A stretch of DNA of 64,000 bases from Rhodothalassiaceae bacterium (GTDB taxonomy: Bacteria; Pseudomonadota; Alphaproteobacteria; Sphingomonadales; Rhodothalassiaceae): contig BPKC01000001.1 of assembly GCA_026004935.1 (NCBI GenBank), positions 2,641,381 through 2,705,380 of the forward strand. The letters run 5' to 3'. The notes below the pieces were generated by a model. The model had not been told where the DNA came from. It ran no database searches and saw only the letters and a list, made by a program, of their open reading frames with translations. Made by a program: the position numbers and the translations under genes. Below are positions 1 to 64,000 of this stretch, piece after piece. Each line of letters starts with the position of its first letter. Position 1 is the first letter of the stretch.

Positions 1-587
1 ACCGGCAGCTGAAAGGCGAGCCCGAAAGCGATGATGAGCGTCATCACGAGCGAGAGATACTCGCTCACCTTCGCCTCGAGCTGGATGGGCAGCGCGCCGG
101 GCCCGCCGGGCTGCTCGAAGCTCAGGAAGAACTTCCAGGCGAGCGGCATCACCAGATAGTAGGCGAGCGCCGCACCCAGCACGAAGAGGATCGGGGTCGC
201 GACGAGAAAGGGCAGCAGCGCGCGCCGCTCGTGCCGGTAGAGCCCCGGCGCCACGAAGCGCCACAGCTGCATCGCCAATAGCGGAAAGGCGATGAACAGC
301 GCGCCGAAGAAGGCGACCTTGACCCTGGTGAAGAAGGCCTCCTGCAGCGCCGTGTAGATCATCCGGTGGCCGCCGTCGCCCTCGGCGGCCAGGGCCTCCA
401 GCAGCGGGCGGGTGAGGAAGTTGTAGATGTCGTCGGCGACCAGCCAGCACAGCAGGAAGGCCACCACCAGCCCGTAGATCGAGATCAGCAGCCGCCGGCG
501 CAGCTCCATCAGATGCTCGATGAGCGGCGCCTTCGTGGCCTCCATCTCCTCTTCTTCATCGGGAGGGAGCGGCGTGCGGGCGTTCAT
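1..587 (-). CDS. tatC: Sec-independent protein translocase TatC (3' end outside window)
   Basis: Multi-spanning receptor subunit of the twin-arginine translocase, which recognises folded RR-signal proteins at the inner membrane. The visible ~195 residues hold the family's N-terminal stretch (PLIEHLMELRRRLLIS), then hydrophobic segments and the conserved MPLAWKFFLSF region. The C-terminal part lies beyond base 1. The start at 587 is fixed by a 4-base ATGA overlap with the end of tatB, implying translational coupling. It is the last visible gene of the tatA-tatB-tatC run. The family assignment is secure from sequence features; only the missing 3' end limits it. Confidence 0.95.
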   Translation of the reverse strand, partial: MNARTPLPPDEEEEMEATKAPLIEHLMELRRRLLISIYGLVVAFLLCWLVADDIYNFLTRPLLEALAAEGDGGHRMIYTALQEAFFTRVKVAFFGALFIAFPLLAMQLWRFVAPGLYRHERRALLPFLVATPILFVLGAALAYYLVMPLAWKFFLSFEQPGGPGALPIQLEAKVSEYLSLVMTLIIAFGLAFQLP

Positions 588-1033
588 CGCGATTGCGCTC
601 CCTCGTCACCGCCCGCGTCCACAACGGGCTTTGCGCCCGCCTCGTCACCGGAAGTGGCCGGCGCGCCGGGGTCCTCGCCCGCCTGTCCGTCAGCGGGCGT
701 CTCGCCGCCGCCGGCGGCAGCGGCCGCGGGCACGGGCGCGCCCGGCAGATCGTCATCGAGCGTGATGCGTTCGTTCGGGTCCACACCGAGGAGCTTCGTC
801 ATCTCGCGGCGGGGATTCTGGAATTCGTAGAGCTTGACCTTGCGCCTGAGCTCCTCCAGCTCGACCTCGCGCGCCAGCGCGTCCATGTCCGCCCGGAAGC
901 GGTTCGCCATGGCCCGCGCCTTGCCGTAGAGCTCGGCGATCGCCCGCATCACCTTCGGCAGATCGTGGGGTCCCACCACCACGATCAGCACGACGGCGAT
1001 CACCAGAAGCTCCGTCCAGCCGATGTCGAGCAT
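584..1033 (-). CDS. tatB: Sec-independent protein translocase TatB
   Basis: Partner of TatC in the Tat substrate receptor. The 149 residues begin with the short N-terminal membrane helix typical of TatB (MLDIGWTELLVIAVVLIVVV), then the hinge GPHDLPKVMRA and a charged amphipathic helix to about residue 75. An Ala/Gly/Pro-rich acidic tail follows, as in other alphaproteobacterial TatB proteins. The TGA stop overlaps the tatC start. tatA lies 67 bases upstream on the same strand. The Glu/Gly pattern of the hinge separates it from TatA, whose FGRGKI motif is in the neighbouring gene. Confidence 0.93.
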   Translation of the reverse strand: MLDIGWTELLVIAVVLIVVVGPHDLPKVMRAIAELYGKARAMANRFRADMDALAREVELEELRRKVKLYEFQNPRREMTKLLGVDPNERITLDDDLPGAPVPAAAAAGGGETPADGQAGEDPGAPATSGDEAGAKPVVDAGGDEGAQSR

Positions 1034-1100
1034 GACGATGGCTCCAGCGCGGCGGCCGGCCCCGTGGGCGGCTGCGGAAGGGCCCGTACCGGCTCCCGCC

Positions 1101-1364
1101 TCAGGCCGAGGTCGTGGTCGCCTTGTCCTTCTCGGCCGCCTGCTCGCTCACATTGGCCGTGGCGGAGGCCGGGCTTGCCGTCTTCGGCAGCTCGCCGGCC
1201 GGCCGCTCGACCTCGACGGGCTCCTCCTCAACCTCGCGCAGCCCCTTCTTGAAGCTGGTGATGCCCTTCGCGACATCGCCCATCAGCTCCGAGATCTTGC
1301 CGCGCCCGAAGAGCAGCACCACCACCACCGCGATGATCAGAATCTGCCAGATGCCCACGCTCAT
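1101..1364 (-). CDS. tatA: Sec-independent protein translocase TatA
   Basis: Pore-forming small subunit of the Tat translocase. The 87 residues start with a membrane helix ([18 protein letters not shown]), followed directly by the diagnostic [12 protein letters not shown] hinge and an amphipathic helix ([15 protein letters not shown]). The tail is acidic and variable. The start at 1364 is chosen because the helix begins there and GGGAG lies 9 to 13 bases upstream. The reading frame stays open further 5' but that part is not TatA-like. It is the first gene of tatABC and follows scpB after about 225 bases that contain no gene I can support. Confidence 0.95.
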
Positions 1365-1589
1365 GACTGCTCGCACTCCCTCTTGCCCTCGTCCTCGGAC
1401 CGGCCCGCACGTGCCAGCCGCGGCCGCGGCCCGACCCGCCTCACATAGGATGCCCGGGGCCGATTGACCATCCCCTCCGGCGCGAAGGCCGCGGCCGGTC
1501 GCCGCGGATCCCACCCTAGCAGGCTTTCGTTCTGCTGCCAAAGGTGTTGAAAAACCATGAAACACAAATGCGCGGCCGCGGGGCCGGCC

Positions 1590-2306
1590 TCAACGCGCCG
1601 GCTCGCCGTCCCCGGCCTCATCGCCCCCGGCATCGGGGGCGTCCGGCGTTTCCGGCTCTTCTCTCTCCCCCGCGGCATCCGGCGCCTGCGCCGCCTCCTC
1701 TTCGGCCATGCGCGCGAGCGCCTCCTCCACCGAGTCGAGCAGCCCGGCCGCCTTGAGCTCGGCGAGCCCCGGCAGGTCCTTGATGCTCTCCAGCCCGAAA
1801 TCCACGAGAAAGGCCTCGGTGGTGCGGAATTCCAGCGGCAGCCCCGGCACGCGCCGGCGGCCGGCGGGTTTCACCCAGCCGGCCTCCATCAGCAGGTCCA
1901 GCGTCCCCTTCGACAGCGAGACGCCGCGGATCTCCTCGATCTCGGCGCGGGTGACCGGCTGATGGTAGGCGATGATGGCGAGCGTCTCCAGCGCCGCGCG
2001 CGACAGCCGGCGGCGTTCGTGATCTTCGCGCCGCAGCAGCCAGGCGAGATCGGGCGCCGTGCGGAACTGCCAGCCGCCGGCCACCTTCACCAGCCCGAAG
2101 CCCCGTCCCGCATAGAAGGCGGCGAGCCGCTCGAGTATCGCCGGCACATCCGCTTCCTGCGGCAGGCGGGCCGCGATCTCGTCCTCGCCGAGCGGCGTCT
2201 CGGAGGCGAAGATGAGCGCCTCCACCATGCGCTCGAGAGCCCACAGATCCTCCTCGCCGCGCGCGGAAGCGGGCGGGCCGCCCTCCTTGTCCGTTTCATC
2301 CGTCAT
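1590..2306 (-). CDS. scpB: Segregation and condensation protein ScpB
   Basis: Winged-helix kleisin-associated subunit of the SMC-ScpA-ScpB condensin, acting in chromosome organisation and segregation. The 238 residues show the ScpB core: VEALIFASETPLGEDEIA near the N terminus, then RLSRAALETLAIIAYHQPVT and the RAEIEEIRGVS segment, and the second winged helix (GRRRVPGLPLEFRTTEAF). The C terminus is an acidic Glu/Ala/Pro tail. It begins 17 bases after scpA on the same strand, so the two are probably co-transcribed. Motif order and the scpA neighbour make the call secure. Confidence 0.94.
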   Translation of the reverse strand: MTDETDKEGGPPASARGEEDLWALERMVEALIFASETPLGEDEIAARLPQEADVPAILERLAAFYAGRGFGLVKVAGGWQFRTAPDLAWLLRREDHERRRLSRAALETLAIIAYHQPVTRAEIEEIRGVSLSKGTLDLLMEAGWVKPAGRRRVPGLPLEFRTTEAFLVDFGLESIKDLPGLAELKAAGLLDSVEEALARMAEEEAAQAPDAAGEREEPETPDAPDAGGDEAGDGEPAR

Positions 2307-2322
2307 CGTCGTGGACCGCCCG

Positions 2323-3150
2323 TCAGCTTCGCCCGGTGCCGCGCAGGTAGAGCGGCCCGAAGGCCTCGTCCTGCCTGAGCTCCGCCCGCCCCTGGCGCGC
2401 GAGCTCCAGGGAGGCGGCGAACATGCTGGCGAGCGCCGAGCGGGTCAAGGGCCCGGATCTGAGCTCGGCCGGCAGGAAGCGTTCGAGACGGCACCAGTCC
2501 GGCATCTCGCCGAGCAGCACCTCGAGGCGGTGCAGCGCCTCCTCGATCGCGAGCACGGGACGCGCGCGAATCGTGAGCGGCACCTTCCGGCGGCGGATGC
2601 TGAGCGCCCCGTAGGCCTGGATGAGCTCGTAGAGCGAGGCCTCGTAGCGGATGCGGCGCACGCTCGCCAATCCTTCGGGCCGGCCGCGCAGGAAGACGTC
2701 GCGGCCCACCTGGTCGCGCGCGAACAGGCGCTCGGCGGCCGCGCGCATGGCCTCGAGCCGCTGCAGCCGGAGCTTCAGGCGCAGCGCCATCTCGGCGGCG
2801 TCCGGCTCGTCCTCCTCCTCGCGCCTCGGCAGCAGCAGGCGGGATTTCAGATAGGCCAGCCAGGCCGCCATCACGAGATAGTCGGCGGCGATCTCGATGC
2901 GCATGCGCCGCGCGCGCTCGAGGAAGGCGAGATACTGTTCGGCCAGCGCCAGCACCGAGATCTTCGCCAGATCCACCTTCTGCTCGCGCGCGAGCGTGAG
3001 CAGAAGGTCGAGCGGCCCCTCGAATCCCTCCAGCGTCAGCACGAGCCGGTCGTCATCGCCGGCCGCGGCGGGCCGGCGGACGGCTTCCGCATCCTCCCAG
3101 GGATCACCGGCCGCAGCGGCCCGGTCGGGGGTGTCGGGAGACTCGGCCAT
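2323..3150 (-). CDS. scpA: Segregation and condensation protein ScpA
   Basis: Kleisin subunit bridging SMC heads in the bacterial condensin. It has 275 residues from the ATG at 3150. A GTG at 3171 would add seven residues, but 3150 has GAGG eight bases upstream and I prefer it. The N-terminal kleisin signature LEGFEGPLDLLLTLAREQKV is followed by the characteristic YLVMAAWLAYLKSRLLLP helix. The C-terminal winged helix (LERFLPAEL, MFAASLELARQG) is complete. It lies between the M50 protease gene and scpB in one minus-strand run. Confidence 0.94.
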   Translation of the reverse strand: MAESPDTPDRAAAAGDPWEDAEAVRRPAAAGDDDRLVLTLEGFEGPLDLLLTLAREQKVDLAKISVLALAEQYLAFLERARRMRIEIAADYLVMAAWLAYLKSRLLLPRREEEDEPDAAEMALRLKLRLQRLEAMRAAAERLFARDQVGRDVFLRGRPEGLASVRRIRYEASLYELIQAYGALSIRRRKVPLTIRARPVLAIEEALHRLEVLLGEMPDWCRLERFLPAELRSGPLTRSALASMFAASLELARQGRAELRQDEAFGPLYLRGTGRS

Positions 3151-3160
3151 CACCCCGGCC

Positions 3161-3850
3161 TCACGCCGCACCGACGAGCGACAGCAGCCCGGTGGCCATG
3201 CGCACGCTGGGCTCGAAGATCAGCAGGCGGGCCGGATCGGCTCCCAGACCCGCCATGGCCGAGAGCATGGGCAGCAGGAAGAACAGGCCGAGCACGACGA
3301 TCATCCCGTAGGGCTCGACGCGTGCGAGCGCCCGCGCCGCCGGCAGCGGCAGCGCCGCGACCGCGACGCGCCCGCCGTCGAGCGGGGGGATCGGCATCAT
3401 GTTGAAGACGGCGATCACGCAGTTGAAGAACACCATGATCTGGAGCATCCGCTGCGCCCACTGGGACAGCCAGTCGGGCAGCAGCAGCGCAATCGGCAGC
3501 AGCATCGTCGCGATGACCGCAAGCAGGATGTTGGTCGCCGGACCCGCCAGCGCGACCAGCGCGGCGTCCCGCCGCGGCCGGCGGAGCCGCGCGAAGCGCA
3601 CCGGCACCGGCTTCGCGTAGCCGAATGCGACGCCGCCCACCATCAGCAGGATGAGCGGCAGCAGGATGGTGCCGAAGGGGTCGATGTGGGCGAGCGGATT
3701 GAGGGTGAGGCGGCCGGCGCGCTCGGCGGTGTCGTCGCCCAGCCATTTCGCGGCATAGCCGTGCGCCGCCTCATGGAAGCTGACGGCGAGCAGCACCGGC
3801 AGCGCCCACACGGCGATCTTCGCGACCAGTGCGCTCCATTCGGCGATCAT
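3161..3850 (-). CDS. Site-2 protease family (M50) membrane metalloprotease
   Basis: Polytopic zinc protease of the M50/S2P type, 229 residues. The zinc-binding HEAAH sits at residues 26-30 inside a membrane helix. The second metal/active-site motif NMMPIPPLDGG is at 150-160. The sequence NPLAHIDPFG and an AGPATN motif (102-107) place it with the compact YwhC-like S2P homologues rather than PDZ-containing RseP. The substrate cannot be inferred. Its start overlaps the nagZ stop by 4 bases (ATGA). This gene commonly sits between nagZ and scpA in alphaproteobacteria, as here. Confidence 0.9.
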   Translation of the reverse strand: MIAEWSALVAKIAVWALPVLLAVSFHEAAHGYAAKWLGDDTAERAGRLTLNPLAHIDPFGTILLPLILLMVGGVAFGYAKPVPVRFARLRRPRRDAALVALAGPATNILLAVIATMLLPIALLLPDWLSQWAQRMLQIMVFFNCVIAVFNMMPIPPLDGGRVAVAALPLPAARALARVEPYGMIVVLGLFFLLPMLSAMAGLGADPARLLIFEPSVRMATGLLSLVGAA

Positions 3851-4902
3851 CGCGCGCCTTCCCCGACCTCCTCCTCGCGCGTCGGCGCGCCCGCCAGAAG
3901 ACGCCGCAGCCGCTCCAGGGCGGCCTCCGGATCGGCGACCGGCTCGTTCCTGAGGCGCGCGCGGGCGGCGCGGATGCGCGCACGCGTCGTCTCGCGCAGG
4001 ACGGGGGCGACGGCGAGCGCCTCCTCGTTGTCCGCCGGCCGGCCCGAGCAGACGAGGGCCAGATCGCAGCCGGCCTCGAGCGCCCGCTGGACGCGGCCGC
4101 CGATCGGCCCATCGAGCGCCCCCATCGCGAGATCGTCGGAGATGAGAAGGCCGCCGAACCCGAAGTCGCCGCGGATGAGCCCGCGGATCACCGCCGGCGA
4201 AAGCGTCGCGGGCCGCTCGGCATCGATCGCGGCACAGGTCACATGCGCCGTCATCGCGGCGGGGGCATCCGCCAGCTCGCGGAAGGGCACGAAATCATGG
4301 GCGGCGAGCACCGCGATGTCGTCGGCGACGACGGCGGGTCCCGCATGGGTGTCGGCGCGCGCGCGGCCATGACCCGGGATGTGCTTGACGACCGGCAGCA
4401 CGCCGGAGGCCAGCATCGCCTCCACCGCCACGCGGCCGAGGCGCGCGACGATGTCGGGATCCGCGCTGAACGCCCGGTCGCCGATCACGGGATCGGCACC
4501 CTCGACCACGAGATCGAGGACGGGCGCGCAGTTGACGTCGATGCCGAGCGCGGCCAGCGCGCGCGCCTGCAGGCGATGGGCCAGCTCCAGGGCCGCGGCC
4601 GCGCGCACGAAGTCGCCCGCTTCCGCGATCTCCCCGAAGCGCCGCATGGGGGGCAGTTCCGGCGCGAGCGGCGGCTTCAGCCGCGCCACGCGCCCGCCCT
4701 CCTGGTCGACCAGCACGAAGGCGTCTTCTCCGGCAAGCTCGCGGAATGCGGCCACCAGATCCTGCACCTGCGGCGCCGAGACGATGTTGCGGGCGAACAG
4801 GATGAGCCCCGCCGGCGGGCGCTCGCGGATCAGCGCGCGCTCGTCCGGCGTGATGGCGGCGCCGGAGAGCGCGATGATGACGGCGGCCGTCTCCTCCCTC
4901 AC
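3847..4902 (-). CDS. nagZ: Beta-N-acetylhexosaminidase NagZ (GH3)
   Basis: Cytoplasmic glycosidase of peptidoglycan recycling that removes N-acetylglucosamine from 1,6-anhydro-muropeptides. The preferred start is the GTG at 4902, forming a GTGA overlap with the SPOR gene and giving 351 residues, a normal NagZ length. Motifs include LVDQEGGRVARL, the KHIPGHG signature (about 173-179) whose His is the general acid/base in this family, and the SDDLAMGAL segment (about 255) carrying the Asp nucleophile. It lies in a coupled run SPOR-nagZ-M50-scpA-scpB. Confidence 0.94.
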   Translation of the reverse strand: MREETAAVIIALSGAAITPDERALIRERPPAGLILFARNIVSAPQVQDLVAAFRELAGEDAFVLVDQEGGRVARLKPPLAPELPPMRRFGEIAEAGDFVRAAAALELAHRLQARALAALGIDVNCAPVLDLVVEGADPVIGDRAFSADPDIVARLGRVAVEAMLASGVLPVVKHIPGHGRARADTHAGPAVVADDIAVLAAHDFVPFRELADAPAAMTAHVTCAAIDAERPATLSPAVIRGLIRGDFGFGGLLISDDLAMGALDGPIGGRVQRALEAGCDLALVCSGRPADNEEALAVAPVLRETTRARIRAARARLRNEPVADPEAALERLRRLLAGAPTREEEVGEGAR

Positions 4903-5732
4903 GGGACCCGCACCACGATGCAGTTGAGCTTGCGGGCGCGGATCTCGCGGCACTTCGCATCCGCGCTCGCCCGGTCGAAGAACGGGCCGTAGCGCACGCG
5001 CCAGAAGGTCTGGCCGTCCTTTTCCGCCGGCACGATCGCGGCCGAGAGCCCCTCGAGGACGTCACGATGGTCGAAGGCCGCCTTGTTGACGAAGGACTCG
5101 GCCCGCCAGCGCATGTGGAAGGCGGCCACCTGCACCGCATAGCTGCCGGACAGCGCCCGCTCGGCCTCCGCCCGCTCGTCGGCCGGAATCGACTTCGGCG
5201 CATCCGCCGGGCGCGGCGCCGCAGGTGCCGGCGCGGGTGCCGGCGCGGGAGCCGGCGCGGCGGCTTCGGTCTCTCGCGGCTGCGAGGCCGTGGCGCCGGC
5301 GGAAGGGGCAATTGGTGCGGCGGCCGATTCGGCCGTCTCGCCGCCCGAGGTCTCCCCGCCGCTGCCGGAGGCGGACGTGGCGGTCCCGCCCGCGCCCGGG
5401 CGGATGGCGTCATAGACCTCGGCCTCGGGCAGGCCGTCCGCCGTCTGCTCCTTGTCGGGCTTGACCCGGCGCTCGGCATGATCGGCGCTCACCGTGATCG
5501 GCTCGCGCACCTCCCCGCCACGCGAATAGAGGTAGAGCAGCACCGCCGCGAACAGGACCAGCACGGCGGCGGCAACGCCCCAGGCGATGATCGGCCGCGT
5601 GCCGGCAAGCCGCTGCATCAGACTCGGCCGCGCGGGCTCCTCGTCGTCGGATGCGACCTCGCGCGCGCGTCTGAGCGAATCGCGCCAGGGCGGCGGCTCG
5701 CCCGGCAGATCATCCCGTTCGTCCTGGACCAT
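4899..5732 (-). CDS. SPOR domain-containing membrane protein
   Basis: A bitopic inner-membrane protein of 277 residues that probably binds denuded septal peptidoglycan through a C-terminal SPOR domain. Layout: cytoplasmic acidic N terminus, one membrane helix at about 48-68 (IIAWGVAAAVLVLFAAVLLY), a long Gly/Ala/Pro linker including an APAPAPAPAP run near residue 160, and the SPOR fold from about 195 (YAVQVAAFHMRWRAESF to the end). The position between argS and nagZ is the usual one in alphaproteobacteria. The linker is low-complexity, so only the helix and SPOR domain are informative. Confidence 0.88.
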   Translation of the reverse strand: MVQDERDDLPGEPPPWRDSLRRAREVASDDEEPARPSLMQRLAGTRPIIAWGVAAAVLVLFAAVLLYLYSRGGEVREPITVSADHAERRVKPDKEQTADGLPEAEVYDAIRPGAGGTATSASGSGGETSGGETAESAAAPIAPSAGATASQPRETEAAAPAPAPAPAPAPAAPRPADAPKSIPADERAEAERALSGSYAVQVAAFHMRWRAESFVNKAAFDHRDVLEGLSAAIVPAEKDGQTFWRVRYGPFFDRASADAKCREIRARKLNCIVVRVP

Positions 5733-5789
5733 CGTTCCTCTCCCCTGGAGCCCGGGCCGCAGGTGGACCCGATCGCCGTGGCGGCAAGC

Positions 5790-7541
5790 CTAGCGCATTT
5801 CGTCGAGCGGCGTCACGCCCAGAACCTGAAGCCCCGAGGCGATCACGGTGCCGACCGCGGCGACCAGCGCCAGCCGCGCGCGGGTGAGCGCCTCGTCATC
5901 CGGCAGCACGAAGCGGGCGGCGGGGTCGTCGTTGCCGAGATTCCAGAGCGCGTGGAAGGCCGCCGCCAGATCGTAGAGATAGAAGGCGATGCGGTGCGGC
6001 TCGTGCGCCTGCGCCGCGCCTTCGACCACCCTCGGCCAGGCCAGAAGCTCGAGAATGAGCCGCCGCTCGCCCTCGCGGGTGAGCAGATGCAGCGGGCCGG
6101 CCGCAAGATCCTGGGGGCCGATGCCCTCGAGCGCGGGAAACAGCTCGCCGGCCTTGCGCCGCGCCGAGTGGCTGCGCGCGTGGGCGTACTGGACGTAGAA
6201 GACCGGGTTGTCCCGGGTCTGCTCCTTCACCTTTTCGAAATCGAAGTCGAGCTGGGCGTCGTTCTTGCGGGTGAGCATCATGAAGCGCACGACGTCGCGC
6301 CCCACCTCGTCCACCACTTCGCGCAGGGTGACGAAGGTGCCGGCGCGCTTCGACATCTTGACCGGCTCGCCGCCCCGGAACAGGCGCACCATCTGGCACA
6401 GCAGCACGTCGAAGCGCACATCCTCGCCGCCGAGCGCGCGGATGGCGGCCGCCATGCGCTTCACATAGCCGCCGTGATCCGCCCCCCAGACGTCGATGAG
6501 CTGGCGGAAGCCGCGGCGGATCTTGTCCCAGTGATAGGCGATGTCGGCGGCGAAATAGGTGTAGCTGCCGTCCGACTTGACGAGCGGCCGGTCCACGTCG
6601 TCGCCGAAGGCGGTGGCGCGGAAGAGCAGCTGCTCGCGGGGCTCCCAGTCCTCCGGCGTCTTGCCCTTCGGCGGCTCGAGGACGCCGCGGTAGACGAGGC
6701 CGCGGCGCTCGAGCTCGGCGATCGCCGCCGCGACCGCTCCCGACTCGTGCAGCTCGCGCTCGGAAAAGAAGATCTCGTGGGTGATGCCGAGCGCGGCGAG
6801 GTCGTCGCGGATCATCTCCATCATCCGCTCGACCGCGCAGCGCTTGAACAGCTCGAGCCACTCGGACTCGGGTGCGTTGCGGAACCGGTCGCCGTAGCGT
6901 TCGGCCAGCGCGCGGCCCACGGGCCTGAGATAGTCGCCGGGATAGAGGCCTTCCGGAATCTCGCCGATGTCCTCGCCGAGAGCCTCGAGGTAGCGCAGGT
7001 GCACCGAGCGGGCCAGCGTGTCCACCTGCGCGCCGGCGTCGTTGATGTAGTATTCGCGGGTGACCGCGTATCCCGCCTTCTCCAGCAGGTTGGCGAGCGC
7101 ATCGCCGACCACCGCGCCGCGCACATGGCCGACATGCATCGGCCCCGTCGGATTGGCGGAGACGTATTCGACATTCACCTTCTCGCCGCCGCCCATCGCC
7201 GAACGCCCGTAGTCGGGGCCGGTCCTCAGGATCTCGGCGAGCCGGGCTCTCAGGAAGTCGTCGGCAAGACGCATGTTGATGAAGCCGGGGCCGGCGACCG
7301 TGACCCCGGCGACACCCTCGAGCGCCTGAAGATGCGCGGCGAGCTCGGTGGCGATATCCCGCGGCGCCTTGCGCAAGGGACGGGCGAGCACCATCGCCGC
7401 ATTGGTCGCGACATCCCCGTGGGCGGGATCGCGCGGCGGCTCGGCCTTGACGGCCTCCAGCACCGCGGCCTCGAGCGGCGCGCCGGCGATCTCCCGTGCG
7501 CGCGCGCGGATCTCCTGCTCGAAGTGGTGGAAGATGTTCAT
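5790..7541 (-). CDS. argS: Arginyl-tRNA synthetase
   Basis: Class I aminoacyl-tRNA synthetase that charges tRNA-Arg. It has 583 residues from the ATG at 7541 ([11 protein letters not shown]); the frame is open upstream but that sequence is not conserved-looking. The HIGH motif is present as HVGH at residues 136-139 in [14 protein letters not shown]. The KMSKS-equivalent is KMSKRAG. The C-terminal DALR anticodon-binding domain ends in a typical sequence ([17 protein letters not shown]). It lies 14 bases downstream of dgt. No frame disruption is seen. Confidence 0.96.
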
Positions 7542-7555
7542 GGGCGCCCTGCGTC

Positions 7556-8755
7556 CTAGACCGGATATTCCGTGATGTCGAAGAGCCGACGGTATTCGCG
7601 GATCGCGTAACGGTCCGTCATGCCGGCGATGAAATCCGCCACCACCCGCGCCGTCGTGGCGGTGCGGGGGCCGTCGCAGCGCGCCTCCCATTCCGCCGGC
7701 AGGCAGTGCGGCTCGGCTATATAGAGCTCGAACAGGCTGCGCACCACCTTTTTCGCCTTGATGAGGCCGCGGATGACATAGCGGTGGCGGTACATGTGGC
7801 GCATGAGGAAGGCCCGGCTCTCCTCAAGCGCCTCCCGCATGGCGGCGGAAAAGCCGACGAGCGGCCCGCCCGCCCGGCGCACATCCGCCAGATCCCGCAC
7901 GCCGGCCGCGGCGATGCGCGCCGCCGTCTCCGCGAGCAGGTCGCGGACCAGCGCGTCGATCACCCGGCGCACGAGCTCGTGGACCGCGATGGTGCGGCTT
8001 GCCGGCGCAAGGGCGCGCACGTCGGCCAGCGGGCCGGCGGCGAGCGCCAGATCCTCGAGCGCCTCGAGCGCGAACAGCCCGGCGCGCAGGCCGTCGTCGA
8101 TATCGTGGGCGGTGTAGGCGATGTCATCGGCGATCGCGGCAAGCTGCGCCTCGAGCGGCGGCCAGAGCCGGAGGTCGATGCGCCCGGCGATGCCGGCTTC
8201 CTCGACCGCCTTCAGCACCGCGCCATCGTCTTCGGCCGCCAGCGGGCCGTTGTGCTTGGCCAGCCCCTCCAGCGTCTCGAAGGTGAGGTTGAGGCCGTCG
8301 AATCCCGCATAGCGGCGCTCGAGCATGGTCACGATGCGCAGCGTCTGGGCGTTGTGGTCGAAGCCGCCCCATTCGGCCATCATCTCGTCCAGCACCGCCT
8401 CGCCGGCATGCCCGAAGGGCGGGTGGCCGAGGTCATGGGCCAGCGCGCAGGCCTCCGCGAGATCCTCGTCGAGCTTCAGCGCGCGGGCGAGCGAGCGCGC
8501 GATCTGCGCGACCTCGAGGGAATGGGTGAGCCGCGTGCGGTAGTGGTCGCCCTCGTGGTAGACGAAAACCTGGGTCTTGTACTCGAGCCGCCGGAAGGCG
8601 GTGGAGTGGATGATCCGGTCCCGGTCCCTCTGGAAGGGGGACCGGGTGGCGCTCTCGGCCTCGCGGTGAAGCCGCCCGCGCGAGGCCGAGCCGTGCGCCG
8701 CAAACGGCGCAAGCCAGCCTTCCCGTTCCTGCCAGGCCGCATCCCGAGGGCTCAT
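7556..8755 (-). CDS. dgt: Deoxyguanosinetriphosphate triphosphohydrolase-like protein (HD domain)
   Basis: An HD-superfamily dNTP triphosphohydrolase of 399 residues that converts dGTP or other dNTPs to the nucleoside plus tripolyphosphate. Metal ligands are visible: H78 in [11 protein letters not shown]107/D108 in [14 protein letters not shown], and a later [14 protein letters not shown] segment. The N-terminal [11 protein letters not shown] is diagnostic of the group. It lies immediately upstream of argS. In many alphaproteobacteria the next gene upstream is the divergent erpA; here about 4.7 kb of other genes intervene. Confidence 0.92.
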
Positions 8756-8764
8756 GCGCCCTCA

Positions 8765-9310
8765 TTAGGCCAAGGCCCGCCCGGGCGCAACGCGCGGCGG
8801 CCTGATGCGCGGGGCGTTCTCGATCAGGCTGTGGAGATCGAGCCGCGGGAGCCCGTCGCCGTCTGCCGTGGCCGCGGGCCGCATGCCGGCCTCGGCAAGC
8901 CGGACCGCCAGCGCGAGCGCAAGACCCACCGCCTCCTCCAGCCGTTCGCCCTCCAGCCAGAAGGCGAGATGCCGGCGGCAGACCGCGACCTCGCCGGCAA
9001 GCGCCGCGGCGCAGACCTGCAGCAGCCGCCGCTCGCCGGCGCTCACCGCTCCGCAGCCCGGACAGCCGAGCCAGACGGGACGCCGCGCATGCCGGCCGAG
9101 AAGCGCGAGCAGGGCATCGAGGTGCTGACCCGCCTCGACACCCGCACGCTCAAGGAAGGCCCGCAGAACCGCCACCGCGCGCGCCCGCAGCGCAGAGTCG
9201 TCGTCATCCCGCCGGCGGGCAAGGCAGGTCCAGGCGCGCACCGCAAGAAGCATCAGACGCGCATCCTGGGGCAGCTCTGCGAGGTCCCGATGGCCGAGCC
9301 GGGTGAACAT
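8765..9310 (-). CDS. Hypothetical protein with CPGC motif
   Basis: An unrecognised soluble protein of 181 residues, mostly helical, without a signal peptide. A CPGC motif at the centre (LGCPGCGAVSAGERRLLQVC) is followed by more Cys and a His (VCRRHLAFWLEG), which could form a small metal site. It starts 12 bases after the TonB receptor stop and ends 10 bases before dgt, so it is probably co-transcribed with the receptor. Codon use is like its neighbours. I assign no function; the metal-site idea is inference. Confidence 0.6.
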   Translation of the reverse strand: MFTRLGHRDLAELPQDARLMLLAVRAWTCLARRRDDDDSALRARAVAVLRAFLERAGVEAGQHLDALLALLGRHARRPVWLGCPGCGAVSAGERRLLQVCAAALAGEVAVCRRHLAFWLEGERLEEAVGLALALAVRLAEAGMRPAATADGDGLPRLDLHSLIENAPRIRPPRVAPGRALA

Positions 9311-9322
9311 CGCTGCCTTCTC

Positions 9323-11434
9323 CTAGAAGCGGAAGCCCAGGGCGACCTTCACGTTGCGCCCGGGTGCCAGCGCGCCGGCGGCAACCCGCGAGAAGGTCTC
9401 ATCCCCGACATTGTCGATGCCGACATCGAGCCTGAGCCCGCGCAGGGGCCCCGCCTGCGGCTCCCAGCGCACATAGATGTCGACCTTCTCGAAGCCCTTG
9501 CGGGCCTCGTCCGGATCGTTCACGCGGCGCATGGCGTCGGCGATCTCGATTCTCGCCCCGGTCTTGAGGTCGAACCCCGGCCAGAGGAGCGCCGCATCGG
9601 CGTAGAAGGTGTCGGGCAGCAGCGAGCCGAGGAAGCGGCCGGTCGCCCGGTCGCGTCCGCGCAGGGTCGCATAGCTGGCCCGCAACTCGAGGCGCTCCGT
9701 TTCGTAGGCGAGCTCGAGCTCGACACCCTCGAGGCGCGCATCCGCCCGGTTCACGAAACGGCTCGTCCCCGACGAGCAGACGCCGAGGCCCGGCACGAAG
9801 CATCCCGGCGTGAAGGCGACCGTCACCTCGAGGTCGATGAGATCGTCGATCTCGGAATGGAAATAGCCGCCCTTGACGCTGAGCCGGTCGCCGGTGACGA
9901 GCCCGAGCGGGCCGGCGTATCCGGCCCCCGCCTCGATGGTGCGCCCGGACTCGGGCTTGAGATCCGGATTGGGCACGAAGAAGTTGGGTGCCTCGAGGAA
10001 GGGTCCGAGCGGGATCCGGAAATGGATTCCCTCGTTGAAGACCTCGTCCATGTTGGGCGCGCGGAAGCTTTCGGCCCAGTTCGCGAAGACCATGAACCGC
10101 TCGTGGGGAAACCAGCTCAGCCCCAGCTTCGGCGAGACGGCATCCTCTGCGGGCGCGGCCTCGCCCGCCCTGCGGTTGCGGAAGCGGTCCCAGCGCAGAC
10201 CGGGAATGAACAGCACGCGCCCCAGGGGTGTGGCGACCTCGGCCTCGAGCTGGGCGAAGAGCCCGGCGAAGACGGTGCGGGCCCGCGGCACCCCGGAGAG
10301 CCGGTTGTCGGGCGTCGTGCTGTCGAAGCCGTCCTGCTCGTCGCCGTAGATCTCGCCGCCCAGAACGAGCCGCAGCAGACGTCCGCTTTCGTCTTCGCCA
10401 AGCAGAAGCATACGGTTCTCGATGCGCAGCCCCAGGCTGTCGAGGTCGCGGAACGTCAGTCTGTCGGAGTCGACCTCGTCTTCGCGGTTTCGCGTTGTGG
10501 CGACGAAGCCCGTGATGTCGAGATCGAGCAGGCGCGCATGCGCCACGGGCGCAATCTTCTGACGCAGGGTGATGCTGCGCGCCGTGATCCGGCGATCCAC
10601 CAGCGGATTGGCGGGACCGGCGGCATTGACTCCCTGGGCGTTGTTTGGCTCGCGCGACCAGATGTCGGTGCCGGTGAAGGAGAGGGCCGAGACGATTCCC
10701 TCGCGCCAGCCCCAGCTCGCCTTCGCGTGGCTCGAGAGGATCTCGTCGTCGGCCTGAAGCCGGCTGCCGTCGCCCAGCCGGATGTCCGAGCCGCTGCGGT
10801 AGGCGACGGCGCCGGTGAGCGCCAGGTCGCCCGCCCGGCCGTATCCGAGCGCCTGCGCGAACCATTCGTCGTTGACGGACTGGAAGGCCCCCTTGGTGCT
10901 GGCACCCCAGGCGCGGTCTCCTTCAGCGAGATCCTCCACCGACAGGGTCTCGATGCTGATCACGCCGCCCATCGCGCCGGACCCGTAGAGCGCGGACGCG
11001 GGGCCGCGCTGCACCTCGATGCGCGCGATCAGCTCCGGGTCCAGAAACAGCCGGCCATCGTGGCCGGACAGGAAGCTCTGGCGCGCGCCGTCCACCAGAA
11101 TCAGCACGCCGGCCGCGCCGATGCCGCGGATGTTCGGCTGATCGCCGTTGCGCCTTGCTCCCGAATCGAACCGCACGTTCGGCATGCCTTCGAAGAGCTC
11201 GTCGAGTTGCTGGGGCAGCCGGTCCGCGATCCGCTCACGATCGATCACGCCCACCATCTGCGGAAGATCGAAGGCGACCTGCGGTGTCCGCGTCGCCACG
11301 ACCACGATCTCCTCCATCGGCTTCGCATCCGGCGCCGGCGCTTCCGCCGCCCACGCCGAGGCTCCCGGCACCATCACAATGGCGAGCGCGCTCGCCGATG
11401 CTGGAAGATGACGTCCACACACTTTCGTCCGCAT
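9323..11434 (-). CDS. TonB-dependent outer-membrane receptor, haem/haemoglobin-receptor-like
   Basis: A TonB-gated beta-barrel of 703 residues that imports a large ligand. A signal peptide ends near ASAWA. The TonB box is likely EEIVVVATR, followed by a plug domain (NIRGIGAAGVLILVDGARQS, IEVQRGPASALYGSGAMGG). In the barrel, FRAPNMDEVF and NPDLKPESGRTIEAG resemble the FRAP/NPDL boxes of haem and haemoglobin receptors, so haem is the best guess. The C terminus ends in Phe (VKVALGFRF), as expected for BAM substrates. The start at 11434 is chosen for the signal peptide. The divergent neighbour encodes a chelatase-like protein and Fur-like sites lie between them. Confidence 0.9.
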   Translation of the reverse strand: MRTKVCGRHLPASASALAIVMVPGASAWAAEAPAPDAKPMEEIVVVATRTPQVAFDLPQMVGVIDRERIADRLPQQLDELFEGMPNVRFDSGARRNGDQPNIRGIGAAGVLILVDGARQSFLSGHDGRLFLDPELIARIEVQRGPASALYGSGAMGGVISIETLSVEDLAEGDRAWGASTKGAFQSVNDEWFAQALGYGRAGDLALTGAVAYRSGSDIRLGDGSRLQADDEILSSHAKASWGWREGIVSALSFTGTDIWSREPNNAQGVNAAGPANPLVDRRITARSITLRQKIAPVAHARLLDLDITGFVATTRNREDEVDSDRLTFRDLDSLGLRIENRMLLLGEDESGRLLRLVLGGEIYGDEQDGFDSTTPDNRLSGVPRARTVFAGLFAQLEAEVATPLGRVLFIPGLRWDRFRNRRAGEAAPAEDAVSPKLGLSWFPHERFMVFANWAESFRAPNMDEVFNEGIHFRIPLGPFLEAPNFFVPNPDLKPESGRTIEAGAGYAGPLGLVTGDRLSVKGGYFHSEIDDLIDLEVTVAFTPGCFVPGLGVCSSGTSRFVNRADARLEGVELELAYETERLELRASYATLRGRDRATGRFLGSLLPDTFYADAALLWPGFDLKTGARIEIADAMRRVNDPDEARKGFEKVDIYVRWEPQAGPLRGLRLDVGIDNVGDETFSRVAAGALAPGRNVKVALGFRF

Positions 11435-11553
11435 CCCTGCCTGCTCCCTGTTCCGTTGGCGTTTCCGCGGATGCTGCCGGAAGGCAGACCCGTGGGCCGC
11501 AGCGTCCACCCGCCGCCGGCCGCAGCCGTTCGTGCCTCGGCCGCCCGTTTGCG

Positions 11554-11616
11554 ATTGCGAGTCGTTATCACTTGACTCGATCTCTTGCAAGTGCGAATGC
11601 GTCGCAATAGTAATCC
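11554..11616. promoter_or_regulatory. Divergent promoter region with two Fur-box-like sites
   Basis: Between the receptor start (11434) and the chelatase-like gene (11678) lie two related sequences. The first is 11554-11570, read on the minus strand as TGATAACGACTCGCAAT. The second, at about 11592-11607, is TGCGAATGCGTCGCAA. Both share a TTGCGA half-site. The first fits the 7-1-7 layout of Fur boxes. Their position would allow one iron-responsive repressor to control both genes. This is similarity by eye only; the -10/-35 elements are not clear. Confidence 0.4.
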
Positions 11617-11677
11617 TGAGACTGAGCGTCCGTCGGGCCGACTCCGGCGGCGCGCGGCGCGCAACGGGAGAAACCTC

Positions 11678-13459
11678 ATGGCGGGACGGACGAACGGATT
11701 TGTGAAGGCGGTGCTTTGCGCGCTCATCGCCGGCGGCGTGGCCTTGATGCCGGCGGCGGGGGCGACGGCTCGGGAGCCTCAGGGGCGTGACCAGGGTTCA
11801 TACGCGGTCGTGATCGTCGCGCCCGATCGGGGCGCGGCCGGCAACCGCGAGGTGCGGGAGGCGGCATCGGCTCTGCTGGATCCTCCGCACCACGTCCTGT
11901 TCATCGGGGACGACGAGCAGGGCGTGGAGGACGGTTACCGGGCCGAGCTGGACGCCGCCCGCGACTTCCTTGCGAAAAGGGGCGCCCGGCGCGCGGTGCT
12001 GGTGCCGCTGTTCGTCATGGGCGACGAGCCGCTGCTCATGCGCTTCCGCCCCGTGATCGAGAACGCGCTCGCCGCCTTCCGCCCGTCTTGGACGCCTGCG
12101 CTCGTGGACGACTATCTGTTCGAGGAAATCGTGCTGGACCGGTTCGCGGCGGCGGCCGGGCCCGTCGCCGGCCACGCGGGCCATCATTCGGGGCCATCCC
12201 TAACGGGCGGTGGGAGGCATCCGACGCGCTGGCTGCTCTTTGCTGATGCCGGCTCGCCGCAGGCCGCAGCGGAAAAGACGCGTCAGCTGGCCGGGCTTGC
12301 CGGACGGCTCGCCCGCATCGGGGGCTGGCCGCGGCCGCCCCGGGTCGCCGTGCTCGCGGGCGGGGACGACCCCGGCTCGCGCGCCCATGACGAGGCCGTG
12401 CTCGCGCAGATCCGGGAATCGGCTCCGGCCGTGGTGATGCCGGCCGTGATCGGCCGCAAGGCGACGCCGATGATGTCGCTCCACCACGCGCTGGCGCGCC
12501 GGCTCGACGCGCCCGGCGTCACGCTCCTGCCCGAGCTGCTGCCCCATCCCCTGATCACCACCCACATCGAGCGGATGGTGAATGCAGTTATCCCGCCGCG
12601 GTCCGCGGCCGAGGTGGGCCTCGTTCTCATGGCCCACGGCGCAACCAAGCCCTACAACGACATCCTGCGCGCCTGGGCTGCGCGGACCTTCCCGGATCGT
12701 CCCTGGGCGCTCGCGCTGGGCATGGCGGACCCGGACAGCATCGCCACGGCCCTTGCGGAGCTCGAGGCGCGCGGCGTGCGTCATGCGGTCTTCTACCGGC
12801 TCTTCGCCCATCCCTGGACCTTCGCCGAGCGGGCCGACTTCATCATCGGCCTCAGACGCGAACCGCCGGCCGGCGGCCACATGGGCATGCCCGCCCGGGC
12901 CCGCACCGCGATCCGGCTCGTTTCGTCGGGCGGCTATCTGGACGATCCGCTCGCGGCCCGCATTCTGGCGGACCGGGCCCGCAGCGTGAGCCGGACGCCG
13001 CAGCGCGAGGCCGTGTTCGTGCTCTCGCACGGCTCCGGGAACGCGGCCACGGAGGCGCGCCAGCAGGCCGTGGTCTCTGAACGGCTCGCGGAGGCCGCCC
13101 GTCTCGTCCAGCCACCCTTCGCGGCCTGGCACGCCATGAGTCTGTTCGAGGACTGGCCGGCGAAGCGCGAGCCGGCGCTCGACGCCATTCGGGCCGCCAT
13201 GGCGGCCGAACGCGCCCGCGGGCGCCGCATTCTCGTGGTCTCGCCGCGGCTCATCGGCCCGGGGCCGATCCCGCGGCTCCTGCACGGCGAGTCCTTCGCG
13301 CTTGCCGGCGACGGCCTGCTGCCGCATCCCCTCTTCGCGGAGCTCGTGCGCAGACGGGTGGCGGCACTGACCGCGCGCCTTCTCGCGCACGATGAAGCGG
13401 CGGGAGCGGCGGCGCCGACGGGTGCCACGGGTCGGGCGTTCGCCCCCCTTCCCGATTGA
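11678..13459 (+). CDS. Secreted protein with four CbiX/chelatase-like lobes
   Basis: 593 residues with a signal peptide (AVLCALIAGGVALMPAAGATA). Four repeated CbiX/SirB-like lobes follow, at about 41-155, 183-303, 311-430 and 443-565. Class II chelatases are built from two such lobes, so this equals two chelatases fused. Lobes 3 and 4 keep the metal-binding-type motifs MAHGATKPYN and LSHGSGN; in lobes 1 and 2 they are replaced by VAPDRG and FADAGSP. Lobes 2 and 4 both end in LLPHPL followed by a helix. A His-rich linker (GHAGHHSG) lies near 165. The divergent TonB receptor suggests handling of iron, haem or a tetrapyrrole in the periplasm. ATG 11678 has GGGAG upstream. Confidence 0.78.
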   Translation: MAGRTNGFVKAVLCALIAGGVALMPAAGATAREPQGRDQGSYAVVIVAPDRGAAGNREVREAASALLDPPHHVLFIGDDEQGVEDGYRAELDAARDFLAKRGARRAVLVPLFVMGDEPLLMRFRPVIENALAAFRPSWTPALVDDYLFEEIVLDRFAAAAGPVAGHAGHHSGPSLTGGGRHPTRWLLFADAGSPQAAAEKTRQLAGLAGRLARIGGWPRPPRVAVLAGGDDPGSRAHDEAVLAQIRESAPAVVMPAVIGRKATPMMSLHHALARRLDAPGVTLLPELLPHPLITTHIERMVNAVIPPRSAAEVGLVLMAHGATKPYNDILRAWAARTFPDRPWALALGMADPDSIATALAELEARGVRHAVFYRLFAHPWTFAERADFIIGLRREPPAGGHMGMPARARTAIRLVSSGGYLDDPLAARILADRARSVSRTPQREAVFVLSHGSGNAATEARQQAVVSERLAEAARLVQPPFAAWHAMSLFEDWPAKREPALDAIRAAMAAERARGRRILVVSPRLIGPGPIPRLLHGESFALAGDGLLPHPLFAELVRRRVAALTARLLAHDEAAGAAAPTGATGRAFAPLPD

Positions 13460-13561
13460 CAGCTCCGGGCCGGCACCTACATGGAGAAGCCGGCGGCAGT
13501 CGCGCTCGGTTGCCTGCGATGATGCCCGCATGGCGCAACCGGCGACCTGACAGGAAGGCCC

Positions 13562-13912
13562 ATGGCCGAGCAGCCACCACCGGTGACGATCACGGAGCGC
13601 GCCGCGGAGCGGCTGAAGGCGCTGATCGCGGCCGAGGGCCGCTCGCCGGACGAGCTCGCCTTCCGCGTCGGCGTCCAGGGCGGCGGCTGCGCCGGGTTCT
13701 CGTACCAGTTCGATCTCGTCGAGAAGGGTGAGCCGGATGACATCGAGACCGTCCAGCACGGCGTGCGCGTGCTGGTGGACGGCCTGTCTCTGCTCTACCT
13801 CCTGGGCAGCCGGATCGACTTCGTGGAGGACCTGATCGGCGCCTCCTTCCGCGTCACGAACCCGAACGCCCAGTCGTCCTGCGGCTGCGGGACGAGCTTC
13901 TCGCTCGCCTGA
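13562..13912 (+). CDS. erpA: Iron-sulfur cluster insertion protein ErpA
   Basis: A-type Fe-S carrier that delivers clusters to apo-proteins. It has 116 residues with the three conserved cysteines: C43 in GGGCAGFSYQF and C107/C109 in SSCGCGTSFSL. The VLVDGLSLLYLLGSRIDFVEDL segment is typical of ErpA/IscA. The start at 13562 follows AGGAAGG. Synteny with dgt-argS in other alphaproteobacteria supports ErpA over IscA, although here the two are separated by the receptor/chelatase genes. It is convergent with tolC. Confidence 0.92.
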   Translation: MAEQPPPVTITERAAERLKALIAAEGRSPDELAFRVGVQGGGCAGFSYQFDLVEKGEPDDIETVQHGVRVLVDGLSLLYLLGSRIDFVEDLIGASFRVTNPNAQSSCGCGTSFSLA

Positions 13913-14011
13913 GACTCCCGCGCGCCCCGACGCGCCACACGATCCCGCACCGGATGGAGGACGGCCGTGCCTGTCTCCGCACGCGCCTGCCGGCGGGTGC
14001 GGCGCGGGGAC

Positions 14012-15508
14012 TCAGCGGCCCGCCCGTTCACCCTCGGCAAGCTGCACGCCGCCGCTGCGCGCCTTCTCCAGCTCCTCGCGCGCCGACGGGCCGTCACCCC
14101 AGCCGATGAACTGCCACTTGACGTCCCGGTAGTATTCCTCCGGATCGTAGAGCTCGACGGGCAGGTCCAGCGCCTTCGCGTTCAGCCGGCCGATGGCGGA
14201 CAGCAGCGAGAAGCCGGCCACATAGTGGTCGCGCCGCGCGCGCACGAGATTGACGCGGGCATCGAGCAGCTCCTGCTCGGCGTTGAGCACATCGAGCGTC
14301 GTGCGCGAGCCGACCAGAGCCTCCTGCTTGACGCCTTCGAGCGCGATCTCGTTGGCGCGCACCTGCGCCTCGGTGGAAGCGATCTGGGCCTCGGCGGCGC
14401 GGAAGTTCTCCCAGGCGGTGCGGACGTTCTGGCTGACCAGCCGCTCGGCACCCACGATCTGCAGCAGCCGCTGGGAACGGACCTGCTTGGAGCGGCGGAT
14501 GTCGGAATACTCGGCGCCCGACTGGTAGAGGGGGATCGTCACCGTCACGCCGTAGGTCTTCGCCTTTCGGATGTTGCGCGCCGGGCCGAAGTCGAGGATC
14601 AGCGGGTCGAAGGTGACCGAGGGCGACTCGGAACGCTGGTAGCTTGCGAAGGCGTCCACGCTCGGCAGCATCGCGCCCTTGGCCACCTTGATGTCGTAGC
14701 GTGCCGCAAGCTCCCGGTAGCGCGCCGCGATGATCAGCGGGTTCTCCTCCAGCGCGATCGCCATCGCCTCGTCCTCGCTCGCCGGCAGGGGCGGCAGGGC
14801 CGGGGCCTCCTCCAGCGTTTCCGGGAAATGGCCGATGACGCGCCGGTAGGTCGCCCGGCTCGCCTCGAGCGCCGCGGCCGCCTGCGCCCGCTGGGCCTTC
14901 GCGCCGGCGAGCCGCGCCTCGGCCTGGGCGACGTCGGTGCGGGTCACCTCGCCCACCTCGAAGCGGTCGCGCGTCGCATCGAGCTGGCGCTGCAGCACGG
15001 TGACATTGTTGTCGTTGAGCTTGAGGACCGCCTGATCGCGCAGCACGTCCACATAGGCGGTGACGGCATCGAGCAGCACCTGCTGCTCGGTGTTCAGCAG
15101 ATCGGCGCGGCCGGCGAACACGTTCGCGCGCGCACCCTTCAGCTCGTTGAAATTGCGGAAGCCGCGGAAGATGTTCTGGTCCGCGCGCAGCGAGTAGATC
15201 TCGTTGCGCCCCTTCACATCGAGGTCCGAGACCACGGACTGGTCGCGCTGGCGCAGCGTGCGGTTGTTGGAGTCCGTCTCGAAGATCTGCACCTGACCCG
15301 ACAGATTGGGCCGCCAGCGGCTGGTGGCGCGCGAAACCGTCTCATCCAGCGCGCGCTGCTGGGCGCGGGCCGCGAGCAGGTCCGGATTCGTCTGATAGGC
15401 CGCCGACAGGGCCTCCTTCAGGGTCTCGGCGCGCGCAGGCTGGCCCATGACCCCCGAGGCGGCAAGGCCGAAGGCGGCCACCACCGCGCCCGCAATCGCT
15501 TTTTTCAT
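14012..15508 (-). CDS. tolC: TolC family outer-membrane channel protein
   Basis: Outer-membrane factor forming the exit duct for type I secretion and RND pumps. It has 498 residues from ATG 15508, beginning with a signal peptide (MKKAIAGAVVAAFGLAASG to ARA). Two repeats of the TolC/OEP fold follow, with typical elements TLKEALSAAYQTNPDLLAAR, FEVGEVTRTDVAQAEARLAGA and GSRTTLDVLNAEQELLDARV. The C-terminal extension is Glu-rich. A promoter candidate lies about 150 bases upstream. The Pcm-like gene is directly upstream on the same strand, as often seen in this class. It may serve the RND pump encoded at 19.4-23.8 kb. Confidence 0.92.
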   Translation of the reverse strand: MKKAIAGAVVAAFGLAASGVMGQPARAETLKEALSAAYQTNPDLLAARAQQRALDETVSRATSRWRPNLSGQVQIFETDSNNRTLRQRDQSVVSDLDVKGRNEIYSLRADQNIFRGFRNFNELKGARANVFAGRADLLNTEQQVLLDAVTAYVDVLRDQAVLKLNDNNVTVLQRQLDATRDRFEVGEVTRTDVAQAEARLAGAKAQRAQAAAALEASRATYRRVIGHFPETLEEAPALPPLPASEDEAMAIALEENPLIIAARYRELAARYDIKVAKGAMLPSVDAFASYQRSESPSVTFDPLILDFGPARNIRKAKTYGVTVTIPLYQSGAEYSDIRRSKQVRSQRLLQIVGAERLVSQNVRTAWENFRAAEAQIASTEAQVRANEIALEGVKQEALVGSRTTLDVLNAEQELLDARVNLVRARRDHYVAGFSLLSAIGRLNAKALDLPVELYDPEEYYRDVKWQFIGWGDGPSAREELEKARSGGVQLAEGERAGR

Positions 15509-15653
15509 GGTGTTTCTCCCGATTCCTCGCGTCGTGCTCGTCTCTTGTGCTTCGCCCCCTAGCACGCGCCCGCGCCGGCTGGCCATATCCTGCTCGCGGC
15601 AGGGGCCGGCCGTTCCGGGCGCGGGCCTCGGCCGCGGCACTCCCGGCACATGG

Positions 15654-15682
15654 ACTGTATCGATCCGCTATATGTGTGACAA
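15654..15682 (-). promoter_or_regulatory. Candidate sigma-70-type promoter for tolC
   Basis: On the minus strand TTGTCA and TACAGT are separated by exactly 17 bases, matching consensus at 5/6 and 4/6 positions. Transcription would start about 140 bases before the tolC ATG. This is a pattern match only. Confidence 0.4.
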
Positions 15683-15755
15683 GCCGTGACGCGGCGCGCC
15701 CGCCGCCGTCCGCCGCGTCCGGGGCGCAGTTCATCGCGCAGGCTTCGCCCGCGGT

Positions 15756-16424
15756 TCAGAACTGGAAGGCGGGCGGACGCGCGAAACCGGGCAGCAGCGG
15801 CGTGAAGGCGTCGAAGGCGGGCCTGCCGCCCGAGGCGTTCCCGCTTTTGACGACCAGATAGCCGTGACTTTCGTCCCCGCTGCGCTTGACGCAGACCAGC
15901 CGCCCGCCCTCGGCCAGCTGGTCGATCCAGGCGTCCGGAATCTCCTCGACCGCGCCGTTGACGAAAATGACGTTGAACGGCCCCTCCTGCGGCCAGCCCT
16001 TCTCCAGCGGCCCGGTCACCACCGCGACATTGTCGGCGCCCGCCTCGTCCAGCGCCGCGCGTGCGGTCTCGGCCAGCGCCTCGTCGCATTCCAGCGCCAC
16101 CACGGTGTTGGCGAGCCGCGCCAGCACCGCCGCGCCGTAGCCCGTGACGGTTCCGATCTCGAGCACCACGTCGCCCGGGGCCACCTCCGCCTCCTGGATG
16201 AGGCGGGCGAGCACGCGCGGCTCCATGAGATACCGGCCCGGCGCGACCTCCAGATCCTCGTCGACATAGGCCAGCCCCTTCAGCGCCTTCGGCACGAAGA
16301 GCTCGCGCGGCACGGCGCCCATGGCCTCGAGCACCCGCTCGTCCGTCACCTTCCAGGGCTTGAGCTGGCCCGAGACCATCGCCGCACGCTGGGCCGCGAA
16401 ATCCGGTTTGAGCCACTCGTCCAT
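15756..16424 (-). CDS. Protein-L-isoaspartate O-methyltransferase-like protein
   Basis: A SAM-dependent methyltransferase of 222 residues with the Pcm fold, expected to act on isoaspartyl residues. Visible features: MVSGQLKPWKVTDERVLEAM (the usual VxxQL region), VPRELFVP, and motif I as VLEIGTVTGYGAAVLARLA, where standard Pcm has GTGSGY. This GTVTGY variant and the tolC neighbour mark an alphaproteobacterial subgroup whose substrate may differ. The start at 16424 has AAGGGG nine bases upstream; an ATG at 16433 touches the same AAGGGG, so it is less likely. The long open frame upstream is spurious. Confidence 0.85.
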   Translation of the reverse strand: MDEWLKPDFAAQRAAMVSGQLKPWKVTDERVLEAMGAVPRELFVPKALKGLAYVDEDLEVAPGRYLMEPRVLARLIQEAEVAPGDVVLEIGTVTGYGAAVLARLANTVVALECDEALAETARAALDEAGADNVAVVTGPLEKGWPQEGPFNVIFVNGAVEEIPDAWIDQLAEGGRLVCVKRSGDESHGYLVVKSGNASGGRPAFDAFTPLLPGFARPPAFQF

Positions 16425-16579
16425 GGCGATCATCCCCTTGGCTTGCAGCCGGCGCGCGGCGCTTATACCGGGCCGGGCGGGCGCGCGCAATGCTCCGCGG
16501 CGCCGTGGAGGAGGCGGCCCGCCGGCCTCTTGACCGGGGCGACGGCCAGTTCCTATGTGAGACCCGCAAGCCGCATACC

Positions 16580-16653
16580 GGCCCGGTGGCGGAGTGGTTA
16601 CGCAGAGGACTGCAAATCCTTGTACGCCGGTTCGATTCCGGCCCGGGCCTCCA
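16580..16653 (+). tRNA. tRNA-Cys (GCA)
   Basis: A 74-base cloverleaf. The acceptor stem GGCCCGG/CCGGGCC is perfect, the discriminator is U, and CCA is encoded. The anticodon loop CTGCAAA gives anticodon GCA. The T-arm holds GGTTCGATTCC. It lies just upstream of a repeat cluster and is divergent from the Pcm-like gene. Confidence 0.97.
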
Positions 16654-16978
16654 AGCACCCGATGAACCGCCCGAGAACGCCCGTATTCTGCGCCCGGACG
16701 CCCCGCCTGCAGTCGCCGGGCATCCCGACGGCGTCGCGGCACGGCCTGCCGCCCCATCGCGTGCCGGCTCGACCGGCGCCGCACGCATGCCCTCGTCACC
16801 CGGCGGCTCGACCGGTGTGCCCGCTCCCTTCTCGCGTCACCCGCCGGCTTGACCGGCACACCGAGCCCCCTTCTCGTCATCCGCCGACTTGATCGGCGGA
16901 TCCAGCGGAGCGCGGGGTAACCTCGACCGAGGGGCGCTGTCACGCCTCGCGGCTGGATTCGCCGCTTTCGGGGCGAAT

Positions 16979-17061
16979 GACGAAAAAGGGATGGCGAAAG
17001 ACGAAAAAAAGGTGGTGAAAGACGAAAAAAGGTGGAGAATGACGAAAAAAGGTGGCGAATG
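16979..17061. repeat. Imperfect ~20-bp tandem repeat, four units
   Basis: Four successive units of the form GACGAAAAAAGGTGGNGAA occur here, differing by one to three bases. The A-runs stand out in this GC-rich genome. The first unit overlaps the right end of the 16874-16982 element, so the array may derive from that element's end (GAATGACGAA). Confidence 0.7.
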
Positions 17062-17092
17062 GTGAATGAAAGGGGAGCGTTACCCGCCCATC

Positions 17093-17172
17093 GGGATCCC
17101 CGGTCGTCGCGGGCCGAAGAGCACCGCCGCTGGGGATCCTCGGTCATCGCGGGCCGAAGAGCACCGCCGCCG
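17093..17172. repeat. 40-bp tandem duplication
   Basis: Two 40-base units are adjacent (17093-17132 and 17133-17172). Each contains TCGCGGGCCGAAGAGCACCG and they differ at only a few positions. No coding role is visible. Confidence 0.7.
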
Positions 17173-17360
17173 GGGTCGATTTTCTTCACCTGCCGGCCGG
17201 CACTCTCTCTTCGTCACCCGCCGGCTTGACCGGCGGGTCCAGCGGGAAGCGGAGCCCAGCACCGGCGTCGGTGCGGTTTTTACCACCCAATGGGTTCGCC
17301 GGTCAGGCCGGCGAACGACGCGGGGGGCGAGCGTCACCGCCGGGCCTCGCTCCCGTCTCT

Positions 17361-17390
17361 GACGACCGATGACCGATGACCGATGACCGA
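17361..17390. repeat. Heptad tract (GACCGAT)
   Basis: Just under four perfect tandem copies of the 7-base unit GACCGAT, ending two bases before the stop of the small lipoprotein gene. The same heptad family occurs beside the other two repeat clusters. Confidence 0.8.
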
Positions 17391-17392
17391 AT

Positions 17393-17671
17393 TCAGCTGC
17401 CCGAATCGCGCTCGGCGCTCGCCGGCGTCACCCCGGGCGGCAGCAGCAGCTGTGAGGTGTAGCGGCGGTGGGCATCGTCGGGGGTCAGACCCTTCGGCTT
17501 GCCCTTCAGCATCTGCGCCGTCTTCGGCCCGGCCGGCGTGTTGGCGAAGATGGGATCCACCTTCTTCTTGCCGCTGCAGCCCGAAAGCAAGACCGCGGTG
17601 ATCACGAGGACCGCGAATCCCGCAGCCCCGCCGCCGCACCGCCTTCCGCCGTCGCGCCCGTTCCCGACCAT
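17393..17671 (-). CDS. Small putative lipoprotein
   Basis: A 92-residue protein with a lipoprotein signal: a charged N terminus, hydrophobic AGFAVLVITAVLLSGC and a lipobox LSGC with C32. The mature part is short, Lys-rich (GKKKVDPIFA) then ends LPPGVTPASAERDSGS. It probably sits in the outer or inner membrane leaflet facing the periplasm. I do not recognise the family. It is divergent from psd and its 3' end abuts the heptad tract. A start further in is possible. Confidence 0.6.
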   Translation of the reverse strand: MVGNGRDGGRRCGGGAAGFAVLVITAVLLSGCSGKKKVDPIFANTPAGPKTAQMLKGKPKGLTPDDAHRRYTSQLLLPPGVTPASAERDSGS

Positions 17672-17845
17672 CCCGCGCTCCCGTCCATGCCATCCGCGCC
17701 GGCGCCTTCGGCCGGCATACGCCGCCGCCCCGGCGCGCTCAAGTCCCGATCACCTTTGACGCATGCGGCGCGAACATGCAATCTCACCCGCGTGGCCGTC
17801 GCCGGCCGGCGGGTCGGTCGGCGCGCAAGAAAGAGGTGGCGCCAA

Positions 17846-18556
17846 ATGGCGAAGATCGACAAGTCCGCACCCTGGCAGCCGCCGCGCCTGCACCCCGAGG
17901 GCCATCCCTTCGTGCTGACTGCCGCGGCGCTGTCGGTGCTCTCCTTCTGGCTGATCTCGGATGCGCTGGGCTGGCTGCTGCTCGCGCTCGCCCTCGCCTG
18001 CGCCTTCTTCTTCCGCCACCCGCGCCGCACCACGCCGCTGGTGGAAGATGCGCTGGTCTCGGCGGCGGACGGCGTCGTCACCCATGTCACCCGGGAAGAA
18101 CCGCCTGAGGAGCTCGAGATGGAGGGCGAACGCTGGCGGATCTCGGTGTTCCTTTCGGTGCTGGACGTGCATGTGAACCGGGTGCCGGCGGACGGCGTCG
18201 TGCGCCGGCGGATCCACATCCGCGGCCGCTTCCTCAACGCCATGCGCGAGGAGGCGGCCGCCGCCAACGAGCGCACGCTGGTGCGCGTGGAAGGCGCCCA
18301 TGGCGACTACGGCTTCGCCCAGATCGCCGGGCTCATCGCCCGGCGCATCGTCTGCCCGCTGGAGGAAGGCGACCGTGTGAGCGCCGGCGAGCCCTTCGGC
18401 ATCATCCGCTTCGGCAGCCGGCTGGACATCTGGTGCCCGCCGGGCTTCCACCCCTGGGTCGCCGTGGGCCAGCGGGTCGTCGGCGGCGAGACGATCGTCG
18501 CGGCGGCGCGCCCGCTGGTTGCCGGTGGTGCCGTGCCCGAGACGCGGGCGAGCTGA
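17846..18556 (+). CDS. psd: Phosphatidylserine decarboxylase proenzyme (short form)
   Basis: Makes phosphatidylethanolamine from phosphatidylserine. It has 236 residues with an N-terminal membrane anchor (FVLTAAALSVLSFWLISDALGWLLL). The catalytic core holds DVHVNRVPADGVV and the self-cleavage site as RFGSR, where the Gly-Ser bond is cut to give the pyruvoyl group. The compact length and RFGSR are typical of the alphaproteobacterial short Psd. pssA follows after 11 bases and supplies the substrate, so the pair forms one lipid-synthesis operon. Confidence 0.93.
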   Translation: MAKIDKSAPWQPPRLHPEGHPFVLTAAALSVLSFWLISDALGWLLLALALACAFFFRHPRRTTPLVEDALVSAADGVVTHVTREEPPEELEMEGERWRISVFLSVLDVHVNRVPADGVVRRRIHIRGRFLNAMREEAAAANERTLVRVEGAHGDYGFAQIAGLIARRIVCPLEEGDRVSAGEPFGIIRFGSRLDIWCPPGFHPWVAVGQRVVGGETIVAAARPLVAGGAVPETRAS

Positions 18557-18567
18557 AGCCGGCCGCC

Positions 18568-19398
18568 ATGATCCGCAGACACCAGGAGCACGGCGAAGGG
18601 AGACCGGCGCGGCGCCTGCGGCGCGGCTTTCCGCGGCGCGTGACGCTGCGGGCGCTCGCCGCCAACATCGTCACCACCATCGCCCTCTCGGCCGGGGTGA
18701 CCGCCATCCGCTTCGCCCTCGAGGGCCGGTTCAAGAGCGCGGTGACCGCCGTCATCATCGCCGGCGTTCTCGACGGGCTCGACGGCACCATCGCCCGCCT
18801 GCTCAAGAGCACGAGCCGCTTCGGCGCCGAGCTCGACTCGCTGTCGGACGTCATCGCCTTCGGCGTCGCACCGGCCATCGTGATCTACAGCTGGGGCCTT
18901 GCGGATCTCGGCCGCATCGGCTGGATCGTCGCGCTCGCCTACGCGGTGGCCTGTGCGCTGAGACTGGCGCGCTACAACACCCAGGCGGAAGAAGGCGGCG
19001 AGGACGACAAGCGCCGGGCCGGCTTCTTCGTCGGCGTGCCGGCGCCGGCGGGGGCCGCGCTCGTGCTGTTCGCGCCCATCGTGGATTTCGCCTTCGACAT
19101 GACGATCTTCCGCTCGTCGTCCGCGCTCGCGCTCTATGTCGCCGTCATCGCCGGCCTCATGGTCTCGACGCTGCCGACCTTCTCCTCGCGCCAGATCCGC
19201 ATCGCGGGCGAGAACATGCTGCTGCTGCTGCTCGGGGTCGCGGTCCTCGCGGCGGCGCTCATCGCCTATGGCTGGTCGGTGCTGGCGGTGCTGATCGCCG
19301 CCTACATCGCATCCCTGCCGCTCGCCGCATGGCGCTGGCGGCGGATCCGGGCCGCGCTGCCCGCCCAGCCCGACATCTTCGCGGACGACAGCCGATGA
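18568..19398 (+). CDS. pssA: CDP-diacylglycerol-serine O-phosphatidyltransferase
   Basis: A membrane enzyme joining CDP-diacylglycerol and serine to make phosphatidylserine. It has 276 residues. The CDP-alcohol phosphatidyltransferase signature is complete: DGLDGTIARLL, SRFGAELDSLSD, with all the metal-binding Asp residues. Several membrane helices follow. The ATG at 18568 is favoured by its 11-base spacing from psd. It is convergent with the RND permease gene, which ends seven bases beyond. Confidence 0.94.
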   Translation: MIRRHQEHGEGRPARRLRRGFPRRVTLRALAANIVTTIALSAGVTAIRFALEGRFKSAVTAVIIAGVLDGLDGTIARLLKSTSRFGAELDSLSDVIAFGVAPAIVIYSWGLADLGRIGWIVALAYAVACALRLARYNTQAEEGGEDDKRRAGFFVGVPAPAGAALVLFAPIVDFAFDMTIFRSSSALALYVAVIAGLMVSTLPTFSSRQIRIAGENMLLLLLGVAVLAAALIAYGWSVLAVLIAAYIASLPLAAWRWRRIRAALPAQPDIFADDSR

Positions 19399-19404
19399 TC
19401 CTTC

Positions 19405-22400
19405 CTATTCGGCCGGCGCGCGCACGGGTGTCGGCAGCGCCTCGTCATCCGGCCGGGTGCGGGAGAGACGGCCGAAGCGCGCACGCATCGCGGCCTTCAT
19501 CCGCGCAAGCCGCGCCGCGAACGACAGCTTGAGCGCCAGCAGACTCGGCGTCACCACGAGCGTCAGCACCGTCGCGAACAGCAGGCCGAAGGCGATGGCG
19601 AGCGCGAGATCCACCCACACGAAGGAGGTGGGCGAGCCGATCTCCACGCGGCGGGCCAGAAAGTCGATGTTGAACTGGAAGACCATCGGCAGCAGCCCGA
19701 TGATCGTCGTGATCGAGGTGAGCAGCACGGGTCTGAGCCGCTGGACGCCCGTATGCACGATCGCCTTCCACGGATCCTCGCCCGATTTCACGAGCCGGTC
19801 ATAGGTGTCGATCAGCACGATGTTGTTGTTGACGACGATGCCGGCGAGCGCGATCACGCCCACCCCCGTCATGACGATGACGAAGGGCCGCTCGAGCAGC
19901 CACAGCTCGAAGACCACCCCGATGGTGGACAGCAGCACGGCGGTGAGAATCAGGCCCGCCTGATAGAAGCTGTCGAACTGGGCGAGCAGGATGATCGCCA
20001 TCAGAAACAGCGCGATCATGAAGGCCGAGACGAGGAAGCTGCTCGATTCCTGCTCCAGCTCGTCCTGGCCGGCGAAGCGGAACTTGACGCCGGGCCGGAA
20101 CTGCTGTCCCGCCAGCCATTGCCGCAGCTCGGCCACCATCGCCGGCGGCTGGACGCCCTCGGCGACATCGGCGGCCACCGTGATCACGCGCTCGCCGTCC
20201 CGGCGCTCGATGTCGCCGGTCTTGGGCCGGGCCACGCGTTTGAGGAAATGGCTCACCGGCACCATGCCGTGGGCCGTCGGGATCCGCAGACGGTCGAGCG
20301 TCAGGATGCCCCGCTCCTCTGGTGGAAAGCGCAGGCGGATGTCGACGTCGTCATCGGCATTGTCGGGCCGGTAGCGGCCGACGAGCGCGCCGTTTGTCAC
20401 GAGCTGGACGAAGCGGCCGATGGTGGCGACGTCGGTGCCGAAACGCCCCGCCTCCTCGCGATCGACCTCGAGCCGCCATTCGATGCCGGGCACGGCACGG
20501 GTGTCGTCGATGTCGACGAGGCCGGGCATGCTTTCCATCTTCGCGCGCAGGCGCTCCACCGCGTCCTCGACGGCGGCCGGGTCGTCCCCGATCACCCGCA
20601 CCTGCACCGCCTTGCCTTGCACGGGGCCGCTCTGCTGCTCCACGAATTCGGCGCGGACGCCGGCAAGCCCCTTGAGCCGCTCGCGGATCTCCGCCTCGAT
20701 CTCCGCGGCCGGCCGGCGCTCGCGCCAGTCGGCCAGCAGCAGCGAGACGCGCCCGACGGCGTCCTCCGCCCGGCCCGAGCCGGCTCCGACACGGGTGTAG
20801 ATGTCGTTCACCCCGTCGATGCCCTGAAGCCGGCTTTCCACCTGGCGCACGAGGCGGTCCATCTCGGCGATCGAGAGATTGCCGCGGGCATGCACATAGA
20901 CCCGCGCCCAGTCCGGCTCGCCGTCCGGGAAGAGGATCTGGCCCTTGTTGTCGAAGGCATAGAGCGCGTAGATGCCGACGAGCGCGAGGAAGGTCGCACC
21001 CGCCACCAGCCCGGGCCGCCTGATGATGCGCGTGAGCGTGCGCGCATACAGACCCGTCAACCCCCCGAGACGTTCCGGATCGAAGGCGCGCTCGCCGGAG
21101 AGCTGGGCGACCAGATTGGGATCCGCCTCGCCGGGCCTGCCGAAGGCCGCGCCCAGACTCGGCAGGAAGACGAGCGCCATCAGCAGCGATGCCGAGAGCA
21201 CGAAGATCACGGTGAGCGGCAGATAGCTCATGAAGTCGCCCAGGATCCCGGGCCAGAACAGCAGCGGCAGAAAGGCGGCCAGGGTGGTGGCGGTGGACGA
21301 GATGATCGGCCAGGCCATCCGGCGCGCGGCCAGGCGATAGGCCTCCACCCGGTCGAGCCCCTCGATCATCTTGCGGTCGGCGTATTCGCTCACCACGATC
21401 GCCCCGTCCACAAGCATGCCGACGGCGAGGATGAGGCCGAACAGCACGACCGTGTTGATGCTGTAGCCGAAGAAGTAGAGAAGCGCGATGCCGAGCAGGA
21501 AGCTGCCCGGGATCGTCAGCCCCACGAGCAGCCCCGAACGCGCGCCCAGCGCCGCCACCACGACGATCGCGACCAGCACCACCGCGGACAGCACCGAGTT
21601 GCGCAGGGTGCCGAGAAAGTCGGCGACATAGACGGACTCGTCGTTGAGGAAGGCGTAGTGCAGACCGGCCGGCCAGGCCTTCGCCGCCGCCTCGACGGCC
21701 GCCTTGGCCGCCGCCGCGGTCTCGACGGTGTTGGTGCCGGCGCGCTTGATGACCTCGAGCGTGATCGCCGGGCGGCCGTTGAAGCGCGCGAGAGAATAGG
21801 GCTCCTTGAAGCGCCGGCGCGCCTCGGCGACGTCACCCAGCGTGACGATGCCGTCGGCGGTGGCCTTGAGCGGCAGACGGGCGACGTCGCGGGCGTCCTC
21901 GAACAGACCCGGCACCTTGACCGCGAACCGCCCCGCACCCGTGTCCAGCGCGCCCGCGGCCACCAGAATGTTGTTGCGCTGGACCATCGCGACGAGGTCC
22001 GCCACCGAAATGTCGTAGGTCTCGAGCTTGGCGGGATCGACGATCACCTCCAGCACCTCGTCGCGCTTGCCGGAGACCTCCGCGCGCAGCACGCTCGCAA
22101 TGCTCTCGAGGCGGTCCTTCAGATCGTCCGCGATCCGGAACAGCGTGCGCTCGGGAAGGCTGCCGTAGAGCACGACGGTAAGGATCGGATCATCGCCGGC
22201 CGAGTATTCGCGCACGATCGGCTCTTCCGTATCCGTCGGCAGATCAGCCTTCGCCAGATCGACCGCCTCGCGCACGTCCTGGAGCGCCTTGTCGGGATCG
22301 ACGTCGGATTCGAATTCGAGCACGAGGAAGGCGCCACCCTCCTGCGCGGTGGCCGTGAGCTCCTTGAGGCCCGGGACGGTGAGCAGCTGCTTTTCCATGG

Positions 22401-22602
22401 GCTTGACCAGCAGCCGCTCCGCATCCTCGGGCGAAATGCCCTCATGCGGGATGCTGACCGAGAAGAAGGGGAACTGGATGTCCGGATTGTTCTCCTTCGG
22501 GATCTTCGCGTAGGCGTAGAGCCCCGCGATCAGGATCATCGCGAACAGCGTCAGAAACAGCCGCCGGCGACGGACCGCGGTGTCGATGATGGGGTTGATC
22601 AT
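19405..22602 (-). CDS. RND-family efflux permease (HAE1/AcrB type)
   Basis: Proton-driven inner-membrane pump of 1065 residues, with the usual N-terminal helix (RRRLFLTLFAMILIAGLYAY), two large periplasmic loops and about 12 membrane helices. The segment VGMLVDGAIVVSEYADRKM carries the helix-4 Asp expected for proton relay. The DSFYQAGLILTAVLLSTIG and VVNNNIVLIDTYDRL regions fit the second half. It overlaps the adaptor stop by ATGA. The substrate is not predictable. It probably works with a TolC-like channel such as the one at 14-15.5 kb and under the upstream PadR regulator. Confidence 0.93.
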   Translation of the reverse strand: MINPIIDTAVRRRRLFLTLFAMILIAGLYAYAKIPKENNPDIQFPFFSVSIPHEGISPEDAERLLVKPMEKQLLTVPGLKELTATAQEGGAFLVLEFESDVDPDKALQDVREAVDLAKADLPTDTEEPIVREYSAGDDPILTVVLYGSLPERTLFRIADDLKDRLESIASVLRAEVSGKRDEVLEVIVDPAKLETYDISVADLVAMVQRNNILVAAGALDTGAGRFAVKVPGLFEDARDVARLPLKATADGIVTLGDVAEARRRFKEPYSLARFNGRPAITLEVIKRAGTNTVETAAAAKAAVEAAAKAWPAGLHYAFLNDESVYVADFLGTLRNSVLSAVVLVAIVVVAALGARSGLLVGLTIPGSFLLGIALLYFFGYSINTVVLFGLILAVGMLVDGAIVVSEYADRKMIEGLDRVEAYRLAARRMAWPIISSTATTLAAFLPLLFWPGILGDFMSYLPLTVIFVLSASLLMALVFLPSLGAAFGRPGEADPNLVAQLSGERAFDPERLGGLTGLYARTLTRIIRRPGLVAGATFLALVGIYALYAFDNKGQILFPDGEPDWARVYVHARGNLSIAEMDRLVRQVESRLQGIDGVNDIYTRVGAGSGRAEDAVGRVSLLLADWRERRPAAEIEAEIRERLKGLAGVRAEFVEQQSGPVQGKAVQVRVIGDDPAAVEDAVERLRAKMESMPGLVDIDDTRAVPGIEWRLEVDREEAGRFGTDVATIGRFVQLVTNGALVGRYRPDNADDDVDIRLRFPPEERGILTLDRLRIPTAHGMVPVSHFLKRVARPKTGDIERRDGERVITVAADVAEGVQPPAMVAELRQWLAGQQFRPGVKFRFAGQDELEQESSSFLVSAFMIALFLMAIILLAQFDSFYQAGLILTAVLLSTIGVVFELWLLERPFVIVMTGVGVIALAGIVVNNNIVLIDTYDRLVKSGEDPWKAIVHTGVQRLRPVLLTSITTIIGLLPMVFQFNIDFLARRVEIGSPTSFVWVDLALAIAFGLLFATVLTLVVTPSLLALKLSFAARLARMKAAMRARFGRLSRTRPDDEALPTPVRAPAE

Positions 22603-23762
22603 GGCGTCTTCTCCCCGGCGGTCAGCGGCGCAGCCGCGGCCCGTCCAGACGTGCGGCCGTCGGCCCCGCCCTCATCGGCGAGAGCCGGCGCGAAATCCGG
22701 ATCGGCTTCGGTTTCCACATGCTCGCCCGCGCGCACGAAATCCTGGCCGACCGTGATCAGCCGGATCCGCTCCGGCAGCCCGCCGACCCAGATCGCCCGC
22801 CCCGCATCTTCGAGGATCGTGACCGGGTGGAAGCGCACGACGCCGGCGTCATCGACCGCGCGCACGCCGATGCGCCCGTCCGGGCCCAGCACGAGAACCG
22901 ATGGCGGAATCCGGTGGGCGGGAACCGTCTTCAGCGGCACGACGGCGGTCGCCGTCAGCCCGTCCATGATCGCGCCGTCGGGATTGGCAAGCAGGATCTC
23001 GACCCGGAAGGTGCGGGTCGCCGGATCGGCCGTCGGCGCGACGAAGTGCACGCGGCCCGCGAATCTGCGCCCGTCCAGGAGATGGACGTCGACCGCGCCG
23101 CCCGGTTCCACATGAGCGACGTCGGCCTCGGTGACGCTGGTCACCACCAGCATGGGATCGAGCATCGCCACCGTCGCGCACACGCCCCCGACCGCCAGAT
23201 AGTCGCCGACATCGGCGGGCCGATCCGCCACCACGCCGGCGAAGGGCGCGCGGATGCGGGTGTTGGCGAGCGCGAGCTCCTTGCGGCGCACATCGGCGCG
23301 TGCGGCCTCGAGCGCGGCCTTCGCCTCCGCCAGCGCGGTGCGTGAGCGGTGCCCCGCCGCGGCGAGCTTCTGGGCCGCCTCGTATTCGAGCTCCCGCTGG
23401 GTGAGACGGGCCTTGGCCTCTTCCAGCTCCTCGGCGCGCGCGCGCGATTCGAGCTCGCAGATCACCGCGCCCTTCTCGACGGCCGCTCCCTTCTCCACGG
23501 GGGTGGCGACGACCCGGCCTTCGACCTCGGCCTTCAGCTCCACCTTCCGCCAGGCCTCGGTGCGCCCGCGCAAGCGCAGGTGCCGGGTGAAATCGCGCGC
23601 CGTGATCTCCGCCACCCGCACGCGGAAGGTCGCATCCGCCTCCGTCCGCGTCTGCTTGCGGGCGGCCGGGCGATCATCCGGCCCGCCGAAGAGATAGCCG
23701 GATCCCACCCACAGCGCGATCACGGCAAGCGTCGCCAGAGCGACCAGATAGGACTTCTTCAT
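22599..23762 (-). CDS. RND efflux periplasmic adaptor (HlyD/MFP family)
   Basis: Membrane-fusion protein linking the permease to the outer-membrane channel. It has 387 residues with an N-terminal membrane anchor (YLVALATLAVIALWVGSGYL). The split lipoyl domain is visible (LKAEVEGRVVATPVEKGAAV and TRIRAPFAGVVADRPADVGD), with a coiled-coil hairpin between. A beta-barrel domain follows. A GTG one codon upstream (23765) is the alternative start. The stop overlaps the permease start by 4 bases. Confidence 0.92.
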   Translation of the reverse strand: MKKSYLVALATLAVIALWVGSGYLFGGPDDRPAARKQTRTEADATFRVRVAEITARDFTRHLRLRGRTEAWRKVELKAEVEGRVVATPVEKGAAVEKGAVICELESRARAEELEEAKARLTQRELEYEAAQKLAAAGHRSRTALAEAKAALEAARADVRRKELALANTRIRAPFAGVVADRPADVGDYLAVGGVCATVAMLDPMLVVTSVTEADVAHVEPGGAVDVHLLDGRRFAGRVHFVAPTADPATRTFRVEILLANPDGAIMDGLTATAVVPLKTVPAHRIPPSVLVLGPDGRIGVRAVDDAGVVRFHPVTILEDAGRAIWVGGLPERIRLITVGQDFVRAGEHVETEADPDFAPALADEGGADGRTSGRAAAAPLTAGEKTP

Positions 23763-23931
23763 CACGTTCCCCGTCGTCGGCGCCGGCCGGATGGCATGAT
23801 CCGGTGACGCCGGTTCCTCGCTGCCACTTCTTTTGTCACGGACGGTCCGCCGGGCCGTCCATGGCGCGGGTCTTCACTTGACTTGCCGCGCCCGCGCGCC
23901 TTGCGGCCAGTGCGACGATGGTTTGCCGCAC

Positions 23932-24471
23932 CTATTCGGCTGCCGAAGAAACCCTGAGCTCCTCCTGAAGCCGCCTTCCCTCCTCTTCCAGGAAGGCCCG
24001 CGCGGCCTTCAGCTGGTTGAGCCCGTAGCGCAGCACGAAGCGCTGGGTCGAGGTGAGCGCCTCGTCCTCCAGCAGCGGCTCCAGCGCCGCAATCTGGGAG
24101 CCGAGCTGCTCGCGCCGCAGGAACAGGAGTGCCGGAATGCGGTCCGGCGCCACCGCCTCGGCGAACAGCAGCGCGGCCAGGAAGTCCGAACGCACGCGAT
24201 CGGGCTCCGGCGGCTGCTGGAGGACGCGGCGCAGCGCCTCGCGCCCCGCCTCGGTGATGGAGTAGATCTTCTTGTCGGGGCGGCCGTCCTGCGGCTCGCA
24301 GCGGCAGGTGATGAGCCCCTCCTCCGTCAGCTGCGCGAGCGCCGGATAGATCGAGCCGAAGCTCGCCTCCGCCACGAGCGCAAGCGTGCCCTCGCGCACC
24401 ATCTTGCGGATCTCGTAGCCCGTCGCATCGCCCAGTGCGAGGATGCCGAGACAGAGTGTCCGGATGTCCAT
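23932..24471 (-). CDS. PadR family transcriptional regulator
   Basis: 179 residues. The N-terminal winged helix has the PadR signature: LCLGILALGDATGYEIRKMV, SIYPALAQLTEEGLI and a wing with GRPDKKIYSITEAGREAL. The C-terminal part is a dimerising helix bundle (LFLRREQLGSQIAALEPLL). It lies directly upstream of the RND adaptor gene with the same orientation, 169 bases away, so it is the likely local repressor. A perfect palindrome sits just before its start. The inducer is unknown. Confidence 0.9.
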   Translation of the reverse strand: MDIRTLCLGILALGDATGYEIRKMVREGTLALVAEASFGSIYPALAQLTEEGLITCRCEPQDGRPDKKIYSITEAGREALRRVLQQPPEPDRVRSDFLAALLFAEAVAPDRIPALLFLRREQLGSQIAALEPLLEDEALTSTQRFVLRYGLNQLKAARAFLEEEGRRLQEELRVSSAAE

Positions 24472-24489
24472 GAAGCTGGTCAGCCTTTC

Positions 24490-24502
24490 TATCGATTCGA
24501 TA
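24490..24502. promoter_or_regulatory. Palindrome upstream of padR, probable operator
   Basis: TATCGATTCGATA is a perfect 13-base palindrome around a central T, 18 bases before the PadR start codon. Its position fits autoregulation. AT-rich sequence around it (TATACTCG, CTTATAAC) could be promoter elements. Binding is inferred, not shown. Confidence 0.45.
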
Positions 24503-24690
24503 TACTCGCACGCTCCCTTATAACCCTCCCATGCCCGCGTGTAAAGCCCGCCCGCACCGACGGGCGCCCGTGCGGCCGTCCAGCTGGCGCATCGTCGCGG
24601 GCGCTTGGCATGCTTGCTGCATCGGCACGCGATGGGCGATCATGGCCACCGGCGCATGGCGGCGAAACCCGGGAAAGGGCGAACGGGACG

Positions 24691-25443
24691 ATGACACCGG
24701 CATTCACGCTTCACGGACCCCGCAGAGCGGCGCTGGCGTTTGCCGCCGCGGCGGCGCTGGCGCTGACGGCGGGCGCCTGTGCCCAGTTCCGGCCTCAGGC
24801 GGAAGGCTCCCTCGTGCCGGGCGAGATGACGGCCTCCCAGATGAGGGCGGCATCCGAGGACCGGTTGCAGGAGCGTCTCGCCAGCCTCGACGCGCAGGTG
24901 AGCGAACTGGCCTTCCAGATCCGCACCAACCGCGAGGCGATCGAAAAGGCGCAGGCGGCGCTGGCCGAGCTCGATTCCTGGCGGGCGCAGCTCGCCGCAT
25001 TGGCTGAACAGGTGCCGGCCGTCTCCGGCAAGGCGGATCAGCTCGAGGCCGCGCTGGCCGCCGCGCGCCGGCGCATCGCCGCCCTGGAACAGCGCCTGGG
25101 GCGTCAGGACCGCACGCTCGCCGAGATCCGCTCGGCGCTCGCGCGCAACGGCGAGGCCCCGCGCTTCGGCATCCACATCGCGGACTTTCCCGATCCCGTC
25201 TCCGCCGCGGCCGGCTGGATCGCCCTCAAGGAGCGTCTTCACGAAAATGTGAAGGGTCTTCACGCGATCGTGAAGCGTGCCTCGGGCGGGCCGGAGAATC
25301 CGGAATATGTCCAACTGGTTGTAGGCCCGTTTGCGGACGCGGAAGACGCCAGCGCCCGCTGTGCGGCCATCAAGCCCGTCACAAGCATTTGTGATGTCGT
25401 GACGTTTTCGGGCGACCCCCTGGACCGCGACGGCCGGCGCTGA
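24691..25443 (+). CDS. Exported coiled-coil protein with C-terminal SPOR-like domain
   Basis: 250 residues. The N-terminal signal segment (AALAFAAAAALALTAGAC) ends at C30, a possible but non-classical lipobox because Ala rather than Leu is at -3. Residues about 50-155 are strongly heptad-patterned (ERLASLDAQVSELAFQI, RRRIAALEQRLGRQDRTL), predicting a coiled coil. The C-terminal ~80 residues (FGIHIADFPDPVSAAAGWIA to VQLVVGPFADAEDASARC) match a SPOR-type fold. A role at the cell wall or septum is plausible. It stands alone, divergent from padR. Confidence 0.7.
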   Translation: MTPAFTLHGPRRAALAFAAAAALALTAGACAQFRPQAEGSLVPGEMTASQMRAASEDRLQERLASLDAQVSELAFQIRTNREAIEKAQAALAELDSWRAQLAALAEQVPAVSGKADQLEAALAAARRRIAALEQRLGRQDRTLAEIRSALARNGEAPRFGIHIADFPDPVSAAAGWIALKERLHENVKGLHAIVKRASGGPENPEYVQLVVGPFADAEDASARCAAIKPVTSICDVVTFSGDPLDRDGRR

Positions 25444-25869
25444 GATACGGCCGACGACCGGTTCCGCGGCGGCAAACCTGCGGCATTACATCGCACGCGT
25501 GCATGCTGATGCGTGTCGCGGGGTATTGATTTTGCACGTCATCATGGAAGATGCTCTGCGCGTGACGAGACGGGGCGCCATCGCGGAGCAGGGGCGATCG
25601 CAATCCGCGTCGCCGGAGGCGGGCGCAGGCGGGATGGGGGGCATGCCTCGCCCGCCCCGCGGGAAGCGTCGGGGCCGGCAGCCGCCGGGAGCGCGATGCC
25701 CGCTCACCCTTCCCGCGGCGGGACGGCGCGCATGACGATGCGTTTCGAAGCCTCAAGGGGCATGAGGCTTCGATGACGCGGCACCGCGGCGGGCGGCCGC
25801 TTTCGGGGCTGGTGGCGGCCGTTTCCGCCGCGGTGCGCTTTCTGGATGCACGGCAGGGAGGAGATGCCG
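25444..25869. other. Intergenic region without a supported gene
   Basis: About 425 bases between the SPOR-like gene and the metallo-beta-lactamase-fold gene. Short open frames show no start signal or family resemblance. The only structure I see is the inverted repeat at 25745-25773. Locally AT-richer sequence near 25525-25555 (TATTGATTTTGCACG) could hold a promoter. Confidence 0.6.
25745..25773. repeat. Perfect 11-bp inverted repeat
   Basis: TCGAAGCCTCA and TGAGGCTTCGA are separated by a 7-base loop (AGGGGCA). No T-run follows on either strand, so it is not a standard terminator. It lies about 95 bases before the metallo-beta-lactamase-fold gene. Confidence 0.7.
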
Positions 25870-26853
25870 GTGATCCTGCAGCCCGCCCGACCGCGGCCGG
25901 AAGCGCTCCGCCGGGCCGCACCCCACGTTCGACACGCGATCTGCGCAGTTCTGGCGTGGCTTCTTTTTGCGCCTGCGCCCGCGCCGATCGCGTCGGCCGG
26001 CGGCGTGACGCTGCCGGACTGGAAGACCGTCAAGGTGACCGCGCACCATGTCCGCGGTCCCGTCTGGTATCTCGAGGGCTTCGGCGGCAACATCGGCGTC
26101 GTCGCGGATCCGCGCGGCTTCGTGCTCATCGACGACCAGTATGCGCCGCTGACGGACAAGGTCCGTGCCGCGCTCGCCACCATCGCGGGCGACCGGCCGG
26201 CCTGGTTCGTGATCAACACCCACTGGCACCCGGACCACACCGGCGGCAACGAGCGCTTCGCGACCGCCGGCGCCATCGTCATCGCCCACGACAACACCCG
26301 CCGCCATCTCGCGGTGGCGATGCTGGACCAGACCCTGCCCGAGCTGCTGCGTCCCAGGGCGGCGGCCCTTCCGCTCGTGACCTTCACCGATGCCGTCACC
26401 TTCCATCTCGCGGACGAGGAGGTGACGGCCTTCCACATCCCGCCGGCGCACACCGACGGCGACGTGGTGGTGCGCTTTGCGGCGAGCAACGTCATCCACG
26501 CCGGCGACGCCTATTTTCAGGGCTTCTATCCCTGGATCGACGTCGACAACGGCGGCTCCATCGACGGGCTCATCGCCTTCTGGGAACGGCTCGCAAACGA
26601 GCTCATGGACGACGAGACCATCGTCATCCCCGGCCACGGCCCGCCGGCCCGGCGTGCCGACGTGCGGGCCTATCTTGCGGACATGCGCAAGCTCAGGGCG
26701 CGGGTCGCCGAGGCGATGGCCAAGGGTGAAAGCCTCGCGCATCTGATCGCCCGCCATCCGCTTGCCGATCTCAACCCGCGCTATGAGAGCCCCGTGGTGG
26801 AGGAGGCCGACATCCTCACCATGGTCTGGCGCTCGCTCGCACGCGCGCGGTAG
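25870..26853 (+). CDS. Secreted metallo-beta-lactamase-fold hydrolase
   Basis: A zinc hydrolase of the MBL superfamily, about 327 residues. A signal segment (AICAVLAWLLFAPAPAPIASA) precedes the domain. The metal motif HWHPDH is at about 118-123 in NTHWHPDHTGGN. Further ligands are seen in HTDGDVVV, HAGDAYFQ and PGHGPP. This arrangement is typical of the broad SoxH/B3-like group, so beta-lactam hydrolysis should not be assumed. The start is uncertain: GTG 25870 has GGAGG eight bases upstream, while ATG 25864 is too close to it and ATG 25846 is weaker. It precedes the PIG-L gene by 38 bases. Confidence 0.85.
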   Translation: MILQPARPRPEALRRAAPHVRHAICAVLAWLLFAPAPAPIASAGGVTLPDWKTVKVTAHHVRGPVWYLEGFGGNIGVVADPRGFVLIDDQYAPLTDKVRAALATIAGDRPAWFVINTHWHPDHTGGNERFATAGAIVIAHDNTRRHLAVAMLDQTLPELLRPRAAALPLVTFTDAVTFHLADEEVTAFHIPPAHTDGDVVVRFAASNVIHAGDAYFQGFYPWIDVDNGGSIDGLIAFWERLANELMDDETIVIPGHGPPARRADVRAYLADMRKLRARVAEAMAKGESLAHLIARHPLADLNPRYESPVVEEADILTMVWRSLARAR

Positions 26854-26891
26854 GATCGGCCGCGCGCGCAGGCTGAGGCAGGCGGGATCCG

Positions 26892-28004
26892 ATGCGCCGA
26901 GCTCACGATGCGGCAAGGGCAAGGCCGGTGAAGGCGCTGCGCGCCGTCATCCTGGCGGCCTGCGTCGGTGCGTTTGCGCCGGCGGCCGCTCTGCCCGCGG
27001 GTGAGCCGTCCCGCGACCAGGAGCGCGCCGACGGCTGGCGCGTCATTGTGCGCAGTCTGCCCGCGCGGCCGCGGGTGCTTTTCGTCGGCGCCCATCCCGA
27101 TGACGAGAATGCGGTGGCCGGGCTGCTGTCCTGGCTGGCCGCGCGGGGCGAACTGGTGATGGTCACCCTCACCGCCGGGCACAATCTCGACACCCGGGCG
27201 CGCATGCCGCATGCCCGCGGCCGGACGCCACCCGTCCCGCGCGAGCCGTGGGGCGATCCGCCCGCCCGGCGCGGCAGCGAGCTCGCTGCGCGCCGCGCAG
27301 CCGTGGTCCGCACGGTGGCGGAGCTTCTGGGCGCGCGCCAGGCGATCGTCGGACCCTTCGTCAACGGCCCGCTCGCGCTCGCCGAGCTGGACGGGGCCGA
27401 AGGCGACGGCCCCTATCGCGACTGGCGCGGCGAGGCGCCGGAGATCGTGCTTGCCAAATGGGGGCGCGACGTCGGAGCGGATGCGGATGCCGCGCCGCGT
27501 TTTCTGGCGCGGATGATCCGCACATTCCGCCCTGATGCCGTGGTCTCCTTCGACGGCTGGTGCGGCGGCACGGGCCATCCCGAACATCTGGCGGCCGCGG
27601 CGGCGCTCGCGCGCGCGCTGACACTGGCCGGCGAGGAGGAAAAGCCGGCCGGTGACGCGCCCGGTGATGCACGCATGGGCCGCGCCCGCCCGCTGTGGAT
27701 CACGAGCGCCTTCATCGCACCCCCGCTCGCCGCCTGCGGGTACTGCAAGTGCCGGGGCGAGCCGCCGCGCGAGCCCGTGCTCGTTCTCGACCTCGAGGCG
27801 GCCCCGCCCGCCCCCGGACCGCAGCGGGCCCCGTCACCCCGGGTCGCCAAATGCCTCGCGCTCATCCACTACGCCACGGCAAGCAGGCAGGGCGGGGTGA
27901 GCAGCCGGCAGACGGCCGCCCTGCGGCGGCTGTGCGAGGGGCCGGCCCGCGCCCGGACTCCCGCGCGCGAGGAGATCCGGATCATGACGCCTCCGGAGCC
28001 CTGA
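26892..28004 (+). CDS. PIG-L family deacetylase, secreted
   Basis: 370 residues. The PIG-L/LmbE fold is marked by the zinc motif HPDDE at residues 68-72 (VLFVGAHPDDENAVAGLL) and a later GTGHPEHLAAA histidine motif. These enzymes typically remove N-acetyl groups from GlcNAc-type substrates. The N terminus holds an export signal ([21 protein letters not shown]); a GTG at 26928 would give a cleaner signal peptide and is a fair alternative start. A CGYCKC motif near 280 is unusual. It probably forms an operon with the preceding MBL-fold gene. The substrate is unknown. Confidence 0.83.
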   Translation: MRRAHDAARARPVKALRAVILAACVGAFAPAAALPAGEPSRDQERADGWRVIVRSLPARPRVLFVGAHPDDENAVAGLLSWLAARGELVMVTLTAGHNLDTRARMPHARGRTPPVPREPWGDPPARRGSELAARRAAVVRTVAELLGARQAIVGPFVNGPLALAELDGAEGDGPYRDWRGEAPEIVLAKWGRDVGADADAAPRFLARMIRTFRPDAVVSFDGWCGGTGHPEHLAAAAALARALTLAGEEEKPAGDAPGDARMGRARPLWITSAFIAPPLAACGYCKCRGEPPREPVLVLDLEAAPPAPGPQRAPSPRVAKCLALIHYATASRQGGVSSRQTAALRRLCEGPARARTPAREEIRIMTPPEP

Positions 28005-28105
28005 AGCTCTCTTGCTGCTTCCGGCAGTTGGCGCGGCATGGCGCGGACGGCAGAAGGAGGGCGGACGCCGCACGCGGCGGATGGAGAATGGAGAAGGGGC
28101 CGGCG

Positions 28106-29251
28106 ATGGAATTCGCGCTCTCCGACGAACAGCGGCTGATCGCCGAAAGCGCGGCCAAATTCGTGGCCGACCGCTACGACTTCGAAACGCGCCGGAAGCT
28201 TGCGGCGAGCGAGGCCGGGTTCTCGCGCGAAAACTGGCGCCAGTTCGCCGAACTCGGCTGGCTCGCGCTTCCCTTTCCGGAAGACGTCGGCGGGCTCGGC
28301 GGCACGCCGGTCGAGGTCATGCTGCTGATGGAGGCCTTCGGGCGCGGGCTGGTGCTCGAGCCCTATCTGCCCGCGATCCTGCTCGCCGGCCGGACGCTCG
28401 CCCACGCATGCGAAGCCGCGCGCGCGGCGGAGCTTCTCGCCCCCGTGATCGCGGGCGAGCGGATCCCGGCGCTCGCCGACGAGGAGGCGGGAACCCGCGG
28501 CGATCCGGCCGCGACCACCACGACCGCGATACCGGAGGGCGGCGGGTTCCGGCTCGCGGGGCGCAAGGCCGTGGTGCTCGCCGCACCGGCGGCCGATGCC
28601 TTTCTCGTGCTCGCCCGCCATGCCGGCGGACCGCCGCAAGGGGCGCTTCAGCTCTTCCTCGTCCCGCGCGATGCCGAAGGCCTGTCGGTCATCGCCTACC
28701 GCACGACCGACGGGGCGCGCGCCGGGGAGCTCGTCCTCGAGGATGTGCGGCTGCCCGCGGACGCCGCGCTCGGTGCGCCCGGCGAGCCGACGCTTGCGGC
28801 GCTGGCCCGCGTGCGCGAGGAGGCCGCGCTGGCGATGGCGGCGGAGATTCTGGGGATCGCCCAGGCCGCCTTCGAGGCGACCCGCGCCTATCTCATGCAG
28901 CGCCGTCAGTTCGGCCGGCCGCTCGCCGCCTTCCAGGTGCTCCAGCACCGCCTGGCCGACATGCTCATCGCCGTGGAGGAGCTGCGCTCGATCGTCGCGG
29001 CCGCGACCATGCGCGCGGCGGCCGCCCCCATGACCGCCGAGGCCCGCAAGCTTGCGGCGGCCGCGCTCACCAGGGCGATCGAGGCGGGAGACTTCGTCAC
29101 CGCCCAGGCCGTGCAGCTTCATGGCGGCATGGGCGTATCGGAGGAGCTCAATGTCGGCACCTGGTTCAAGCGGTTCCATGCCCTGAAGGCGCTGATCGGC
29201 GACCGCGAGCTGCTGCTCGACAGGATTGCGGAGAACGCGGCCGCCGCCTAA
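28106..29251 (+). CDS. Acyl-CoA dehydrogenase family protein
   Basis: FAD-dependent alpha,beta-dehydrogenase of acyl-CoA thioesters, 381 residues. The N-terminal helical domain starts MEFALSDEQRLIAESAAKFV; ALPFPEDVGGLGGTPVEVML leads to the flavin region. The C-terminal domain has RRQFGRPLAAFQVLQHRLAD and the family signature QLHGGMGVSEELNVGTWFKR. It resembles the divergent group acting on steroid, bile-acid or aromatic CoA esters, but I cannot fix the substrate. The ATG at 28106 follows GGAGAAGG. It lies 10 bases before the uracil-DNA glycosylase gene. Confidence 0.9.
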   Translation: MEFALSDEQRLIAESAAKFVADRYDFETRRKLAASEAGFSRENWRQFAELGWLALPFPEDVGGLGGTPVEVMLLMEAFGRGLVLEPYLPAILLAGRTLAHACEAARAAELLAPVIAGERIPALADEEAGTRGDPAATTTTAIPEGGGFRLAGRKAVVLAAPAADAFLVLARHAGGPPQGALQLFLVPRDAEGLSVIAYRTTDGARAGELVLEDVRLPADAALGAPGEPTLAALARVREEAALAMAAEILGIAQAAFEATRAYLMQRRQFGRPLAAFQVLQHRLADMLIAVEELRSIVAAATMRAAAAPMTAEARKLAAAALTRAIEAGDFVTAQAVQLHGGMGVSEELNVGTWFKRFHALKALIGDRELLLDRIAENAAAA

Positions 29252-29261
29252 GAGCGGGGTC

Positions 29262-29951
29262 ATGGCGGCTCGAACGGACGGCGACACCCCTTCCACCGAT
29301 CGACCGGCACCGGCGCGGCATGGGCGGGAAGCGGCGCTGGAGGCGCTGCTCGCCGAGATCCGCGCCTGCCGGATCTGCGCCCCGCATCTGGCGCATGAGC
29401 CGCGCCCGGTGCTTCAAGCGGGCCCGCGGGCTCCCATCCTTCTCGTCGGCCAGGCGCCGGGGCGGCGGGTGCACGAGACCGGCCTTCCCTTCAACGACCC
29501 TTCCGGCGACCGGCTGCGCCGCTGGCTCGGGGTCACGCGCGAAGAGTTCTACGACCCGCGGCTGTTCAACATCGTACCCATGGGCTTCTGCTGGCCGGGC
29601 ACCGTGAAGGGCAAGGGAGACCTGCCGCCGCGGCCCGAATGCGCGGCGACCTGGCGCCGGCGGCTCATCGCCGCGCTGCCCGAACCCGAGCTCGTGCTTC
29701 TCATCGGCCGCTACGCGATCGCCTGGCATCTGGGCGAGGAGGCGCTGGCGGATGGGGTGAGCGGGGCGGTGGCGCGCTGGCGCGAGCACTGGCCGCGGAT
29801 CCTGCCGCTGCCGCACCCCTCTCCGCGCAACATCGCCTGGTTCCGGCGCCATCCCTGGTTCGAGGCCGAGGTGGTGCCGGCGCTCGCCGCGCGCGCGGCG
29901 GCGATCCTCGCCCGCGCAGGAGGCAAGCCGCCCGCAGCCGGTTCAGATTGA
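29262..29951 (+). CDS. Uracil-DNA glycosylase family protein
   Basis: 229 residues of the UDG superfamily, removing uracil or related lesions from DNA. Motif A is VGQAPGRRVHETGLPFNDPS; the C-terminal motif is LPHPSPRN. Four cysteines, C36, C39, C110 and C127, are spaced as in Fe-S-containing UDGs. The VHETGLPFNDPSGDRL sequence differs from family 4 (GEAPG), so the exact subfamily is open. It follows the acyl-CoA dehydrogenase gene closely, with no obvious functional link. Confidence 0.85.
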   Translation: MAARTDGDTPSTDRPAPARHGREAALEALLAEIRACRICAPHLAHEPRPVLQAGPRAPILLVGQAPGRRVHETGLPFNDPSGDRLRRWLGVTREEFYDPRLFNIVPMGFCWPGTVKGKGDLPPRPECAATWRRRLIAALPEPELVLLIGRYAIAWHLGEEALADGVSGAVARWREHWPRILPLPHPSPRNIAWFRRHPWFEAEVVPALAARAAAILARAGGKPPAAGSD

Positions 29952-30066
29952 CAGCCCGGATCCCTGTCGTTAACCACATCGTAGGGGTTTTGCGGCCATG
30001 ATCGCGCCCTCTGCATGGCGCAGGTGGCGGCCTTTTCGCATGGCCGAGCGAGGACAAGAAGGATCC

Positions 30067-30687
30067 ATGGCCGACGCGACGGACAAAGAACCCACCATGG
30101 AGGAGATCCTCGCCTCCATCCGCCGGATCATCTCCGAGGAGGCGGAAGAGGAACGCGCCCGCGCCGACGAGGAGCAGGCGGACGAGCCCGCTGCCGCCGA
30201 GGCCCCCGAGGACGGGGCGGTTGCGGACGAGGCGGCGCCCGAGCCGGAGGATCCGCAGGCGGCGGCCGACGCCCTCTTTGCCGAGGAGGAACCGGAACCC
30301 GAGCCGGAGCCGGAGGCGCCTGCCGAGGAGGCGCCTGCCGACGACGTCTTCGAGCTGACGGAGCCGGCGGAAGAGGAGCCCGAGGATGCGTTTGCGGCCG
30401 CCGTCAAGGCGGCCGAAGAGCGGGCCGGCCCCGCCGAGGAGCCGGCGGCAGACGAGGACGCCATCGTCTCGCCGCCCACCGAGCTCAAGGTCGCGGCCTC
30501 CTTCGCGGAGCTCTCGGCCCTGCTCATCAAGAGCGCCGACGGCGGCGCACCGACGCTGGAAGGCCTGGTCCGCGAGATGCTCAAGCCCATGATGCGGGCC
30601 TGGCTGGACGAGAACCTGCCGCGCATCGTCGAGGACATGGTCGCCCAGGAGATCGCGCGTCTGTCCGCCCGCGCGCGCCGGCGCTGA
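30067..30687 (+). CDS. popZ: PopZ family polar organising protein
   Basis: Self-assembling scaffold that anchors the chromosome centromere and recruits cell-cycle factors at the pole in alphaproteobacteria. 206 residues in three parts: an N-terminal helix with the family motif TMEEILASIRRIISEE, a long very acidic Pro/Glu/Ala-rich disordered middle (about 40-140), and a C-terminal oligomerisation region (TLEGLVREMLKPMMRAWLD, NLPRIVEDMVAQEIARLSAR). The start at 30067 has AAGGA five bases upstream. It stands alone between the UDG gene and bioF. Confidence 0.9.
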   Translation: MADATDKEPTMEEILASIRRIISEEAEEERARADEEQADEPAAAEAPEDGAVADEAAPEPEDPQAAADALFAEEEPEPEPEPEAPAEEAPADDVFELTEPAEEEPEDAFAAAVKAAEERAGPAEEPAADEDAIVSPPTELKVAASFAELSALLIKSADGGAPTLEGLVREMLKPMMRAWLDENLPRIVEDMVAQEIARLSARARRR

Positions 30688-30771
30688 CGGCATTTCCGCT
30701 CTCATTCCGATACCGTTACGACCACATCGCGGTGCGGCCGCTCCATGCCGACACTTGGCCGCGCACGGGCC

Positions 30772-30801
30772 TTGACGCGGCGGGACTGCGGCCCCTATCC
30801 G
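30772..30801 (+). promoter_or_regulatory. Candidate promoter for bioFD
   Basis: TTGACG and TATCCG are separated by 18 bases, about 50 bases before the bioF start. The -35 is strong, the -10 weak. I see no BioR-type TTAT/ATAA dyad nearby. Confidence 0.35.
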
Positions 30802-30850
30802 GACCGGCGGGTCCGATGCCCGTGATCGAGGAATCAGCGGGGCAGAAGTC

Positions 30851-32026
30851 TTGTCCGATCTTGCCGCCTTCGCAGAGCGCATGCTGGCCGAGCGCGCGCG
30901 GCGCGGCCTGAAGCGCCGGCTGCGGCGGGCGGAGATGCTGCCCGGCGGGCGGGTGCGGATCGACGGGCGCGTGCTCGTCAATTTCTCGAGCAACGACTAT
31001 CTCGGGCTTGCCGCCGACCCGCGGGTGGCCGAGGCGGCGGCCGAGGCGGCCCGGCGTCACGGCGCCGGTGCCGGCGCCTCGCGGCTCATCACCGGCTCGC
31101 ATCCGCTGCTGCACGAGCTCGAGGAGCGGCTCGCCGCCTTCAAGGGCGGGGAGGATGCCGTCGTCTTCGGTTCGGGGTACCTCGCCAATATCGCGACGCT
31201 GACGGCGCTTGCGGGACGTGAGGACCTCATCCTCGTCGATGCGCTCGCCCATTCCTGCCTGTGGGCGGGGGCCCGGCTGTCGCGCGCGCGCGTCGTCGCC
31301 TTCGCCCACAATGATCTGGCCGAACTGGAGGCAAAGCTCACGGAGCTGCGGGCGGACCATCGTCATGCCTGGATCGTGACCGAAGGGGTCTTCTCGATGG
31401 ACGGCGATCGCGCGCCGCTGGCGGCGATCGCGGCGCTCGCGCGGGCGCACGACGCGTTCCTGCATGTCGACGACGCCCACGGCACCGGCGTGCTGGCGGC
31501 CGGGCGCGGGAGCCTTGCCGCGGCCGGCGCCGCGGCGGAGGTGCAGATGGGGACGCTGTCGAAGGCGCTCGGCAGCTACGGCGGCTTCGTGGTCGCCGCC
31601 CGCCCCGTCGCGGAGCTCATCCGCAACCGCGGCTGGGGCTTCGTCTACACCACGGGGCTGCCGCCGGCTGCCGCCGGCGCGGCGCTCAAGGCGCTGGAGA
31701 TCGTCGCGGACGAGCCCGAGCGCTGCGCGCGGCCGCTCAGGCTCGCCCGGCGGCTTGCGGCGCGCCTCCGCCTGCCGGAGCCGGAGAGCGCCATCGTGCC
31801 GCTCGTACTCGGCGAGGCCGAAGCCGCGCTCGCGGCCCAGCGGGCGCTCGAGACCCGCAGCCTCCTTGCGGTCGCGATCCGGCCGCCGACGGTGCCGGCC
31901 GGCACGGCGCGGCTGCGCATCTCGCTTTCCGCGGCCCATGACGAGGAGGACGTGGACAGCCTGGCCGAGGCCTTATGCGAACTCGGCCTTGCGGGAGAGC
32001 GCGCATGCCCGGCGCCTGCTTCATAA
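30851..32026 (+). CDS. bioF: 8-amino-7-oxononanoate synthase
   Basis: PLP enzyme condensing pimeloyl-thioester with alanine, the first dedicated ring-forming step of biotin synthesis. 391 residues from a TTG start; the next in-frame ATG (30881) would remove ten residues. Motifs: NFSSNDYLGLA, GAGASRLITGSHPLLHELE, the DDAHGTG aspartate motif and the PLP lysine K238 in TLSKALGSYGG. bioD overlaps the 3' end. Absence of bioA, bioB and bioC from the window means the pathway is split elsewhere. A related 2-amino-3-ketobutyrate ligase is excluded by the bioD neighbour. Confidence 0.92.
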   Translation: MSDLAAFAERMLAERARRGLKRRLRRAEMLPGGRVRIDGRVLVNFSSNDYLGLAADPRVAEAAAEAARRHGAGAGASRLITGSHPLLHELEERLAAFKGGEDAVVFGSGYLANIATLTALAGREDLILVDALAHSCLWAGARLSRARVVAFAHNDLAELEAKLTELRADHRHAWIVTEGVFSMDGDRAPLAAIAALARAHDAFLHVDDAHGTGVLAAGRGSLAAAGAAAEVQMGTLSKALGSYGGFVVAARPVAELIRNRGWGFVYTTGLPPAAAGAALKALEIVADEPERCARPLRLARRLAARLRLPEPESAIVPLVLGEAEAALAAQRALETRSLLAVAIRPPTVPAGTARLRISLSAAHDEEDVDSLAEALCELGLAGERACPAPAS

Positions 32027-32727
32027 CCGCGAGCGGCACGGAGATCGGCAAGACCTTCGTCACCTGTCGTCTGGTCGAGGGGCTGATTGCAAGGGGGCGC
32101 CCTGCGGCCGCCGTGAAGCCCGTGCTCTCCGGCTGGGACCCCCAAGACCCGGCAAGCGACGCGCGGCTGCTCGTGGAGGCGCAGCGTGCAGGGCCTTGGC
32201 GGCCCGCCGTGGCGGACGTATCGCCCTGGCGCTTCACGGCACCGCTGTCGCCCCATGTCGCGGCCCGCCGCGAAGGGCGCGAAATCGTCCCGGACGAGCT
32301 GCTCTCCTGGTGCCGGCGTTGCCTTGCGGCCGGGCATGAGCCGGTGCTGATCGAGGGCGTGGGCGGCGCCTTCGTGCCGCTGGCCGCCGGCTTTACCGTG
32401 GCCGACTGGATCGCCGGACTGGAGCTTCCGGCGCTCCTCGTCGTCGACAGCCGGCTCGGCGCCCTCTCCCACGGGATCGCGGCCTTCACCGCGCTGCGGA
32501 GCCGCGGGATCCGCGTGCTCGGCGTCGTCGTCAGCCAGTCCCCCGACGAGCCGATGCCCTTCGCCGAGACGGTCGAAAGCTTCGCGGGCTTCATCGACGC
32601 ACCCCTGTTCGCCCTGCCGCGCATCCCTTCCTCGGCACATCCTGCCGCCGCGCGCGCACTCGCCGCCTGGTATGGCGCGCTGGAGGCCGGCTCGGCGCGC
32701 GCGGTCACGGCGCCATCTCTTTGCTGA
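32005..32727 (+). CDS. bioD: Dethiobiotin synthetase
   Basis: ATP-dependent carboxylase closing the ureido ring of dethiobiotin. 240 residues. The P-loop variant GTEIGKT is at 11-17 (ITASGTEIGKTFVT), followed by the substrate Lys in AVKPVLSGWDPQD. IEGVGGAFVPL is the second nucleotide/metal segment. The start overlaps the bioF 3' end by 22 bases and has GGGAGAG upstream, so translation is coupled. The C-terminal tail looks normal. Confidence 0.92.
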   Translation: MPGACFITASGTEIGKTFVTCRLVEGLIARGRPAAAVKPVLSGWDPQDPASDARLLVEAQRAGPWRPAVADVSPWRFTAPLSPHVAARREGREIVPDELLSWCRRCLAAGHEPVLIEGVGGAFVPLAAGFTVADWIAGLELPALLVVDSRLGALSHGIAAFTALRSRGIRVLGVVVSQSPDEPMPFAETVESFAGFIDAPLFALPRIPSSAHPAAARALAAWYGALEAGSARAVTAPSLC

Positions 32728-32800
32728 CACGGGAATTCTGCGGCTGGCCCGATCCTTGCTGTCGCCACGAAGGAAGCAGGCAGCAGATCAGGAGGCCGCC

Positions 32801-33022
32801 ATGACACCGCAGGATTTTGATCCGGGCATCTACTACCGCATCGCGGCGCGCAATCTTTATCGCCTCTACGGCCAGGACGCGCTGATGCTGTGTGACCGGG
32901 CGCTGAGCAAGATGCAGGCGCTGGGCGATCCGGAAGGCTTCGACATCTGGCTCGGCATCCACAAGGCACTGGTGGAGACGGCCACCGCCGAGCAGCGGCC
33001 GGAGGGCGTGACGCTGCACTGA
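32801..33022 (+). CDS. Small conserved-looking hypothetical protein
   Basis: 73 residues with a near-perfect AGGAGG ribosome-binding site five bases before the ATG. The sequence is a compact helical protein (YYRIAARNLYRLYGQDALML, KMQALGDPEGFDIWLGIHKA) with no membrane segment or Cys pair. I do not recognise a family. It follows bioD by 73 bases and may be expressed separately. The strong start signal argues that it is real. Confidence 0.65.
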   Translation: MTPQDFDPGIYYRIAARNLYRLYGQDALMLCDRALSKMQALGDPEGFDIWLGIHKALVETATAEQRPEGVTLH

Positions 33023-33068
33023 CGGCGGATCCGGCCACGTCCCCGTCACCCGCGGGCACGCTCTTCTT

Positions 33069-33670
33069 TTGTCATCCGCCGGCGTCTTTTCTTCGTCATC
33101 CGCCGGCTTGACCGGCGGATCCAGCCGACAGCCGAGCCAACCTCTTGCACCGAAGATGCCACGACCGCCTCATGGGTTCGCCGGTCAAGCCGGCGAACGA
33201 CGCGTTTGGGAGGGCGTCACGCTGCCGGGACCCCTCTCTTCGTCATCCCCCGACTTGATCGGCGGATCCAGCCGACAGCCGAGCCAACCTCTTGCACCGA
33301 AGATGCCACGACCGCCTCATGGGTTCGCCGGTCAAGCCGGCGAACGACGCGCAGGGGGAACGTCACCACCGGTGCGCGTCACCTCGCAGACCGCCCTCTC
33401 GACCCCCGGGGCATCCGTCTTTCCGCGTCACCTCCTGACGCCCCTTTTTCGTCATCCGCCGGCTTGACCGGCGGATCCAGCCGACAGCCGAGCCAACCTC
33501 TTGCACCGAAGATGCCACGGCCGCCTCACGGGTTCGCCGGTCAAGCCGGCGAACGACGCGTTTGGGAGCGCGTCCGCCGGCCTGCGTCCGCCCCCAAAGT
33601 GCAACTGATCACTGATGACCCATGACTGATGACCGGAATGGTTCGCCGGTCAGGGCGGCCAACGACGCGT
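33069..33670. repeat. REPIN-like repeat cluster 2
   Basis: Three almost identical 110-bp elements lie at 33093-33202, 33240-33349 and 33449-33558. Each begins TCGTCATCC, carries the dyad CCGCCGGCTTGACCGGCGG (copy 2 has CCCCGACTTGATCGGCGG), shares the interior GCCGACAGCCGAGCCAACCT, and ends with the inverted dyad TTCGCCGGTCAAGCCGGCGA plus ACGACG. A truncated left end is at 33070-33085 and a degenerate right half at 33641-33668. The ~735 bases from 33023 to 33758 contain no credible gene; open frames are translated repeats. Confidence 0.8.
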
Positions 33671-33752
33671 ATGGGGAGCATCACCGCCGCTGCGCCCTGC
33701 GCCCCATGACGCGCACCGCCCGATGACCGGTTGCCGATCACCGGCAGCCGAT
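33603..33752. repeat. Degenerate heptad tracts
   Basis: 7-base units related to SACCGAT occur at 33603-33630 (four units, mostly ACTGAT forms) and 33725-33752 (four degenerate units). The second ends six bases before the stop of the amidohydrolase gene. They are less regular than the tracts at 17.4 and 62.6 kb. Confidence 0.55.
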
Positions 33753-33758
33753 CGCCCC

Positions 33759-35105
33759 CTACCGGATGTAGCCGAAGGGGCGCGCGGGCTTGAGGTCGCG
33801 GTAGCGGTCCCTGAGCTCGGTCTGGCGCGAGACCATGGGCATCAGCTCGCCGGCGATCACGACGGCCTCGGGCCGGGTCGTCACCTCCAGCGGATCGCCG
33901 TCCCAGACCACGACGTCGGCGATCTTGCCCGCCTCCAGCGAGCCGAGGTCCTTGTCCACCCCGAAGATCACCGCCGGATTGCGGGTGATCGCGCGGATCG
34001 CGCCGTCCCAGGTGAGCCCGTTTGCGACCGCGTTGCCCGCGTACTGGGGAATGAGGCGCGGGTTGTGGGCATCCGCCTCGGTGTCCGCGATCGCGAACAG
34101 GACGCCGGCGCGCTCGAGCCGGCCCGCGTTCATCTGGGTGGCGGCCAGCGTCGAGAAGCTGCCCGGCAGATTGGCGAAGGGATGCAGGATCACCGGAATT
34201 TTCGCCTTCGCCAGATCGTCCGCGACCAGCCAGGCCTCCTCGCCGCCCGCGATCACGAGATCGAGCGTCGGGATCTCGGCCTTCAGGCGGATGAGCTGGG
34301 TGATGTCGCTCGCGCGCGAGACATGGACGACGAGCGGCACCTCGCCGCGCACCACGGGCCCGAGCGCCTCGGCGTCCACCCGCGGGATGATGCCGTCGAA
34401 GACGGCTTCGGCCGGCAGCTTCGCATAGCGCCGCGCATCGTTGAGCGCGGTCACGAGATAGACCACCGCGCCGCCGCGCGCTCCGCCCGCGACCTGGGCG
34501 CCCGCATCGCCCAGGTAGGCGACGGCGAAGGCCTTGCGGCGGGTGACGATGTCATCGGCGATGCCGAGGTGGATGAGCGCCCCGTAGCCCGCGAAGACGT
34601 TGTCGCCTCTGGCCGGCGAGACGGCGGCGCGGGTAATGCCGGCGATGCGGTTGATGGCGATGTTCGTCGCGCGCGGGTTCACGCCCCAGGAGATGTCGAA
34701 GGCGGCATGCAGGGGCCCGCCCTCGACATTGTCGTCGTTGGCCGAGCGCGCGAGCGAGATCTCCACCACGCCGAGCCGGCTGAAGGCCGCGAAGATCCCG
34801 GGCGTCACCCACTTGTCCTTGGCGTGGACACGCAGATACCCGCGCGGAATGTCCTCCGGAATGCCCTGGACGATGCGCTCGATCCGCCCGTCGCGGATGA
34901 GGATGCTGCCCTCCTCGATGACGCCGGCGTCCGCGACGGTGACGATCCGCCCGCCGAGGATCGCCACGCCGCGCCCGCGCGCCGGCACGTCGCGGGCGAA
35001 CGCCCCGTCCGCGAGGGTCGCGACGAGCGCAAGCCCCAGAGCGAGCACCACCGCCAGCCGGCCGCCTGTGCCCGTTCGCCCGAAACCGCTGCGCCGCCGT
35101 GTCAT
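33759..35105 (-). CDS. Amidohydrolase-like protein lacking the HxH metal motif
   Basis: 448 residues with a signal peptide (LAVVLALGLALVATLADGAFA) and the amidohydrolase fold (ILGGRIVTVADAGVIEEGSI near the start, GSLEAGKIADVVVWDGDPLEV near the end). Where active members read D-x-H-x-H, this protein reads FAAFSRLG (105-112), so two metal-binding His are lost. Some later ligands seem to remain (VVHVSRAS, VILHPFANLP). It may be a non-catalytic partner of the intact paralogue directly upstream, to which it is coupled by an ATGA overlap, or may use a different site. A POT peptide transporter follows the pair upstream. Confidence 0.82.
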   Translation of the reverse strand: MTRRRSGFGRTGTGGRLAVVLALGLALVATLADGAFARDVPARGRGVAILGGRIVTVADAGVIEEGSILIRDGRIERIVQGIPEDIPRGYLRVHAKDKWVTPGIFAAFSRLGVVEISLARSANDDNVEGGPLHAAFDISWGVNPRATNIAINRIAGITRAAVSPARGDNVFAGYGALIHLGIADDIVTRRKAFAVAYLGDAGAQVAGGARGGAVVYLVTALNDARRYAKLPAEAVFDGIIPRVDAEALGPVVRGEVPLVVHVSRASDITQLIRLKAEIPTLDLVIAGGEEAWLVADDLAKAKIPVILHPFANLPGSFSTLAATQMNAGRLERAGVLFAIADTEADAHNPRLIPQYAGNAVANGLTWDGAIRAITRNPAVIFGVDKDLGSLEAGKIADVVVWDGDPLEVTTRPEAVVIAGELMPMVSRQTELRDRYRDLKPARPFGYIR

Positions 35106-36565
35106 TTCGCGTCTCCTTCCCCGGGCTGGCCGAGCTCGAAGTCGCTCACCGGCTGGAAGGCGGGATCCAGCAGATCCCACTGCTTGACTCCGTCGATGTA
35201 GACCTGGACGGCCTTCGTGTAGACGGAGAAGGGATCACCGTTCCACAGCACGAGATCAGCCGCCTTGCCGGGCTCCAGACTTCCCGTCACGTCGGCGATC
35301 CCCAGCGAGCGCGCCGGGTTGTAGCTGAGCCACACCCAGGCTTCCGCCTTCGGGATGTCCACGCCGGCACGGCGCCCGTCCGCCCAGGCCTTGGCCGCCT
35401 CCTGATTGAGGCGCTGGATGCCGACGGCCGAGTCGGAATGCACGATGGCGCAGCCGCCGGCCTTGTGCACGAAGGGGACGTTCTCGCGGATGCCGTCATA
35501 GGCCTCGAGCTTGAAGCCCCACCAGTCCGCCCACATGGCCGCGCAGACGCCGTTCTCGGCAAGCAGATCGGCGATCTTGTAGGCCTCGACCGCATGGTGG
35601 AAGGTGGAGACGCGGTAGCCGAACTCGCGCGCCATGTCGAGCACCTGCGCCATCTCGTCGGCCCGGTAGCAGTGCATGTGCACGAGGATCTCGCCGTCGA
35701 GGACGCCCGCCAGCGTCTCGAGCTCGAGATCGCGCTTCGGCGGCTTCGCCCGCTCGCCCTTCTCGCGCTTCTTCAGGTATTCCGCCCACTGCCGGCGGTA
35801 GTCCTGCGCGGCGATCCAGGCCGTACGATAGCCGGCGAAATTGCCCATGCGCGTCGACGGCTTGCGGCCCTTCGATCCGTACAGCCGCTTCGGGTTCTCG
35901 CCGCAGGCCATCTTGAGGCCGTAGGGCGCGCCCGGAAACTTCATCTCCTGCACGGTGCGCGCGCGCACGTTCTTCAGCACCACCGAGCGCCCGCCGAAGA
36001 GATTGGCCGAGCCCGGCAGGATCTGCAGCGTCGTCACCCCGCCGGCGAGCGCGCGGATGAAGCCGGGGTCCTGGGGCCAGACCGAATGTTCGGCCCAGAC
36101 CTCGGCGGTGTTGGGATCGGTGATCTCGTTGCCGTCCGAGGTCGCCTGGAGCGACGGCGAGGGATAGACGCCGAGATGGCTGTGCACGTCGATGATCCCC
36201 GGCGTGACATGGCCGCCCGCGCCGTCGATCACCTCGACGCCCTCGGGAATGGCGACCTCGCTTTCCGGACCGACGGCGACGATCCTGTGGTCGCGCACGA
36301 GGATCGCCCCATTCTTCCACTCATGCCCGCGCCCGTCCCAGATCGTGACGTTGCGGATCGCAAACGGCGCGTGCGCGGCGGGCCGGTAGCGGGAGGGGTA
36401 GGGATCCTTCGGCGGCAGCGCATCCTCCGCCGCAGCGCCCGCGTCCGCCAGCTTCGCGCCTGCGGCGACCGCGCCCCGCCCCGCCCCGCCATCGGCGGCA
36501 CAGGCGCCAAGCAGCAGAAGCGCGATCAGCGCCGGCAACCGGGACTTCAAGGACGTCATCGCCAT
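35102..36565 (-). CDS. Amidohydrolase family lipoprotein (imidazolonepropionase/prolidase-like)
   Basis: 487 residues. The lipobox LLLLGAC (C22) predicts a lipid-anchored periplasmic enzyme. The metal motif HSH is at 128-130 (TPGIIDVHSHLG). Further ligands are in VHMHCYRADEM, STFHHAVEAY and IVHSDSAVG. The C-terminal GSLEPGKAADLVLWNGDPFSV closes the composite beta domain. The family includes cyclic imidase, dipeptidase and imidazolonepropionase-like enzymes; with a POT transporter nearby, a peptide-like substrate is a reasonable inference. The start 36565 has GGAGGGAG upstream; ATG 36559 is possible. The open frame extending to 37588 is spurious. Confidence 0.88.
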   Translation of the reverse strand: MAMTSLKSRLPALIALLLLGACAADGGAGRGAVAAGAKLADAGAAAEDALPPKDPYPSRYRPAAHAPFAIRNVTIWDGRGHEWKNGAILVRDHRIVAVGPESEVAIPEGVEVIDGAGGHVTPGIIDVHSHLGVYPSPSLQATSDGNEITDPNTAEVWAEHSVWPQDPGFIRALAGGVTTLQILPGSANLFGGRSVVLKNVRARTVQEMKFPGAPYGLKMACGENPKRLYGSKGRKPSTRMGNFAGYRTAWIAAQDYRRQWAEYLKKREKGERAKPPKRDLELETLAGVLDGEILVHMHCYRADEMAQVLDMAREFGYRVSTFHHAVEAYKIADLLAENGVCAAMWADWWGFKLEAYDGIRENVPFVHKAGGCAIVHSDSAVGIQRLNQEAAKAWADGRRAGVDIPKAEAWVWLSYNPARSLGIADVTGSLEPGKAADLVLWNGDPFSVYTKAVQVYIDGVKQWDLLDPAFQPVSDFELGQPGEGDAK

Positions 36566-36741
36566 GGGCCGCGTGCTCCCTCCCTTCAACGCCGACGGAA
36601 TCCGGCGGACAGGAAAGCGCCTGCCACCCCGGCGCACAACTAAACCATCGCTGAAGGCCGCCGGCAAGCTGGGGCCGCGGATGGCAAGGGCGGGAGCACG
36701 CGCCCCCGCCCCCGCCCCGGTTCCGCGGCGCAGGCTCTGCG

Positions 36742-38481
36742 TCAGTTCACGCCATGCATCATCCGCCGGATGAAGGGGGAGATGAGGAACAGGAAGACGC
36801 CGATCACGACCGCGACCCAGCCGATCGTCCAGAAGACGTCGAGATAGGTTGCAAGCGCCTTGCCCGGATCCAGCACCTCGCCGCCCACCGTCTCGACGGA
36901 AGCCAGTCTGGCGATCAGCCCGCCGGCATACTGGGCGAGCGAGCTGGACAGGAACCACACGCCCATCATCAGCCCGACAAGCCGCGGCACCGACAGCTTC
37001 GTGATCATCGACAGCCCCACCGGCGACAGGCACAGCTCGCCGGTCGTGTGAAGCAGATAGGCGAGCGCAAGCCAGACGAGCGGCACCTTGAAGTCCGCGC
37101 CCACGGTCATCTGGCTGCCCCAGACGAGCACGAGGAAGCCGAGCCCCACCTGCATGAGGCCGAGCGAGAACTTGACCGGCGTCGAGGGCTCCCTGCCCTT
37201 CGCCGCAAGCCGCGTCCACATGACGCTGAACGGCACCGCCAGCAGCACGACGAAGAGCGGGTTGAAGACCTGCACCTGACCGGCCGGCATCTCGTAGGTC
37301 CAGCCGAGGATCTCGATCACGCGGTCGGTGTTGCGCTCGGCGAACAGCGTAAGGGACGAGCCCGCCTGCTCGAACAGCGCCCAGAACAGGATCGAAAACA
37401 TGGTGAGGATCACGGCGACCAGCATGCGGTCGCGCTCGACCCGCGTGCAGTAGATGAAGGAGTAGCCGACGACGCCGATGAAGGCCACGATGGTCGAGCC
37501 GATGAGGAAGGCGCCGGCCACCTTCTGGTACTGGATCAGCAGCCACACCAGCGCGACGGAGAGCACCGCCAGCACGTAGATCGTCCACTCGCGGCTGAGC
37601 CCGGCGAGCACGGGCTTCCTCAGCGCCTCGCGGTCGGGCGGGGCGCCGAGATCGCCGAGCTTTCTCGTCGAGATCTCGTTGATGATCCAGCTGAGCGCCA
37701 TGCCGAGCGCGGCCGACAGAAATCCGTAGGCGAAACCGAAATTGACGGCGATCAGCGGGCTGAGGATCGTGGAGAAGATCGAGCCCAGATTGATGCCCAT
37801 GTAGAAGATGGTGAACCCGCCGTCGCGCCGGCCGTCGCCCGCGGCATAAAGCGCGCCCACCATCGTGGAGATGTTCGGCTTGAAGAAGCCGTTGCCGATG
37901 ATGACGATGGCGAGCGCGAGAAACATCATGTCGACCCAGAAGGGATCGCGCTCGGCATCGAAGCGGTAGCTTCCCTTCTCGAGCTCCGCGGGCAGCACAC
38001 TGCCGTCAGAACCCTCCACGACGATCGCCCCGTCGGAGTTCGGCCGCAGCAGGTGCCGGCCATCCGCCAGCTCCACATAGCGCTGCGTGCGCCCCTCCTC
38101 CTCCACGATCGTCATGGGGAAGGTCTGGTCTCCGTAAACGAGAACCGGCTTCGGGGCCGGCCCGCCGTAGGAGAGCAGCAGATAGCCGATGGTCATCAGC
38201 ACGGCGCCGAAGCCGACGGCCTTGCGCGAGCCGAGATACTTGTCGGCGAGCAGCCCGCCGACGAGCGGCGTCAGATACACGAGCGAGGTGAAGGCGCCGT
38301 AAAGCCCGTAGGAGAAATCGTCGCTGAAGAGGAAGAACTTCGTCAGATACAGCACGAGCAGCGCCCGCATGCCGTAGTAGGCGAAGCGCTCCCACATCTC
38401 GATCGTGAAGAGCCACCACAGCCCTCTGGGATGGCCCAGGATGTCACCCTTGGTCGCGTCCGTCCCTGTCGCGGTCCCCAT
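36742..38481 (-). CDS. POT family proton-dependent oligopeptide transporter
   Basis: MFS-type di/tripeptide-proton symporter of 579 residues. The POT signature ExxERFxYYG is present as EMWERFAYYGMRALLVLYL near the N terminus, followed by GGLLADKYLGSRKAV and the PTR2 motif FFKPNIS. A ~90-residue segment between helices (about 105-190) includes a polar loop with many charged residues, longer than in compact POTs. About 12-14 helices are visible. The start at 38481 is chosen over the long upstream open frame because conserved sequence begins there. Two exported amidohydrolases lie directly downstream. Confidence 0.92.
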   Translation of the reverse strand: MGTATGTDATKGDILGHPRGLWWLFTIEMWERFAYYGMRALLVLYLTKFFLFSDDFSYGLYGAFTSLVYLTPLVGGLLADKYLGSRKAVGFGAVLMTIGYLLLSYGGPAPKPVLVYGDQTFPMTIVEEEGRTQRYVELADGRHLLRPNSDGAIVVEGSDGSVLPAELEKGSYRFDAERDPFWVDMMFLALAIVIIGNGFFKPNISTMVGALYAAGDGRRDGGFTIFYMGINLGSIFSTILSPLIAVNFGFAYGFLSAALGMALSWIINEISTRKLGDLGAPPDREALRKPVLAGLSREWTIYVLAVLSVALVWLLIQYQKVAGAFLIGSTIVAFIGVVGYSFIYCTRVERDRMLVAVILTMFSILFWALFEQAGSSLTLFAERNTDRVIEILGWTYEMPAGQVQVFNPLFVVLLAVPFSVMWTRLAAKGREPSTPVKFSLGLMQVGLGFLVLVWGSQMTVGADFKVPLVWLALAYLLHTTGELCLSPVGLSMITKLSVPRLVGLMMGVWFLSSSLAQYAGGLIARLASVETVGGEVLDPGKALATYLDVFWTIGWVAVVIGVFLFLISPFIRRMMHGVN

Positions 38482-38689
38482 GGTCCCGTTCTCTCCCCTG
38501 ACCGGTTTCCTCCGCCGCCACGGCCCGCGCACCACCACGTCGGGCCCCGTGCGGCCGACGAGGTAAAACACAAGAAGGCCGGCCTTGCCTAGAGACAATT
38601 GCCGCTCGCCCGGCGCCACCGCGACGCGGACCCCGCAATGGACATCGGCCCCCTCACGCGATTGTGAATGCCTGCGAGAGAGATGTGAT

Positions 38690-38718
38690 GCGACAGCGGC
38701 CCACAACTGCTCTATGAT
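38690..38718 (+). promoter_or_regulatory. Candidate promoter of the small RNA
   Basis: GCGACA and TATGAT are separated by exactly 17 bases. A transcript would start near 38725, just before a structured region ending in a terminator-like hairpin. Confidence 0.45.
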
Positions 38719-38724
38719 GATCGG

Positions 38725-38840
38725 TGAAGGATGCGGGTTTGGGCTGAAGGAACCACGACGTTCCCCCTGTTCCGACCCACTTGCCTTGGAGCCTTCAGCC
38801 TGGAGCCCCCGCGGACCGGCCGGTTCGCGGGGGTCTCTTT
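38725..38840 (+). ncRNA. Candidate small RNA with terminal hairpin
   Basis: A ~116-base intergenic transcript unit inferred from a promoter match, internal pairing and a terminator-like end. GGCTGAAGG (38742-38750) pairs perfectly with CCTTCAGCC (38792-38800). Inside is a GGAAC/GTTCC hairpin and a C-rich single-stranded stretch. A long GC hairpin follows (38803-38837: GAGCCCCCGCG with its complement across CCGG), then TCTCTTT. There is no open frame of note. It does not match 4.5S, 6S, RNase P or tmRNA landmarks that I know. The flanking genes point away or are on the other strand, so it would be independent. Confidence 0.5.
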
Positions 38841-38919
38841 GTGGACCCGGCATCCTGGGGCCTGCGCGCAACGGTGCCGGGCCTGGTTCGCCTCGAAGCC
38901 GGCAAGCGGGGCGTGCCGC

Positions 38920-38993
38920 TGGCTGGGGCGGCAGGATTCGAACCTGCGATCACGGGACCAAAACCCGTTGCCTTACCGCTTGGCTACGCCCCA
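38920..38993 (-). tRNA. tRNA-Gln (UUG)
   Basis: A 74-base cloverleaf on the minus strand. Acceptor TGGGGCG/CGCCCCA, discriminator G, CCA encoded. The anticodon loop gives TTG. The T-arm is GGTTCGAATCC. It lies downstream of the atpI/atpZ-like gene on the same strand. Confidence 0.97.
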
Positions 38994-39067
38994 AGACGAG
39001 GACGGGCGGGCGGGAACGACGCCCGGCCCGCGCCGCAGATAGCGGCTCGGCCGCCGGGCTGTAAAGA

Positions 39068-39427
39068 TCACGCGCGCGGGCCCGGCGTCTCCTCCTCCTC
39101 GCCGGCCGCCATCTCGGCCTCCAGCCGGCGCATGCTGCGGATCGCCTCGCGCACGCCGGTCGCACCCCCGAGGACCAGCATCAGGAAGAAGAAGAGCGGC
39201 AGCGTGCCCGCGAGGCGATCGATCAGCCAGCCGATCACGCCGCCGACCGCAAGCCCCGAGGCGATATCGGTCGCAAGCCGGAGCGCCATCTGCAGGGCCC
39301 GCGTGCGCCGCGCCGGCCCGCGCGCCCGCTCCCCGCCGGCCCGGCGGGCCTTGAGCGCGGCGATCCGCGCCCCCAGATCCCCGTCCGGCTGCGGCTCATG
39401 TCCGTGTCTGTGCGGTTCGTCCTGCAT
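39068..39427 (-). CDS. AtpZ/AtpI-like ATP synthase-associated membrane protein
   Basis: 119 residues: a hydrophilic Arg/Ala-rich N terminus ([12 protein letters not shown]), then two membrane helices ([20 protein letters not shown] and [20 protein letters not shown]) and a charged tail. This layout matches the small AtpZ/AtpI proteins usually encoded first in the F0 operon, thought to help c-ring assembly or carry Mg2+. Here atpB does not follow; tRNA-Gln does. The gene is thus detached from any F0 operon in this window. Divergent from queC. Confidence 0.75.
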
Positions 39428-39556
39428 GGACCCCGGCCCTGCCCGTCCGTCCCATCTAACTCCGAAGCCGCGGGCGTGGCCAGAGCCGGGCGGCTTGCCA
39501 GCGCCGGCGGGCGGGGGTTAGGGGGAGGCCGGATAAGAGATGCGGATGAACGGCGC

Positions 39557-40294
39557 ATGACGGCCACGGAGCACGAGCGCGAAGGACGGAGATCGGAGCC
39601 GGGCGGCCGCGCGGCGATCCTGCTGCTCTCCGGCGGCCTCGATTCGGCGACCTGCGGCGCGATGGCGCGGCGCGCGGGCTTCACGCTGCATGCCCTGAGC
39701 TTCCGCTACGGCCAGCGGCATGCGGCCGAGCTGGCGGCGGCGGCCCGGGTGGCGGAGCATCTCGGCGTCGCGGAGCATCTCGTGATCGACATCGATCTCG
39801 CCGCCTTCGGGGGCAGTGCGCTGACCGATCCCGCGATCGCCGTGCCGAAGGGCCGCCAGCCGGAGGAGATGGCGTCCGGCATCCCGATCACCTATGTGCC
39901 GGCCCGCAACACCGTCTTCCTGGCCTATGCGCTCGCGCTCGCGGAGGTGCGCGGGATCGGCGACATCTTCATCGGCGTCAACGCCGTGGATTTTTCGGGC
40001 TACCCGGACTGCCGGCCCGACTTCATCGGCGCCTTCGAGAAGACGGCCAACCTCGCCACCCGCATGGGCCGCGAGCAGCCCGGCAGCATCCGCATCCACA
40101 CGCCTCTCATCGCCATGACGAAGGCCGAGATCATCCGCACCGGCACCGAACTCGGCATCGACTACGGCATCACCATCTCCTGCTACGAAGCCGACGACGA
40201 GGGGCGCGCCTGCGGGGCGTGTGATGCCTGCATCCTGCGGCGCGAGGGCTTTGCGGCGGCGGGCCTGCCGGATCCCACCCGCTACCGCGCCTGA
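39557..40294 (+). CDS. queC: 7-cyano-7-deazaguanine synthase QueC
   Basis: ATP-dependent enzyme converting 7-carboxy-7-deazaguanine to preQ0 in queuosine synthesis. 245 residues. The PP-loop [10 protein letters not shown] is near residue 25. [25 protein letters not shown] and [15 protein letters not shown] are typical. The C-terminal zinc site is complete ([21 protein letters not shown] is split by one spacer as in the family). queE follows after 15 bases. I see no preQ1 riboswitch in the 130 bases upstream. Confidence 0.95.
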
Positions 40295-40309
40295 CCGGAG
40301 CGGATCGAG

Positions 40310-40963
40310 ATGGCCCGCACCTATGCGGTCAAGGAGATCTACAAGACGCTCCAGGGCGAGGGCGCGCAGAGCGGGCGTGTCGCCGTCTTCTGCCGCTTTG
40401 CCGGCTGCAACCTGTGGTCGGGCCGGGAGGCGGATCGCGCGTCCGCCGTCTGCCGCTTCTGCGACACGGATTTCGTCGGCACCGACGGACCCGGCGGCGG
40501 GCGCTTCGCCTCGCCGGAAGCGCTGGCCGAGGCCGTCGCCCGCTGCTGGGAAGAGGACTGCGCGGCGGAAGAGAAGGCGGAGCCGCTCGTCGTAATGACG
40601 GGGGGCGAGCCGCTGCTGCAACTCGACGAGCCGCTGATCGCCGCGCTGCACGCCCGCGGTTTTGCGATCGCGGTCGAGACCAACGGCACCATCGCAGCCC
40701 CCGCGGGCGTTGACTGGCTCACCGTCAGCCCCAAGACCGGCGCGCCCTTCGTCCAGCGTTCAGGTGACGAGCTGAAGCTGGTCTTCCCGCAGGAGGGGAT
40801 GGACCCGGCGGCCTTCCTGGATCTGCCCTTCCGCCACTTCTTCCTGCAGCCCATGGACGGGCCGCGGCGCGCCGAGAACGCCGCCGCCGCCATCGCCTAC
40901 TGCCGGGCGCATCCGCGCTGGCGGCTGTCGGTGCAGACCCACAAGCTCCTCGGCATTCCCTGA
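40310..40963 (+). CDS. queE: 7-carboxy-7-deazaguanine synthase QueE
   Basis: Radical SAM enzyme forming the deazapurine core from 6-carboxytetrahydropterin. 217 residues. The cluster motif is the QueE-type CX14CX2C, with C33, C48 and C51 (AGCNLWSG, VCRFCDTDF), rather than CX3CX2C. EIYKTLQGEGAQSGR opens the protein; VVMTGGEPLLQLD and the VETNGT motif follow. It makes the substrate of the adjacent QueC. queD and queF are not in the window. Confidence 0.94.
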   Translation: MARTYAVKEIYKTLQGEGAQSGRVAVFCRFAGCNLWSGREADRASAVCRFCDTDFVGTDGPGGGRFASPEALAEAVARCWEEDCAAEEKAEPLVVMTGGEPLLQLDEPLIAALHARGFAIAVETNGTIAAPAGVDWLTVSPKTGAPFVQRSGDELKLVFPQEGMDPAAFLDLPFRHFFLQPMDGPRRAENAAAAIAYCRAHPRWRLSVQTHKLLGIP

Positions 40964-41017
40964 CCGCACGCCGATTCCCTCTTGGCCGGTCCGCCGGCGG
41001 CCGCTATGGAGCGCGCC

Positions 41018-42820
41018 ATGACCGACAGGAGCCGCATCCGCAATTTCGCGATCATCGCGCACATCGACCACGGCAAGTCGACCCTTGCCGACCGGCTGAT
41101 CCAGCGCACCGGCGCGCTCTCCGACCGGGAGATGCGCGAGCAGGTGCTGGACTCCATGGACATCGAGCGCGAGCGCGGCATCACCATCAAGGCCCAGACC
41201 GTGCGTCTCGTCTACAGGGCCGCCGACGGCGCGGAATACGTCTTCAACATCATCGACACGCCGGGGCATGTGGACTTCAGCTACGAGGTCTCGCGGGCGC
41301 TGGCGGCGGTGGAAGGCTCGCTGCTCGTCGTCGACGCGACCCAGGGGGTGGAGGCCCAGACGCTCGCCAACGTCTACCAGGCCATCGAGCAGGACCACGA
41401 GATCCTGCCCGTGCTCAACAAGATCGACCTGCCGGCCGCCGAGCCCGAGCGCGTCAAGCGCCAGATCGAGGACGTGATCGGGCTGGATGCGAGCGAGGCG
41501 CTGCTCGTCTCCGCCAAGACCGGAGAGGGGATCGACGATCTGCTGGAAGCCATCGTCACCCGGCTTCCGCCTCCGAAAGGCGAGGAGGACGCACCGCTCA
41601 AGGCCCTGCTGGTGGACAGCTGGTATGACCCCTATCTCGGCGTCATCGTGCTCGTGCGCGTCTTCGACGGCGCGCTCAAGCCCGGCATGCGCATCAGGAT
41701 GATGGCAAGCGGCGCCGAATACACGGTCGACGAGGTGGGCATCTTCACGCCGAAGAAGACGAAGGTGGACCGGCTGGCCGCCGGCGAGATCGGCTACATC
41801 ATCGCCGGCATCAAGGAGGTGGCCGACACCCAGGTGGGCGACACCATCACCGACGCCCGCAACCCCGCGCCCCGGCCTCTGCCCGGCTTCCGGCCCACGC
41901 AGCCGGTGGTCTTCTGCGGCCTGTTTCCCGCGGATTCGGCGGACTTCGAGCGGCTGCGCGAGGCGCTGGCCAAGCTGCGGCTCAATGACGCGGCCTTCAC
42001 CTACGAGCCGGAGACCTCGGCGGCGCTCGGCTTCGGCTTCCGCTGCGGCTTCCTCGGCATGCTGCATCTCGAGATCGTCCAGGAGCGGCTGCGGCGCGAA
42101 TTCGATCTCGATCTCGTGACCACCAGCCCCTCGGTCGTCTACCGCGTGCACATGACCGACGGGACGGTCCGGGAACTCCACAATCCGGCCGACATGCCCG
42201 ATCCCGTCAAGATCGCGAAGATCGAGGAACCCTGGATCGAGGCCACCATCCTGGTGCCGGACGAGTATCTCGGCGCGGTGCTGAAGCTGTGCGAGGACCG
42301 GCGCGGCGTGCAGAAGAACCTCACCTATGCCGGCACGCGCGCGATGGTGGTCTACGAGCTTCCCCTGAACGAGGTCGTCTACGACTTCTACGACCGGCTG
42401 AAATCGGTCTCGCGCGGCTATGCGAGCTTCGACTACCAGATGGCCGGCTATCGCGAGAGCGATCTCGTCAAGCTGACCGTGCTGGTCAACGGCGAGCCGG
42501 TGGACGCCCTCGCCCTGCTCGTGCACCGCTCCCAGGCGGAGCGCCGCGGGCGGGCGCTGGTCGAGCGGCTGAAGGAGCTCATCCCCCGCCATCTCTTCAA
42601 GATCCCGATCCAGGCGGCCATCGGCGGCAGGATCATCGCCCGCGAGACCATCCCGGCGCTCAGAAAGGACGTGACCGCCAAGTGCTACGGCGGCGACGTC
42701 ACCCGCAAGCGCAAGCTCCTGGAACGCCAGAAGGAGGGCAAGAAGCGCATGCGGGCCTTCGGCAAGGTCGACATCCCGCATGACGCCTTCATCGCCGCAT
42801 TGAAGACCGGCGACCAGTAA
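41018..42820 (+). CDS. lepA: Elongation factor 4 (LepA), translational GTPase
   Basis: Ribosome-associated GTPase that affects elongation or subunit biogenesis. 600 residues, the normal length, from ATG 41018; an ATG at 41006 is also in frame. G1 is [10 protein letters not shown]2/G3 are [10 protein letters not shown] and [12 protein letters not shown]4 is NKIDLP. The EF4-specific C-terminal domain is intact ([20 protein letters not shown]). A short GC hairpin (42828-42842) follows the stop. Confidence 0.96.
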
Positions 42821-42999
42821 GGATCGCGCGCCGTTTCGGCGCACCGGTTGTGCTCGCGCCGGGTCTCCCGCGCTTTAGCCCTTCCTTAACGCTTTCGCCC
42901 TACCGTCGCCGTTCACAGAACCGGAAAAGATCCACGCATCGCGTGGCCCGCCGGGCGCGTGCGGGCCGGCGAAGGGGCAGGCTTCAAGGAGCAGGAATC

Positions 43000-45228
43000 G
43001 TGGTGAGCGAAGGGAAGAGCTGGTCGGTGCTTCGCGAGCGGGTCCGGCGGGCGATCACGGTGCGCAATGCGCTGCTGGGGATCGTGGGTCTGCTGGTCGT
43101 GCTCGTGATCTTCTATGGCGCGGTGGCGGCCATCGACGCCCGGCGCGCGCAGAGCGAAGCCGAGCTGCAGGTGACCCTCGGCAAGATCTATGAGCACATC
43201 GGCAAGGCCGCGCGCGCGCTGGCCACGGAACGCGGCGTGGTCAATGTCGCGCTGGGTTTTGCCGGGCGGCCGGATTCGCGATTCGTGGCGATGGCGAAGA
43301 AGGCGCGGGACGAATTCGCTGCCGCACAGGGCGAGCAGACGAAGCTCCTGGCGGAGATACCGGCCTTCCCGGGGCGCGAGGAGATCGAGGCCGAGCTCAA
43401 GGAGCGCAGCGCGGCCGTGGATGCGCTGCGCCCGCAGATCGACGCGGCCATGGCGACCGATGCCGGCAACCGGGAGCGGCGCATCGACCGCAAATTCTTC
43501 TCGGCGACGACCGACACCATCGAGTCCCTCCTGCGCCTCTGGTCCGCACTGCGCAGCAACTTTCCGCCGGCAAACCCCGACGTCGCCGCGAACTTCCAGC
43601 TGGAGTTCCTGCTGGCGCGCATGGCCGAATACTCGGCCCGCGACTGGGCGACGGTGGGCAGCGTGATGGCTGCGGGCGAGCCGCTCAACAGCCTGCAGCT
43701 CCAGCTGCTCGCGACCTATGGCGGCCATGTGCAGTCCGCCTGGGCGGACGTGAAGGCGATCGCAAGCTCCGGCTCGGTGTCGGGCGACGTCGAGGCGCTG
43801 CTCGATGACGTCGAGAAGACCTATTTCGTGGACTTCGCGGATGTCCGCGACCAGGTCTATGCCGCGGCGGAGGTCCAGGAACCCTATCCCTTCTCGGCCA
43901 TGGAGTGGGTGGAAAAGGCGCAGGCCGCGCTTGAGCCGCTCACGGCGCTGGCCGCGAAGGCCGGCGAGAGCGCTACCGCTGTCGCCGAGGCCAATGTCGC
44001 AACCCAGGCCCGCTACTTCTGGCAGGACGTGATCATCCTGCTCGTCACCTTCGGGATCGGCGGCGTCGCGTTCTGGACGGTCACCTGGCAGGTCGTGCGC
44101 CCGATCAACCGGCTCACCGCCAACATGAAGGCGCTCGCTGCCGGAGATCTCGAGGTCGACGTCGTCGGTCTCGACCGCCACGACGAGATCGGCGAGATGG
44201 CGCGCTCGGTGCAGGTGTTCAAGGACAATGCCATCGAGAAGATCCGCCTCGAGGAGGAGCAGAAGCGCGCCGAAGAGGAGCGTCGCCGCGAGCGCGAGGA
44301 AGCCGAGCGCCGGCGCCGCGAGCTGGAGGAAGAGCAGCGCCGGCGCGAGGCCGAGCGCGAGGAGGCCGAACGCCGGCGGCGGCGCGAGGAGATGCTGCAG
44401 CTGGCCGCCCAGTTCGAAGAATCGGTCATGCATGTGGTCGAAAGCCTGTCATCGGCCTCGACCGACATGGAGCGCGCAGCCCGCGAGCTGACGGAGACGG
44501 CCGAGGACACGACCGCCAAGTCCTCGGTGGTGGCGACCACCGCGGAGCAGGCCACCAACGCGTTGCAGATGGTCGCAAGCGCGGCCGAAGAGCTGTCGGC
44601 CTCCGTGCGCGAGATCGCCCAGCAGACGACGCAGTCCAGCAAGGCGGCCAAGGATGCCGTGCAGCGCACCGAGGCGGCCGCCAAGGACGTGCGCGAGCTG
44701 GTCGAGGCCGCCCAGCGCATCGGCGAGGTGGTGAACCTCATCAACGACATCGCCGAGCAGACCAATCTGCTGGCGCTCAATGCGACCATCGAGGCCGCGC
44801 GCGCGGGCGAGGCGGGCAAGGGCTTCGCCGTGGTCGCGAGCGAGGTCAAGTCGCTCGCCAATCAGACGGCCAAGGCCACCAGCGACATCTCGGCCCAGAT
44901 CGCCGACATGCAGGCGGCCACCAACAAGGCGGTCCAGGCCATGGAGGCGATCCGCAAGATCATCGCCGAGATCGACGAAACCGCGGTCTCGATCGCCAGC
45001 GCCGTCGAGCAGCAGGACGCCTCCACCCAGGAGATCGCCCGCAATGTCGCCGAGGTCTCGGCCGGCGCCCAGGACATCGCCCGCGACATGCACACCCTCA
45101 ACGAGGGCGCGGCAACGACGGGCGCGGCGGCCAACCAGGTGCTCGGCTCCGCCCAGAAGCTGGCGCAGGAATCGCAGAACCTGCGCGAGCAGGTGGAGCA
45201 GTTCCTGGCCCGCATCCGCGCGGCCTAG
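43000..45228 (+). CDS. Methyl-accepting chemotaxis protein
   Basis: Transmembrane chemoreceptor of 742 residues. Layout: first helix about 22-44, a periplasmic helical sensor (with [18 protein letters not shown]), second helix near 340-362, HAMP, then an Arg/Glu-rich helix of about 50 residues, and the kinase-control domain with the conserved tip ([20 protein letters not shown]). It ends in ARIRAA, without a CheR-binding pentapeptide. GTG at 43000 has AAGGAG eight bases upstream; a second GTG follows at once. No che or flagellar genes lie nearby. The ligand is unknown. Confidence 0.92.
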
Positions 45229-45357
45229 GAGCGGCGCGGCGACGGCGCCGCCTCATCGGCACGACGCATCGGGCGGGGCGCTCCGAGGGGGGCGCCCCGC
45301 TCCGTTGCGGATCGCCCGGCCCCGACTGTCGTCAGCGAGGCCGCAGCCGCAGGAAAG

Positions 45358-45384
45358 GGGGCGGGGGATCGGCTCCCCCGCCCC
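45358..45384. terminator. GC hairpin between convergent genes
   Basis: A perfect 11-bp stem (GGGGCGGGGGA/TCCCCCGCCCC) with a 5-base loop lies between the chemoreceptor and the convergent XRE gene. No T-run follows, but the position fits bidirectional termination. A second stem (GCGGGGCGC/GCGCCCCGC) is at 45273-45300. Confidence 0.45.
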
Positions 45385-45421
45385 GCCACATCCTGAAATG
45401 AGGTGACCGGCATCAGGCCGA

Positions 45422-45835
45422 TCACGCCTCCTCCTGGTCGGACTTGGCGATCGCCTTGATGAGCTCGAAGATGCGCTTGCGCACCCGCGCGTCCTTCACG
45501 CGGTAGTAGGCGCGCACCAGCTCCAGCGTCTCGCGCTTGTTGAGCTGGTCGACTTCGAAGGGCTCGGGCGCGATGTCGGACAGGCCCCGGTTGGAGGCCT
45601 CGACCTCGTCCGGCAGCTCCTCGTAGAAATACGACACCGGCACGTTCAGGATCTTGGCGATCTTGTAGAGCCGGCTGGCGCCGATGCGGTTGGCGCCGCG
45701 CTCGTATTTCTGGATCTGCTGGAAGGTCAGCCCCAGGGCGTCGCCCAGCTTCTCCTGGCTCATGCCGAGCAGGGTCCGGCGCAGACGCACGCGCGAACCC
45801 ACATGCACGTCGATGGGATCAGGTTTCGATGCCAC
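45422..45835 (-). CDS. XRE family transcriptional regulator
   Basis: 137 residues with a GTG start. The helix-turn-helix is at about 13-65 (VRLRRTLLGMSQEKLGDALG, TFQQIQKYERGANRIGASRL), followed by VPVSYFYEELP and a C-terminal helical region (LVRAYYRVKDARVRKRIFEL). It is the small regulator regularly found beside lnt in alphaproteobacteria. A nested palindrome lies about 100 bases upstream of its start and may be its operator. Targets are unknown. Confidence 0.88.
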   Translation of the reverse strand: MASKPDPIDVHVGSRVRLRRTLLGMSQEKLGDALGLTFQQIQKYERGANRIGASRLYKIAKILNVPVSYFYEELPDEVEASNRGLSDIAPEPFEVDQLNKRETLELVRAYYRVKDARVRKRIFELIKAIAKSDQEEA

Positions 45836-45938
45836 GGGTCGGTTCCCTATCCTGCCACTTCCCTGTCACCTCACGCGGCGCTTGCCGCAGACAGCAACAA
45901 ACCGGATGCCGACCCCCGTGAACACCGGTTCAGCATGG

Positions 45939-45978
45939 TCCCACGGATGTGCAACAAATGCACACACTGCCCGTGGGA
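45939..45978. promoter_or_regulatory. Nested inverted repeat upstream of the XRE gene
   Basis: An outer dyad TCCCACGG/CCGTGGGA (45939-45946 and 45971-45978) encloses an inner one, TGTGCA/TGCACA (45948-45953 and 45959-45964). It sits in the 214-base gap between the XRE start and lnt. An operator is a reasonable reading. Confidence 0.45.
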
Positions 45979-46049
45979 TATGCGCGCACCTCCATACCGC
46001 CGCCGTTCACGAGGGTCAAGCGACGAAGCACCTGTGTGATGCGCCCCCG

Positions 46050-47645
46050 CTACTCCGAAATGGAGTAACGCACACCCGCCATAATGGCAAGAAGAACGAG
46101 CAAGATCAACAGTCCCGCAAAGACGCTTTCGCCGTGGCGGACATAGGGGGTGGGCGGGGCTGCGGCGGGAAGCGGCGCATCGCGGGTCTCCATGCGGCCG
46201 AGGCCGATCTTCAGCAGCATCCGCCCCGTGCCGTCCACCACCGCCGATATGCCCGTCTGCGCCACGCGCACAAGTGGCAGTCCGGTCTCGGCCGCCCGCA
46301 TGCGCGCCAGGGCGAGATGCTGATGCGGTCCGGCGCGGCGGCCGAACCAGGCGTCGTTCGTCACATTGAGAAGGAAGCGCGCGCCGCGGCGGCGGGCGGC
46401 GCGGGCGGTTTCCGGAAAGATCGCCTCGTAGCAGATGGCCGGCGCGAAGGCCGGCAGGCCGGCGAGCGCAATCACCGCGCCGTCGCGCCCGGCGGAAAAA
46501 TCCACGCTGGAATCGACGATGGTCCGCAGCCCGAGGCGCGCCAGAAGCGGCCGCGCGGGCAGATATTCCCCGAAGGGTACGAGATGGCGCTTGTCGTAGA
46601 CCGCGAGCAGCCCGCCATGCGGCCCGAGCACGAAGAGGCTGTTGAACAGCCGCCAGCCGCCGTCGGGCTCCGTCTCGAGCCGCGGGCTGCCCGTCACAAG
46701 CAGCGAGTCCCTCGGCAGCATCCGCATGATGAGCGCGCGGCGCCCCGGCTGGTCGGCCAGCCGGTATTCGGGGATCGCGGCCTCCGGCCAGATGATGACG
46801 AGCCTGCCGTGCGGCGGACGCTCGAGCGAACCGGAAAGACGCATCAGACGCGCAAGATGCGCGCCGGCCCTGTCCGGGTCCCACTTCTCCCGCTGATCGA
46901 TGTCCGGCTGGACCAGCCGCAGCGTGACGCCGGGAACCGTGCCGGGCGCGGAGAGCGCCGCAAGCCTGAGCCAGCCGGCCGCCGGCCATCCGGCGAACAG
47001 AAGCAGGAACAGCGCCCAGGCGGTCCACGCCCGCGCGGCACCGCCCGGCCGGCGGCGCAGCGCCTCCGCCGGCAGCACCGCTGCCAGCGCCACGATGAGG
47101 CCGGCCGCATGCGGCCCGATCACCGCGAGCGGCTGCAGGGTAGGCGCGGAGAACGCAAGCCCGGCCGCCAGCGGGTTCCAGGGAAAACCGGTGAACAGGA
47201 TCCCGCGCAGATATTCGCCCGCCGCCCACAGCCCCGCGAACAGCGCCGGCGCAAGCATGCCGCGCCGCGCCCTGCCGGGGATGGCGGCCGCAAGCCCCGC
47301 CACGGCGGCGGGGTAGCAGGCGAGATAGAGGGCGAGCGCGAGCACGCTGGGCGGGCCGAGCCAGTCGGGAATGTCGGGGCGCATGCGGTAGGCCTCGGTG
47401 ATCCAGCTCAGCCCGAAGGCGAAATGCCCGAGCCCGAACCAGAAGCCCGCGGCGGCGGCCCGCGGCCACCGTTCCGATTGCGAAACGAGATAGAGCGCGC
47501 CCAGGGTCACCGGCAGAACGGGGAGCAGGAACCACGGTGCGAAGGCGAGGTTGGCGAGCGCGCCGAGCGCCGCCATGAGTGCCGCCCGCGCCGGCGCGGG
47601 CAGCGTCCGCCAGGCGCGGCCCGGGGCCGACGCGGCACCGGTCAT
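46050..47645 (-). CDS. lnt: Apolipoprotein N-acyltransferase
   Basis: Inner-membrane enzyme that adds the third acyl chain to lipoproteins. 531 residues: several N-terminal membrane helices, then a nitrilase-type domain with the catalytic triad visible as Glu in IIWPEAAIPEY, Lys in YDKRHLVPFGEYLPAR and Cys in ICYEAIFPE. A last helix closes the protein. The start overlaps the corC stop (ATGA). It is the final gene of the operon starting at fur. Confidence 0.94.
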   Translation of the reverse strand: MTGAASAPGRAWRTLPAPARAALMAALGALANLAFAPWFLLPVLPVTLGALYLVSQSERWPRAAAAGFWFGLGHFAFGLSWITEAYRMRPDIPDWLGPPSVLALALYLACYPAAVAGLAAAIPGRARRGMLAPALFAGLWAAGEYLRGILFTGFPWNPLAAGLAFSAPTLQPLAVIGPHAAGLIVALAAVLPAEALRRRPGGAARAWTAWALFLLLFAGWPAAGWLRLAALSAPGTVPGVTLRLVQPDIDQREKWDPDRAGAHLARLMRLSGSLERPPHGRLVIIWPEAAIPEYRLADQPGRRALIMRMLPRDSLLVTGSPRLETEPDGGWRLFNSLFVLGPHGGLLAVYDKRHLVPFGEYLPARPLLARLGLRTIVDSSVDFSAGRDGAVIALAGLPAFAPAICYEAIFPETARAARRRGARFLLNVTNDAWFGRRAGPHQHLALARMRAAETGLPLVRVAQTGISAVVDGTGRMLLKIGLGRMETRDAPLPAAAPPTPYVRHGESVFAGLLILLVLLAIMAGVRYSISE

Positions 47646-48547
47646 GGCGCGGCTCCGCCGGCCTTCCCGGTTGCGGAGCCCTCGTCCTTGCGCGGATCGC
47701 GGCTGCGCAGGCCGCGCGGGACGATCACCCGCACCAGCTTCACGCGCCGCGGATCGGCGTCGAGCACCTCGAAGCGCAGGCCCGAATCATGGCGGATGCG
47801 CGCGCCGATCTCCGGCACCCGGCCGGCCAGCGTCACCACCAGGCCGCCGACGGTGTCGATGTCCTCCTCTTCCGCGCGCGGGAAGGAGATGCCGACGAGT
47901 TCCTCGAAGTCCTCGAGCGCAAGCCGCGCATCGACGTCGAAGCGCCCGAGACCCAGCGCGCGCAACATCTCGCGCGGGGCCGCCTCGTGCTCGTCGACGA
48001 TCTCGCCCACGATCTGCTCGATCAGATCCTCGATGGTGACGAGCCCGTCGGTTCCCCCGTATTCGTCGACGACGATCGCCATGTGGGTGCGCTCCCGGCG
48101 CATGCGCGCCAGCAGATCCAGCACCCGCGTCGACGGCGCCACGAACAGCACCGGGCGGATCTTCTGCTGCCAGGGCGGCGGCGTGCGCCCCTCCTCGGCA
48201 TCGACGACGAGCGCCAGCACGTCCTTCACATGGATCATGCCGACCACCTCGTCGAGATCGCCGCGGTAGACGGGCAGCCGCGAATGCGCCGCCCGCGCCA
48301 TGGCGCCCAGCAGCTCCCCGAACCCGATGTCCTGGGCGACCGCGACGACGTCGACTCGCGGCACCATCACGTCCTCCACCCTGAGATCGCCGTTCTCGAG
48401 GATGTTGGCCAGAATCGCGAGCGCCTCCTCGCTGAGCCCCCGGGCACCGCGATCGGCGCGCGCAAGCTCCAGCAGCCGCGCAAGTTCCCGCTTGAGATCC
48501 CCGTCGGCACGGCGCTTCCAGGGCCAGGACCAGCCGCCTTCGCTCAT
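47642..48547 (-). CDS. CorC/HlyC-type CBS-domain protein
   Basis: 301 residues with two CBS domains (VEDVMVPRVDVVAVAQD, PVYRGDLDEVVGMIHVKDVL) and a C-terminal CorC_HlyC domain (VGGLVVTLAGRVPEIGARI). There is no membrane domain, so it belongs to the cytosolic CorC type linked to magnesium/cobalt homeostasis. In this operon (ybeY upstream, lnt downstream) the order is that of E. coli ybeZ-ybeY-corC-lnt. Both ends overlap neighbours by 4 bases. Confidence 0.92.
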   Translation of the reverse strand: MSEGGWSWPWKRRADGDLKRELARLLELARADRGARGLSEEALAILANILENGDLRVEDVMVPRVDVVAVAQDIGFGELLGAMARAAHSRLPVYRGDLDEVVGMIHVKDVLALVVDAEEGRTPPPWQQKIRPVLFVAPSTRVLDLLARMRRERTHMAIVVDEYGGTDGLVTIEDLIEQIVGEIVDEHEAAPREMLRALGLGRFDVDARLALEDFEELVGISFPRAEEEDIDTVGGLVVTLAGRVPEIGARIRHDSGLRFEVLDADPRRVKLVRVIVPRGLRSRDPRKDEGSATGKAGGAAP

Positions 48548-49104
48548 GGCCCGGCCCCTCCCCCGCGCCCGCGCGCGCCCTCGGCCGGGTCGGCCCCGCC
48601 CCAGCCGAGCGCGGCGAGCGCCTCGTGTTCCAGCGCCTCCATCACCTCGGCTTCCGCATCCGTTTCGTGATCGTAACCAAGGCAGTGCAGCACCCCGTGC
48701 ACCACCAGATGGGAGAGATGGAAGGCGAGCGGCCGGCCGAGCGCCGCCGCATCCGCCGCACAGCGCCCGAAGGCGATCGCGATGTCGCCGAGACGGCGGG
48801 TCCCGTCCGCACCGTCTCCATCGCCGGGAAACGACAGCACGTCGGTCGGCCCCGCCCTGCCGCGAAAGGCCTCGTTCAGGGCCGCAAGCCGTGCATCGTC
48901 GGCAAGCAGCACCGCAAGCTCGCCGGCAGCCTCGCGCCCGGCGGCGGCGAGCGCGGCTGCGGCCGCCCGTTCCACGACCTCAGGGCTGTCCGGCGGCCAG
49001 GCGCCCGCCTCGGTCACGACCTCGACCACGAGCGCGCGAGAGTCGCCTTCCGCGCCGTCCGCCGGCGGGCGCCCGGTGGCGGCGGCACCGGCCCGCCCGC
49101 TCAT
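48544..49104 (-). CDS. ybeY: Endoribonuclease YbeY
   Basis: Zinc-dependent RNase of 16S rRNA maturation and ribosome quality control. 186 residues. The zinc motif HGVLHCLGYDH is complete; GPTDVLSFPGD and GDIAIAFGRCAAD match the family. The C terminus is a Gly/Ala/Arg tail. Coupled to phoH and corC by ATGA overlaps. Confidence 0.94.
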   Translation of the reverse strand: MSGRAGAAATGRPPADGAEGDSRALVVEVVTEAGAWPPDSPEVVERAAAAALAAAGREAAGELAVLLADDARLAALNEAFRGRAGPTDVLSFPGDGDGADGTRRLGDIAIAFGRCAADAAALGRPLAFHLSHLVVHGVLHCLGYDHETDAEAEVMEALEHEALAALGWGGADPAEGARGRGGGAGP

Positions 49105-50126
49105 CGTCTCTTCTCCCGCCGGCGCGCATCCCGGTGCCGGTAGGCGGCGAGGATCCGCTGGACGAGCGGATGGCGCACGACGTCGCTCTCGTCGAACCAG
49201 ACGGTCGCGACCTCCGGAATGTCCTTGAGAAGCTCGAGCGCCTCGATCAGCCCCGACTCGCCGGGATCCGGCAGGTCGATCTGGGTGGGATCGCCGCAGA
49301 CGACGACCTTCGCCCCCTCGCCGAAGCGGGTCAGAAACATCTTCATCTGGGCCGGGGTCGTGTTCTGCGCCTCGTCCAGAATCACCCAGGCGTCCGCAAG
49401 CGTGCGCCCGCGCATGTAGGCGAGCGGGGCGATTTCGATCTCGCCGCTGGCGATGCGCTTCTCGACCTGCTCGGCCGGCAGCGCGTCATAGAGCGCGTCG
49501 TAGAGCGGGCGCAGATAGGGATCGACCTTCTCGCGCAGGTCGCCGGGCAGAAAGCCGAGGCGCTCGCCGGCCTCCACCGCCGGCCGCGAGAGCACGATGC
49601 GGCTCACCTCCCCATGCAGCCACGCCTCCACCGCACTCATCACCGCAAGATAGGTCTTGCCGGTGCCCGCGGGGCCCACGCCGAAGGTGAGATCATGGTG
49701 GCGCATCGCGGCGATGTAGCGGGCCTGGTTGGGCGAGCGCGGCTTGATGACGCGCTTTCTCGTCACGATCCGAAGATCGCCCTCCGGTGGCGCTTCGCCC
49801 GCGTCGGTCCCGGTGCCGCCGGCCGCCAGCGCCAGCCGCGCGACGCCGGCGACGTCACCGAATTCGAGGCCTTCGCCCCGTTCGAGCCGGGCATAGAGCG
49901 CCGACAGCGCGCGCGCGGCCGCCTCCACCGCCTCGCGCCCGCCCTGGAGCAGCAGCCGGTTGCCGCGGTTGACGATGCGCACGTCGATCCAGCGCTCGAG
50001 CTCGGCCAGATGCGCGTCATGGGGGCCGAAGAGAAGGCTGGCGAGGCGGTTGTCGGGAAAGACGAGCAGGCGCCCGTCGGCCGTGTCGCGGACCTCGATG
50101 GACTCGCTCAGAACCAAGCCCGTCAC
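49101..50126 (-). CDS. PhoH family ATPase (YbeZ/PhoL-like)
   Basis: 341 residues. A KH-like N-terminal region (RIVNRGNRLLLQGGREAVEA) precedes the P-loop ATPase domain with GPAGTGKTYLAV, VILDEAQNTTPAQMK (Walker B) and VVCGDPTQIDLP. It is the functional partner of YbeY, encoded directly downstream. The start is uncertain: GTG 50126 touches the AAGGGGAG site, and a TTG four codons later (50117) has better spacing. Confidence 0.93.
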   Translation of the reverse strand: MTGLVLSESIEVRDTADGRLLVFPDNRLASLLFGPHDAHLAELERWIDVRIVNRGNRLLLQGGREAVEAAARALSALYARLERGEGLEFGDVAGVARLALAAGGTGTDAGEAPPEGDLRIVTRKRVIKPRSPNQARYIAAMRHHDLTFGVGPAGTGKTYLAVMSAVEAWLHGEVSRIVLSRPAVEAGERLGFLPGDLREKVDPYLRPLYDALYDALPAEQVEKRIASGEIEIAPLAYMRGRTLADAWVILDEAQNTTPAQMKMFLTRFGEGAKVVVCGDPTQIDLPDPGESGLIEALELLKDIPEVATVWFDESDVVRHPLVQRILAAYRHRDARRREKRR

Positions 50127-50133
50127 CTCCCCT

Positions 50134-51546
50134 TCAGGCCGCCGCCGGACGGCCCGTGCGCGCGATCAGCCGGCCTTCGACGCTGTGGGGGCCGGCCGCG
50201 ACGATCTCGACCTCGGCCAGACCGCCGCGCCCGTCGCCGAAGGGCCCGGCGATGTCGACATGGATCGCCTGGTTGTGCGGCGTGCGGCCCAGCCACTGGC
50301 CGGGATGGCGGCCCTTGCGGTCCAGCAGCACCTCGACCCGGCGCCCCACGCTCGCCCGGTTGAAGGCCGCCTGCTGCGCCGCGAGCAGCTCCTGCAGCCG
50401 GTCGAGGCGTTCGGCCTTGACCGGTTCGGGCACCTGGTCGGGGGCCTCGGCGGCCGGCGTGCCGGGCCGGGGTGAATACTTGAAGGAATAGGCCTGCGCA
50501 TAGCCGACCGCCCGCACGAGCTCCAGGGTGGCGCGGAAATCCTCCTCGGTCTCTCCCGGAAAGCCGACGATGAAATCGCCCGAGAGCGCGATGTCGGGGC
50601 GCGCGGCACGCAGCCGCTCGATGACGGCCAGATAGTCGCGCGCACGGTGGCGCCGGTTCATCGCCTTCAGGATCCGGTCCGAGCCCGACTGGATCGGCAG
50701 ATGCAGATAGGGCATCAGCTTGTCCACCTCGCCGTGGGCGGCGATCAGATCCGCGCTCATGTCCCGGGGATGGCTCGTGGTGTAGCGGATGCGGGCGAGC
50801 CCCGGGATCCCGGCGAGCAGACGGATGAGGCCGGCGAGCGTCACCTCGCGCCCGTCCGCCGCCAGGCCATGGTAGGCATTGACGTTCTGGCCGATCAGCG
50901 TGATCTCCACCGCACCCGCCTCGACGAGCCGATGGGCCTCCTCCAGCACCGCCGAGACGGGGCGCGAGACCTCCGCCCCGCGCGTATAGGGCACGACGCA
51001 GAAGCTGCAGAACTTGTCGCAGCCCTCCTGGACCGTGAGAAACGCCGACAGCGGCACCCTGCGCGGGCGCTCCGGCAGCGCCGCGAACTTGTCTTCGGCC
51101 GGAAACTCGGTGTCGACGAGCCGCAGCCGCTCGCCGGCCGCGCGCGCCTGCCGGATGCGGGCCACATGGCCGGCGAGACGATGGTAGGTCTGCGGCCCGA
51201 TCACGAGATCGACGGCCGGCGCCCGCCGCAGGATCTCCTCGCCCTCGGCCTGGGCGACGCAGCCGGCGACGACGACGAGCGGGCGCGCATCGCGGTCCCC
51301 CTTCGCACGGGCCGCGGCCGCGATCCGGCCTACCTCGGAATAGACCTTCTCGGCCGCCTTCTCGCGGATGTGGCAGGTGTTGAGAACGACGAGCTCGACA
51401 TCCGCGCCGTCGGCGACCGGCCGGTGGCCCGCCGCCGCGAGCAGCTCGCTCATGCGCTCGCTGTCATAGACGTTCATCTGGCAGCCGAAGCTGCGTATCT
51501 CAAAGCGCATGCCCGCGCTCCCGCCTGTGCGCCCGGAATGACTCAT
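50134..51546 (-). CDS. miaB: tRNA-2-methylthio-N6-isopentenyladenosine synthase MiaB
   Basis: Radical SAM methylthiotransferase acting on A37 of tRNAs. 470 residues. The N-terminal UPF0004 domain has its three cluster cysteines ([34 protein letters not shown]). The radical SAM cluster is [22 protein letters not shown] domain closes the protein ([15 protein letters not shown]). ATG 51546 overlaps the plsC stop. Confidence 0.95.
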
Positions 51547-52598
51547 CGCCGCTCACCGCCGACCCGCTCGAGGGCGGGCCGCTTGCGCGTCTCATCGAGG
51601 CCGGCGCGCACCATCCGCTCGCAATATTGGGCGAGCGCCTTGCGGCTTCCAGCCTCGGCGAGCGTGATGGGGGGGTGAAACCGCACCACCGCCGTGATCC
51701 GCCCGAGCCCCATAAGCGAGATCACATGGTCGATCAACTCCATGTCGCCGTACCAGCCGATCTTCGGCCGGTCGGCGCGCGAGACCGGAATGCCGTTGAC
51801 ATGGGCGTAGCACAGGCTGACGGGCTGGACCTTCAGATCCGGCCTCAGCTCGGCGACCGCGAACAGCGCGCTCTTGAAGGGCAGCACGCCGGTGCCGTCC
51901 GAGGAGGTGCCCTCCGGAAAGAGGATCAGGCGGTCGCCCGCATCGAGCCGCGCGGCGAGCTCGTCGCGCTGGCGGGCGCTTTCGCCCCGGCGGCTGCGAT
52001 CGATGAAGACGGAATGCGCCAGCTCCGCGCAGCGCCCGAAGATCCCCCACGCGCGCACCTCGCGCTTGGAAATGAAAGCGGCTTTGGGCAGCGCCGATCC
52101 CAGCACCAGGATGTCGAGCCAGGAGACATGATTGGAGACGAAGAGCGCGGGGCCCTCCACCGGCCGTCCCTCGCACAGGAGCCGCGTGCCGGTGAGCGCG
52201 CGGATGACGTGGTACCAGAAGGGCGGCAGCCACCAGCGCGCACGCGGCCCCAGCCGCAGCACAAGCGGCTGCAGCACGACGAAGACGCCCATCAGCACCA
52301 CGGCAAGGCCGAGCGTGAGCAGGGCGCCGATGCGGCGGCGGTGGCGCGCAAGGCCTTCCAGCCCCGCGAAATCGACGCCGGCGAGCCCCCGATCCGCCAC
52401 CTCCTGCGGCGCACCGCGTGCGCCGGCCTCCTGCGCCCGCGCGCCGGCCGGAGCGCGCCCGCGCCGCGCAAAGGCGGGAAGCCGCACCATGCGCGGCATG
52501 CGCCGCAGCCCCGCGTCACGCACGCGCGCGCTCTCCGCCGCGCCTTCCTCGGCCCCGGCCGGCAGCACGCCCGTGCCCTGCGACTCGATCCCGTTCAA
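51543..52598 (-). CDS. plsC: Lysophospholipid/1-acyl-glycerol-3-phosphate acyltransferase
   Basis: 351 residues. A long Arg/Ala/Gly-rich N terminus (about 80 residues) precedes a membrane helix ([22 protein letters not shown]). The acyltransferase motifs are [12 protein letters not shown] (block I HX4D), [15 protein letters not shown] and [17 protein letters not shown] (block III). The N-terminal extension is longer than in typical PlsC. It is coupled by ATGA overlaps to fur and miaB. Substrate preference is not determined; OlsA-type activity is possible. Confidence 0.9.
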
Positions 52599-53038
52599 TC
52601 CCCGGCTCCGCCGGATCCGCCCTTCTCGCGCAGACGCCGCCCGTAGAGCTCCATGCGGTGATCGACGAGCTCGTAGCCGAGCTTGCGCGCCACCTCCACC
52701 TGCAGGCGCTCGATCTCCTCGTTGCGGAACTCGAGCACCTCGCCGGTCTCGATGTCGATCAGATGGTCATGATGCTCCTCGCCGGCCGGCTCGTAGCGCG
52801 CGCGACCATCCCGGAAGTCGTGGCGCTCGAGGATGCCCGCCTCCTCGAACAGCCGCACGGTCCGGTACACGGTGGCGATCGAGATCCTAGGGTCGATCGC
52901 GATCGCGCGGCGATAGACCTCCTCCACGTCCGGGTGATCCGTCGCCTCGCTCAGCACGCGGGCGATCACCCGGCGCTGGTCGGTCATGCGCATGCCGGCC
53001 GCGATGCATCTGCCCTCGATGTCCTGCCGTTCGCTCAT
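52595..53038 (-). CDS. fur: Ferric uptake regulator family protein (Fur/Mur)
   Basis: 147 residues. The winged helix (RMTDQRRVIARVLSEATDHP, ISIATVYRTVRLFEEAGILE) and metal-site segment GEEHHDHLIDIETGEVLEF fit Fur. The CxxC pair that binds structural zinc in E. coli Fur is absent, as in many alphaproteobacterial Fur/Mur proteins. Whether it senses iron or manganese cannot be told from sequence. It heads the operon fur-plsC-miaB-phoH-ybeY-corC-lnt and could act on the Fur-like sites at 11.55-11.6 kb. Confidence 0.92.
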   Translation of the reverse strand: MSERQDIEGRCIAAGMRMTDQRRVIARVLSEATDHPDVEEVYRRAIAIDPRISIATVYRTVRLFEEAGILERHDFRDGRARYEPAGEEHHDHLIDIETGEVLEFRNEEIERLQVEVARKLGYELVDHRMELYGRRLREKGGSGGAGD

Positions 53039-53286
53039 CGCGCCACCCGTCTTCGTCCTTCCGCACGCATGCCCCGCCCGCTCCCGCCCCGTGCCGGGAA
53101 CCCGGCGGGTGCGGGATCGAGCCTAGCAGGAAGCGGGCGATCGGAACAACACCGGCCGGCCCCGCCACGGGCGGGGAGGACTCCTCCCGGCGCGCGCGCC
53201 GCCCCACCGCCGGCCCCGGCAAACGGGGGATGCCGTACGCGCGGCGCAGCCGCCGCGCGGTGAACGGCCTTGAGCGAAGGGGCGGG

Positions 53287-53700
53287 TCAGGAGGCGGGCT
53301 TGCGCCGGCCCAGCCCGATCTTCTTGGCGAGCGAGCGCCGCTGCTCCGCGTATTTCGGCGCGACCATGGGATAGTCGGCCGGCAGGTTCCAGCGGCGGCG
53401 ATACTCCTCCGGCGTCATGTTGTGGTGGGTCTTGAGATGCCTCTTCAGCATCTTCAGCTTCTGCCCGTCCTCCAGGCAGACGATGTGATCGTCCGCCACC
53501 GACTTCCTGATCGGCACCGCCGGCTCGGGCCGGCCGTCCTCGCCTGCCGCGCCGCTGATGGCCTCCAGCGTGCGGTAGACGCGCTCGATCAGATTCGTCA
53601 CCTCGCCCACGGGCACCGAATTGTGCGAGAGGTGGGACGCCACGATGTCCGCCGTCAGCGCCAGAAGGTCAGCCTTTGCAATCTTTTCGTTCTCGCTCAT
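53287..53700 (-). CDS. mucR: MucR/Ros family transcriptional regulator
   Basis: Global zinc-finger-type regulator of alphaproteobacteria that binds AT-rich DNA and often controls exopolysaccharide and cell-cycle genes. 137 residues: an N-terminal helical oligomerisation region (LLALTADIVASHLSHNSVP) and a finger region VCLEDGQKLKMLKRHLKTHH, then MTPEEYRRRWNLPADYPMVA. The second zinc ligand is Asp rather than Cys (C-L-E-D), a known variant. ATG 53700 begins the family N terminus. The upstream region contains an unusual AT-rich island. Confidence 0.93.
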   Translation of the reverse strand: MSENEKIAKADLLALTADIVASHLSHNSVPVGEVTNLIERVYRTLEAISGAAGEDGRPEPAVPIRKSVADDHIVCLEDGQKLKMLKRHLKTHHNMTPEEYRRRWNLPADYPMVAPKYAEQRRSLAKKIGLGRRKPAS

Positions 53701-54060
53701 GGTCGCGTGCACCTTTTCCTGTCCTCGACCCTTCGGGCGGGCCCGCGGATGCTTCATCCGCCGCATCCCGCCCCGCCTTCAACCGCCGGACCGTACCGCC
53801 CCCGGCGGGCACGGCCGATCCGGCCGTCTCGAGACCACGCGTGCCCGAAAAATCGCGAGGATCTCCTCAGGCCCGCTCGTTCTCCCTTTGCCGCGATGTG
53901 CCATCGCCCGGACGGTCCGTTCACGGCGCCCGGCCGATTCTTGCGGCCGTCGCCGGCGAACCGCTCCAAGGCGGGAACATATAACACAAAAAACTGTTCG
54001 TAAAGTTTATCGATGTAGTCCGCGCGAAGGCAAAGGACGCGTCAATTCTTCACCGTCCTG
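53701..54060. other. mucR upstream intergenic region
   Basis: 360 bases with no supported gene between mucR and the 3' end of rimI. The half near mucR is GC-rich with no clear signal. The distal half contains the AT-rich island at 53976-54017, and a TTGACG on the minus strand at 54040-54045 that could be a -35 element. Confidence 0.6.
53976..54017 (-). promoter_or_regulatory. AT-rich island, possible mucR control region
   Basis: About 42 bases with roughly 70 % A+T (ATATAACACAAAAAACTG and GTAAAGTTTATCGATGTA) stand out in this GC-rich DNA. MucR proteins prefer AT-rich, T-tract-containing targets and repress their own genes, so this may be an autoregulatory site. The distance to the mucR start is about 280 bases. 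Confidence 0.4.
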
Positions 54061-54561
54061 TTAACCATGACGCTCCTCAAGCGAAAGGCGCATCAAAATC
54101 GCATCCTTGTGGCTTTCCTTGGAAAAGCGGTAATAGGCCCTTCTGCGCCCAGTCTTCACAAAACCTCTCGACAGATAGAGCTTCCTTGCGGCCGTGTTGT
54201 TCTCGGCGACTTCCAAAAAAACGAATCGGCAGCCGCGGCTGCGACAAATCGTCGTCATCGAATCGAGGAGAAAGCCGCCCAGTCCTCTGTGCCGCCAGGC
54301 GGGTGCCACCGCAATCGACAGCAGCTCCACTTCCCCTGCCGCCTCCTGCCAGATGCAGAAGCCGGCCATGCCGCCCTCCGAATCGACGAGCACGAGGCCC
54401 GAGGTGGCCGGTTGCCGGAGATGCGCCGCCCATGTGGCGGGCGAGCCGGCAGGCTTGCCGCGCGCAAAGGCTGCGGCTTCGAGCGCGGCGATCGCGCCGG
54501 CATCGGCCGGGGTTGCGGGCCGCAGTGCCAGACCCTCGGGCAGCCGGGCCGATCCCGTCAT
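54061..54561 (-). CDS. rimI: GNAT acetyltransferase RimI-like
   Basis: 166 residues of the GNAT fold. Acetyl-CoA binding is marked by VELLSIAVAPAWRHRGLGGFLL (RxxGxG within it), and VAENNTAARKLYLSRGFVKTG is the typical RimI C-terminal region. RimI acetylates the N terminus of ribosomal protein S18 in E. coli. A GTG at 54591 in the same frame would form a GTGA overlap with tsaB and add ten residues; I cannot decide between the two. The tsaB-rimI pair supports the name. Confidence 0.88.
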   Translation of the reverse strand: MTGSARLPEGLALRPATPADAGAIAALEAAAFARGKPAGSPATWAAHLRQPATSGLVLVDSEGGMAGFCIWQEAAGEVELLSIAVAPAWRHRGLGGFLLDSMTTICRSRGCRFVFLEVAENNTAARKLYLSRGFVKTGRRRAYYRFSKESHKDAILMRLSLEERHG

Positions 54562-54587
54562 CGCAGGCCCCGGCGGCCGCAGGCCGG

Positions 54588-55238
54588 TCACCGGCCCGCC
54601 GCCGGCCCGAGCTGCACGGGACGCAGGTAGCACGGCTCGGGCGGCCGGGCGGGCGGATCCGCCGTCCACAGAAGTCGCGCGGCGGCATCCAGACGCGGGG
54701 CCATCGGCACCCTGAGGCGGGCCGGAAGCTCTCCCGCCTCCTCGCCTTCCGCCGCCACGACGAGAGGCAGGTCCCCGGCTGCGCGCGCAAGGTCCCCGGC
54801 CGCGCCCCAGGCGACATCCTCCGGCAATCGGGCCGCGGGCGCCGACGGGCCGTGCCAGGCGATCCCGGCCCAGCGGCCGCGGCCCACGGGCAGGGCGACG
54901 AAGACGGGCGCCGCGACTCCTGCGTCCGCGGCGGCTTCGGCCAGCGCCTCGAGCCCGCCGATGCCGAGCGCCGGCACGCCCAGCGCCTGCGCGAGCCCCA
55001 GCACGGCCGAAAGCCCCGCGCGGATGCCGGTGTAGCTTCCGGGGCCGGTGATCGCCGCAACCCGCGTGATCGCGTCCCGGCGGATGCCGTGGGCCGCAAG
55101 CGCTTCGCCGAGGGCCGGGAACAGCCGCTCGACCTGACGCATCGGCGCATCCTCCACATGATGGAAGACGGGCGCATCGGGCCCGCGGTGAAGGGCGAGC
55201 GCGAGCAGCCTGCCGGTCGTGTCGATGGTGAGCAGCAT
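54588..55238 (-). CDS. tsaB: tRNA threonylcarbamoyladenosine biosynthesis protein TsaB
   Basis: Non-catalytic partner of TsaD in the t6A37 tRNA modification. 216 residues with the ASKHA-type start MLLTIDTTGRLLALAL, then RLFPALGEALAAHG and the diagnostic VAAITGPGSYTGIRAGLSAV. The C terminus ends with PCYLRPVQLG, as in the family. rimI follows directly. Confidence 0.93.
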   Translation of the reverse strand: MLLTIDTTGRLLALALHRGPDAPVFHHVEDAPMRQVERLFPALGEALAAHGIRRDAITRVAAITGPGSYTGIRAGLSAVLGLAQALGVPALGIGGLEALAEAAADAGVAAPVFVALPVGRGRWAGIAWHGPSAPAARLPEDVAWGAAGDLARAAGDLPLVVAAEGEEAGELPARLRVPMAPRLDAAARLLWTADPPARPPEPCYLRPVQLGPAAGR

Positions 55239-55286
55239 GGACGCTCCCGTCCCCTTCCCCGACCGCGTGCATCCGGCGCGCGGGCG

Positions 55287-55880
55287 TCAGAGAATCCGGC
55301 AGGCCTCGTCGAACGCGAGCCGTGGCGAGCGCGGGAAGAGCCGCTTCTCGCTGCCGTAGCCGAGGCAGCACAGGAAGTTCACCCTGATGCGGCCGTCGGG
55401 GAAGAATTCCCGGTTGACGCCGTCCTTGTCGAAACCGCTCATGGGCCCGCAGTCGAGCCCGAGCGCCCGCGCCGCCATGATCAGATAGGCGCCCTGGAGC
55501 GTGCCGTTGCGAAACGCCGTCTCCTCGGCCAGCTCAGGCGAGGAGGTGAACCAGCTCTGCGCTTCGGGATTGTGCGGGAAGAGCCGGGGCAGCAGCTCGT
55601 AGAAGCGGGTGTCGTAGCCGATGACCGCCACCACCGGCGCCGTCATCGCCTTCTCCACATTGCCGGACATCAGGTGGGGCTTCAGGCGCTCCTTCGCCTC
55701 CCGGCTCTTCAGGAACAGGAAGCGCGCGGGCTGGCAGTTGGCGCTGGTCGGCCCCCATTTGAGAAGGTCGTAGAGCTGATGTAGGGTCTCGTCATCCACA
55801 GGCCGGTCCTGCCAGGCGTTGTAGGACCGCGCCTTGCGGAACAGCACATCGAGAGCCTCGTCGTCCAATGGCCTGCCCAC
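55287..55880 (-). CDS. RutE/HadB-like nitroreductase family (malonic semialdehyde reductase)
   Basis: FMN-dependent oxidoreductase of 197 residues, close to the 196 of E. coli RutE. It begins with [20 protein letters not shown] and has the motifs [18 protein letters not shown] and [12 protein letters not shown]. RutE reduces malonic semialdehyde to 3-hydroxypropionate in pyrimidine breakdown, but no rut genes are near, so the role here is open. GTG 55880 has GGGAG upstream; an ATG at 55919 extends the N terminus. The 5' end faces the polysaccharide deacetylase gene. Confidence 0.85.
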
Positions 55881-57045
55881 CGCGTCTCTCCCTTCATCCT
55901 CGGCCTTCACGGCGCGCATGCGCCCGACGGCGGGTTATAGGGCGGCGCATCCCCTCTCGCCAAGCCGCCGCGGCGGCGGTGGCGATCGCGGCGGTGATCC
56001 TGGTCGCGCTCATCACCCGGCCGGCCGCGGCGATGGCGGCGCGCTGCCCGGCGGGCGCAGATGCGGGGCCGGCGGAGGCGGTGATCCTGCTCTACCACCG
56101 CTTCGGCGAGGACGACGTCCCCAGCACGAACATCCGCATGGAGCAGTTCGCCGAACACGTCCGCCTCCTCAAGGAGGGCGGCTACCATGTGATGGACCTC
56201 GAGGCGCTGGTGGACGCCTGGATCGCCGGCTGCGCGCTGCCGGCGCGCACGGTCGCGATCACGGTCGACGACGCCTACCGCTCCTTTGCGGAGCGCGGCT
56301 GGCCGCTCTTCAAGGCGGCGGGCTTTCCCGTCACCCTCTTCGTGTCCACGGATGCGGCGGACGAGGGCGGCGGGCGCATGCTGGACTGGGACGGTATCCG
56401 GCGTCTCGTGCGCGAGGGGGTGAAGATCGGTCACCATTCGGCCGCGCATGCGCACATGATCGAGACGGGTGTCGAGGCGGCGCGCGCCGACATCGCCCGG
56501 GCGAACGCGCGTTTTGCGGCCGAGCTCGGCTTCGTGCCGAAGCTCTTCGCGTATCCTTACGGCGAATACGATCGCGCGCTCGCGGCCCTGGTGAAGGAGA
56601 TGGGCTTCAAGGCGGCCTTGGCGCAATTCTCCTCGGTGCTGGGCCCCGGCGAGGACCGCTTCGCGCTGCCGCGCTTTGCGTTGAACGAGCATTACGGCAC
56701 GCCCGAGCGGCTGCGCGTCGTGCTGGCGGCCCGCGCCTTTCCGCTCGCCGGGCCGCAGGCCGTGGACCCGCGCGATCCGGTGGTGGAGCCGGCCGCCAAT
56801 CCGCCGCGCCTTAAGGTGCGGCTGGCGCATCCGCTTGCGGGTCTGGCCCGTCTCGCCTGCTACGCCAGCCACGAGGGAGCGATCCCCCTCGAGGTGGCGC
56901 CGGCGATGCGACGGCTTTCACGGCGCGGCCGAGCCGGCCGATGCCGCCCGGGCGCCAGCGCATCAACTGCACCCTGCCGCACCCGGACGGCGGCTGGTAC
57001 TGGCTCGGCCGCTTCTTCTACGTCCCGGGCGCAACATCCGAATAG
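55868..57045 (+). pseudogene. Polysaccharide deacetylase, apparent 3' frameshift
   Basis: NodB-type deacetylase. A signal/anchor (AAVAIAAVILVALI) is followed by VILLYHRFGEDDVPSTNIRM, the metal Asp motif VAITVDDAYRSF and the His motif GHHSAAHAHMIE; FAYPYGEYDRAL follows. The frame is intact to about 56905. There the conserved-looking end (RQRINCTLPHPDGGWYWLGR, then FFYVPGATSE and TAG at 57043-57045) continues in the -1 frame. The original frame instead reads low-complexity sequence to 57235, into the convergent gene. One missing G near 56902 would explain it. The start is also uncertain (ATG 55868 or GTG 55979). Active if the tail is dispensable. Confidence 0.7.
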
Positions 57046-57147
57046 CGGGAGGCGGGCGAATGCGCCGCCTTCCGCCCGGCCCATCCCGGAAACCCGTGCA
57101 TCCGGCCGTTTCGCCGCCGGCGGGAAGATGTGGTCCCCTCTTGCGCC

Positions 57148-57660
57148 TCATCCACCCTTCGGGATGTATTGCACCTGTCCGTCCGGCTGGATGACGAGAA
57201 AGCCGATCAGCTTGTCGTCCTCGAAGACGGCGTAGACGTAGCCTCCTTGCGGGGTCTGCATCAGGAACTGCACGGTAACCCGCGACTTGCTCCCGCTGTC
57301 AGCCAGGACGCCCGCATCGCCCGTCTCGGCCTGTCGCGCGAGGGGAAGCGCGAGAATCGCGCTCCGTCCCGTATCAAGCAGCGTGACGACCAGCACGCCA
57401 TTGCCCGTTCCCGCACGCAACAGACGCAGAGTTGCGGGCGGCCGGTCGAGCTGCAGGGTATAGACGTCAACCCCCGCCTGTTCACCGGCGAAGTGGAATG
57501 CGAGGCGCTTGCCGGGTGCGACGACCGGCTGTGCGCCGGCGAAGCGGACATGCCCGGAAGCGAAGGCGAAGGCCGCTGTCGCCGCCAGAACCATGACCGC
57601 GACCCGCCAGGCGGACATCGCCGCGACCTTGCGCCCTGTCCTGCCGAAGGACCTGAACAT
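57148..57660 (-). CDS. Hypothetical exported protein under duplicated leader A
   Basis: 170 residues. A short basic N terminus precedes a hydrophobic segment (AWRVAVMVLAATAAFAFASG), either a signal peptide or an anchor. The rest looks beta-rich (LAFHFAGEQAGVDVYTLQL, GNGVLVVTLLDTGRSAILAL, VTVQFLMQTPQGGYVYAVF). There is no Cys. I do not recognise the family. ATG 57660 has GGGAG nine bases upstream. Its upstream ~203 bp are a near copy of those before the Cys-rich peptide gene at 61417-61563, so the two are probably co-regulated. Confidence 0.7.
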   Translation of the reverse strand: MFRSFGRTGRKVAAMSAWRVAVMVLAATAAFAFASGHVRFAGAQPVVAPGKRLAFHFAGEQAGVDVYTLQLDRPPATLRLLRAGTGNGVLVVTLLDTGRSAILALPLARQAETGDAGVLADSGSKSRVTVQFLMQTPQGGYVYAVFEDDKLIGFLVIQPDGQVQYIPKGG

Positions 57661-57681
57661 GACGCATTGCTCCCATCGCTT

Positions 57682-57884
57682 TCCTGCCCCCAAGGTGATC
57701 TCCGATCGCGGCCCCGTGCACGCAACCGGTCACCCGCACACCGGCCTGGCCGCCGGTGCATTCAGCCTGACTCGGATGAAAAGCTCTCGTCAAGAGAGTG
57801 TCCGATCACAATTGCGTGAGCGATAGATGCAACCTCACGCAATCGGCCGCGCGCGGCGCGCCGCGAGGCGCCCCGGATGCCGGC
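57682..57884 (-). promoter_or_regulatory. Duplicated leader, copy A
   Basis: About 203 bp, roughly 93 % identical by eye (about 14 mismatches, no net indel) to 61585-61787. It ends 22 bases before the start codon of the 170-residue gene. It contains the perfect inverted repeat ATTGCGTGAG/CTCACGCAAT (57811-57820 and 57834-57843) with a 13-base spacer. A second hairpin, CACCGGC/GCCGGTG, lies nearer the gene. Confidence 0.75.
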
Positions 57885-57957
57885 AGTTGGCACGCGCGAC
57901 GCCCGCCGACAAGCCCGTGTCTCGGCCGCCGGCGCGGCGCAACGGCTCGCCGCTTCG

Positions 57958-59283
57958 TCACTCGAACCGCAGGGCCTCCGCCGGCTGCAGCCGCGCGGCG
58001 CGGCGGGCGGGATAGAGGCCAGCCGCCAGCCCCGTCACGAGCGCGCAGCCGATGGCCGCCAGGATCCAGATCGGCGTGATGGCCGCTTCGGATGCCGCAA
58101 GCCGGATCAGCGGCAGAAGCAGAAGCGCGGCTGCCAGCCCCATGAGAGCACCCCCCAGCGCCAGAATGAGTACCTCGACCAGAAACTGGTCGCGGATGTC
58201 GCGCCGGCGGGCTCCGAGCGCCATTCGGAGGCCGATTTCCCGGGTGCGCTCCGTGACCGCGACCAGCATGATGTTGGCGATCCCGACGCTGCCGACGAAC
58301 AGGCTGATCGCGGCGATGAGAACGAGGCCAAGCTGCACCGAACGCATGATGGTGCGCGCACTGCGGGCGAGCTCGGCGGTGGAAATGATCGAAAACGGCG
58401 CCGGCATGCCGGGCCGCACATGCTTGCGGGCGCGCAGCACCTCGCCCAGCCGGCGCGCGAGCGCATCCAGATCCGCCCCCTGCGGGAAGCGTACCGCGAT
58501 GCTGTCCACCGCATCCGGACGCACGCCGCTGCGGCGCAGATAGCGCCGGATGGTGGACAGCGGCATCAGAACCTGGTCGTCCGGATTGCCGAGAAGGCTC
58601 TGGCCGCGGCGCGCGAACACGCCGACGACGATGAAGGGCAGGCCCGCGATGCGCAGCGTCTCGCCCAGCGCGGAAGCGTCGGGAAACAGGCGCCGGGCGA
58701 CCTCGGCACCCAGCACCAGCACCCGCGCCGCACGGCGTTCGTCTCCTTCGTCGAGAAGCCGGCCGGCGGCGCGCTTCGCCCTCGTCAGGCGCTGATGGGC
58801 GGGGGGCGCAGCGATGATCGTCGTCGTCCAGCTGCGTCCTCCCGCCACCAGAGTTGCCGTCGTCTGGATCCGGGGCACGACGAAGAGAGCTTCAGGAAAG
58901 GCGCGGGCGATCGCATCGGCGTCCGACAGCCGCAGATCGCCGGGCAGCCGGCCGCCAGAGCGCTCGGGCACGGCGAGGATGATCAGCATCTCACCCCCCA
59001 TGTCGGAAAGGCCGCGAGCCGTCGAACGGGTCGCTGCTTCACCCAGCGCCGCGACCAGCAGGATCGACGCGACGCCGATGGCGACGCCCGAGACCGTGAG
59101 CAGCGAGCGCAGCGGCCAGCGGCGCACGGCCTCCAGCGCGGAGCGTAGAGCCATCACGAGCCGCGCGGGCAGGCCCAGCCTTTCCAAGACGAACAGAAGC
59201 GCATCAAGGCGGCCGTCCACGGCAGCAGTGCTACGCATGGGGTCGGGCGGCTTCGTTGCGGATGCGTCGGCCTCAGCCGTCAT
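57958..59283 (-). CDS. MacB/FtsX-type ABC permease without ATPase domain
   Basis: 441 residues. An N-terminal helix (RSLLTVSGVAIGVASILLVA) is followed by a MacB-type periplasmic domain, then three C-terminal helices of the FtsX fold (LGLVLIAAISLFVGSVGIAN, MLVAVTERTREIGLRMALGA, ending ARLQPAEALRFE). E. coli MacB fuses an ATPase to this part; relatives encode it separately. Neither form is visible in this window, so the energy source is missing locally. It overlaps the adaptor gene by 11 bases, which supports a functional pair. Substrate: possibly the Cys-rich peptide or an envelope lipid/lipoprotein. Confidence 0.88.
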   Translation of the reverse strand: MTAEADASATKPPDPMRSTAAVDGRLDALLFVLERLGLPARLVMALRSALEAVRRWPLRSLLTVSGVAIGVASILLVAALGEAATRSTARGLSDMGGEMLIILAVPERSGGRLPGDLRLSDADAIARAFPEALFVVPRIQTTATLVAGGRSWTTTIIAAPPAHQRLTRAKRAAGRLLDEGDERRAARVLVLGAEVARRLFPDASALGETLRIAGLPFIVVGVFARRGQSLLGNPDDQVLMPLSTIRRYLRRSGVRPDAVDSIAVRFPQGADLDALARRLGEVLRARKHVRPGMPAPFSIISTAELARSARTIMRSVQLGLVLIAAISLFVGSVGIANIMLVAVTERTREIGLRMALGARRRDIRDQFLVEVLILALGGALMGLAAALLLLPLIRLAASEAAITPIWILAAIGCALVTGLAAGLYPARRAARLQPAEALRFE

Positions 59284-60649
59284 CGCCGGCCTCCCCGCTT
59301 CCGATCACGACCGCATCGCCCGGCTTGATGTCGCCGCCACGGATTTCGGCGAATTGCTCACCGACAAGGCCCAGGCGCACGGGCACCGGTGTCGCGATGC
59401 GGTCTCCGGCGAAGAGCACATGGACCGTGGCGGTTCCCTCCGTTTTTTCCGGCCCGGTACTGTCGTCGCGCGAGAGATCCGCCACGGCACGCTGGATGCG
59501 CTCGGCTTCCTCCCGGCTCACGATCCGGATGCTCACCTTCGGCAACAGAGCTTTCGCCTGCGTCCCCTGGCCCGGCCGCCAGGTAAGAGCGGCGAGCGGC
59601 ACGCGCAGGACGCGCTCGGCGTGGTCAACCACGATCTGGACATCGGCCGTCATGCCGGGCAGCAGACGCCCATCCGCATTGTCCACATCCACGAGCACGG
59701 GGTAGGTGACGAGGCCTTCCCTCACCTGCGCAGCGGGGCGGATCGTGGCGACGACGCCCGTGAACGTCCGCTGCGGCCAGGCGTCGACCGCAAAGCGCAC
59801 GGGCTGGCCGGGGGTGACCGCGCCGATGTCCGCTTCGGTCACGTCCACGACGAGGCGCAGCTTCGCGAGATCCGCGGCGATGGCGAACAGCGTCTGGGCC
59901 TGGAAGGCCGAGACCACGGTCTGCCCGGGTGCGACCCGCCGGTCGATCACGACGCCGTCGATGGGCGCGCGGATGACGGTCTTGTCGAGCAGCCGACGGG
60001 CGTTCTTCAGCGCCGCCTCAAGGCCGGGGATCCGCGCCGCCTGCGCATCCCGCTCCGCAAGCGCGATCGCGTGTTCGGCCCGCGCCCGCTCCAGCGCCGT
60101 CATGGCGTCGTCGAGCGCCTGTTCGGAGACATGGCCGTTCACGGCAAGCGCCTGCGCGCGCTTTGCGTCCCGCTCCGCCCGCGCGAGGGCGAGAGTGGCG
60201 AGCCTGACGCGGCCTTCGCGCTGACGCAGTTCGGCGCGGGCGGCCGCAAGTGCGGCTTGTGCGCGCGCGACCTCGGCCGCAAAAGGAGCCGGGTCGATCT
60301 GGGCGAGCGGATCGCCGGCATGCACCTGCGCACCGAAGTCAACATGGACGGCGGCAACGGTGCCCGAGATTTCGGCACCGACGTCGACCGAATCGCGCGC
60401 CTCGATGCGCCCGACCGCGCGCACGAGGCGCTCGACCGATCCGACGTCGGCATGCGCGAGGCGATAGGCCGGCCCGTCGCCCGGGCCCATCATGAACAGG
60501 AAGGCCGCCGCGCCAAGGATGACGGGGACGGCAAGCACCCACAGCAGAATACGGCGGCGCCGACGCGGCCTGCTCGAGACCGGTGCAGCCGCAGACCTGG
60601 TCGCACCACCACCGTCGGTCTCAGCCTCGGCCTTGCTCCGTTCTGCCAC
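59273..60649 (-). CDS. MacA/HlyD-like periplasmic adaptor
   Basis: 458 residues from GTG 60649. A cytoplasmic basic stretch (SSRPRRRRRILLW) precedes one membrane helix (VLAVPVILGAAAFLFMM). The split lipoyl domain appears as VGAEISGTVAAVHVDFGAQV and VIRAPIDGVVIDRRVAPGQT, separated by a long coiled-coil hairpin (about 110-225). A beta-barrel and a C-terminal MacA-type domain follow. Together with the FtsX-type permease it forms a MacAB-like pair and would need a TolC-like channel. Confidence 0.9.
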   Translation of the reverse strand: MAERSKAEAETDGGGATRSAAAPVSSRPRRRRRILLWVLAVPVILGAAAFLFMMGPGDGPAYRLAHADVGSVERLVRAVGRIEARDSVDVGAEISGTVAAVHVDFGAQVHAGDPLAQIDPAPFAAEVARAQAALAAARAELRQREGRVRLATLALARAERDAKRAQALAVNGHVSEQALDDAMTALERARAEHAIALAERDAQAARIPGLEAALKNARRLLDKTVIRAPIDGVVIDRRVAPGQTVVSAFQAQTLFAIAADLAKLRLVVDVTEADIGAVTPGQPVRFAVDAWPQRTFTGVVATIRPAAQVREGLVTYPVLVDVDNADGRLLPGMTADVQIVVDHAERVLRVPLAALTWRPGQGTQAKALLPKVSIRIVSREEAERIQRAVADLSRDDSTGPEKTEGTATVHVLFAGDRIATPVPVRLGLVGEQFAEIRGGDIKPGDAVVIGSGEAGDDG

Positions 60650-60680
60650 GGTCGCCCCCCTGTCCCGGCCGGTGGTCCCC

Positions 60681-61283
60681 TCAGGGCTCGTCCGCCCCTC
60701 TGCCGCCCGTCCGCTGCGTCCCGTCACCGCCGGCCGGCACCATCTCCACCGTACCGATGGTGACATCGAGCGGAAGCGCGGGATGATGCATCGCCGCATT
60801 GCCCGTCCAGCGACGTCGATCGAAACCCTCTTCGGGTTGCAGGCGCATCACGATCTGACCCTCTTCCGCACGACCAAGAGAGAGCGTCAGCTCACCGTCC
60901 CCGAGCTCGCAGGAGAGCGACGTGACGTATTTGCCCGCGTCATCCTTGGCCGCGCATCGGCGCAATTTCGTGCCGTTCTTTTCGAGAAACAGTTCGTAGT
61001 TCAGCGACTCGGACGTGCCGAGCGGAAGGTTCCCGTTGCCCCCCGTCGATTCAGTCCTGGGGAAGATGCGGACGGAAATGCGTCCATCCTCGGCGGCCGG
61101 CTTCATGCGAAGATGCCAAAGGCTTTCGCCTTCCGGCAGCCGGCCTTGCCCGCCCCCGCCTGTCGGGTGCTCCGAATCCGGGGCTTGCCCGCATGCCGTG
61201 GTCAACAGGCACCCCAGGGCAGCTGCGGCCATGGTCAGCGGCCGGCGGCGGCCGAACCGGGAAGCGATGCATGATCGCTCCAT
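60681..61283 (-). CDS. Hypothetical lipoprotein-like protein
   Basis: 200 residues from ATG 61283, which has GGAGGG seven bases upstream. A basic N terminus (SRFGRRRPL) and hydrophobic stretch lead to CLLTTACGQ, a possible lipobox with Thr at -3. The mature part is beta-like (GRISVRIFPRTES, SLNYELFLEKNGTKLRRC, GELTLSLGRAEEGQIVMRLQ) with two further Cys (in KLRRC and SLSC). I do not recognise it. It lies between the Cys-rich peptide gene and the MacA-like gene, 31 bases before the latter, so it may be an accessory envelope factor of that system. Confidence 0.68.
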   Translation of the reverse strand: MERSCIASRFGRRRPLTMAAAALGCLLTTACGQAPDSEHPTGGGGQGRLPEGESLWHLRMKPAAEDGRISVRIFPRTESTGGNGNLPLGTSESLNYELFLEKNGTKLRRCAAKDDAGKYVTSLSCELGDGELTLSLGRAEEGQIVMRLQPEEGFDRRRWTGNAAMHHPALPLDVTIGTVEMVPAGGDGTQRTGGRGADEP

Positions 61284-61365
61284 ATTCAAGCCCTCCATGC
61301 CGCTCAGTTATATCGGTCTGTTACTCCTGTCAAGACCTGATTGTCTGTTCGACGGGTAATGAAGA

Positions 61366-61391
61366 GGGCGGCACCGCGGCCGGTGCCGCCC
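61366..61391 (-). terminator. Hairpin after the Cys-rich peptide gene
   Basis: A perfect 11-bp stem (GGGCGGCACCG/CGGTGCCGCCC, 4-base loop) starts 26 bases after the peptide stop and is followed on the minus strand by TCTTCATT. It could be a partial terminator, reducing transcription of the downstream genes relative to the peptide. Confidence 0.55.
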
Positions 61392-61416
61392 TCCCCATCT
61401 TGAACCTGCACGCCGT

Positions 61417-61563
61417 TCATCTGATCACCAGGCAGACGCAGGTGTCAGTGACACACACGCAGATTTCCACGCCGGCCTTTGCGACCTCGGCAGTTGCCAG
61501 ATTCGCCAGCAATATCGCGGCAGCTGCCGCCGGCATCAGAAACCGCCTCGCAAACTTCGCCAT
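61417..61563 (-). CDS. Small secreted Cys-rich peptide, unrecognised
   Basis: 48 residues, below most gene-finder limits. Support: ATG 61563 with GGAGGG eight bases upstream; a clear export signal (MAKFARRF, then PAAAAAILLANLATA); and a terminator-like hairpin after the stop. The likely mature part is about 18-23 residues and carries the core CVCVTDTCVC: two CxC pairs around VTDT. This could form a disulfide-bonded hairpin or bind a metal. It heads a run with a lipoprotein-like gene and MacA/FtsX-type genes, suggesting an exported or sensed peptide. No maturation enzyme is nearby. It shares its ~203-bp leader with the gene at 57148-57660. Confidence 0.72.
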   Translation of the reverse strand: MAKFARRFLMPAAAAAILLANLATAEVAKAGVEICVCVTDTCVCLVIR

Positions 61564-61584
61564 GATTTGGTCCCTCCGTTACTC

Positions 61585-61787
61585 TCCTGCCCCCAAGGTG
61601 ATCTCCGGTTGCGGCCCCGTGCGCGCAACCGGTCACCCGCACACCGGCCTGGCCGCCGGTGCACGCAGCCTGACTCGGATGAAAAGCTCTCGTCGAGAGA
61701 GTGACAGATCACGATTGCGTGAGCGATAGATGCAATCTCACGCAATCGGCCGCGCGCGGCGCGGCACGGGACGCCCCGGATGCCGGC
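61585..61787 (-). promoter_or_regulatory. Duplicated leader, copy B
   Basis: The second copy of the ~203-bp leader, ending 22 bases before the Cys-rich peptide start. The inverted repeat is longer here: CGATTGCGTGAG/CTCACGCAATCG is perfect over 12 bp (61712-61723 and 61737-61748). The 13-base spacer differs from copy A at one position. CTCTCG/CGAGAG (61687-61692 and 61694-61699) forms another small dyad. Confidence 0.75.
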
Positions 61788-61884
61788 GGGAGGCTCTCTC
61801 CATGGACGGCCTTCGCCGGCCTGACGGGCGCCCCCCATCGGCGGTGGAGAGGCTCACGGCCGTGGTGATGAGCTCGGCCTTCCG

Positions 61885-62449
61885 CTGGGCCCGCCGGTCT
61901 GGCCGGCAGGTGACGCTCTCTTTTTCGTCATTCGCCGCGAAGGCGGCGAATCCAGCCGCCACCGGGGACGAATCCAAGCGCTTGCGGCTGCCCCAGCATC
62001 CAGCTGGACCCGCCGGTCAAGCCGGCGGGTGACGATTGAGGGTGCGCACCGGCGCATGACGCTTTCCCCTTTCGTCGTTCGCCGGCTTGACCGGCGAACC
62101 CATGCGGCGGTGATGGCAGCCCCGGGGCCTGTGACGGGCTCCACCTTCGGCTGGACCCGCCGGTCAAGCCGGCGGGTGACGATTTTTCCTCGTCATTCGC
62201 CACGAAAGCGGCGAATCCAGCAGCAGCCATGCATAGAAAAGCCGGCGCCGGAAATCGCCCCCGCTCGCGCATGGGCCCGCCGGTTCTGGCCGGCGGGTGA
62301 CGATTGAGGGTGCGCACCGGCGCATGACGCTTTCCCCTTTCGTCGTTCGCCGGCTTGACCGGCGAACCCATGCGGCGGTGATGGCAGCCCCGGGGCCTGT
62401 GACGGGCTCCACCTTCGGCTGGACCCGCCGGTCAAGCCGGCGGGTGACG
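61885..62449. repeat. REPIN-like repeat cluster 3
   Basis: Four elements: 61925-62034 (110 bp), 62072-62181 (110 bp), 62190-62302 (113 bp) and 62340-62449 (110 bp). A right-hand half-element lies at about 61889-61914. Elements 2 and 4 are near-identical and sit in a larger direct repeat of about 150 bp starting at 62032 and 62300, offset 268. Each element has inverted REP-like ends; the right end is commonly CCGCCGGTCAAGCCGGCGG plus TGACG. The remaining sequence from 61788 to 62657 has no credible gene. Confidence 0.8.
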
Positions 62450-62549
62450 AGAAAAGGGGGGCGGCCCGGCCGAGGCGCGGTTCGCGAAGGGAAGCGCAGG
62501 TGGGGGGCAGGACGGTTTTCGGCAACCGGTCCGCGTTCGCCTGCCGACC

Positions 62550-62626
62550 GACCGATCACCGATCACCGACCACCAATCACCGATCACCGATCACTGATGA
62601 CCGATGACCGATAACCGATGACCGAT
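62550..62626. repeat. Heptad tract, 11 units (SACCGAT)
   Basis: Exactly eleven 7-base units in perfect register: the first base varies (G, C or A), ACCGAT is mostly kept, with variants ACCGAC, ACCAAT and ACTGAT. It lies about 30 bases beyond the stop of the glutathione S-transferase gene. Confidence 0.85.
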
Positions 62627-62657
62627 ACGACGCCCGCTTCGCGCCGGCGGCGCCGGC

Positions 62658-63320
62658 CTAGCGCTGGAGCAGCTTCTGCGCGGCCTTGACGGCTTCCTCC
62701 TCGCTCAGGTTGCGCGGCGGGATCTGGATGCCGCGCTGGACGGCGGGCCGCGCGCCGATGCGCTCCGCCCAGGCCTTCAGATTCGGCAGATCGTCGATGC
62801 TGACCCCCGCCCACTCGTGCGCCCGCACCCAGCACCAGTTCGCGATGTCGGCGATGGAATACTCGTCCACGAGATAGTCGCGCCCGGCAAGCTGGCGGTC
62901 GAGGACGGTATAGAGCCGCTTCGTCTCGTTCTGATAGCGGGCGATGACCGAGGGGATCTTCTCCGGAAAATACCGGTAGAAGACGTTCGCCTGACCCTGC
63001 ATGGGCCCGACACCCGCCATCTGGAACATCAGCCACTGGATGACGCGCGAGCGGCCCTTTTCCTCCTTCGGCAGCAGCCTGCCGGTCTTCTCCGCCAGAT
63101 AGAGCATGATCGCGCCGGACTCGAAGACGTTGAAGTCGTCATTGTCATGATCGACGATGGCGGGGATCCGGCCGTTGGGATTGATCTTGAGGAACCACTC
63201 CTCCTTCTGCTCGCCCTTCATCAGGTCCAGCACCCGCACCTCGTAGGGCAGGCCGATCTCCTCCAGCATCACCGAGATCTTGTAGCCGTTCGGCGTGGGT
63301 GCGGTATAAAGCGTGATCAT
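62658..63320 (-). CDS. Glutathione S-transferase family protein (YfcG/YghU-like)
   Basis: 220 residues. The thioredoxin-like domain has [20 protein letters not shown], where TPNG replaces a Cys/Ser catalytic motif, as in Nu-class YfcG disulfide reductases. [15 protein letters not shown] and [19 protein letters not shown] form the GSH site. The helical domain contains [20 protein letters not shown] and [12 protein letters not shown]. Start 63320 has GGGAGAG upstream. It follows acs on the same strand after about 105 bases. The substrate is unknown. Confidence 0.9.
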
Positions 63321-63425
63321 GTGGTCTCTCCCGTGCTGCGGTTCATGGCGCACGCCCGTCCAAGGAGGCTGCGCCTTGCTTTCCGGCTCTCTTCCTCTTG
63401 CCGGCGATCTCCCGGGCGCCGCGCC

Positions 63426-64000
<575 letters not shown>

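Follow-up and report, generated by a model that had tools for sequence, protein, structure and literature searches.

The 48-residue open reading frame (ORF) listed as complement(61417..61563) in the 64,000-nt window, by which the whole stretch of DNA analysed is meant, lies behind an upstream region of about 180 nt which, as judged from the sequence, is reused before two other genes, a feature that the original prediction had missed. This shared leader is the new point of the analysis and suggests a one-genome peptide regulon. Because the leader also precedes a graspetide-type precursor and an exported-looking protein of 170 aa, the peptide most likely belongs to a co-regulated extracytoplasmic set, with a role in competition or signalling as the most likely one for it. 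The best explanation, which is put forward tentatively and at close to even confidence, is that of a separately transcribed, Sec-exported hairpin peptide with two disulfides that forms part of this set. A bolder version is considered unlikely: a new regulon in which one leader, made up of an activator site and a structured 5'UTR that matches no Rfam family, drives both a Sec-exported, non-cationic two-disulfide hairpin peptide and an ATP-grasp-modified peptide, bringing two unrelated classes under one signal. If expressed, the product would bring to bacteria a Cys layout (C-x-C-x4-C-x-C) that, to our knowledge, is otherwise known only from animal defence peptides, minus their charge. The leader also offers a handle, as finding its signal or regulator would allow the whole peptide set to be induced and isolated. 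The features discussed are collected in Table 1.

Table 1. Coordinates of the peptide ORF, the leader copies and the neighbouring features (window positions unless a genome, contig or locus is given).
Feature	Position	Strand	Description
48-aa peptide ORF	61417..61563	-	Sec-like signal, then GVEICVCVTDTCVCLVIR
Shine-Dalgarno GGAGG	61573..61577	-	Nine bases 5' of the peptide ATG; from sequence
13-nt palindrome GTGTCACTGACAC	61442..61454	-	Encodes VTDT between the CxC pairs; pairs in the predicted fold
Leader copy 1	61582..61763	-	Operator, promoter region and 5'UTR (two hairpins predicted); GGGGGCAGGA block 21 nt 5' of the ATG
Operator-like inverted repeat	61712..61748	-	12-nt arms 61712-61723 and 61737-61748, 13 nt apart, 100% complementary
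Strong hairpin 3' of the peptide gene	61359..61398	-	Terminator-like, T-poor tail; absent from the terminator scan list
Promoter-like TTGACA-15-TATAAC for the downstream operon	61307..61333	-	Pattern search; omitted by the standard scan
Lipoprotein-like protein	60681..61283	-	Lipobox-like LTTAC by eye; no Pfam/NCBIfam match; distant relatives in G002, G003
MacA/HlyD-type adaptor	59273..60649	-	Putative GTG start at 60649; longest ORF from 60799
MacB_PCD + FtsX permease without ATPase domain	57958..59283	-	Pfam/NCBIfam
Leader copy 2	57679..57860	-	94% identical to copy 1 (182 nt); precedes the 170-aa protein
170-aa exported-looking protein (by eye)	57148..57660	-	Behind leader copy 2; no Pfam match
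Leader copy 3	G000:C1:2754801-2754881 and upstream		BLAST and alignment; precedes the 82-aa ORF and ATP-grasp gene
Graspetide-type two-gene cluster	L003:105-1145 + 1232-1480 (G000:C1:2753407-2754782)	-	ATP-grasp maturase and 82-aa precursor-like ORF, behind copy 3

The unbiased evidence for the leader copies comes from BLAST and resampling. A BLAST search with copy 1 matched copy 2 at E 4.8e-47 and copy 3 at E 1.3e-5; a fourth match in the same genome, at C1:259822, was dropped as 36 aligned bases within a 405-aa ORF. The match to copy 3 spans the 5'UTR part of the leader, and when the operator-promoter part alone was used as the query, copy 2 was recovered and copy 3 was not at E 1. Copies 1 and 3 agree at 119/176 aligned bases, and their local alignment score of 83 compares with a maximum of 37 in 1000 Markov resamples. 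Aligned separately against copy 3, the 5'UTR parts scored 70 (maximum on resampling 37) and 64 (maximum 43), above all 2000 resamples, and the operator-promoter parts were weaker, with scores of 28 (reached by 2/2000 resamples) and 36 (reached by none). The ATG lies exactly 21 nt 3' of GGCAGGA in 3/3 copies, and in copy 1 no second ATG is found within 40 nt. The promoter region reads TCGACG in copy 1 and TTGAC in copies 2 and 3. A small hairpin followed by CTTTTC is present at the promoter of copies 1 and 2 (61687-61701; 57784-57798) and is not kept in copy 3.

The operator-like inverted repeat is whole in copy 2 and partial in copy 3, and the pattern GCGTGA-N15-TCACG occurs in 3/3 copies; 0.06 such sites per window would be expected, and two were found, each counted on both strands. 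In the leader RNA structure as drawn, 98.2% of the pair cells over the three sequences hold standard pairs and two pairs show changes in both partners, with shuffles equalling the pairing values in 63/500 cases and sliding of the partners destroying the pairing; covariation in the leader RNA is suggestive only. Folded alone, copies 1, 2 and 3 gave z-scores of -2.2, -1.6 and -0.8, and their stability was reached by 3, 15 and 40 out of 200 shuffles, respectively; copy 3 by itself is no more stable than shuffled sequence, and the first hairpin is missing from its best fold. A search of Rfam over 55000-64000, at E up to 1, returned three weak matches, none at gathering score and none in the leaders. 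The three copies served to build a leader model (R1), whose scores on those same copies are by construction; strict filters, with which weak matches are lost, applied to R1 searches over 40+ genomes, and the order and class samples overlap. R1 found exactly three leader copies in the genome of origin, nine weak matches (E 0.010-0.09) in 195 other genomes of the order, which were presumed to be chance, and none at E 0.01 in 371 other genomes of the class sample. A pattern of the leader core, run across the genome contigs, fitted 67 stretches that were also taken as chance: the GGGGGCAGG block follows within the next 90 bases in none of them, and two have GGAGATC or GGAGGATC alone in that interval.

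The 170-aa protein gave a poor structure model (mean pLDDT 48, modelled with one extra upstream residue) and has a distant paralogue at G000:C1:5701-6231 (26% identity, E 6e-8); of the two paralogues, only the one at 57148-57660 has the leader. Behind copy 3, the 346-aa ATP-grasp protein matches TIGR04187 at E 5.6e-49, which is below the curated cut-off, and PF14398 just above the cut-off. The adjacent 82-aa ORF contains LRDLSEQEMHMIGGAE and has no confident family, its lantibiotic-type matches being sub-threshold (E 0.069 and 0.17); its place beside the maturase gene points to a graspetide-type precursor. The G+C content of the maturase gene is 42% vs 70% in the window, so that this gene was probably acquired, and tblastn at E 1 detected no relative of it in the window. 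The peptide thus shares its leader with a graspetide-type cluster of the same genome; unlike graspetide precursors, it has no ATP-grasp maturase beside it, and a Sec-like signal replaces the RiPP leader.

As for the peptide itself, the coordinates given for a short ORF in the original prediction were exact, whilst its strand, which is minus, had been left unstated. The strong ribosome-binding site and the two CxC pairs around VTDT that had been described are borne out, and the Sec-type signal is predicted: GGAGG is located at 61577-61573, ahead of the ATG at 61563, the N-terminus (MAKFARR, FLMPAAAAAILLANLATA, then AKA/G) fits a Sec signal by a heuristic call only, and the cysteines of the mature tail GVEICVCVTDTCVCLVIR are spaced C-x-C-x4-C-x-C (full translation, MAKFARRFLMPAAAAAILLANLATAEVAKAGVEICVCVTDTCVCLVIR). 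When 119,622 bases of the genome of origin were surveyed, 780 stop-to-stop frames held an ATG or GTG ORF of 30-80 aa, 33 of which were exported-looking by the heuristic; four of these 33 had a Shine-Dalgarno match of at least 5 bases, and a single one, the 48-aa peptide, had four Cys in addition. The chance expectation for a 30-80 aa ORF with a signal-like start, a Shine-Dalgarno match of at least 5 bases and at least four Cys is 0.08 per 64 kb in a Markov-1 model of window composition, and 0.05 per 64 kb with local composition. By itself the Cys core is weaker evidence for the peptide than this combination of features. Elsewhere in the window, one more short frame, on the plus strand near 13626-13835, has the Cys spacing, but no signal-like start was seen there by eye. 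As VTDT is coded by a DNA palindrome, part of the symmetry of the peptide may be a nucleotide feature.

Such numbers bear on the alternative that fares best, namely that there is no functional peptide here, and that a chance or decayed ORF sits behind a duplicated leader of which the leader alone, or nothing, is functional. The low codon score of the ORF (3.2) and its G+C content of 60%, vs 70% in the window, speak against a real gene, and the codon score and the origin of the leader as a local duplicate would suit a chance or decayed frame; against such a frame stand the rarity by chance of a Shine-Dalgarno sequence, signal and four Cys together, and the constant 21-nt spacing from conserved block to ATG in all the leader copies. 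This alternative also draws on the want of a convincing homologue in the collections searched. Seven genomes of the family gave none beyond the genome of origin (other match, E 0.57); that genome was likewise the only convincing one among 396 genomes of the order, with six other matches at E 0.004-0.05, and among 385 genomes of the class, with 43 others at E 0.006-0.5. The best of these (E 0.004 and E 0.006) are at chance level because so many genomes were searched. Plasmids and phages yielded no match, 161 stretches of IMG/VR fitted the peptide pattern with 0 confirmed, and no C-x-C-x4-C-x-C ORF of <150 aa was present in 173 loci (145 in an earlier pass) besides the peptide's own copies. A homologous Cys ORF beside MacA/FtsX genes, for which the original prediction had looked to relatives, was found in none of the genomes searched, and with no homologue in these collections conservation of the Cys pattern cannot be demonstrated. 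Taken together, the absence of a functional peptide is judged unlikely; the ORF is not proven as a gene, and it is a plausible orphan exported Cys-hairpin peptide.

The fold predicted for the tail is in keeping with the favoured reading of an exported hairpin peptide. AlphaFold, run with no alignment, placed strands at residues 32-38 and 41-47 (block mean pLDDT 78 and 73). In this model 13 residues fall in the pLDDT range 70-90 and the overall mean is 59, so that the mature tail is predicted, with moderate confidence, to be a beta-hairpin. From the strand register, ladder disulfides would join C35 to C44 (outer) and C37 to C42 (inner) of the precursor. Foldseek with this model returned no fold match (best E 9.4). 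Searches of Pfam, NCBIfam and PHROG gave zero families for the peptide, and Pfam was empty both with the whole ORF and with the last 23 residues, so that a DUF2946 match is absent. Snake neurotoxins appeared as possible PDB relatives at E 0.68 or worse, with a brief stretch in common, and were treated as chance; the original view that the core belongs to no described family is thus upheld in these databases. Searches of the open-licence PMC literature listed no bacterial CxCx4CxC hairpin peptide.

The spacing C-x-C-x4-C-x-C is that of the protegrins, and the peptide resembles this class in its tail of about 18 residues, its predicted hairpin and its two possible disulfides. At 18 residues, protegrin is too short for the PDB sequence search, which takes no fewer than 20 residues. 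In the available passages of two papers, the protegrins are arginine-rich pig peptides (PMC13001179; PMC4410394). Unlike these cationic peptides, the tail described here has one R, one E and one D (net charge about -1, not cationic) and is bacterial, and homology is not shown. Actinomycesin is a bacterial disulfide-rich defensin that is described, in an excerpt, as similar to invertebrate-type defensins (PMC8819291); its likeness to the peptide, as bacterial and disulfide-rich, is by that description only.

Between the peptide and the export genes lie a hairpin and a promoter-like site. The terminator-like hairpin that had been reported after the peptide is confirmed as a hairpin-forming sequence, with 18-nt arms (61359-61376 and 61381-61398) that are 89% complementary and a regional fold z of -4.9 (0/200 shuffles as stable), but its tail, CUCUUCAUU, is T-poor, for which reason the standard terminator scan leaves it unlisted. 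The TTGACA-15-TATAAC site (61333-61307) is the sole one in the window with at least 11/12 matches at spacings of 15-19; the standard promoter scan, which covers spacings of 16-18, misses it because of its spacing of 15, and lists no minus-strand promoter either within the leader or ahead of the lipoprotein gene. The strong 3' hairpin and the separate downstream promoter-like site together point to a transcription unit of the peptide's own.

The lipoprotein-like, MacA-like and FtsX-type genes of the original prediction do follow the peptide co-directionally on its 3' side, recognized by a lipobox seen by eye, a HlyD/MacA-like adaptor and a MacB_PCD plus FtsX permease. The proposal that they are the peptide's own envelope machinery is not sustained: the hairpin and promoter-like site intervene, a related operon lacks the peptide, and no ABC ATPase was detected in the window by tblastn with two MacB-type ATPases as queries. 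That operon, the one related operon found (in genome G002), has the same order plus an ATPase (lipoprotein-MacA-ATPase-MacB; identities of 28% for the lipoprotein, 38% for MacA and 40% for MacB), and contains no Cys peptide among upstream ORFs of at least 30 aa. Given the intervening elements and this peptide-less operon, the position next to the export genes argues only weakly for a functional link, and service of the peptide by the neighbouring transporter is not shown. Matches to the lipoprotein at E 0.01 occurred in 9/196 genomes of the order, and convincing ones only in the genome of origin, G002 and G003, the E-values of the latter two in one lipoprotein search being by construction; no transporter gene was seen by eye beside the relative in G003. 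The permease gene at 57958-59283 overlaps its own MacA gene, and the G002 operon has the ATPase between the two. A complete MacA-ATPase-MacB set is encoded elsewhere in the genome of origin, at C1:1620382, and also in G004, of the same genus.

A precedent for export of such a molecule is E. coli heat-stable enterotoxin II, which according to excerpts of one study is exported by Sec, receives its disulfides from DsbA and then leaves through MacAB-TolC (PMC5985334), so that on this account a path exists for a small two-disulfide peptide. The peptide shares with that route, as described there, a putative Sec signal, a tiny mature part, two possible disulfides and nearby MacA/MacB-type genes (PMC5985334); in contrast, it has no known-family similarity, appears to form a separate transcription unit and neighbours a permease without an ATPase. 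For the Sec signal and disulfide-capable mature part of MacAB-TolC substrates, the peptide offers a signal called by heuristic and four Cys. A complete MacA and MacB with ATPase is absent beside it, the full set being that at C1:1620382, and it is not kept with the transporter in the one related operon. With these differences in mind, the co-regulated exported peptide would arise as follows. A regulator bound at the inverted repeat would activate a weak leader promoter, giving a transcript that comprises the 5'UTR with its two predicted hairpins and the 48-aa ORF and that would end at the strong hairpin. Sec would carry the product to the periplasm, where cleavage after AKA would leave an 18-residue tail that is predicted to fold as a beta-hairpin and may be locked by the C35-C44 and C37-C42 ladder disulfides. 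The peptide would then act as one member of the extracytoplasmic peptide set in competition or signalling, and the neighbouring MacA/MacB might move it across the outer membrane, as in the E. coli MacAB-TolC case.

The same arrangement can be read as an exported metal-sensing leader peptide of the CutF/CzcI type, in which metal bound by the Cys residues during export would alter the stem-loop and hence the expression of the lipoprotein-MacA-MacB genes. As far as the available passages describe them, CutF and CruR are metal-sensing upstream ORFs (PMC9973294; PMC9426467), with CutF relying on a stem-loop together with its Sec signal and Cys motif, and CzcI preceding an efflux system whilst lacking the proline motif (PMC9973294). 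The outline is parallel, as a small ORF with a Sec-like signal and Cys pairs stands 5' of a strong stem-loop and of envelope export genes, and further matches of the MacA-like protein are to PF16576, the CusB/HlyD domain of Pfam, and to a CzcB/NccB metal-efflux adaptor model of NCBIfam (E 4.4e-15, below its cut-off). The outline fits, but the peptide fails the tested CutF/CruR features: there is no DUF2946, the C-terminus is CLVIR with no proline-rich or RAPP motif, the predicted stem-loop at 61359-61398 does not extend to the lipoprotein Shine-Dalgarno sequence at 61296-61292, and the downstream operon has a promoter-like site of its own. The G002 operon does without such an ORF, the leader is common to unrelated genes, and a metal enzyme was the best match in 0/5 scanned genes. 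Metal sensing is therefore regarded as distinctly unlikely.

CxC pairs are common soft-metal ligands, and a periplasmic metallothionein-like peptide, binding metal through free thiols rather than forming disulfides, might be supposed on that ground; with four Cys only, a hydrophobic and strongly beta-prone tail, and export that would favour disulfides, this is very improbable. Faint indeed is the chance of a cysteine-codon attenuator, in which ribosome pausing at the four Cys codons just 5' of the strong hairpin would change that hairpin: such an ORF needs no signal-like N-terminus, neither the best nor the centroid fold (the two folds considered) contains a competing antiterminator, and the scanned downstream genes are not cysteine genes. 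A type I toxin was also considered; it was set aside since the genes that follow the three copies of the leader are unrelated.

The DNA from 61900 to 62460 is dense in palindromic repeats of the CGCCGGTCAAGCCGGCGGGTGACG type. Within it, 150 nt at 62034 recur at 62302 with 149/150 identical bases, and a run of degenerate ATCACCG units was seen by eye at 62540-62620.
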